Positions 1-33,372 of a stretch of DNA of 33,372 nt are shown piece by piece. The DNA is taken from NCBI GenBank assembly GCA_028281405.1, contig JANQKA010000297.1, positions 1 to 33,372 of the forward strand, written 5' to 3'. Each line of letters begins with the position of its first letter. The stretch's first letter is position 1. The translations under genes were made by a program, and so were the position numbers. The DNA is from Hasllibacter sp. GTDB lineage: Bacteria > Pseudomonadota > Alphaproteobacteria > Rhodobacterales > Rhodobacteraceae. The notes under the pieces were generated by a model that worked only from the letters and a program-made list of their open reading frames with translations, did no database searches and was not told the DNA's origin.

Positions 1-1670
1 CCTCCGAGGGCGGCCCCGAGAATATCGCCCAGGGACGACGCTCCCGAGTCGGTGGAACCATACTGTTCCACGGCCTCCTTCTCCTCGGCGATTTCGCGCG
101 CTTTGATGGACAGGGTCACGCGGCGGGATTTCGACTCGAATCCAACGACGCGGGCCTCCACCTTCTCGCCGACCTTGAAGCGGTCGGAACGCTGTTGATC
201 CCGGTCGCGGGAAAGGTCGGAGCGGCGGATGAAGCACTTCGTTCCCTCGAACTCCACCTCGATGCCGCCATCCGTGATCTCGGTGACCTCCGCGGTGACG
301 ACGTCTCCACGCTTGGCGCCGCCGGCCGGCGCGTCTCCACCGTCGCTGATCGCCTTGATCGAAAGCGAGATGCGCTCCTTCTCCACGTCCACTTCGGTGA
401 CCACGGCCCGCACGGTGTCTCCCTTTCGGAATTCGGCGATCGCGGCCTCGCCGCTGCCCTCCCAGGTGATGTCGGACAGGTGAACCATGCCGTCAATGTC
501 GCCGTCGAGGCCCACGAACAGGCCGAACTCGGTGATGTTCTTGACCTGGCCCTCGACATGGGTGCCGGGCGGATGGGTTTCGGAGAACACCTCCCACGGG
601 TTGCGCTGGGTCTGCTTGATGCCCAGGGACACGCGGCGCTTGGGGTCGTCGATGTCCAGCACCATGACGTCCACCTCCTGCGAGGTGGAGACGATCTTGC
701 CGGGATGGACGTTCTTCTTGGTCCAGGACATTTCGGAAATGTGGACCAGGCCCTCGATGCCCGGTTCCAACTCCACGAATGCTCCGTAGTCGGTGATGTT
801 GGTGACGCGGCCCCGGTGCACGGACTCCGTGGGGAACTTGGTGTGCACGGAGTCCCAGGGATCGTTCTCGAGCTGCTTCATGCCCAGCGAGATGCGGTGG
901 GTTTCCTTGTTGATCTTGACCACCTGCACCTTGACGGTATCGCCGATGCTGACGACTTCCGACGGGTGCTGGATGCGGCGCCAGGCCATGTCCGTCACGT
1001 GCAGCAGGCCGTCGACGCCTCCGAGGTCGATGAACGCCCCGTATTCGGTGATGTTCTTGACGACCCCTTCGGCCTCCTGCCCCTCGGTGAGGTTGGCGAT
1101 GACCTCGGCGCGCTGCTCGGCGCGGGATTCCTCGAGGATCGCGCGGCGGGACACCACGATGTTGCCCCGGCGACGATCCATCTTGAGGATCTGGAACGGC
1201 TGTTTGAGGCCCATCAGGGGCCCGGCGTCGCGCACCGGGCGCACGTCGACCTGCGAGCCGGGCAGGAAGGCGACCGCCCCGCCCAGATCGACGGTGAAGC
1301 CGCCTTTGACGCGGCCGAAGATGGCTCCGTCGACGCGGCCGTCCTCGGCGTGGGCCTTCTCGAGTTTGTCCCAGGCCTCCTCCCGGCGCGCCTTTTCGCG
1401 GCTGATCGAAGCCTCGCCGCGGGCGTTCTCCACGCGGTCCAAGAACACCTCGACCTCGTCGCCCACCATCACTTCGGGAGCGTCGCCCGGCTGCGCGAAT
1501 TCCTTGAGTTCGACGCGGCCCTCCATCTTGTAGCCGACATCGATGACGGCGTGGCCCGCCTCGATGGCGATGACCGTGCCTTTGACGACGGCCCCCTCGG
1601 AGGGCGTGCCGGATTCGAAGCTTTCGTTGAGGAGGGCTTCGAACTCCTCCATTGACGCGTTCTGAGCCAT
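1..1670 (-). CDS. rpsA: 30S ribosomal protein S1 (3' end beyond window)
   Basis: S1 binds mRNA on the 30S subunit and helps bring structured messages to the ribosome. The minus-strand reading frame runs unbroken from ATG at 1670 (start MAQNASMEEFEALL) to the left edge, about 556 codons. It contains a series of S1 (OB-fold) repeats, recognisable from motifs such as EGVVKNITEYGAFIDLGG, GRVTNITDYGAFVELEP and GQVKNITEFGLFVGLDG. The last visible residues (LGDILGAALG) resemble the usual alphaproteobacterial S1 C-terminus, so only a few codons are missing. AGGAT lies upstream of the start. A good promoter sits about 145 bp upstream, so the gene can be expressed apart from cmk, which precedes it. Order aroA-cmk-rpsA is typical of alphaproteobacteria. 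Confidence 0.96.
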   Translation of the reverse strand, partial: MAQNASMEEFEALLNESFESGTPSEGAVVKGTVIAIEAGHAVIDVGYKMEGRVELKEFAQPGDAPEVMVGDEVEVFLDRVENARGEASISREKARREEAWDKLEKAHAEDGRVDGAIFGRVKGGFTVDLGGAVAFLPGSQVDVRPVRDAGPLMGLKQPFQILKMDRRRGNIVVSRRAILEESRAEQRAEVIANLTEGQEAEGVVKNITEYGAFIDLGGVDGLLHVTDMAWRRIQHPSEVVSIGDTVKVQVVKINKETHRISLGMKQLENDPWDSVHTKFPTESVHRGRVTNITDYGAFVELEPGIEGLVHISEMSWTKKNVHPGKIVSTSQEVDVMVLDIDDPKRRVSLGIKQTQRNPWEVFSETHPPGTHVEGQVKNITEFGLFVGLDGDIDGMVHLSDITWEGSGEAAIAEFRKGDTVRAVVTEVDVEKERISLSIKAISDGGDAPAGGAKRGDVVTAEVTEITDGGIEVEFEGTKCFIRRSDLSRDRDQQRSDRFKVGEKVEARVVGFESKSRRVTLSIKAREIAEEKEAVEQYGSTDSGASSLGDILGAALG

Positions 1671-2007
1671 GTGGCTGTCTGATCCTATCTGTGCGTGATT
1701 CGGGCCGGGCGGTTGTCTCCGCCGGTCTTTGGGATTGAGATCGCGGCCGCGGCCGTCACCGCGCGGTCGGACGAACCCCGATCCGCCCGGTCAACCCGCG
1801 CCGCGCCGCGGCGAAAGTATATCCGCCCCCGACGCGGGCGGCAAGGGACGCCGCGGTCGGCGTTGCCGCGGCCGGCGTTGCCGCGGTCTGTTGTGGTGGT
1901 GGGGACGCGCCCCGCCCGGAACACCGCGACCGGCGGAATTCGGACGGTGCCGGCCGCGGGTTCGCCTTGTGCCGCCGACGGGCGCCCGCGCGGCCCGACG
2001 GGGACGT
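1671..2007. other. cmk-rpsA intergenic spacer
   Basis: This 337-base gap holds no convincing gene. It contains the rpsA promoter described separately. On the minus strand it also has two adjacent near-identical 14-15-mers, CCGCGGCAACGCCG, between about 1850 and 1890. Reading frames crossing it are arginine- and proline-rich, as expected from GC-rich non-coding DNA. Confidence 0.6.
1816..1844 (-). promoter_or_regulatory. Predicted sigma70 promoter for rpsA
   Basis: On the minus strand a -35 element TTGCCG (1844-1839) is followed, after exactly 17 bases, by a -10 element TATACT (1821-1816). Transcription would start near 1809 and give a leader of roughly 140 nt before rpsA. It is the best promoter match in this GC-rich gap. 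Assigning it to rpsA is inference from position and strand. Confidence 0.6.
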
Positions 2008-2634
2008 TCAAACCCGCCCCGACTCGGATTCGAGAGCCCGCTCGACCTCGGCCGCGGCGGACTCGATGGCGGCCTCGACCGTCAATTCGGTGGTGTCGAG
2101 AAGAACCGCGTCTCCGGCCGCGGCCATCGGGGATGTCTCGCGCCCGGAATCCCTCGAGTCGCGCCTCGCCAGATCGGCGCGAACCTGCTCCAGCGACAGG
2201 AGCGACCCGTTCGCTGCCAATTCCGCGTGCCGCCTCCGGGCCCGCTCGGCGTCGTCGGCGGTGACGAAAATCTTCACGTCCGCATCCGGGCAGATCACCG
2301 TGCCGATGTCGCGCCCGTCCAGGATCGCTCCGCCGTCGCGCCGAGCGAAATCCCTTTGGAACCGCAGCAGCGCCTCGCGCACCGCCGGCATGGCCGCGAC
2401 CCTGCTGGCTTGTTGCCCCGCCTCCGCCGTGCGGAGGTCGTCGCGCTCCAGATCCGCCTCGGTGAGGTTCCGCGCGGCGACCGGGGGGACGATTCCCGCG
2501 GCGGACTTGGCCCCCACCGCCCGGTAGAGGAGGCCGGTGTCGAGATACGCGAACCCGAAACGCTCCGCCAAGGCGCGGCAGATCGTTCCCTTGCCGGCGG
2601 ACGCCGGGCCGTCGACGGCCACGCAGAACCTCAT
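2008..2634 (-). CDS. cmk: Cytidylate (CMP/dCMP) kinase
   Basis: This cytoplasmic enzyme phosphorylates CMP and dCMP with ATP in pyrimidine nucleotide salvage and synthesis. The 208-residue protein starts [17 protein letters not shown], which is the Cmk P-loop, and carries the family motif [19 protein letters not shown] in the middle. Its length is close to the family norm of about 210-230. The start at 2634 overlaps the stop of the upstream GFA-family gene as ATGA, which implies translational coupling. A longer in-frame extension exists but has no Cmk homology. The gene lies between aroA and rpsA, its usual alphaproteobacterial position. Confidence 0.95.
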
Positions 2635-3038
2635 TCGGGAACCCGCGTGGTCAGATCGGGGTCGTGGGCGTCGGCCCGCGGCAATCCGTCGGCGATCTCG
2701 TAGTAGCCGCCCTTGTCCGCCACGAATATGTGACCGGCGAGGCGCAGGTCGGGCGGTTCGGAATCCAGGGTTCCGGCCATAATCGAAAGGTGCGTCCCGG
2801 GACCGTCCCAGAACAGGTTGGAGCCGCAGACGCGGCAAAACCCCCGACGGGCCTCCTCCGAGGAATCGAACCACGCGACCTCGCCGGTGACCTCGATCTC
2901 GTCGCGCCGCGCGGAGGTGGCGGAGACGTGGTGGCCCGAGGTTTTCCGGCATTGCCGGCAGTGGCAGGCGATCACCGGTCGGAGGGCCCCCGACACCCGG
3001 TACCTGACCTTGCCGCAAAGACATCCGCCTTCGATCAT
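2631..3038 (-). CDS. GFA-family zinc-binding protein
   Basis: This is a 135-residue protein of the GFA (glutathione-dependent formaldehyde-activating enzyme-like, CENP-V) fold. Zinc-ligand motifs are visible in order: GCLCGKVRY at the N-terminus, [11 protein letters not shown] around residue 30, and [16 protein letters not shown] around residue 70. The family includes glutathione-dependent formaldehyde-activating enzyme, but most members have no proven substrate, so no activity is assigned. The start at 3038 is preferred over an upstream in-frame start at 3122 because GGAG lies 9 nt before it and the protein then has family length. Its stop overlaps the cmk start (ATGA). A GFA gene between aroA and cmk is an insertion into a normally compact cluster. 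Confidence 0.88.
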
Positions 3039-3183
3039 GATGAAACGCTCCAGCTCCTGGTCGGCGCGCGCGGCCTCGAACCCGGTGGATCGGCGTTTGC
3101 CCGCGAATCGGACGCGGTTCAACCCGACGCGGAACCCCGGGCGGGCCGCGCGGGCGGTTCGGCGGATGCGCGCCGCGGCGGGA

Positions 3184-4527
3184 TCATCCGCGGCGGAGAA
3201 CGCCCCCCAGTCCCGTCACGAGGCTTTCGAACGCCGGAAAGGACGTCGCGATCGGGCCGGCGTCGTCGACGGTCACGGGGGACCGGGACGCGAAGCCGAG
3301 GCAAAGGAACGACATGGCGATCCGGTGATCGAGGAACGACCGGCATGTCGCGCCGCCGGGAACCCCGAGGGGGCCCGACCCGTCGACGGTCATGGTGTCC
3401 TCGTCGTCCTCCACGTTCACGCCGCAGGCGCGCAGGCCCTCGGCCATGGCGGCGATCCGGTCGCTTTCCTTCACGCGCAACTCCCCGACGCCGCGCATGA
3501 CCGTGCGCCCTTCCGCGCAGGCGGCGACAACCGCCAGTATGGGGAATTCGTCGATCATCGAGGCCGCGCGCTCCGGCGGCACCTCGACCCCCTTCATGGA
3601 CTCCGAGAACCGCGCGCGCAGGTCCGCCACGGGTTCGCCGCCTTCGGTCCTTTCGTTTTCGAACGACAGGTCGGCGCCCATTTCCATGAGCGTCGCGAAG
3701 AGTCCCGCGCGCGTCGGATTGAGACCGACGCCCGGCGCGGTCACCTCGGAACCCTCGGCGATCAGCGCGGCGCAGACCGGAAAGGCCGCCGACGACGGAT
3801 CCCGGGGAACCGCGACGGCGCGGGGCTCGAGCTCGGCGTGGCCGCCCAGGGTGATCACCCGGCGGCCGTTCTCCTCGCCGACCTCGACGCTGGCGCCGAA
3901 CCCGGAGAGCATCCGCTCGGTGTGGTCGCGCGTGGGCTCCTTCTCCACCACCACCGTTTCTCCCGGCGCGTTGAGTCCCGCGAGCAGCACCGCCGACTTC
4001 ACCTGCGCCGAGGGCACCGGCACCTCGTAGCGGACGGGCACGGGGTCGGCCGCGCCCACCACGGTCATGGGCAGACGGCCGCCGCGCCTCCCGTGGGTCC
4101 GCGCTCCGAAAAGCGCGAGCGGGTCCGTCACCCGGGCCATGGGACGGCCGTTCAGGGATTCGTCGCCGGTGAACGTCGCGGTCAGGTCGGTGGTGGCCAT
4201 CGCTCCCATGATCAGCCGGGCCCCGGTGCCGGAATTGCCGCAGTCGATCACCCTGTCGGGCTCCATGAATCCGCCCACGCCGACGCCGTCCACCGTCCAA
4301 TGTCCGTCGCCGAGCCGCTCCAGGGTCGCGCCGAACGCCCGCATCGCCTCCCCGGTGTCAAGGACGTCGCGGCCCTCCAACAGACCGGTCACCTCGGTCC
4401 TGCCGACCGACAGAGCGCCGAGAATCAGCGAACGGTGCGAGATCGATTTGTCGCCGGGCACCTCGGCCGCGCCGGTCAGGGTGGATTTCTCCGCGGTCAG
4501 CGGCCGCGGCTCTCCATGGGCGCCCAT
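3184..4527 (-). CDS. aroA: 3-phosphoshikimate 1-carboxyvinyltransferase (EPSP synthase)
   Basis: AroA joins phosphoenolpyruvate to shikimate-3-phosphate in the sixth step of the shikimate pathway. The 447-residue protein has [16 protein letters not shown] near the N-terminus, [17 protein letters not shown] and [14 protein letters not shown] in the middle, and [14 protein letters not shown] near the end. These blocks match the class of the Agrobacterium CP4 enzyme. The phosphoenolpyruvate loop reads GNSGTGAR, with glycine where CP4 has the alanine linked to glyphosate tolerance. ATG at 4527 is chosen because AGAAAGG lies 6 nt upstream. For the next ATG upstream (4533) that sequence would abut the start. 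The gene is 145 nt from the GFA gene and 64 nt after trmB. Confidence 0.95.
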
Positions 4528-4591
4528 TCGCATCCTTTCTTGGCTTCGCCGCGGACATACCGCGCCGGGTGGATCGATCACAGCCGAATCA

Positions 4592-5335
4592 TCACGGCCG
4601 CAGGAAGGTCAGATAGTGGGGAGTCCTTCCCTCCCTCAACGCCTTCAGCTCGTAGCGGGTGGGAATCCAATCGGTCCACGGCTCGCGCCAGTCCGCCGGG
4701 CGTTCCGCGGTCCAGCGGAATCCCGCCTTTGAAACCTCGGAGAGCGCCTGCCGGACATAGTCGCCGATATCCGTGGCCAAGCGGAATTCGCCTCCCGGGG
4801 CCATGACCCGGCGCAGCGGTCCGAGATGCCCGGGGGTGACGAACCGCCTGCGGTGGTGCCGCGCCTTCGGCCACGGATCGGGATAGAGCAGAAAAGCCTT
4901 CTCCACCGACCCTTCGGGCAGCACGTCCATCAGATCCCTCGCGTCCCCCGCGTGCACCCGCGCGTTCCCGAGGCCGGCGGCCACGATCTTGCCCAGACAG
5001 GCCGCGACCCCGTTGACGAAGGGTTCGGCCCCGATGATTCCCACGCCGGGGTTCGACATGGCCTGGTGCGCCAGATGCTCGCCCGAGCCGAAGCCGATTT
5101 CGATCCACAGGGGCCTGCCGCCGAAGAGGCCGCGGACATCCAGCGGCTCCCGTCCGGGGTTCGCCCCGCGGGTAACCGGGCCGGGCGAATACTCCGGCAG
5201 GCGATCGAGGCTCCGCCTTTGGGAGGGCTTCAGCTTCTTGCCTTTGGTGCGCCCGTAAAAATTGCGCCAACCGGCCTCTCCGGCGTCCCGGGTCATGGCG
5301 CGCGGGTCAGCCGCCGGGCGCGCCCGGTTCGACAC
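4592..5335 (-). CDS. trmB: tRNA (guanine-N7)-methyltransferase
   Basis: TrmB uses S-adenosylmethionine to methylate G46 of tRNA. The 247-residue protein shows the SAM-binding motif [11 protein letters not shown], then [11 protein letters not shown], the hallmark [17 protein letters not shown], and the C-terminal [12 protein letters not shown]. The start is a GTG at 5335, 18 nt after the metK stop, with a purine-rich GGGGA upstream. ATG at 5296 ([10 protein letters not shown]) is the alternative, with a poorer ribosome-binding site. Close spacing after metK suggests one transcript, which would place the methyltransferase with the enzyme that makes its cofactor. Confidence 0.93.
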
Positions 5336-5353
5336 CGAGCGGTCCCCGGGGAA

Positions 5354-6520
5354 TCACAGGGCGGATTCGAGCGCGCCCGCGAGGTCCGCGCGTTCCCACG
5401 AAAACCCGCCGTCCGCGTCCGGCGAACGGCCGAAATGGCCATAGGCGGCGGTGCGCCGGTAGATCGGGCGGTTCAAACCAAGATGCTCGCGGATGCCTCG
5501 CGGCGAGAGATCCATCACCTTGCCGATCGCCTTCTCGATGGCCGCGCCGTCGACACGGCCCGTGCCGTGGGTGTCGCAGTAGACGGACAGCGGCTTGGAC
5601 ACGCCGATGGCGTAGGACAATTGGATGGTGCAGCGCCGCGCCAGGCCCGCCGAAACGACGTTCTTCGCGAGGTAGCGCGCCGCGTAGGCGGCGGACCGGT
5701 CCACCTTGGTCGGATCCTTGCCGGAGAAGGCGCCGCCGCCGTGGGGCGCCGCGCCGCCGTAGGTGTCCACGATGATTTTCCGGCCCGTCAGTCCCGCGTC
5801 GCCGTCCGGCCCGCCGATCACGAATTTGCCCGTGGGATTCACCCACCACTCGGTGTTTCCGGTCAGCCACCCGTCGGGCAATTCGCCGCGGATGTGTGGT
5901 TCCACGATGCCGCGCACGTCGCCGGAGGTCAGGGATTCGTCGAGATGCTGGGTGGACAGGACCACGGAGGTCACCTCGACGGGCTTGCCGTCGGCGTAGC
6001 GCACCGTCAGCTGCGACTTGGCGTCGGGACCGAGCTCCGGCCGCTCGCCCGATTTGCGGACCTCGGCGAGTTTCATGAGGATTCGGTGCGCGTAGTGGAT
6101 CGGCGCGGGCATCAGGTCCGCGGTCTCGTCGACGGCGTATCCGAACATGATGCCCTGGTCGCCCGCGCCCTCGTCCTTGGAACCGGAGGCGTCGACGCCG
6201 CCGGCGATGTCCCCGGACTGGTCGTGCAGGTAGTTGTGAACGTCCATCTTCTCCCAGTGGAAGCCGTCCTGCTCGTAGCCGATATCCCTCACGCACCCCC
6301 GGGCTATCTCCTCGACGCGCCGGGTCACGTCGCCGGGACCGCGCACCTCGCCGCCGATGACGACGCGGTTCGTCGTCGCGAACACCTCGCAGGCCACCCG
6401 GGCCTCCGGCTCCTCCGCCAGAAAGGCGTCCAGAACCGAGTCGGAAATCTGATCGCAGATCTTGTCCGGGTGTCCCTCGGACACGGATTCCGAGGTGAAG
6501 ATGTAGTCCTTGCGGGTCAT
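5354..6520 (-). CDS. metK: S-adenosylmethionine synthetase
   Basis: MetK makes S-adenosylmethionine from methionine and ATP. The 388-residue protein begins [20 protein letters not shown] and contains the two family signatures, [13 protein letters not shown] and [19 protein letters not shown]. An in-frame ATG five codons upstream (6535) exists. ATG at 6520 is preferred because GGAG sits 9 nt before it, and that GGAG is exactly the segment sequestered by the predicted SAM/SAH riboswitch immediately upstream. The gene lies between lnt and trmB, 90 nt downstream of the lnt stop. Expression is probably repressed when SAM is abundant. Confidence 0.96.
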
Positions 6521-6528
6521 TTGGATGC

Positions 6529-6570
6529 GCTCCATTCGGTGCCGCCGTCACGCCAGGAAGCCGTTGTGAC
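6529..6570 (-). promoter_or_regulatory. SAM/SAH riboswitch overlapping the metK ribosome-binding site
   Basis: On the minus strand GTCAC (6570-6566) can pair with GTGAC (6551-6547) to form a 5-bp stem. The loop AACGGCTTCCTGGC carries TTCC, which can pair with the metK Shine-Dalgarno GGAG (6533-6530) to make an H-type pseudoknot. From memory, the core GTCACAACGGCTTCC followed by TGGCGTGAC and a downstream GGAGC matches the SAM/SAH riboswitch family (Rfam RF01727) described upstream of metK in Rhodobacterales. Ligand binding would hide the ribosome-binding site and lower MetK synthesis. The sequence match is very strong. Function is inferred from the family. Confidence 0.9.
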
Positions 6571-6610
6571 AGCCGATCGCGGGGGGCGGTAAACCCGCCG
6601 CGCCACGGGG

Positions 6611-8095
6611 TCAATCCACTACCGGGCCGTCGAAGGATCCGCGCCGCGGCCGCCGCCGCCGCGCCGCCGCCAATCCCAACAAGGCGAGCGCGAGCAGAAG
6701 GGCGACGGGCGCGTCTCCCGTCCGGGCGTAGGGCGTCGGAGGCAGGGGATCGGGCAGCCGGACGTCGATGACGCCTCGAATCCCCAGGTCGAGCCGGTCG
6801 ATGAGGCGCCCGGCGGGATCGATCGCCGCGCTTATGCCGGTGTTCGCCGCCCTGAGCGCGGGCAAGCCCTGCTCGATGGCGCGGAACCGGACCTGGGCGA
6901 GATGCTGCTGCGGGCCGGACACGGTGCCGAACCAGGCGTCGTTGGTGATCTGCAGCAGCCAATCCGGACGTCCGTCCGCGCGCAGGTTCTGAGGAAAGAT
7001 GGCCTCGTAGCAGATCGTCGGCAGCACCTTTCCCAACCGCGGGCCGAGGTCGATGATCAGCGGCCCTTCACCCTGGTCGAAGTCGGCGATGTTCTCCGCC
7101 AGGCCGTCGAGCCCGAGCAGGTCGCCGAAGGGAATGTATTCCCCGAACGGCACGAGATGGTGCTTGCGGTAGGAGGCGAGGATGTCCGCGTTCCGGTCGA
7201 TCACCAGAAGGCCGTTGGACCAGCCGGCGCCGCCCCTGATGTTCGCGCCCGTCACCAGGGGTGGACCGCCCACGGCCCCCGCGACGTCGCGGCGGACGTC
7301 CGCGTCGGCCTCGATGTCGTAGGGCACGGCCGTCTCGGGCCAAATCACGAGATCGGCGCCGGAATCGCGCGAGAGATCCTTCAATATCCCATACCATCTC
7401 GCGATATGGTTGCGGCTCCACTTCAGCCGCTGCGGAATGTTGGGCTGGACCAGCCTGACCAGCGGAGCGCCGTCGCCGGCGGTGGATGCCGGAGCCGGGC
7501 GCAGAAGCGGAGCCGCCGCCAAAAGGACGGCGGGAAGGCAGGCCGCCGCCAAGCGGACCGCTCCGCGCCGGCGCTGGCTCCAAGGCAGGGCCACGGCGAT
7601 GACGGTCAGGAAGGTCAGGCCGTGCGGCCCGGCGAACGCCGCGAGTTGGGCCTGGGGCAAATCCAACCAGAGATAGGCGGGCAGGGCCCACGGAAGTCCG
7701 GTGAACAGGTAGGCCCGCGCCAGTTCCGCGGTGGACAGGGCGACGGCGAAGCCCAAGGCGCCGCCGAGCCGCGCGCCGACGTGCGCCGCCACGCCCCAGA
7801 ACAGCGCCAGTCCGCCCGCGAGCCCCCCCAGCGCGAAAGGCGCCAGCCAGCCGTGCGTTTCGACGTCCACCTGAAAAGGCTCGAGAATCCACAGGAGCGT
7901 GACCGTGAAGTAGGCGGAGCCGAGAATCCAACCTTTGAGGAAAGTCGCGCGTCCCCCGGGCACCCAGATCACGGCCGCCGCGAGCGCGGGCAGCGCCGCG
8001 TAAGGCATCTCGAATGGCGCGTGGCCGAGGGCCATCGCCGCGCCGAGCGCCGCCGCGCCCGAAACCGCGCCGGCCAGCGCGATCGCCGGCTTCAT
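6611..8095 (-). CDS. lnt: Apolipoprotein N-acyltransferase
   Basis: Lnt adds the third acyl chain to the N-terminal cysteine of lipoproteins at the inner membrane. The 494-residue protein has about six hydrophobic segments in residues 5-200, a periplasmic nitrilase domain from about 210 to 450, and a final membrane helix near 463-478. The Glu-Lys-Cys catalytic triad is visible as E254 (IWPETAVPYD), K311 (SYRKHHLVPFGEYIP) and C362 (LPTICYEAIFP). ATG at 8095 overlaps the corC stop (ATGA). The upstream in-frame extension is only shadow of corC. corC-lnt-metK is a conserved alphaproteobacterial order. Confidence 0.95.
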   Translation of the reverse strand: MKPAIALAGAVSGAAALGAAMALGHAPFEMPYAALPALAAAVIWVPGGRATFLKGWILGSAYFTVTLLWILEPFQVDVETHGWLAPFALGGLAGGLALFWGVAAHVGARLGGALGFAVALSTAELARAYLFTGLPWALPAYLWLDLPQAQLAAFAGPHGLTFLTVIAVALPWSQRRRGAVRLAAACLPAVLLAAAPLLRPAPASTAGDGAPLVRLVQPNIPQRLKWSRNHIARWYGILKDLSRDSGADLVIWPETAVPYDIEADADVRRDVAGAVGGPPLVTGANIRGGAGWSNGLLVIDRNADILASYRKHHLVPFGEYIPFGDLLGLDGLAENIADFDQGEGPLIIDLGPRLGKVLPTICYEAIFPQNLRADGRPDWLLQITNDAWFGTVSGPQQHLAQVRFRAIEQGLPALRAANTGISAAIDPAGRLIDRLDLGIRGVIDVRLPDPLPPTPYARTGDAPVALLLALALLGLAAARRRRPRRGSFDGPVVD

Positions 8096-9006
8096 TCCGG
8101 TTCCCCCGGGCCGGTTGAGGCGCGCGCGGCGTCGGCGAATTTGACCCGCAACCTCTTCACCCGGCGGGGGTCGGCCTCCAAGACTTCGAATTCCGCGCCC
8201 GACGGGTGCCGCACCATCTGTCCCCTGGCGGGCACGCAACCCGCGGTCATGAACACGAGACCTCCCAGGGTGTCGACCTCCTCCTCATCCTCGGGCTCCG
8301 CGAGTTTGAAACCGGTTTCGGCCTCGAATTCGTCCAGCGGAGCGCGGGCGTCGGCGAGGTAGACGCCCGGCTTTTCCAGGGCCCAGAGGTCGCCTTCGTC
8401 CTCGTCGTGCTCGTCCAGGATCTGTCCAACCACCGTCTCGATCAGATCCTCGATCGTCACGAGGCCGTCCACGCCGCCGTATTCGTCGATAACCAAAGCC
8501 ATGTGCTTTCGTTCGTTCCGCATCTTCGTCAACAGGACGTCGATTCCCATCGACGGCGGCGCGTAGATCAGCGGCCGGATCAGGTCGTCCAGCGAAAATC
8601 CCGCCCCGTCGCCATTGAATCCGTGCTTCAGGGCGAGATCCTTCAGGTGCACGAAACCCAGTGGAGAATCGAGCGTGCCTTTGTAAACCGGCAGGCGCGT
8701 GAGGCCGCTTTCGCGGAACTTGGCCACCAGCTCGTCGCGGGCCAGATCCCCGGGCACCGAGACGATTTCGGCTTTTGGGATCGCCACGTCCTCGATGCTC
8801 AACCGACCAAGGTTGGCCAATCCGGACGCCCCGACGGGGGTCCGCGAAGGCGCCCCCCCGGCGTCCTCATGATCGCCCTTGGAAATCGCGCCGAGAATCC
8901 GCGCGAAAACGCCGTCGCGCCGGTCGGTCGATCCATTCGTGCAGGTCGCGTCCCCCGCTTGCGGCGCGCCACGCGCCGCGCCGGAGGAGCCTTCGTCTTC
9001 GCCCAT
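8092..9006 (-). CDS. corC: CorC/HlyC-type CBS-domain protein
   Basis: This is a soluble 304-residue protein with an N-terminal low-complexity stretch, tandem CBS domains (about residues 75-195, with [20 protein letters not shown] and [20 protein letters not shown]) and a C-terminal CorC/HlyC domain (about 215-290). Family members act with magnesium/cobalt transport or in membrane maintenance. In alphaproteobacteria the gene is usually found between ybeY and lnt, as here. The exact role is not proven. ATG at 9006 lies 42 nt after ybeY, with GAGG close to the start (weak spacing). The 3' end overlaps lnt as ATGA, so the two products are probably made together. Confidence 0.9.
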
Positions 9007-9048
9007 GTCCTCGATCCGTATCGCGGGGGCAGTAACCGCTCAACGGCA

Positions 9049-9522
9049 TTATAGTTTGGAAATGCCCAGGTCCGCAAGTATTTCCTTCTCGATCCTCTCC
9101 ATCAAGGCCGCGTCGCCGTCCCGGCCGTGGTCGTATCCCAAGCAGTGAAGCAGGCCGTGAACGACGAGGTGGGCCGCGTGGGCGTCCAAGGTTTTGCCCT
9201 CATCCCGCGCCTCCCGCGCGCAGGTTTCGTAGGCGATGGCGATGTCGCCGAGCTCCTCGTCGCCCGGCCCGGGCCTTTCCGGAAATTCGCCGTCCGCCTC
9301 CGCGGCGCGGTTCCGGGACGGCCACGAGAGCACGTTGGTAGGTACTGGGCGGCCCCGGAATTCTGCGTTCAGGGCAGCGATCCGCGCGTCGTCGCAGGCG
9401 AGGATGGCGACGTTTCCATCAATCTCCAGACGCGACAATGCCGTCTCCACGACGCGTTCGGCCAACTCCCCGAACCCGGTTCCCCGCCATAGGCCGCTCT
9501 CGATGAGGATGTCCGCGCTCAT
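9049..9522 (-). CDS. ybeY: Endoribonuclease YbeY, 16S rRNA maturation factor
   Basis: YbeY is a metal-dependent RNase involved in 16S rRNA 3'-end maturation and ribosome quality control. The 157-residue protein carries NVLSWPS in the middle and the zinc motif HGLLHCLGYDH, with histidines near 122, 126 and 132 in the family's H-x3-H-x5-H pattern. ATG at 9522 overlaps the stop of the upstream rhomboid-like gene as ATGA. A much longer open frame continues upstream but only mirrors other genes. The neighbouring corC agrees with the conserved ybeY-corC-lnt arrangement. Confidence 0.94.
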   Translation of the reverse strand: MSADILIESGLWRGTGFGELAERVVETALSRLEIDGNVAILACDDARIAALNAEFRGRPVPTNVLSWPSRNRAAEADGEFPERPGPGDEELGDIAIAYETCAREARDEGKTLDAHAAHLVVHGLLHCLGYDHGRDGDAALMERIEKEILADLGISKL

Positions 9523-10190
9523 CTTCGACGAATCATCGCGGCCAGCCGGCGCCAACCGCCCGGGCGGACCACGAAGGACAGAAGAAACCCGGCGAGGAAT
9601 CCGGCCAGATCGGCGACCCAGTCCAACCTGCCGGTGAGGAACCAGGAGAGCATCTGCAGACCAAGCATCATGGAGACCAGGGTAAGCGCCATGCGTCCGC
9701 GCCTCCCCCTGATTTCGTTCCCCGCCATCAGGAGGAATACATAGGAGCCGATCAGCCCGAAAACTCCCGGATATCCTCCGAGCAGCGGAGCGTCGGCGTT
9801 CGTCAACCCGTAGGCCAGCGCGCCGGCCAGCGTGGATCCGAAGAACAGGGCCAGCATCGCCGCGGCGTCGAACTGGCGTCCCACGGCGTTTCCGAACCCG
9901 AGGAAGAAGGCCAGGGCGAGGCCCGTATGCAGCGGCGATTCGTGGATCAACGCGTAGGACAGCGATCTGGCGGCGATCCGGGGCGAGAATTCCCCGTGCT
10001 CGATCATCCGGTCCCACAGGGGATCGAAGTAGGACCAGTCCTGAATGGCGAAATTCCGCGACTCGGCCATGTTGGGAAGCAGTCCGGCTCCTCCGAGCCA
10101 GAACAGGACCTCGATTCCACCGATGACCACGGCCATCGCGGTCACCACCGGGGGCAGCGCGTTGAAGGGGGATTGATTCCGGTTCCTCAT
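9519..10190 (-). CDS. Rhomboid-like integral membrane protein lacking catalytic residues
   Basis: The 223-residue protein has about six membrane segments in a rhomboid layout. The second helix region keeps the histidines ([10 protein letters not shown]). The fourth carries [13 protein letters not shown], where active rhomboids have G-x-S-G. The sixth, [12 protein letters not shown], has aspartate in place of the usual histidine of AHLxG. Serine and histidine of the catalytic dyad are therefore both absent, so this is likely a pseudoprotease. From memory, Rhodobacteraceae have proteins with the same pattern at comparable loci. ATG at 10190 is chosen because GGAG is just upstream; ATG at 10199 is possible. 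The gene ends in an ATGA overlap with ybeY and diverges from trpS across 76 bp. Confidence 0.82.
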
Positions 10191-10266
10191 GGGCTCCATC
10201 CGGTTGACGCGTCTTCGGTGCGTGGGTATAGGGCGCGGCATCGGAAATCCAGCCAGAGAGCCCGTC

Positions 10267-11283
10267 ATGGCCGACACAAAGTTCGTTCCGCGCGTTTTTT
10301 CCGGCATCCAGCCGTCGGGCGGGCTCACGCTCGGCAACTATCTCGGCGCCATCAAGCGTTTCGTCGAGATGCAGGAGGGGGAGTTCGAGACGATCTTCTG
10401 CATGGTGGACCAGCACGCGATCACCGTCCGGCAGGATCCCGCGGTGCTGGCGGACGCCACGCGCGAGCTTTGCGCGGGCTTCATGGCCGCCGGTCTTGAT
10501 CCCGAAAAATCGATCCTGTTCAATCAGAGCCGGGTTCCCGAACACGCCCAACTCGCCTGGGTGTTCAATTGCGTGGCCCGGATGGGGTGGCTGAACAGGA
10601 TGACCCAGTGGAAGGACAAGGCGGGGAAGAATCAGGAAAACGCCTCCGTTGGGCTGTTCGCCTATCCGTGCCTGATGGCGGCGGACATCCTCGTCTACCA
10701 CGCCACTCACGTGCCGGTGGGGATGGACCAGAAGCAGCATCTGGAATTGACCCGCGACATCGCGGCGAAGTTCAACCATGATTACGGCGTCGACTTCTTT
10801 CCCCTGACCGAGCCGGTGATCGGGGGCGCGGCCACCCGGGTGATGAGTCTGCGCGACGGCTCCCAGAAGATGTCGAAGTCCGACCCGTCGGACATGAGCC
10901 GGATCAACATGACCGACGACGCGGACGCCATCGCGAAGAAGATCAGGAAGGCCAAAACCGACGCGGACGCGCTTCCCTCCGAATTCGCCGGGTTGGAGAA
11001 CCGCCCCGAGGCCCGAAACTTGGTCTGCGTCTACGCGGCGCTCGCGGACATGAACGTGGACGATGCGTTCGCCGATATCGGGGGACGCGGCTTCGGCGAA
11101 TTCAAGCCGATGCTGGCGGAACTGGCCGTCGAAAAGCTGGCGCCGATTTCGGCGGAGATGTCGCGCCTGATGCGGGATCCCTCGGCCATCGACGCCATTT
11201 TGGCCGCCGGAGCCGGGAGGGCCCGGGACATCGCCGGTCCGATTCTCAGGGACGCCCACGAAATTGTCGGCTTCGCTGGTTGA
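10267..11283 (+). CDS. trpS: Tryptophanyl-tRNA synthetase
   Basis: TrpS charges tRNA-Trp. The 338-residue class I synthetase has the HIGH-like motif [12 protein letters not shown] at residues 16-27, the substrate-specificity region [14 protein letters not shown], and the KMSKS loop [10 protein letters not shown] near residue 200. Its length is typical. ATG at 10267 has AGAGAG about 7 nt upstream; a longer frame from 10189 overlaps the divergent gene and has no homology. The gene is transcribed away from the rhomboid-ybeY-corC-lnt-metK block. The 227 bases after its stop hold no gene and no strong terminator. Base composition drops sharply there as the AT-richer cassette begins. Confidence 0.96.
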
Positions 11284-11510
11284 TCCACGCCGCGGGCCGA
11301 CGTGGCGGGAAATGGATTCCGTGGCCGAAACGCCGCCCCGGCGGAGGTTCCAATCCGCCCGCGGATTGGTGGATGAAGAATGGGATTCGTGGCGGATCGC
11401 GCCCCTCCAACCGTGCGGCGGCACATCCGGCTGAATTGAGTGTTGGAATCGGCACAATTTTATTTCAATTATTTTGGTTGCATAATTACGATTCGAAAGG
11501 CCGACGCGAC

Positions 11511-12595
11511 TCAATCCAGTTGCCAATTCTCCACATTCCAGTCGGGCCGTCCGTTGAACGAAAATCGCGCGGTTACGGCTCCGACACTATTTGGGTGCAT
11601 CCTGCCATGCATCCGATTTCCCCGCATATATTTTTCAATTTTTCGCTCGTGCTCAGATCGAACCAGGGATAATGGAAGCGACGTGAGAAATAAATTTTCC
11701 GTAAGGGAATCCAACCTTTCCAAGTCAGATTTTGTTGGGAGTTGGTTATTGCCACGTGACCATGGAGTTACGATGGCGTTGACATTTCGGCGCAATACAC
11801 GAGTCCATAATCCATCATGATGCGCATTTCGCGATCCATGATGCGGAACTTTGAAGTAGCTTACTTCTCCACAAGGACGATTGGGAGAATCCATGATGGA
11901 ATCCCAGCCCGAACGAGGGTCCGAGGTTCGCTCCAAATCCGATCCCAAAATCATATGAATTTCTCCAATTCTGATCCACATCGCAACCGAATGATGATTT
12001 GGACTCTGTGGGACAACGCCACGATCCTTAACTTCCTGATCAATAATAAGTGAGGCCAACCGGGATTCGCTTTCCATTATTTGGAAATCCGAAGGTGAAA
12101 GCGCCCAAATATCGCATGAATAGTGGTGAGCCAATTGGTCGGTGGTGAATTTAAGAATACGTTTGTCCTGACATCCGTAGCGAATTCTGCGCGTACCCGA
12201 TTTAAGTCTCCTGAATACTTCCAATATTCGTCAACGCCGGATCGCAGCCGTTCTAATTCGGTGAATGATCGCACGGTAAGGAACTTGAGGAATTCGCGTT
12301 TTGTGAACGCCCCCGAGACACATACAGCCGCATTTTCACATGTATCGATCAATTGGGACATTCCGCGAATATGATCATCGTGCCAATGCGTTACGACAAC
12401 CAAATCCGCATGACGCGAAATATCAACGCCAATTCTCTCGAAATATCGAAGGGCAACAGGCGAATCATTTGTTCTTGATACGCAAGAATCCACGATAACC
12501 CAATGCTGGCTTCCCAAGTGAACGACAATGCATTCGCCGTAACCCGGACCGAAAACAGACACTTCCAATTCGTGATCGTCAGGCTTCGTCTTCAT
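11511..12595 (-). pseudogene. MBL-fold hydrolase with apparent frameshift (protein C of the cassette)
   Basis: Two overlapping frames together encode one metallo-beta-lactamase-fold hydrolase of about 361 residues. The first frame, from ATG 12595, has FGPGYGECIVVHLG, a metal-binding motif THWHDDHIRG near residue 75, and runs to a stop at 12077. The second is open from 12230 down to 11511 and contributes ALSPSD, MILGSDLE and KVPHHGSRNAHHDGLW, the C-terminal metal-ligand half. Restoring one A at about 12227 (GAA TAT to GAA ATA) joins them as ...GVDEILEVFRRLKSG.... No slippery heptamer is seen there, so programmed frameshifting is unlikely. This is a real mutation or a sequencing error. The gene overlaps the upstream gene by 17 nt. 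Substrate unknown. Confidence 0.78.
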
Positions 12596-13280
12596 CGTCC
12601 CACTCAATGTCGTCGATTATTTTTTTGAGGTAAGCCAATCTCTCTTCGACTTCGGCGGGATCTAGAGGAGTGGGCTCTTTGAAAATCACATGAGAATAGT
12701 ACTCCTTTTTCCCATAATTAGTCCTTTCGCCCATCACAAGGCGGAATATTGCTCCTGGCACAATAAGTTCCCGATCCGATTCCGGGACGCGATCAATGGG
12801 AATAGTGATAAATTCCTCAAAGTTTGCGTCACTTCCTTTAATCAATACGATTCTACACTCGAATTCGTCGCCTGAAATCTCCTCGACCATACCTTCCCAC
12901 TCGGCGGTCTCATCTTCCGATGTGCGTTCATCCGGAAATGGAACGGTGGGATAAGTTGTGGTGGAATGGGTGAAACCAATTGGATAATATGCATTGAGGT
13001 TTCCCCAAGGCCAATTTTCTTCGATTATCCCGTACAAGACGGGAATTGGGGTGCGGTGACAATGGGTGGCCTCCAAGAATTTTTGCTCCGGATTTGCCTT
13101 GACCCAATCTTCAATATGGAATCCGAATGGATTGAGGTTCCGAGTTGATTCCAAATCGTGAACATCCCGAGCCTCACCGATCATTTGGTTTTCATTGGGG
13201 AGAACGGAAGCCGTCAAGGATGGCGGGAAGATGCTCGTTCCTCCCGGAGTTCTTCCGTATTCAAGATGTTGAGTGAACAT
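12579..13280 (-). CDS. Unknown protein B of AT-rich cassette
   Basis: This is a 233-residue acidic, probably cytoplasmic protein I do not recognise. There is no signal peptide or membrane helix. The N-terminal half is polar and aromatic-rich (EATHCHRTPIPVLYG, ENWPWGNLNAYYP). The C-terminal part from about residue 125 looks like a small beta-rich domain, with EWEGMVEEISGDEFECRIV and ELIVPGAIFRLVMGE, followed by a charged helix and an acidic tail (DIEWDDEDEA). It starts 2 nt after the stop of gene A (TGAAAATG) and its 3' end overlaps the start of the MBL-fold gene, so the three are almost certainly co-translated. Codon use is visibly AT-richer than in flanking genes, which suggests transfer. 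Confidence 0.8.
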   Translation of the reverse strand: MFTQHLEYGRTPGGTSIFPPSLTASVLPNENQMIGEARDVHDLESTRNLNPFGFHIEDWVKANPEQKFLEATHCHRTPIPVLYGIIEENWPWGNLNAYYPIGFTHSTTTYPTVPFPDERTSEDETAEWEGMVEEISGDEFECRIVLIKGSDANFEEFITIPIDRVPESDRELIVPGAIFRLVMGERTNYGKKEYYSHVIFKEPTPLDPAEVEERLAYLKKIIDDIEWDDEDEA

Positions 13281-13282
13281 TT

Positions 13283-13996
13283 TCAGACCGCCATTGCTCT
13301 AAAGTAGTCGATGATTTTATCTGCGCTCTGTAGAGCAGAGGAGTATTCGTTGCGTATGCCAAATATTGCGCGCCTTGCTCCAATTGTACTTTGTTCTCCC
13401 TGCAACCAAAAGTACCGATTCACGAGTATGAATACCGCGGTGCTTGGATTCAAATATTCCGAGTGCCCCACCCCTATTTCGGCGTACGTGGAATTATACA
13501 CTCCGGAAGAGAGATTGTTTGAAAAGAATTTTCGCGTCCAAACGGATGCGGTTTCCACGGGCAGATCTTGATAGTGAACATTGCTTCCTTGATATCCACC
13601 GCTCAAATCGTCCCACAGGTCGGTTGGCGCGATGCGCCGCATCATTTCGGTTTTCTTTCCCGGAGAGGTTGTCCGGAAGTTGGCAGATTTTCCAATAAAG
13701 AACCCATGAATGTTCGAATGGGGAAGGATTTCCGAAAATATCTTCGAGACAAAGTCGAGAATCAATTCCGCCGGTGCCGCCAGAGTGGAAACTTGGAATT
13801 GGTCGGGCGAAACTTGGACGTTCATTCCTCCCAAGGTCATGTTCACCGCCCCTGGGGAGGCCGGTCCATACGTCGGAGCGGCGGCGGCTTCTTTGGAGAT
13901 CACCGAATGGTGCTCAAGCCACGAAGGTTGAAAAATCATGGGTTGGAAGCCGCCGAACAGGGTGATCGACCAGTACGTATGATCCACGCCAACCAT
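13283..13996 (-). CDS. Unknown protein A of AT-rich cassette
   Basis: This is a 237-residue cytoplasmic protein I do not recognise. It opens MVGVDHTYWSITLFGGF, followed by FQPSWLEHHSVISKEAA. It has a central MNVQVSPDQFQVSTL beta segment and ends in a helical RNEYSSALQSADKIIDYF. No catalytic motif, signal peptide or membrane helix is evident. ATG at 13996 is chosen because AGGGG lies about 6 nt upstream; a GTG at 14044 would add 16 GC-rich, unpersuasive residues. It is the first gene of a tight operon with B and the MBL-fold hydrolase C. By analogy with other compact three-gene cassettes it may be a sensor or partner of C, but that is inference only. Confidence 0.78.
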   Translation of the reverse strand: MVGVDHTYWSITLFGGFQPMIFQPSWLEHHSVISKEAAAAPTYGPASPGAVNMTLGGMNVQVSPDQFQVSTLAAPAELILDFVSKIFSEILPHSNIHGFFIGKSANFRTTSPGKKTEMMRRIAPTDLWDDLSGGYQGSNVHYQDLPVETASVWTRKFFSNNLSSGVYNSTYAEIGVGHSEYLNPSTAVFILVNRYFWLQGEQSTIGARRAIFGIRNEYSSALQSADKIIDYFRAMAV

Positions 13997-14647
13997 TTCA
14001 GACCCCTGTCCCGGCTCGGTCTGGATGCGCGGCTTCACGCACACCGTGTGGTGGAGCGGAGGTCTGGCAAATGAGCAAAACCGACATCGAAGCGGACGGG
14101 TTGGAGGCGGTGTGTCGCGTGCATTCGACAGGAGTATTCCTCTCTGGACGCGCGTGCTTCGGCGCGGCCCCGGGGATCAAGTAGCCGCGTCCGTCCAAAT
14201 ATTCGTCCAAAAAGCGGTTCCCTCCGATTGGAGGCATTGGATGCCGATGAGATTCCGGAGCGGAGTCGTTGACCGACGCATCATGGTCCTTTGACCCCGC
14301 GTGCCGGAATCCGCCGAACCGATGCGGTTCCGACCGCGGATGAGCCATCGCGGAGCGCGCCGCGGTCAGGCGGCGGAATCCGAACCGTCCGCCGCCCACG
14401 CCGAAGTGAAGGCCGACCAAGGCCATGCGGGCATACTGTGGCAACATCGCTTCCTCATTCACGGTATGAGCCGCTCCCGCCGCCGATACCGGGAGGAACG
14501 CCTCTTGGAGCCCATATATCTCTCAAGCCGACAGGGAACAATAGCTGTTCGACCGATTTCTTCATGTTCCGCGCCCATATCAGAGCGGATCGGGGGCCCA
14601 CCGGGCGAGAACCCCGGCTTCGGCTGGAGAGGCGGGTTGGAAGGCGG
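13997..14647. other. Gene-free spacer between cassette and hydroxyquinol cluster
   Basis: No convincing gene lies in these 650 bases. Base composition returns from AT-rich to GC-rich here, so one boundary of the cassette falls at about 14000-14050. A 36-codon minus-strand frame near 14450-14565 (MKKSVEQLLFPVGLRDIW...) has little ribosome-binding signal and is not called. I found no matching direct repeats at the two cassette edges. Confidence 0.5.
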
Positions 14648-15538
14648 TCACGGTCGTCGGGCCTCCGCGAGAACCCAGTCGAACCGCAGTTCCCAATAGT
14701 GCGTACCCCCGAATCCCGCCTCCGCGACGAGCCCGGCGTCGTCCACCCGCTCGAAACGGCCCACCAGGCTTTCCTTGACCCCGAACACCGCGTCGGAATG
14801 CAGATAGGGGTCCTCGGGGTCGAACACATGGGACGTCACGGTGTCGAAGCCGGGTTTGGAGACGATGTAGTGCAGGTGCGCGGGACGGAAGGGATGGCGG
14901 CCCAAATTCGCGAGCAGGTCGCCCACGGGGCCGTCGGCCGGAATGGAATAATGCCTGGGCCGCACCGCGCGGAACCAATACCGGCCGTCCGCGCCGGTGG
15001 TGAATACCCCCCGCAAGTTGAAGTCCGGCTGAATCCCCTTCTGCTGGACGTCGTAGAACCCCTCGTCGTTCGCTTGCCAGACATCCAGCCGAACACCCTC
15101 CAGAGGATTGCCCGCGGTGTCGGTGACGCGGCCCTTGACCAGCATGTCCTCGCCCTTCTGGTCGAGGCAAATGTTCGCCCCCATCGGATACTCGGGCGCG
15201 CCGCCGACATGGAACGGGCCGAGCACGGTGTTTTCGGACGCCCCGCTCGGCCTGCGCGAATTGATCGCGTCGACCAGCATCGAAACGCCCAGGACATCGC
15301 TCAGAAGTATGAATTCCTGACGCCAATCGTCGCAGGTGTGCCCGGTCCGGGTGAGGAATTGAATGGCTTGCATCCATTCATCCTGGGTGGGTTCGATTTC
15401 CTTGACCGCCTCGTGCAGTTTCCGGATGACGACCTCCATCACCTGTTTCAGCCGGGCGTCCTCCGCGGCCGCGTTGCGGTCCGAGACCACCTCGGCCGAG
15501 TTCTCCTCGGTGAAGTATCCGGTTTCGCGCGCTGTCAT
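14648..15538 (-). CDS. Hydroxyquinol 1,2-dioxygenase (intradiol)
   Basis: This non-heme Fe(III) enzyme opens the ring of benzene-1,2,4-triol between the two adjacent hydroxyls, giving maleylacetate. The 296-residue protein has an N-terminal helical dimerisation region (residues 1-100) and an intradiol beta-sandwich. The four iron ligands are visible: Y162 (EGFYDVQQ), Y197 (RHYSIPADGP), H221 and H223 (RPAHLHYIV). Other intradiol enzymes such as catechol 1,2-dioxygenase share this pattern. Maleylacetate reductase immediately upstream favours hydroxyquinol as substrate. The start at 15538 has a strong AAGGAGG 6 nt upstream, and the gap to maleylacetate reductase is 24 nt. Confidence 0.92.
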   Translation of the reverse strand: MTARETGYFTEENSAEVVSDRNAAAEDARLKQVMEVVIRKLHEAVKEIEPTQDEWMQAIQFLTRTGHTCDDWRQEFILLSDVLGVSMLVDAINSRRPSGASENTVLGPFHVGGAPEYPMGANICLDQKGEDMLVKGRVTDTAGNPLEGVRLDVWQANDEGFYDVQQKGIQPDFNLRGVFTTGADGRYWFRAVRPRHYSIPADGPVGDLLANLGRHPFRPAHLHYIVSKPGFDTVTSHVFDPEDPYLHSDAVFGVKESLVGRFERVDDAGLVAEAGFGGTHYWELRFDWVLAEARRP

Positions 15539-15562
15539 TTCCGCCTCCTTTTTACTCTTCCG

Positions 15563-16630
15563 TCATTCGACCGCCGATGTCGGCGGACTTCCCTCCCAGG
15601 CGGACCGGACGAGGGATTGGATGGCGTCCCTCTCCTGCGGCTTGGGATTCCAATAGGGATTCAGCATGGCGTTGTCGACCGCCTCCGATATCCCGCTTTC
15701 GGGCATTCCCAGATCGCGCAGCGCGGTGGGTGCGCCGAGTTCCACGCCGAGATCGTGCAGGGCCAGGCCGGCCGGGCCGCCAATAAGCGCCTCGAGCGGC
15801 GCAAGCGCGTCCCCGGCCGCGGCGGCGTTGTACGCGGTGGCGTGCGGCAGGACGACGCCGTGGGTTTTCGCGTGGTCGAGGTCGAACAGGCCTCCCAGCG
15901 TGTGGCAGATCTTGTGGTGCAGGGCCATGCCGACCTGGCCGAGGACACCGCCGCACATCCACGCGCCGAAGAGCGCGTCGGCCCGGGCGTCGCGGTGCGA
16001 CGGGTTCTTGGCGAGTGTGCGGAGCGCGGGAATCATGGCCTTCAACCCCGCCGACGCCATCATTTCGCTGATCGGGTTGGCGTCCTTCGCGTATAGGGCT
16101 TCGACCGCGTGCGCGACGGCGTTCAATCCGCTTGTCACGGTCAATTCCACCGGCAGCGTCATGGTGCGGGCGACATCGTAGTCGATCACCTTCGGGAGAA
16201 CCTTCGGGTCGCGCAGCGTGGATTTGCGGCCTCCCTCGGTCTGTCCGAGGATCGGGGTGGCCTCCGACCCCGCGTAGGTTGTCGGAACCGAAATCTGCGG
16301 CAGACCCGTGCGCAGCGCGATGGCCTTGCCCAGGCCGGTGGCCGACCCGCCCCTGAAGGTCACCAGTCCGTCGGCCCCGAGCGCCTCGGCGTCGGACACC
16401 GCGGCGAGGGTCACCTTCACGGGCGTGTGCATCTCGGCCCCGTGGAATGTTCCGGCGGCGCGCGCGCGCAGCGCCTCGGCGACCCCGCACGCGTCGTTGG
16501 CCCGGCCCCGGGTGGACAGGACGATGAGCCGCTTCAGGCCCAGCCGTTCGGCCTCTTCGGCGATGGCTTCATCCATTCCCCATCCAAAGCGTACCCGCGC
16601 CGGAAGGATGTCGGCGGTGAAATTCAACAT
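15563..16630 (-). CDS. Maleylacetate reductase
   Basis: This NAD(P)H-dependent enzyme reduces maleylacetate to 3-oxoadipate, feeding the beta-ketoadipate pathway. The 355-residue protein belongs to the iron-containing alcohol dehydrogenase fold. It has a nucleotide-binding FRGGSATGLGKAIAL, PTTYAGSEATPILG near residue 118, SGLNAVAHAVEALYA, and the histidine-rich ALHHKICHTLGGLFDLDHAK typical of maleylacetate reductases. ATG at 16630 has GGAGG 9 nt upstream and overlaps the end of the GST-like gene by 7 nt. With the dioxygenase downstream it forms the core of hydroxyquinol breakdown. Confidence 0.93.
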   Translation of the reverse strand: MLNFTADILPARVRFGWGMDEAIAEEAERLGLKRLIVLSTRGRANDACGVAEALRARAAGTFHGAEMHTPVKVTLAAVSDAEALGADGLVTFRGGSATGLGKAIALRTGLPQISVPTTYAGSEATPILGQTEGGRKSTLRDPKVLPKVIDYDVARTMTLPVELTVTSGLNAVAHAVEALYAKDANPISEMMASAGLKAMIPALRTLAKNPSHRDARADALFGAWMCGGVLGQVGMALHHKICHTLGGLFDLDHAKTHGVVLPHATAYNAAAAGDALAPLEALIGGPAGLALHDLGVELGAPTALRDLGMPESGISEAVDNAMLNPYWNPKPQERDAIQSLVRSAWEGSPPTSAVE

Positions 16631-17313
16631 TGCCCGCTTCCTCCGTCCCGCCGCCCGCCATCCCGGGCGGGCGCGCCGGCTCGGTGACCGGGCATCTCCG
16701 GTTCATCCCTCGTGGCGATCCCGAAGCCGGGGCGCGCCTTGACGCGTTCATGCCACCCGACCACCTCCGCGGGGATGTCCACGTCATATTCGAGGCCGCG
16801 CAACCTGTTGAGGCCGATGGCGAAACTGATCAGCGCGATGGAGGGCGCGCCTTCCCCGCGGTCCTCTTCGGAGAGGGCCCGCGCGAGAATGTCGAGATTG
16901 GTGTGGACGCGCGCGATGGCCTCGACCGCGCCGTCAACCTCCGCCGGATTCTTTCCGGCGCGGAACACATCGAGGAAAAGAAACCGGATCGGCGGCCAGA
17001 ACACCAGCGCGTGCCAGTCCAGCCACTGATCGACACGCGCGGTCTCGCCTTCGGTTGAACCGTAGAGCCGTCCGCTTCGGCGCGCCAAATGCCGCATGAT
17101 CGCGTGGCTCTCCCAAAGGACGAACCCGTCCTCCTGCCAGACCGGCACGGTTCCATTCGGGTTCAAAGCGCGGAATTCGGAGGTATCCGTTCCTCCGAAC
17201 GGGCCGCCAACGTCGCGCCGTCCGACCTCGATTCCAAGCTCGTGGGCGGTCCAAAGGACCTTTTGAACATTGGAGGACGATCCGCGCCCCCAAAGCATCG
17301 GTTCATGCCGCAT
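16624..17313 (-). CDS. Glutathione S-transferase family protein
   Basis: This 229-residue cytosolic GST has a thioredoxin-like N-terminal domain with SSNVQKVLWTAHELG, the cis-proline glutathione site NPNGTVPVW (residues 51-59) and WESHAIMRHLA (67-77). An all-helical C-terminal domain follows. The last 25 residues are glycine- and arginine-rich and look non-homologous. They overlap the maleylacetate reductase ribosome-binding site. ATG at 17313 has GGAGG 9 nt upstream. Its position at the head of the dioxygenase-reductase pair suggests a role in aromatic degradation or detoxification, but the substrate is unknown. Confidence 0.88.
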   Translation of the reverse strand: MRHEPMLWGRGSSSNVQKVLWTAHELGIEVGRRDVGGPFGGTDTSEFRALNPNGTVPVWQEDGFVLWESHAIMRHLARRSGRLYGSTEGETARVDQWLDWHALVFWPPIRFLFLDVFRAGKNPAEVDGAVEAIARVHTNLDILARALSEEDRGEGAPSIALISFAIGLNRLRGLEYDVDIPAEVVGWHERVKARPGFGIATRDEPEMPGHRAGAPARDGGRRDGGSGQC

Positions 17314-17790
17314 GGCTAACTTCCTCCAGTTGGGGACGCGGGTCGTGCCGGATCACCGGAGCGAAAACGCGTCCGGTGGCCCGGACCGGCGGCGGATCGG
17401 CCGTGGACGCCCGCCCGCCGGATTCGTCCGCCGGGGTTGAAGATAATGGAGCATAACGACCAAAGGCGCTCAAGGGCCGGAATCCCGATATGATTTCCTG
17501 AATGGGGTTTGAGATCACTTCCAAACACTCCCTTATGGGCGTCCAAGGGGGCGGGGATGTCCCCGGGTCACGGAGCGTGGGGCGTCGGCCCGGGCGTGTG
17601 ACCGGAATGGCCGTGGTGTTGTCCCCATCGGGCGTCAATGTCGGTGATCCAGAAAAAAGGACGTTTCCGCCCATGCGCATTGCGCTAACGGTCCGGACTC
17701 GGAACCGCAAGAAAGAACCGTCGCCAGGATCCTTCCGAGGCGCGGGAATCGGCGCGGCTGCTCTTCCGCGTGTCATGCGATCGAATACTT
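17314..17790. other. Gene-free spacer, possibly decayed
   Basis: These 477 bases hold no frame with recognisable protein character. They lie between the GST gene and a clearly broken YCII-type gene, so they may be eroded coding DNA. No hairpin followed by a T-run is obvious. Confidence 0.4.
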
Positions 17791-18161
17791 TCACGTCGAG
17801 TTGTTGACCTCGATGGTCATCCGCCCCCGTCGAGCAGCCATGAACGGGTGGTGAAGGTTTCCGCCCCGTACCTGTGCTCGGGCCGCATTTCACGACCCGC
17901 CGGGCGTGTGCGGGGCTGTCGGCCCGGATCAGCGCCATACCTTCTCCGTTCCAAGTCGCTTCGTCGCCCCCCGGAACGACCCGGCTCCGAACATGACGCC
18001 CGCGCGCACCAGTTCGACCTGGATTTCGAGGTGCTCGCGGATGTTCGCCATCACCGGCCCCATGTCGTCGACCGGCGTGGTGATCACCGCGTAGAGCTGA
18101 GATGAAGCTTGCCTTTGGATGATTCGAGTGTGTCGTACTCGGTGACGCGCGGTTCGGGCAT
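17791..18161 (-). pseudogene. YCII-related protein, multiply frameshifted
   Basis: A strong Shine-Dalgarno (GGGAGGAG) precedes ATG 18161, which opens MPEPRVTEYDTLESSKG. After about 22 codons the frame meets a stop. The protein then continues in shifted frames as LYAVITTPVDDMGPVMANI and VRAGVMFGAG (18097-17975), GDEATWNGEGMALIRADS (17970-17895) and RYGAETFTTRSWLLDGG (17875-17825). It ends MTIEVNNST at 17791. Joined, this resembles a small YciI-type protein of about 120 residues. Breaks lie near 18095, in a C-run at 17967-17972, near 17880, and in a C-run at 17824-17828. Either the gene is dead or the sequence has indel errors. It follows the RutE-like gene by 14 nt in the same direction. Confidence 0.7.
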
Positions 18162-18175
18162 GTTCTCCTCCCGGA

Positions 18176-18832
18176 TCAGAGGGATTGGCAGGCTTTTTCG
18201 AAGTCGAGGCGGGGCAGCCGGCGGTGGACCTTCGAGGTGTCCGCGTAGCCGATGTTGATCATGAAGTTCGATTTGAGGGACGTTCCGTTGAAGAATTCCC
18301 CGTCGACCTTGGCGTTGTCGAATCCGGACATTCCACCGACATCGAGGCCCGCGGCGCGGGCCGCCAGCATCAGGTAGGCGCCCTGCAGGGTACCGTTGCG
18401 GAACGAGTGGTCCCGCGTCGCGGCTGCGTTGTCCTTGAAGATGTCGCGGGCGTTGGGGTTCGGTGGAAACAGGGTGGGGAGTTCCTCCCAGAAGTTCAGA
18501 TCGAAGGCGACGATTGCGGTCACCGGCGCGGAGCGCATCTTGGGGCGGTTGCCGGGCATGAGGCAGGGTTCCAGGCGGTCCTTGGCCTCCTTGGAGCGGA
18601 TGAACAGCACCCGCATCGGCTGCTGGTTCATCGAGGTCGGGCCCATTTTGGCGATGTCGTAGATTTCGCGCAGCTTGTCGTCGCCGACGCCGCGGTCCAG
18701 CCAGCCGTAGTGGGTGCGGGCCTGAGTGAAGAGCAGCCTTATGGTGTCGGGGTCGGCCGTCAGCGCCTCGTCCTGAAGCGCCAGGGCCGATTTCCGGGCC
18801 TCCTCGTCCGCGGCTTCGATCTTGTCGGTCAT
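18176..18832 (-). CDS. RutE-like nitroreductase (malonic semialdehyde reductase family)
   Basis: This is a 218-residue flavin (FMN) oxidoreductase of the nitroreductase fold. Matching RutE-type blocks are LFTQARTHYGWLDRGV, IAKMGPTSMNQQPMRVLFI, SAPVTAIVAFDLNFWEELP, FRNGTLQGAYLMLAARAAG and the C-terminal NFMINIGYADTSKVHRRLP. RutE itself reduces malonic semialdehyde in pyrimidine degradation. Relatives act on other semialdehydes or on nitro and quinone substrates, and no other rut gene is here. ATG at 18832 has AGAGGAA just upstream. It probably heads the aromatic-degradation operon that runs down to the dioxygenase, although two gene-poor gaps interrupt it. Confidence 0.88.
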   Translation of the reverse strand: MTDKIEAADEEARKSALALQDEALTADPDTIRLLFTQARTHYGWLDRGVGDDKLREIYDIAKMGPTSMNQQPMRVLFIRSKEAKDRLEPCLMPGNRPKMRSAPVTAIVAFDLNFWEELPTLFPPNPNARDIFKDNAAATRDHSFRNGTLQGAYLMLAARAAGLDVGGMSGFDNAKVDGEFFNGTSLKSNFMINIGYADTSKVHRRLPRLDFEKACQSL

Positions 18833-19426
18833 AGTCGTTCCTCTGTTCGCGTGCTTGTTGATTCGTTCGATTCGGCGGCGCGCTCCCCGGCCCCGCGGGG
18901 GGCGGATCTGGCGTCCGCGGCCGAAATTCCGCCATGCGAGCAATCTGTCAATCAGTTTCCCCTTTCCAACGGATGCCCGCCGGAGACCCGCGGCGGGCGG
19001 CTTCCGGCGCGTGGACAGCCGCGGTCATCGGTGTTCCGCGGGCAGCCGTCCGCGGCCCTCCGATTCCGCCGGGCGACCGAGGTCGATGTCCCGCACGAAA
19101 GTCCGCAACCCTCGCGCTCGCCGACGGCCCCGAGGCGCGGATTCCGTTGATATTTGGAATTCGTGAACATTTCCGGGGGAGTGCGGAATAACTCCGGCGC
19201 CGACACGGAGCACGCGACACCCCCGGGCGTCCGTTGTCGTCAAGGGCGACCGAGGGCGACGCGGACTTGGCGGACGATTCCGGAGTCCGCGGGTGGCGGC
19301 TTTGGAACGCGGCCTCCCGGGAATGGAATCGGAATTCCATGACGTCGGGCCGCGAACGATTGAATTTCCGAAGAGCATCGAACCACCGCTCGCGGTCTGC
19401 AAAAAAACAACGGATTCCCCGACGGT
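18833..19426. other. Gene-free spacer
   Basis: These 594 bases show no supported gene. The promoter for the RutE-like gene should lie at the left end, but no clear element stands out. At the right end, on the minus strand, a T7 run (19408-19402) follows an imperfect hairpin (AACCG...CCGTT). This could be a weak terminator for the gene at 19427. Confidence 0.4.
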
Positions 19427-20026
19427 TCAGTCTGGCCGGCCGGTATATTCCAAGCCCTCTTCGGAATCCCGCAGGCGGTCGACCCAAAATTTATCCGATA
19501 ATTCAGCTGTGAGTTCGATAATTGAAAAGATCCGGTACATTTCCCCACCGATGGAGCCAATGGCTGCGTCCGTCAATTCCGGCCAAACTTTTTCAATAAC
19601 CTTTTCGGAGCAGCCTTTGTCGAACATCACATACACGGTAATCGACGATGGCTCCTCGGTGGTGAAGCTGAAATTGGCGTCGGCCGTGACGACCCGCGCT
19701 TTGCCCCGGAGCCGTTCCTTGATGCTTCGTTCGATGATGGCGTTGCGCTCGGGCGGAACATCCGCGAGCAGGGTGACGTGCTTGACGGCACCGTCCGATT
19801 CCTTGCCGAGCGCCTTTCCGATGGGGGCCAAGGCATTGGAGCATCTCTCATACAGACCCCGTTCGTTCACGCCTTTGGCGAATCCAATCGTCAGCTCCAG
19901 TTCCCCCCGCTCGACGGTCTCATTGGGAAGAAACACATCGGCGCCCAGGATTTTGGCGGTTTTGTCGACGTCCTTCTTGAGAATCCGATTGATCGCGATT
20001 CTCTGTTTTTTGGGAAGGGGCTCCAT
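19427..20026 (-). CDS. Orphan hypothetical protein, AT-richer
   Basis: This is a 199-residue protein I do not recognise. It starts MEPLPKKQRIAINRILKKD with AAGGAG 7 nt upstream, so translation initiation looks genuine. It has no signal peptide or membrane segment. It alternates charged helices (PPERNAIIERSIKERLRGK) with beta stretches (SSITVYVMFDKG, GEMYRIFSIIELTAEL), consistent with a small alpha/beta cytoplasmic protein. The gene is AT-richer than its surroundings and flanked by gene-free DNA on both sides, which suggests a lone acquired gene. No neighbour hints at a role. Confidence 0.75.
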   Translation of the reverse strand: MEPLPKKQRIAINRILKKDVDKTAKILGADVFLPNETVERGELELTIGFAKGVNERGLYERCSNALAPIGKALGKESDGAVKHVTLLADVPPERNAIIERSIKERLRGKARVVTADANFSFTTEEPSSITVYVMFDKGCSEKVIEKVWPELTDAAIGSIGGEMYRIFSIIELTAELSDKFWVDRLRDSEEGLEYTGRPD

Positions 20027-20885
20027 CGGTGACTCCTTGTTCCGAGGGTGGTTCCGCCGGGTGCGCGGACCCGACAGGCGTGCTATGCGGACCATGCGCG
20101 CATCGTCGGTGGTTCCGCCGGGTGCGGGACCCGACACCGGGGAATTACACATCTCGGCAGGCGGGGCAAGGCCACGTTGGACGGTCGGGTGGCCCGATCC
20201 GGACAGGAAAACGCCCTGGACACATGGAATATCCGGCGCGAGTTGATCGTCACCCCGAAGCGGACACGGAGAGCGGGGTCCCGGCGATCCGGAGCGGCGG
20301 CACACTTCTTCGACGCTCTTCCGACCGGCGGGCCACCGGAAGGAGGTTTCGACCGGGCGGAGATGTTCCAACAGCGGGACGCGCGGCGGCGCCCGTCCAC
20401 GTCGAATCAGCGGGAGCGACGCCGACTGGTCGAACATGGCTATCGGACGTCGACCATCCCGTCGGGGCGAAGGCGGGAGTCCGCGGTCGCCACTTGAGGC
20501 CGAGCGGGAACCGGGGTGGGGCGGTGGGAGGTTCACTCCGTGATCCGCGGCGGTTATTTGGCGCGGGCGGCACATGGCCGTGATATCGTGAAGGCGATCG
20601 AATTGTTCCCGACAACGGAGATGGGATTGATGGCCCTCGCTTGATCGCGAACAATCTCCGCCGAACGGCGGGCGGCGGTCGAACGGGGTGCGTGGAACTC
20701 CAAGGGACAGGGGCCTCGAAAACGGGGACGCCTTCAATGCCGCGGTTCCAGGGTTCACGGCGCAGAAACCGGGCCGACCGCCTTCGCGCCGCGGGTAGTC
20801 CCCTTGTCGGGCCGGATTGGAGCCGTTCATCGTAAAGCGCCGCCGCCGCGTCCGGTGGGGTTGGCGGGATTCCCCCGGGAACGGT
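20027..20885. other. Long gene-free spacer
   Basis: About 860 bases between the orphan gene and the LysR gene show no supported coding frame on either strand. The only structure I see is a two-copy direct repeat at 20047-20136, listed separately. Apparent long frames across it are arginine- and proline-rich shadows of GC-rich DNA. Confidence 0.45.
20047..20136. repeat. Direct repeat, two copies at 61-bp spacing
   Basis: GGTGGTTCCGCCGGGTGCG followed by GACCCGACA occurs at 20047-20076 and again at 20108-20136, differing by a 2-base CG versus 1-base G step. The repeats begin about 20 bp upstream of the orphan gene start, on the side where its promoter should lie. They could be operator sites or a local duplication. 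Confidence 0.7.
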
Positions 20886-21839
20886 TCAATCGGTTCGAAA
20901 CGGAGCCCGGAGCCCGCAACCGAGCGACGCCAGGAGTTCGTCGCGCGCCGCCTCGTGGGCCGCGGCGGCCCCGCAAATCCAGTCGATGAACAAGCGCACC
21001 GCGCGGCGATTCATATGGCGCGGCGGGCAAACCAAATGGTAGGCGGGGAAATCGACCGTGCCGAGCCGCGGAACCAGCGGCTCGAGGCGGCCCGCCTTCA
21101 ACTCGTCGAACGCGAGGGTCGCCGTCTCGAGCGCGACGCCCAGGCCGTCGTCCGCCGCTTGGAGGGCCATCGAAGAGCGGTCGAATTTCAAACCGGAGTT
21201 GGAATTCACGCTCCTGAGGCCGTGCCGCCCGAGCCACCAGCGCCACGAAATCCGCGCCTTGACCGTGTGAATCAGACGGGCCGAAGCGAGTGTTTCCTCC
21301 AAGCCCGGGTTTCCAAAATCCCCGGACGACGGCGCGCGCATCGGCAGGACGCGGTCCGTCACCAGCAAACGGGTATGTGTCCCGGGCGGCGGGTCGGAAC
21401 CGTAGCGTATTTCGATATCCACCTTCTCCGCCTCGAAATCCGTCAGCTCCGGAGTCGCGTCGATGTGAAGATCCCATTCCGGATGCAGGGAGACGAAGTC
21501 GGCCACGCGCGGGGCCAGCCAACGTTGGCCGAAGCTGGCGGCGACCCGGATCACCAGGGTCCGCCCCGCCCGGTCCCGCGACACATCCCTCCGCGCGTCG
21601 CGGAGGACGGACAGGGAGCGCGTGGCCGCCTCGTACAACCGCTCGCCCTCCTCGGTTAGCACCAGGCGACGTTTGATCCGGCGGAACAACCGCACCCCCA
21701 TGTCGGCCTCGAGCGAGCGGATGCGCTGGCTGACCGCCGAAGGGGAGACCGCCAGCTCGTCCGCGGCGGTGTTGACCCGGCTTTGGCGGGCGACCGCCTC
21801 GAAGTAGACGATGCTGTTCAAATCCTGCACCTTGCGCAT
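20886..21839 (-). CDS. LysR-family regulator, GcvA-like
   Basis: This is a 317-residue transcription regulator. The N-terminal winged helix-turn-helix is at about residues 5-63, with NTAADELAVSPSAVSQRIRS as the recognition region. It is followed by VRLFRRIKRRLVLTEEG and a C-terminal ligand-binding domain resembling GcvA-type members (FGQRWLAPRVADFVSLHPEW). ATG at 21839 is chosen because GGAGG lies 5 nt upstream and the protein then starts MRKVQDLNSIVYFEAVAR, as the family does. It is divergent from the dctPQM-type TRAP operon. By the usual LysR arrangement it probably controls that operon in response to the transported substrate. Confidence 0.9.
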   Translation of the reverse strand: MRKVQDLNSIVYFEAVARQSRVNTAADELAVSPSAVSQRIRSLEADMGVRLFRRIKRRLVLTEEGERLYEAATRSLSVLRDARRDVSRDRAGRTLVIRVAASFGQRWLAPRVADFVSLHPEWDLHIDATPELTDFEAEKVDIEIRYGSDPPPGTHTRLLVTDRVLPMRAPSSGDFGNPGLEETLASARLIHTVKARISWRWWLGRHGLRSVNSNSGLKFDRSSMALQAADDGLGVALETATLAFDELKAGRLEPLVPRLGTVDFPAYHLVCPPRHMNRRAVRLFIDWICGAAAAHEAARDELLASLGCGLRAPFRTD

Positions 21840-21979
21840 TTCCGCCTCCCCGCCGCTCCGCGTCTTGTGAATTTGCGCTAAACGAAGCCTTATCACAATG
21901 CGCTTTATGGTTTGGGAAAACGCGGTTTCTATGAGATTCGGCATTATGGGCCGCAACTTTGTAACCAGGAGGAAATTCC
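21840..21979. promoter_or_regulatory. Divergent LysR / TRAP operon control region
   Basis: This 140-bp AT-richer stretch separates the divergent LysR gene and TRAP operon and must hold both promoters and the LysR sites. GCGCT occurs twice about 30 bp apart (TTGCGCTAAACG and ATGCGCTTTATG). AGGAGG at about 21968 is the Shine-Dalgarno of the first TRAP gene. I cannot assign exact operators. Confidence 0.45.
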
Positions 21980-22957
21980 ATGAATATTCGACTCCGCGCG
22001 CTCGGAATCGCCGTGGCGCTGGCCTTCGCCGCGCCCGCGTCGGCCGAGGAAATCGTCATCGGCACCAACGGCAAGCCGGGCAACCCGCGCGTCACCGCGG
22101 CGGAAATGTTCGGGGAACTGCTCGCGCAGGAATCGCGCGGCGCGCACACCGTCAAGGTCGCGCACTCGGCGACCCTGGGCGACGACCGGCAAATGCTGAA
22201 GTCGGTGCGCCTCGGCACGATGCACATCACCGTGAACTCCGATGGCCCGGTCGCCGAGATCGTGCCCGAACTCAACGCCTTCGGGCTGCCGTACCTGTTC
22301 TCCAGCCTGCCGCAGGCGTGGGAGGTGCTCGACGGCCCCATCGGCGACGGCATCGCCGCGGAACTCGAGGGCAAGGGCTACGTCGTCCTCGGGTGGTGGG
22401 ACAACGGCATCCGCAAGATCACCCACACCTCGAAGCCGATCGCCACGCCCGACGACATAAAGGGCATGAAAATCCGCACGCCGCAAAGCCAGGTGACGAT
22501 CGACGCTTTCACGGCCCTCGGCGCCAATCCGGCGCCGTTGGCGTTCTCGGAACTGCCGGCCGCGCTGCAGTCGGGAGTGTTCGAAGGGCAGGAAAATCCG
22601 CTCGCGAACATCTACTCGTCCAAATTGCACGAGCTGACCCCGTATATCGCCCTGTCGAACCACAAGTACGAGATGGCCCCGGTCCTCGCCTCCAAACGCT
22701 GGTGGGACAGGCTCCCGGAGGGGGACAGGGCGATGATCCGGAACGCCATGAACGCCGCGACCTGGTACAACCGGGGCTACTTCCTGATCGCCGACGCGGA
22801 ACTCGAGCAAAGGCTCAAGGACGAGGGCGCGAAGTTCAACGAGGTCGACACGGCCGCCTTCCAGCGGGCGACCAAGGGCGTCTACGAAAAGTGGCGGGGC
22901 GAGATCGGCGGAATCGTCGACGACATCCAGGCCGCCGCGGCGGCCGCGGCCCGCTGA
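21980..22957 (+). CDS. TRAP transporter solute-binding protein (DctP family)
   Basis: This 325-residue periplasmic protein captures an organic acid or similar small solute for the TRAP permease. It has a Sec signal peptide (residues 1-22, ending APASA before EE). The DctP-type fold shows LKSVRLGTMHITVNSDGP, the ITHTSKPIATPDDIKGMKIR hinge region and AALQSGVFEGQENPLANIY. The arginine in KGMKIRTPQS is the residue that usually grips the substrate carboxylate in this family. AGGAGG is 6 nt before ATG 21980. It is followed 8 nt later by the small membrane subunit and is probably controlled by the divergent LysR regulator. The substrate cannot be read from sequence. Confidence 0.92.
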   Translation: MNIRLRALGIAVALAFAAPASAEEIVIGTNGKPGNPRVTAAEMFGELLAQESRGAHTVKVAHSATLGDDRQMLKSVRLGTMHITVNSDGPVAEIVPELNAFGLPYLFSSLPQAWEVLDGPIGDGIAAELEGKGYVVLGWWDNGIRKITHTSKPIATPDDIKGMKIRTPQSQVTIDAFTALGANPAPLAFSELPAALQSGVFEGQENPLANIYSSKLHELTPYIALSNHKYEMAPVLASKRWWDRLPEGDRAMIRNAMNAATWYNRGYFLIADAELEQRLKDEGAKFNEVDTAAFQRATKGVYEKWRGEIGGIVDDIQAAAAAAAR

Positions 22958-22965
22958 ACACGGCG

Positions 22966-23523
22966 ATGCGCGACATCCTGATCGCGCCGAAGTCGGCGGG
23001 GCCGCTCGGCCCCGCCGTCCGCGCCGTGGAGACGGCCGTCCGCGTCGCCTGCGCCGCGATCCTGTGGCTCGCCTTCGCGGCCATGCTGATTCCGACCTTC
23101 GCCAACGCGGCGCTGCGCTACACCACGAACGCCAGCCTGACTTGGTCCGTCGAAATCGTGCTGCTCGTGTTCCCATGGTTCATAATGGCGGGGGCGGTCC
23201 TCGCGGCGCAGCACGGGCGGCATATCGGCGTGGAATTGTTCGTGGGCCTGCTGCCCGCGCGCCTCGCGCGCTGGATCGCGGTCCCGACGCAGGCGTTGAT
23301 CGCCGCGTCCGGGCTGGCGGTGGCGCATGTCTATCTGGGCTTCGGGATATACGAGGGCGGGATGGAATTCGCCGCCGGGGATGTCGCGTTCACCTCGATC
23401 GGCGTTCCGCAGTCGTGGAGCTACGCGGCGATACTCGCGGGCTACTGCGGGCTGGCGCTGACCGCGCTGACGACGCTCCACAGGCTCCTGGCGGACCCGG
23501 ACGACCCGCCGGCGGCCGGCTGA
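22966..23523 (+). CDS. TRAP transporter small membrane subunit (DctQ family)
   Basis: This 185-residue inner-membrane protein has four predicted helices (about residues 25-50, 58-80, 95-118 and 145-172). The family motif SLTWSVEIVLLVFPWFIMAG precedes GRHIGVELFVGLLP. It pairs with the large subunit downstream. ATG at 22966 lies 8 nt after the binding-protein stop, with a poor Shine-Dalgarno, so translation is likely coupled. A 35-nt gap leads to the large subunit. Confidence 0.88.
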   Translation: MRDILIAPKSAGPLGPAVRAVETAVRVACAAILWLAFAAMLIPTFANAALRYTTNASLTWSVEIVLLVFPWFIMAGAVLAAQHGRHIGVELFVGLLPARLARWIAVPTQALIAASGLAVAHVYLGFGIYEGGMEFAAGDVAFTSIGVPQSWSYAAILAGYCGLALTALTTLHRLLADPDDPPAAG

Positions 23524-23558
23524 CGGCCCGCGGCGGAACGCGGGGGACGGAGGAGATC

Positions 23559-24998
23559 ATGTCGGTGCTCGCCGCGCTCGTGTTCGTGGGGCTGCTGATT
23601 CTCGCGGTGCCGATCGCCCACGCGCTCCTGATCGCGGGCGCGGCCGCCATGGCTTCGGAGGATCCGATCTTCCTGTTCGAGGCGATCCTCAATCTATACA
23701 AGCCGACGTCCCAATTCCCGATGCTGGCGATCCCTTTCTTCATCTTGGCCGGGGATCTGATGATGTCGGGCCGGTTCGGCGCGTATCTGGTGGTGTTCTC
23801 CAAAATGCTCGTCGGTTGGATGAAGGGCGGGTTGGCGCAGGTCAGCGTCGTCGGATCGCTGTTCTTCGGCGGGGTATCCGGCTCCGCCGTGGCCGACGCG
23901 TCGGCCCTCGGCAACGCGCTGATCCCGGTGCAGAAGAAGCAGGGGTATCCGGAGGGTTTCTCCTCGGCGGTCAACTCGGCTTCCTCCACCATCTCGGTGC
24001 TGATTCCGCCATCGATTCCGCTGATCCTCTACGGGCTCGTCACGGGAACCTCGATCCCCAAACTGTTTCTGGCGGGGATCGTCCCGGGCGTCATGTTGAC
24101 CGTGATGATGTTCGTCGTCTGCTACGCGGTCGGCAGGATCCGCGATTTGCCCGCGTCTCCCGCGGAGGGAGCGAACCGAATCCGGGCGGCGGATTTTTTC
24201 GACCGACGCGACGCGGTGATGATCGCCGCCGCCACCGGGGGGCTGGCCGCGCTCTGGCTCATGGGCCTGGCGCCGGGCTGGGCGGCCCTGGGGCTCGGCG
24301 TCGCCATCGCCGCGGCTCACACGGGTTTCATCTCGAGGCGCTTCAGCTACCGCAGGGTGCCCGCCGACCTGTACAGGGCGGTTCCCGCGCTCGTCATGCC
24401 GGTTCTGGTGATCGCCCTGGCGCGCGGCGGGGTGGTGACGCCCACGGAAATCAGCGTGTTCGCGGTGGTCTACGCGCTGCTGGTCGGAACGCTGGTCTAC
24501 CGCGACCTCGCGTTCGCCACGTTCCTGCGCTGCGTTTTGACCAGCGGCATGATGACCGGGGTCATCATGCTGGTGATCATGGGTTCGAGCGTCCTGCAAT
24601 GGATTCTGTCCTTCGAGAGCGTGCCCGAAAACCTCGCGCTCTGGATGCTGGCGACGCTTCGGGAACCGTGGGTGATCATCCTCGGCATGAACCTGCTCAT
24701 GATAGCGGTCGGCACCTTCCTCGACCTCCCCGCGGCGGTGCTCCTGCTGGCTCCGATATTCATCGGGGTCGCGGCGCGGATCGGGATCGACCCGGTCCAG
24801 CTCGGGGTCATGATGGTGGTCAATCTCGCCATCGGGCTGTACACTCCTCCGGTGGGCACGACCCTGTTCGTCTCCGTGGCGATCGAGCGCGTGCCGATGG
24901 GAAGGGTGGTGGCGCAGCTGCTTCCCTTCTACGCGGTGGCGCTGATCGTGTTGGGGTTGATCAGCTTCGTGCCCGCGCTGTCGTCGCTCTTTCTTTAG
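23559..24998 (+). CDS. TRAP transporter large membrane subunit (DctM family)
   Basis: This 479-residue integral membrane protein of the DctM family forms the sodium-driven transport channel with the small subunit. It has many hydrophobic segments and motifs such as FPMLAIPFFILAGDLM, FFGGVSGSAVADASALG, IPPSIPLILYGLVTGTSI and, near the C-terminus, LAIGLYTPPVGTTLFVS. It is somewhat longer than the usual 430 or so because of a polar insert around residues 190-230 (RIRDLPASPAEGANRIRAAD). GGAGGAGATC precedes ATG 23559. No strong terminator follows; a 7-bp hairpin CCGGACC/GGTCCGG at 25220-25241 has no T-run. Confidence 0.93.
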   Translation: MSVLAALVFVGLLILAVPIAHALLIAGAAAMASEDPIFLFEAILNLYKPTSQFPMLAIPFFILAGDLMMSGRFGAYLVVFSKMLVGWMKGGLAQVSVVGSLFFGGVSGSAVADASALGNALIPVQKKQGYPEGFSSAVNSASSTISVLIPPSIPLILYGLVTGTSIPKLFLAGIVPGVMLTVMMFVVCYAVGRIRDLPASPAEGANRIRAADFFDRRDAVMIAAATGGLAALWLMGLAPGWAALGLGVAIAAAHTGFISRRFSYRRVPADLYRAVPALVMPVLVIALARGGVVTPTEISVFAVVYALLVGTLVYRDLAFATFLRCVLTSGMMTGVIMLVIMGSSVLQWILSFESVPENLALWMLATLREPWVIILGMNLLMIAVGTFLDLPAAVLLLAPIFIGVAARIGIDPVQLGVMMVVNLAIGLYTPPVGTTLFVSVAIERVPMGRVVAQLLPFYAVALIVLGLISFVPALSSLFL

Positions 24999-25837
24999 TG
25001 GGCCTTCCGGCGCCGGCGGCCACGGGTCGCGTGGTATTCGTCGAAGACGCCTTTCGCGCCCCGCACGGCGAATCCCTCCGGGCCGCGATCCCGGATGGGG
25101 CGGTCCGCGGAGAGCGGGAGGCCGCCGCCGGGTTCCCGGCGGGAATTCGCGCGGCGGCGAGCCGGGTGAATCGATCCGCTTCGTTTCCGCGCGATCGGCC
25201 CTCACCGCGCCCGCGCTTCCCGGACCGCGGCTCCGGTCCGGAGGGGTTGCGAATCGGCGGCGGATGTTGCCCGACCTAGACGATACGCGATCGCGGGAAT
25301 CCTCCGGGTCGTGAAATCAGCGTCGGTCGGGCCGCGGGAGCGGGAAGGTGGTGGAGGAGAGGCGCCCCGCATTCGACGCGGCGACCGTCCCGCGCCGTGG
25401 CGTGTCGGCTTCGCTCCGCGACGGGCGTGACCCGGCGGATCGGCTGTACCGGGACCGAGGGCGCTCAGGCACGGAATTCCGCGACGCCGATTGGATATTC
25501 CCCTATTCGCCGAAACGGATCGAGGCCGCCACGGTCGATGCGGCGGTTCCCGCGCGCATTCCAAAAGGCGGGACGCCCCGCCGGGGCCGGAGGCCTGCTT
25601 CCAGCGCCGCGGGACAATGCGACGCGGCGCGTTCCCGGCATCCGTGATTCCGAACCGCCGGTTTCCGCCGCGCGGCGGCGACTCCCCTATCCAGCGGCCA
25701 AATTGATCCACCGCAACATTCCCGTCGAATTTTCCTCCAGTCGCGCCGCGCCCGCGGAGAACCCGGGTGGGCGCGCGCGCCGTCCTCCCGGGTCCGGCAT
25801 TTACGGAAATTCCACCCGCTCCGCGCGACGCGTTCAT
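24999..25837. other. Gene-free spacer after TRAP operon
   Basis: About 840 GC-rich bases contain no supported gene. The stretch 25690-25840 vaguely resembles the tandem repeat to the right (CAAATTGATCC...GTCGAATTTTCC) and may be a decayed additional copy. Confidence 0.45.
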
Positions 25838-25848
25838 TCGCCAAAACG

Positions 25849-25879
25849 CGATTACCCGCTTACGAATCCTCCCCGTCAA
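25849..25879 (-). promoter_or_regulatory. Promoter-like element in repeat copy 1
   Basis: On the minus strand TTGACG (25879-25874) and TAATCG (25854-25849) are separated by 19 bases. It is weaker than the equivalents in copies 2-4 and lies at the same place in the repeat. Confidence 0.35.
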
Positions 25880-26075
25880 GCGTGTATGTTCGGATCGATT
25901 GCGCTTCCCTCCCGCGGCGGGATGGAACGGAATTCACCCGTGGCGAGAAGGTTTCGCGACGGGACGCGCCGCCGCCGGGCGGGAAGCGGCGGGTTCCGCG
26001 CTCAACTTTTCCCCGGCGCCCGTCCTTTCGGGACCGTCCACCGGTTTCCGCCCGAAGCGGTCTCCCGGCGCAAAT

Positions 26076-26105
26076 ATATTATCCGTCATTGAATCCATTG
26101 GTCAA
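26076..26105 (-). promoter_or_regulatory. Promoter-like element in repeat copy 2
   Basis: On the minus strand TTGACC (26105-26100) is followed after 18 bases by TAATAT (26081-26076), a near-consensus sigma70 pair. A transcript would run leftward through the spacer into copy 1. Confidence 0.55.
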
Positions 26106-26299
26106 GTGTTTTCGCATATGCCGAACGCGTTTCCCCTCCCTTGACGGACGCGAGCCGAATTATCCGCGGCGAAAAGGCATCGCGTTTGGAGGCGCCGCCC
26201 TGATCGCGGATGGCCGCGGCCGCCGCGCGCCGTTCCTCCGGCGTCCCTCTTTCCGGGGACTTTCACCCGATTGCGCTGGAATTGGCCCTTCGGGGAATA

Positions 26300-26329
26300 A
26301 GATTAACCGCTTACGAATCACTTTGTCAA
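26300..26329 (-). promoter_or_regulatory. Promoter-like element in repeat copy 3
   Basis: On the minus strand a perfect TTGACA (26329-26324) is followed after 18 bases by TAATCT (26305-26300). Position and spacing match copies 2 and 4. Confidence 0.55.
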
Positions 26330-26526
26330 GCGCTTTGGGTCAAGTCGAACGCGTTTCCTCCCTTGACCGGGGAGGTTGAATTTATCCGTGGCTGGAGGTT
26401 TGGCATCGTGGGATGCGCCTCCTTGGGAAGGATGGTCCGCGGACGCCGCGCGCGCCTTTCCCACGGAGTCGGAGATTGCGGAATCTTTCCGTTTTCTTCC
26501 GGGCGAAGACGCCCTTCGCCAAAATG

Positions 26527-26556
26527 TATTTACTTGCCATTGATCCTTCCGGTCAA
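26527..26556 (-). promoter_or_regulatory. Promoter-like element in repeat copy 4
   Basis: On the minus strand TTGACC (26556-26551) is followed after 18 bases by TAAATA (26532-26527). Just downstream the transcript would contain a small perfect hairpin, GGGCG-TCTT-CGCCC (about 26513-26500). Confidence 0.55.
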
Positions 26557-26640
26557 GAGATTTCATTCAAGTCGAATCGTTTCTCCGTCCTTTACGGGGT
26601 GCGATTCGAAAATATCCGTGGCGAGGAAGTTTCGCGTCGG

Positions 26641-27197
26641 CGTGCGGCATGGTGGACGGCGGAGAGTGGGAGGATGCCGCGCTCCGGTTCCAAAGGAAGT
26701 TCCGGTCCCGCGTACACTGGACCAAACCTTCGACGGATGGCAAATTTCGGGTGTCCGCGCCCATGTTGACCGTTGGACCGACCCGCGTGTTTCGTTCCGC
26801 CTCCGCGTTTCGCGGGCGACGGGGGCCGAGGCGGCGGACCGGCGTCCGTTGACGAAAAGATGAACGGCCGGTGAAAGGGCGCGGCTTGAAATCAATACCC
26901 GTTTTGCTTAATTGGCGGGGACGGGCCACTTGAAATTTCCGGGAGCCGGATGAAGTCGAAGGTCAAGGACATGCACGAATTCGAAGCCGCGGTCCATCGC
27001 GGCCCGGAGCGCGCCGGCGCTCCAATTTCCGTTCGTGGGCGCGGGCCGCCCGGCGCGGGAACCGGCCAGCACTATTGACGAAAAACGTTCGCGCCGCGTC
27101 GCCGCGGCGCGCGACAGCAGCCTGTGTAGAGTAATCGGTGCGGTCGGTGACCTCATTGATATTTCCGAAATTCGGACAAGATCGAGAGGTCAAGAGC
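26641..27197. other. Leader region of the alpha-CTD/sigma-like gene
   Basis: These 557 bases separate the repeat array from the gene at 27198. A 42-codon plus-strand frame at 26950-27078 (MKSKVKDMHEFEAAVHRG...) has GGGAG upstream but ends in low-complexity sequence, and I cannot support it as a gene. TTGACG lies at about 27075 without a matching -10 box. Confidence 0.4.
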
Positions 27198-29051
27198 ATG
27201 TCCAAGTCCAAAACCGCGGCGACCGGCCGCCCCAAAATCGCCGGCGGCGCTCCCGTCCCCGACTGGATCCAGGATCCCGGGGATCCGCTGGGGATCGCCC
27301 GTGGCGCTCCGGCGTGGTTCCGGAATCACGAAGTCGGAAAATTGCCGTTGACGGTGCGGCTGCGGAACGTGTTCACGAACAATCAAATTAACGTGGTTTC
27401 CGACCTCGACCGCTATTCCGACGAGGATTTCTCCGCCCTGAAGAACATCGGGGTGACATCCAGAAGGCATCTCGCCGAGGCCCTTCTCGAAAGCCTTCAG
27501 GCCGGATTGGAGGCCAGGGGAGGGGCCCCGGACCTTGTTTCCGGCGGCGGAGCGAAGGACGGAACACGCGGTGGCCGCAAGGAAACCAACAACCTGTCCG
27601 GGGCGGTCTCGCGCGGATTGATGGGCAATCTTCTTGGCGCGCTCGACAAGGTCGGGGAACGCGAACGCGAAATCGTGTTGAGCCGGATGGGATACGGGGA
27701 GACGTCGAAAACGCTCGGCGGCCTCGGAGTGGAATATGGCGTGACGCGCGAGCGCATCCGTCAAATCGAACAGCGGGTGATCGACCCGATCAGGCTTGGC
27801 GAAGCCTGCGGCGACCTGATGCGGAGCCGGTTGAACACCGTACTGAGGAAACGCGACACGCCGTTGCCCCTGTCGGATCTGGAGCGGGCGGACGACTGGT
27901 TCCGCGGTGTTTCGGAGCATCCCGACATGGCCGAGTATCTGGTCGAAAAATTGTGCCCGAAAGCATTCAATGTGATTTCGGTCGCGGATGTCAAGTACAT
28001 TTCGCGCCTCGATCAGAACATCTGGGACGAAACGGTCAGGGACGGGAGGAATCTGCTGAGGAATTCCGTCGGCCTGATACTTCCCGAGGACGAGTGCCGC
28101 AGGCAGGTGGCGTCTCTCCTGCCGGCGACGGCCCGTGAATTGGAGCCCCTGCTTTGGACCGAGGCTTCGCGGTACTGTCACTTCTCCGGATTGAGGAACC
28201 CGCGTGTTCTCACCTCCTACGGGCGGGGAAGGGAGCATCTGGTCCGGGTGATCCTGGAGGACAGTCCGGAGCCCGTTCACGCCCGCGAGGTGTCCCGCAA
28301 GCTCGCCGAAACATTGGGGAGGGAATTCGGTTTTTCGCGGGTTCAGGCCGCGCTCTCCGCATCCGGAGTGCTGCTCGGCAAGGGAACCTTCGGAACCCGG
28401 GAGCACATCCCCCTTTCGGACGCGGCGTTGAAGAAGGCCGCGGAGATCGCCTCCAAAGCCGTGAACAAGCGTGGCGCGCGCGGGCGCCAGTGGCATGCGC
28501 AGGAGTTGCTGCGGGAAATTCGCGGGAAGGATCCCGGGCTCCACGATAAGTTTGACAAGTATCGGCTGAACGCGGCGCTCCGGTGGCATTCCGACTTGAA
28601 GTATCTCGGACGGTTCATGTGGACGGGTCCGGAGGGGAATGGCTCCCGTGTCCACATCAAGGAGGCGCTGAGAGAGATTTTGCGGGATGCGGGGGAGCCG
28701 CTCGCCACCTCCGAGTTAAAGAGTCGGGTGGCCGAACTCAGGGGCATGGGCAAGACCTTTCAGATCGGCAACCGCGATCCCGTCCTGAGGGTGGGCCGCG
28801 GGATGTGGGGCCTGAACGACCGCGACTTCGCGGTGAAGAGGGACCGGCAACCCGAATTGGTCGAGGCGGTGATCGACGCTCTCCGCCGGAAAGAATCCGG
28901 GATCGCCGTGGAGGAGGCGGACCGGTACATCGATTTCTCGCCGCGGATGAACGGGGACTCGATCTTCAGCATCGCCACCACGGACGACCGTCTGACGACC
29001 GGGATCGGACGCGTGCTCTTCCTGAGGGAGTGGGGAGGCCCCCGAATATAA
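27198..29051 (+). CDS. RNA polymerase alpha-CTD-like / sigma region 4-like multi-domain DNA-binding protein
   Basis: This 617-residue protein combines transcription-machinery domains. Residues about 49-100 (LPLTVRLRNVF...DFSALKNIGVTSRRHLAEAL) match the helix-hairpin-helix C-terminal domain of RNA polymerase alpha. Residues about 148-198 (LDKVGEREREIVLSRMGYG...YGVTRERIRQIEQRV) match sigma70 region 4, the -35-binding helix-turn-helix. The C-terminal half looks like several winged-helix modules (about 344-408, 411-478, 485-545 and 550-613). The third (HIKEALREILRDAGEPLATSELKSRV is its core) resembles HARE-HTH domains. There is no sigma region 2, so it is not a full sigma factor. ATG 27198 has GAGAGGT 7 nt upstream; an ATG at 27138 is less likely. 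It may bind promoters or act as a regulator. It stands alone in its orientation. Confidence 0.82.
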   Translation: MSKSKTAATGRPKIAGGAPVPDWIQDPGDPLGIARGAPAWFRNHEVGKLPLTVRLRNVFTNNQINVVSDLDRYSDEDFSALKNIGVTSRRHLAEALLESLQAGLEARGGAPDLVSGGGAKDGTRGGRKETNNLSGAVSRGLMGNLLGALDKVGEREREIVLSRMGYGETSKTLGGLGVEYGVTRERIRQIEQRVIDPIRLGEACGDLMRSRLNTVLRKRDTPLPLSDLERADDWFRGVSEHPDMAEYLVEKLCPKAFNVISVADVKYISRLDQNIWDETVRDGRNLLRNSVGLILPEDECRRQVASLLPATARELEPLLWTEASRYCHFSGLRNPRVLTSYGRGREHLVRVILEDSPEPVHAREVSRKLAETLGREFGFSRVQAALSASGVLLGKGTFGTREHIPLSDAALKKAAEIASKAVNKRGARGRQWHAQELLREIRGKDPGLHDKFDKYRLNAALRWHSDLKYLGRFMWTGPEGNGSRVHIKEALREILRDAGEPLATSELKSRVAELRGMGKTFQIGNRDPVLRVGRGMWGLNDRDFAVKRDRQPELVEAVIDALRRKESGIAVEEADRYIDFSPRMNGDSIFSIATTDDRLTTGIGRVLFLREWGGPRI

Positions 29052-29416
29052 AGGAGCCGGCGTGGCGTGGACCGGGGCCCATTCAAGGTGGTCGGATTGG
29101 AGTTGGCCCGCTCCGGCGGCCCGCGCTCGCCGCGCGCCGCGTCGACGACGAGGCGCGGCTTTCCGGTTCCATCGATTATGTATTGGGAGGCCTCCGCCGT
29201 CGCGTGAAAAGGTCCCGTCAACGCGACGGGGCGGTCTTTCCCGAACACGCCGGGATTGGATGGCCGATTGATGGCGGCGGTCCTCAACGCTACGGGGGTG
29301 GGCGCGATTTGGGGCCTCCAAGCGGTTCGACGGCCATCGAGTCCGGAAGCCGCGCCAATCACCCCGGGGCCGGATCGAAGCGGCGTCGATGGAAATCCCT
29401 TCGAATCGGGATCCGG
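29052..29416. other. Gene-free spacer
   Basis: These 365 bases after the alpha-CTD/sigma-like gene contain no supported gene, no tRNA-like T-loop and no obvious terminator hairpin with a T-run. Confidence 0.4.
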
Positions 29417-29587
29417 TCAGCCTCCAAGGGGTGGGTTCCGGGCGATGAAGGTGACCGGATCGACCACCTGATCGGGCAGGATCAGGACCGCCGGACCGAG
29501 GATGGCGGGGGGGTCGGAGACCCGCGGGCCGCAACCGGCCACGAGGGCCAAGGTCAGCAAGGCCGCCGGAATTGCCTTCATGCGCAT
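29417..29587 (-). CDS. Small predicted lipoprotein
   Basis: This is a 56-residue protein starting MRMKAIPAALLTLALVAGC. A positively charged N-terminus, a hydrophobic core and the lipobox LVAGC (cysteine at residue 19) indicate a type II signal peptide. The mature part, GPRVSDPPAILGPAVLIL and a short tail ending ARNPPLGG, is proline-rich and only about 38 residues. It would be acylated by Lgt and trimmed by Lsp, then processed by Lnt. The ribosome-binding site is weak (GGGAC 8 nt before ATG 29587; ATG 29581 is an alternative). Tiny lipoproteins of this kind occur in many alphaproteobacteria and their function is unknown. Confidence 0.6.
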   Translation of the reverse strand: MRMKAIPAALLTLALVAGCGPRVSDPPAILGPAVLILPDQVVDPVTFIARNPPLGG

Positions 29588-30048
29588 GGCTTCGTCCCGT
29601 AGGGTGGGGTTCGGACGGGGCTCATACATCCGAATGCCCGGCTTCGTCAAGACGCGTCCCTTCGGATGGAATGGCGATTGTGCGCCGGAGCCGTTCGGGT
29701 AGGATGGTCAAACGATGGTCAACCCAGCCTTCGATGCCACTCTTCCCAAATGCGCGTCGGCATTGGAATCCCACCCGCCGGAAATAGGAATTGGCCGGGG
29801 CCGAAAGCCTTTTCCCCCGGCGTCTCGTCGAATATCGCGAACCGATTGGTGATCCGGATTCGTCCCGCACGGAAATTCGGCCGACACCCCACGGCCCGCG
29901 GGACAGCGCGGGGGCGAATACTCATCCGGTCAATCCGTCTTGAACAATCCCCCCGTTTTGTCCGTTCTCCGTTCGCCCTGTGATTTTCCCGAACGGAGTC
30001 ATGAATCGCGACGGAGGCGGACACCGCCGGTCGGTCGATAGGGAAGGG
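29588..30048. other. Gene-free spacer
   Basis: These 461 bases between the small lipoprotein and the GMC dehydrogenase show no supported gene. Composition is mixed, with no clear repeat or terminator. Confidence 0.4.
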
Positions 30049-31647
30049 CTACCCCCGGTCCTCAAGAATCATGTCGGAAGCCTTCTCGCCGATCATGATC
30101 GCGGGGGCGTTCGTGTTCCCCGACACGATCTCGGGCATGATCGAGCAATCCGCGACCCGCAGGCATCCCAAGCCCCGCACGCGCAGGCGGGCGTCGACGA
30201 CCGAATCGGGGTCGGACCCCATCCGGCAGGTGCCGGTCGGGTGGAAGATCGTGGTCGAGTGGCGGCGCGCCCAGGCCAGGGTTCCCTCGTAATCGTCGAG
30301 GTCGAGCGATCCATCGGGACGGAATTCTTCGGATATCATGCTTTTGAGCGGATCGTGCCGGGCGATCCTCCGGGCGATCTTGACGCCCTCGACCAGGGTT
30401 CGGCGGTCGGTCTCCGTGGACAGATAGTCGGGATGGATCTTCGGGTGGACGGCGGGGTCCGGCGAAGCCAGGCGGATCCGGCCGCGGCTTTCAGGGCGGA
30501 GCTGGCAGACCGACATGGTGAAGGCCGAGAAGGGATGCACCCCTTCGCCGGGGCTGTCGGCGGACCACGGTTGGACATGGAACTGGATGTCCGGGGTCTC
30601 CACATGGTCGCCCGTGCGAAGGAATCCGGTGGCGAGGCTCGCGGCCATCGCCATCGGACCGGACCGTGTAAGCGCGTACCTCAGCGCGATCCGGGCCTGG
30701 TTGAACAGGCTCCGGACCTCGTCGTTCAACGTCGGCTCGTTGCACTTGAACACCAATCTGGCCTGCAGGTGGTCCTGCAGGTTCGCGCCGACGCCGGGCA
30801 GGTCGCTCAGGACCGGAATCCCGTGGTCGCGCAGATGCTCCGCCTCCCCGACGCCGGAGAGCATCAGCAACTGCGGAGATCCGATCGCGCCCGACGAAAT
30901 AATCACCTCGCGCCGGGCGCGGACGGTTCGCTCGCGTCCCGAACGGTCGCGGTAGGCGACGCCCGTGGCGCGTTTGCCGGAGAAGATGATCCTCCCGGCG
31001 GCGGCTCCCGTGACGATTGACAGGTTCGATCGCCCGCGCGCCGGGTCGAGGAACGCCACCGCGCTCGAGCAGCGGCGCCCCTTGCGCGCGGTCAGTTGGA
31101 AGAAGCCGACCCCTTCCTGCCGCTCTCCGTTGTAGTCGGGGTTGAAGGGGTGCCCGGCCCGCACCGCGGCTTCGACCCAGGCGTCGCAGATCGGGCGCGA
31201 CAGCCGCATGTCCGAGACCCAAAGCGGCCCCTCGTCACCGTGGAACTCGTCGGCGCCGCGTTCCTGGCGTTCGGATCGCTTGAACAGGGGTAGGACGTCG
31301 TCCCAGCCCCAGCCGGGATTGCCCATTTGCCGCCAGCGCTCGTAGTCCCGCGGCTGGCCGCGCACGTATAGCAGGCCGTTGAGCGACGAGGATCCGCCCA
31401 GCACCTTGCCGCGCGGCCAGTCGAGTTGCCGGCCGTCGAGCCCGGGATCGGGCTCGGTTCGGTAGCACCAGTCGACGGACGGATCGCCCATCGTCCTGAA
31501 GTAGCCGACCGGGATGTGGATCCATGGATTCCGATCCGGCCCCCCGGCCTCGAGCAGGACGACTCCAATGTCAGGGCGCGCGCTCAGCCGATTCGCGAGG
31601 ACGCACCCCGCCGAGCCGGCTCCGACGATCACATAATCTGCTTCCAC
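30049..31647 (-). CDS. GMC-family FAD-dependent oxidoreductase (choline dehydrogenase-like)
   Basis: This 532-residue flavoprotein oxidises an alcohol to an aldehyde. The N-terminal FAD-binding Rossmann motif is GAGSAGCVLANRLS (residues 9-22), followed by VVLLEAGG, GMC signature 1 (WPRGKVLGGSSSLNGLLYVRG spans it) and signature 2 (GAIGSPQLLMLSGVG). C-terminal catalytic residues are in TTIFHPTGTCRMG (active-site His) and VSGNTNAPAIMIGEKAS (Asn). The start is placed at a GTG (31647) giving VEADYVIVGAG, the normal family N-terminus. An ATG at 31743 would add 32 residues without homology or a ribosome-binding site. The true substrate is uncertain and no betB or betI is present. It diverges from a TRAP-type binding protein that may import its substrate. 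Confidence 0.88.
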   Translation of the reverse strand: MEADYVIVGAGSAGCVLANRLSARPDIGVVLLEAGGPDRNPWIHIPVGYFRTMGDPSVDWCYRTEPDPGLDGRQLDWPRGKVLGGSSSLNGLLYVRGQPRDYERWRQMGNPGWGWDDVLPLFKRSERQERGADEFHGDEGPLWVSDMRLSRPICDAWVEAAVRAGHPFNPDYNGERQEGVGFFQLTARKGRRCSSAVAFLDPARGRSNLSIVTGAAAGRIIFSGKRATGVAYRDRSGRERTVRARREVIISSGAIGSPQLLMLSGVGEAEHLRDHGIPVLSDLPGVGANLQDHLQARLVFKCNEPTLNDEVRSLFNQARIALRYALTRSGPMAMAASLATGFLRTGDHVETPDIQFHVQPWSADSPGEGVHPFSAFTMSVCQLRPESRGRIRLASPDPAVHPKIHPDYLSTETDRRTLVEGVKIARRIARHDPLKSMISEEFRPDGSLDLDDYEGTLAWARRHSTTIFHPTGTCRMGSDPDSVVDARLRVRGLGCLRVADCSIMPEIVSGNTNAPAIMIGEKASDMILEDRG

Positions 31648-31754
31648 GGCGATTTTTTTCTTGCTTACGACGGGAAAGGTGTAGCCAAGGCCGGGAATCG
31701 AGTCTAGGCTTTTGATACGAAACGTCTTGAAAATCGCGCACATGGGAGGAAAAA

Positions 31755-32987
31755 ATGGGCGTGCATGATCGAATCTCCGGTGTCTCGAGGAGGGACTTCT
31801 TCAGGATCGCCGGCACATACGGAATGAGCTCCACGCTTCTGGCGGCGGGCGCCTTCGGCGGCGCGATGTCCGCCGCGAACCTCGCGCGGGCGGCGGAGTC
31901 GACCTACGATCGGCGCTTCTCGAAGGCGCCGAAGTTCGAACTCACCTTCGGGGCGGCGGGCTTCAACCCGCGGAATCTCCTGATCGAGCGCGCCGGCGCG
32001 CTGGAGTTCGCCCGCGACATCGAGGCCCGCACCGACGGCGAGATCCGCGTCGAGTTCATCGGCAACAACCAGATCTGCGGGCAGCTCTCCTGCGTGGAGA
32101 AAACCCAGCAGGGGATCACCGACATCTACGCCGCGTCGACGCAGAATTCGGCCGGCGGGGCTCCCTACCTGAACGTGCTGGACTACGCCTACATGTTCCG
32201 CAGCCGGGCCGACCAGTACCACTTCCTGTACCACCCCGGGAGCATGGCGCTTCTGCGGGAGCCGTACGAGAAGCGGCACGGCCTGAAATTCCTGTTCTCC
32301 CACGCGGAGCTCAGGGGCATCCAGCTGGGTCTGGCTTGGAAGGACCGGCCGACCGTCACCAAGCTCGAGGAGCTGTTCGGCACGAAGAATCGCGTGACCG
32401 GCACCCAGCTCGGCCGCATCGCCATGAACGCCCTGAACCTGAACCCGGTTCCGGTCGCCTGGGAGGAGACGCTCGACGGCCTCAAGCAGGGGCTGATCGA
32501 CGGGGCCGAGACGTGGGCGTCGGCGGTGGCCTACGCCAACATGTCGCCCGTGGTCAGCCAGTGCGTCGACCTCAAGTTCTTCTGCGGCACCGAGCACACG
32601 GCGATGAGCGCGTCGGTCTTCGACGGCCTCGGCGGGGCGCTTCAGGACGCGGTGATGGAATCCGCGTACTGGGCGCAGACCCATGTGCAGGCGGCGAACG
32701 AGGCGGCCCTGGTCAAGACGGTCGGGTTCTCGCAACCGCAGCTTCCGGGGACGATTTTCGTGGAGAACGATGTCCGTGTGGCGTTCCTCGACGACTCGGA
32801 GATCAGGAAGGCCGAGCGGATGTGCTCGCCGGAATTCCAGCCGCAGCTCTGGGAGCAGTGGCGGGATCGTCTGAACGGTTGGGCCGGAGGTCTCGACACC
32901 TATCAGCAGATCTACGACATCGCCCGCGAAATCGACGCCGACACGCTTCCCGAGAACGTTGAGCCGCGCCGCTGGTGGAAGGCTTGA
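31755..32987 (+). CDS. TRAP-type solute-binding protein with Tat signal (DctP family)
   Basis: This is a 410-residue periplasmic protein. A twin-arginine signal, SRRDFFRIAG at about residues 11-20, precedes a hydrophobic stretch and a cleavage site near ANLARAAES (about 47). The DctP-like body shows FTFGAAGFNP-type strands (LTFGAAGFNPRNLLI), KTQQGITDIYAAST, TKNRVTGTQLGRIAMNALNL and GLKQGLIDGAETWASAV. GGGAGG sits about 6 nt before ATG 31755. Tat export implies folding, or cofactor or metal binding, before export. No membrane subunits follow, so it either uses a permease encoded elsewhere or acts as a lone sensor or chaperone. It is divergent from the GMC dehydrogenase. Confidence 0.88.
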   Translation: MGVHDRISGVSRRDFFRIAGTYGMSSTLLAAGAFGGAMSAANLARAAESTYDRRFSKAPKFELTFGAAGFNPRNLLIERAGALEFARDIEARTDGEIRVEFIGNNQICGQLSCVEKTQQGITDIYAASTQNSAGGAPYLNVLDYAYMFRSRADQYHFLYHPGSMALLREPYEKRHGLKFLFSHAELRGIQLGLAWKDRPTVTKLEELFGTKNRVTGTQLGRIAMNALNLNPVPVAWEETLDGLKQGLIDGAETWASAVAYANMSPVVSQCVDLKFFCGTEHTAMSASVFDGLGGALQDAVMESAYWAQTHVQAANEAALVKTVGFSQPQLPGTIFVENDVRVAFLDDSEIRKAERMCSPEFQPQLWEQWRDRLNGWAGGLDTYQQIYDIAREIDADTLPENVEPRRWWKA

Positions 32988-33032
32988 TCGAAGGGACGGC
33001 GGTCCGCCTCCACGGACCAGCGTCTCCTTTCG

Positions 33033-33060
33033 GCCCGCCCCGCGGAATCGTGGGGCGGGC
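33033..33060 (+). terminator. Hairpin after the Tat-exported binding protein
   Basis: A perfect 9-bp stem GCCCGCCCC (33033-33041) / GGGGCGGGC (33052-33060) with a 10-nt loop lies 45 nt after the stop codon. Only a weak T-containing tract follows. A smaller 6-bp hairpin GGTCCG/CGGACC is at 33001-33018. It is probably a terminator or a 3'-end stabiliser. Confidence 0.6.
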
Positions 33061-33180
33061 GGTCTTCCCGGTCGACCAACTCGGACTTTCAGCTCGGGTG
33101 GCGGCGGGTAGGCGATTCGGCGGATTCATCGGGGCCGGATTCCGCGCGGGCGCGCTCCAAGACGCCGGTCAAGGACGCGC

Positions 33181-33372
33181 GGCGGCGGCTTTGACGCACG
33201 GTCCGCCCGGGCTTTCCGCATTCGTGAGGCGTTGGAGGAAGCGGTTTGTCGGATTCGCCAAGCGTGTTTCCTAGCGAGATCGCTCCGGAACGACTTTCGT
33301 GGATGGGCGGCGGTGGCTTTGACGCACGATCCGCCCAAGCTTTCCACCTGGTAAGGCGTTGGAGGAAGCGGT
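33181..33372. repeat. Tandem repeat of about 128 bp at right edge (two copies seen)
   Basis: Two closely similar 64-65-bp blocks occur at 33181-33245 and 33309-33372. Both read GGCGGYGGCTTTGACGCACG, then RTCCGCCC, CTTTCC, and AGGCGTTGGAGGAAGCGGT. They are separated by 63 bp of unrelated sequence, giving a period of about 128 bp. The second copy ends exactly at the window edge, so the array may continue. No frame is conserved. Confidence 0.8.

Follow-up and report, generated by a model that had tools for sequence, protein, structure and literature searches.

PbeABCD was shown experimentally to block a virus in a manner that depends on DNA modification, and it stops the replication of viral DNA without visible cleavage (Xiong 2019, PMC6459918). 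A later paper recasts PbeABCD as a CxC ABC-ATPase/DndE system in which methylation possibly replaces phosphorothioation (Kaur 2024, PMC10853773). Winged-helix arrays appear as DNA-reading parts of PT and BREX systems (PMC10853773; PMC12839542). As described, PbeABCD consists of four genes and a modification module. The main-text passages of PMC6459918 and PMC10853773 describe no fifth gene that combines the C-terminal domain of the RNA polymerase alpha subunit (alpha-CTD), sigma region 4 (sigma4) and winged helices (wHTH), and the passages of PMC10853773 mention sigma only for an HTH of the sigma type that some DndH proteins carry as an insertion.

In this article, we analyze a gene for a protein of this composition, located in a stretch of 33,372 nucleotides (hereafter the window) from the alphaproteobacterium Hasllibacter sp. 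(contig JANQKA010000297.1 of assembly GCA_028281405.1), and compare it with its homologues. Judged from sequence comparison and gene order, the family to which it belongs is a recurrent, lineage-limited fifth component of alphaproteobacterial PbeABCD defence, occurring with methylation or with phosphorothioation. The architecture itself is reportedly not new: Aravind and Iyer are said to have mentioned in 2012 (Cell Cycle 11:119) bacterial proteins that combine features of the RNA polymerase alpha subunit and of sigma factors with HARE-HTH, which would be the same architecture. The preliminary description of this locus therefore probably went too far in treating the architecture as unknown; its statement that no function is established for it is still true. 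The Pbe system is known and the architecture has reportedly been mentioned before, and it is the link between the two that is absent from the passages of PMC6459918 and PMC10853773.

Domain composition of the window protein

The gene starts with ATG and its 617 codons encode the product referred to here as P0001 (Table 1); a GTG at position 27138 is a possible alternative start, which would extend the reading frame to 637 codons. The open reading frame behaves as a coding sequence, with GC content of 0.64/0.47/0.79 at the three codon positions (GC1/2/3) and with third-position GC staying at 0.76-0.84 across all three thirds of the gene. Its neighbours are of housekeeping type, i.e., TRAP transporter genes, a GMC oxidoreductase, tyrosyl-tRNA synthetase and YbeY. 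Profile and family comparisons identify in P0001 an alpha-CTD, then sigma region 4 and then winged helices in tandem, and no enzymatic domain is detectable in it.

Table 1. Coordinates of the fusion gene, its predicted domains and the upstream repeats in the window
Feature	Position	Strand	Evidence
Fusion gene, 617 aa (P0001), orphan family member	27198..29051	+	ORF, 36-51% homology, GC3, retained columns
Alpha-CTD-like domain, residues 44-96	27327..27485	+	Pfam PF03118 2.2e-7; E. coli RpoA-CTD and family alignments
Sigma70 region 4-like domain, residues 148-199	27639..27794	+	Pfam PF04545 4.8e-8; fold match Z 9.6
Putative winged-helix-like module 1, residues 225-269	27870..28004	+	AlphaFold secondary structure only
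Putative winged-helix-like module 2, residues 297-341	28086..28220	+	AlphaFold secondary structure only
Winged helix 3, residues 343-402	28224..28403	+	Z 8.2 to 2mh2, rmsd 1.6, 56 residues
Winged helix 4, residues 405-480	28410..28637	+	Z 7.8 to cullin WHB 1ldd, rmsd 2.3, 69 residues
HARE-HTH-like winged helix 5, residues 486-540	28653..28817	+	Sub-cut-off Pfam matches; AlphaFold secondary structure
Winged helix 6, probable, residues 548-610	28839..29027	+	Z 7.1 to 5fyw_X; alignment
Upstream array of four degenerate tandem repeats of ~226 bp	25826..26735		Repeat search, alignment, autocorrelation lag 226

The preliminary description had proposed a fusion of alpha-CTD-like and sigma region 4-like domains that lacks sigma region 2, and both parts of this proposal are borne out. 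The RNA_pol_A_CTD and Sigma70_r4 matches of P0001 (Table 1) both exceed the curated Pfam cut-offs, and a profile of the family compared with PDB sequences finds the sigma4 of SigA at 1.5e-14 and an RpoA CTD at 1.9e-9, values well removed from chance. Pfam gave no match to Sigma70_r2 up to E 10 and none to the alpha N-terminal domain, which mediates dimerisation and assembly. In the AlphaFold model of P0001 (mean pLDDT 72), the sigma4 fold is recovered (6onu_F, Z 9.6, 65 aa, rmsd 2.5). The alpha-CTD has a pLDDT of about 50-68 in this model and 30-44 in the model of a homologue, and no alpha-CTD chain or full-length match is found among the fold-search matches listed, which excludes nothing because the model is weak in this part. 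The structural check suggested earlier succeeded for sigma4 and gave no alpha-CTD among the matches listed; since the latter domain is modelled poorly, its assignment relies on sequence profiles and conserved residues and not on the model.

The conserved residues are those that contact promoters. R54, N57, N83, G85 and S88 of P0001, the counterparts of R265, N268, N294, G296 and S299 in the E. coli alpha-CTD, are invariant in the alignment of the type A family (defined below), and the residues of the 265 determinant are near-complete in type B members; K298 is not kept in P0001. The patterns VRxxN and NxGxxS/T are both present in all ten type A and B members examined. In sigma4, residues R184, E185, R186, R188 and Q189 lie in the -35 helix and correspond to R584, E585, R586, R588 and Q589 of E. 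coli sigma70; 13 of 13 family members carry the complete helix motif RERIRQ[I/V]E. P0001 thus contains a region 4 with its -35 recognition helix, and the conservation of promoter-contact residues implies strong constraint on the residues that would read promoter DNA. The complete conservation of the -35- and UP-element-reading residues fits the earlier suggestion that the protein could occupy promoters. The alpha-CTD surface that includes D259 and E261 (the 261 determinant) contacts sigma. These two residues are not conserved in the type A alignment, which makes two other suggested activities, recruiting or redirecting polymerase, less likely.

The remainder of P0001 is a winged-helix array. 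Secondary structure in the AlphaFold model suggests up to six wHTH-like modules, so the array reported earlier is retained and its count of about four is revised; the fold match of the last of them spans residues 550-610. The HARE-HTH-like character of one module, also reported earlier, survives as a likeness that falls short of a Pfam assignment: winged helix 5 matches WH_Rok at 0.0044 and HARE-HTH at 0.14, both under the cut-off, and the HARE-HTH (PF05066) score is 13 bits compared to a cut-off of 25.9. The corresponding match in the homologue L030 reaches 21.9 bits (2.3e-4), which is likewise below the cut-off, and lies on an earlier module. In the alignment, the homologues have one further wHTH after winged helix 6 that is missing from P0001.

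Among known defence proteins, the best-scoring family for the sigma4 of P0001 is MzaA (NCBIfam NF041931, PADLOC PDLC02203), a large sigma4-containing protein of the MZA anti-phage system. The match covers only ~55-90 residues of sigma4 and scores 35.8 bits against a cut-off of 800, and we rejected membership of P0001 in this family because the likeness is limited to sigma4. Winged-helix arrays are shared with the DndG/SspB/FokI multi-wHTH proteins and with PglW, which has an alpha-CTD-like domain and wHTH, a likeness drawn from their descriptions; unlike the fusion, these proteins are not described as having sigma4. With sigma70 factors and RpoA the homology is at the level of the domains, i.e., region 4 and alpha-CTD, but P0001 has no region 2, region 3 or alpha N-terminal domain and is not an RNA polymerase subunit.

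Homologues and their PbeABCD neighbours

Six close homologues, 36-51% identical to the window protein and representing four independent lineages, make up type A together with P0001, whose membership is indicated by homology across alpha-CTD, sigma4 and the wHTH array (51% identity over 598 residues with L033, 36-37% with L030 and L032). Two of these full-length homologues come from genomes of the host's family, and the others from a Jiella scaffold, from Salipiger bermudensis, from a related MAG and from an Aurantiacibacter atlanticus plasmid. The fusion family is rare: a sample of 394 genomes from the host's family contained it in 3, and a phylum-level sample in 1 of 398, that one being the window genome. 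P0001 alone as a query matched nothing in the genome collection, where the alignment-based scan succeeded, and it had no match among phage records.

At all six homologous loci, the fusion gene closes a tight operon in the order PbeA, small protein (SP), PbeC, PbeD, fusion, and the PbeD and fusion genes overlap or abut. PADLOC labels PbeA (1.6e-216) and PbeC (7.4e-303) among the partners, and the Pfam labels include Sp-DndD and N6_N4_Mtase. By kind, the partners are a PLD nuclease-helicase (PbeA), a PbeB-like small protein, a CxC ABC-ATPase (PbeC) and PbeD/DndE. An adenine-type methyltransferase (MTase) of the N6/N4 group precedes the operon, or, at two loci, lies just downstream on the opposite strand. 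The fusion homologues are therefore encoded inside operons of the PbeABCD kind, to whose four described genes type A adds a fifth. A PbeC of the same close clade (53-100% identity) occurs, among the 394 family genomes, only in the two fusion carriers other than the window genome. Residues 1-103 of the L032 fusion (L032 9995-10303) resemble class III nucleotide cyclases, with Z of 8-9 to several of them, and this cyclase-like N-terminal domain spans only about 100 residues. The copy on the Aurantiacibacter plasmid (L025 14461-17981) is split by an IS3 element, and tyrosine integrases flank both sides of the defence operon there.

Two further types extend the family. Type B, found on Pontibrevibacter and Ruegeria THAF33 plasmids and at loci L039, L040, L082 and L093, consists of proteins of 950-1026 aa in which wHTH-like modules accompany alpha-CTD-like and sigma4 segments; the gene directly precedes PbeA-SP-PbeC-PbeD, and dnd modification genes are close by in most loci. 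Type C (Rhizobium NXC14 and WSM1689, Acidisphaera L097) has its gene in the same position, followed in NXC14 by dndD/E and cysteine desulfurase. An hhalign comparison of types A and B aligned 476 columns that span alpha-CTD, sigma4 and winged helices (probability 99.3, E 1.8e-20), and a profile comparison of types A and C aligned alpha-CTD and sigma4 (E 2.7e-13). Pbe genes stand alongside the fusion in 15 of 15 loci (six of type A, six of B and three of C). Genomic context, which the preliminary description did not include, thus places the homologues in PbeABCD-type operons coupled to an MTase or to phosphorothioation, and this favours DNA recognition or a regulatory task within a defence system over a free-standing transcription factor.

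The reverse does not hold. Among 28 PbeA-bearing plasmid records, only a few, all of them alphaproteobacterial, were also recovered in the fusion searches, and no fusion gene was found at the inspected Pbe loci of Lactiplantibacillus, Halobaculum, Pseudanabaena, Rhizobium indigoferae and Sphingomonadaceae, which include archaeal, cyanobacterial and alphaproteobacterial ones. Since most PbeABCD systems do without it, the fusion is not essential to PbeABCD. The window genome itself has an operon of PbeA, PbeC and PbeD-DndE with PAPS reductase and an ATPase on contig C255 (L110, 2452-12808), with no fusion. Its first gene was read as DUF4007, and the order DUF4007-ATPase-PAPS reductase-PbeA-PbeC-PbeD/DndE is that of a Sphingomonadaceae bacterium plasmid, the gene set being that of a Rhizobium indigoferae plasmid.

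Related domain combinations occur away from these loci. An Acidiphilium plasmid (L207 5474-8098) encodes a sigma4-like protein of ~874 aa that is kin to the C-terminal part of the Rhizobium type; it has no Pbe genes near and toxin-antitoxin genes around it, making it another possible orphan, and two further Acidiphilium plasmids carry a protein of this type. The mixing of alpha-CTD and sigma4 is wider than Alphaproteobacteria: several alpha-CTD copies and sigma4 are split over two frames in a Clostridia MAG (L090 9109-11400), and alpha-CTD copies and sigma4 are encoded by two adjacent genes on a viral contig (L180 7854-9670), whose alpha-CTD/sigma4 protein had no match among phage records.

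The window copy and its surroundings

At the window locus, PbeA, PbeB, PbeC and PbeD are all absent. Searches of the window by tblastn with the partner proteins (MTase, PbeA, SP, PbeC and PbeD) gave chance matches only and revealed no remnants of a PbeABCD operon around the gene, and the window genome contains no close-clade PbeC, its sole PbeC-like gene being that of the separate C255 operon. The N-terminal region of ~190 aa with the cyclase-like domain is absent both from P0001 and from the DNA upstream. Comparison with the homologues identifies the window copy as a stand-alone orphan shortened at both ends, with the N-terminal region and the last winged helix gone. P0001 keeps 129 of the 162 columns (80%) that are invariant in three other lineages, and its divergence is slightly faster than that of the Salipiger protein (36% compared to 41% identity to L030). 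As the partners are missing, a role in defence would extend to the window copy by analogy with its operonic relatives only.

The repeats upstream of the gene are found nowhere else in the genome. Within them, GTCAAG is the longest stretch that does not vary; it reads CTTGAC on the minus strand, with an xTAAT-like box 16-17 nt further on, so that four promoter-like elements directed leftward precede a gene for a putative promoter-reading protein. A role of the TTGAC repeats as a shared autoregulation signal was rejected, because they are present in the window and absent upstream of the homologous operons. Rfam offered nothing credible for the repeats as a known RNA, the RNAalifold covariation term is unfavourable (+1.69), and the upstream region had no match among plasmid records.

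Two other features of the window were recorded. A SAM/SAH riboswitch (Rfam RF01727, 51 bits) lies at 6528-6575 on the minus strand at the start of the S-adenosylmethionine synthetase gene (5354-6535, minus strand). An island of low GC content at 11400-14050 (0.47-0.55 compared to 0.65-0.70) contains an ORF of metallo-beta-lactamase fold that is apparently split over overlapping frames (12077-12607 and 11511-12224, minus strand) and two ORFs (12579-13280 and 13283-14044) without a Pfam match; it is possibly a mobile or conflict module.

Possible roles of the fusion proteins

Our preferred reading, held tentatively, is that the operonic fusion acts as a non-enzymatic DNA-recognition subunit docking at promoter-like DNA, from which the window copy derives as a protein that stands alone. 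The fusion stays with PbeABCD under either modification, which makes service to the Pbe machinery or to its expression, and not the reading of one chemistry, the most likely task; the conservation of promoter-reading residues suggests that it docks on UP/-35-like DNA. In such a subunit, alpha-CTD and sigma4 would read double-stranded DNA resembling the UP element and the -35 box, the winged helices would widen the footprint and possibly sense in what state the DNA is, and the N-terminal domain of the operonic fusions would provide the link to the PbeA/C/D machinery, which the fusion would direct or license at promoter-like sites on incoming DNA. Having no region 2, no alpha N-terminal domain and no conserved 261 determinant, it would do so without acting as a sigma factor. 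The shortened window protein on its own could be a DNA-binding regulator or occluder, or a lingering recent orphan. Against this reading, most PbeABCD systems lack the fusion, the window copy has no Pbe partners, and the alpha-CTD and sigma4 folds can be generic DNA-binding modules with altered specificity. The full scenario of promoter-based recognition of incoming DNA, in which a captured reader derived from RNA polymerase aims a modification-dependent exclusion machine at UP/-35 sequences and orphans are freed as regulators, strikes us as rather unlikely.

The fusion could instead regulate its operon, binding the promoter from which its own defence operon is expressed (or promoters of prophage or host genes) to repress or activate it in the manner of a large controller protein, with the orphan as a stand-alone regulator. 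Every recognisable domain of the fusion is of the DNA-binding, promoter type, types B and C encode it first, directly before PbeA, and the window gene has four repeats with CTTGAC boxes upstream. However, the type A gene is last and overlaps or abuts PbeD, which fits a complex subunit better; the homologous operons have no shared TTGAC repeats upstream; the proteins, at 617-1026 aa, are far bigger than usual controllers; and the window repeats lie 0.5-1.4 kb from the start codon with their promoter-like boxes facing away from the gene. We consider such a regulator somewhat unlikely. For the window copy alone, one may ask whether it is the inactive leftover of a lost defence island whose frame is still open, as the missing partner genes, the missing close-clade PbeC, the loss of both terminal domains and the slightly faster divergence relative to the Salipiger protein would suggest. 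The intact frame of 617 codons with GC3 of coding type, the retention of 80% of the family-invariant columns and the preservation of all DNA-contact residues speak against decay, and make this explanation unlikely. The degrees of confidence expressed here overlap, as some concern the whole family and the one for a leftover concerns the orphan only.

Direct interference, in which the fusion covers or decoys the UP/-35 elements of phage promoters so that polymerase cannot fire and the Pbe operon is a mere neighbour, draws on the same invariant promoter-reading residues and on the presence of both promoter-contacting domains without region 2; yet it does not account for the strict association with PbeABCD at 15 of 15 loci across the three types, no observation supports a preference for phage promoters, and we regard it as quite improbable. 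A genuine alternative sigma factor, or an anti-sigma factor, binding core polymerase is highly improbable: the fusion has the sigma4 fold, which in sigma factors contacts the beta flap, and the annotation of relatives implies transcription initiation, but without regions 2 and 3 it would have no docking on the core and no melting of the -10 element, the alpha N-terminal domain is missing, and the 261 determinant of the alpha-CTD is not conserved. For P0001, a true sigma factor was rejected on the lack of region 2.

The retention of a component made of promoter-reading domains with either methylation or phosphorothioation suggests service to the Pbe machinery and not to one modification chemistry. 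Such a conserved component provides a concrete, testable handle on how PbeABCD chooses its targets, and the orphan in the window offers a predicted minimal DNA-binding core for biochemistry.
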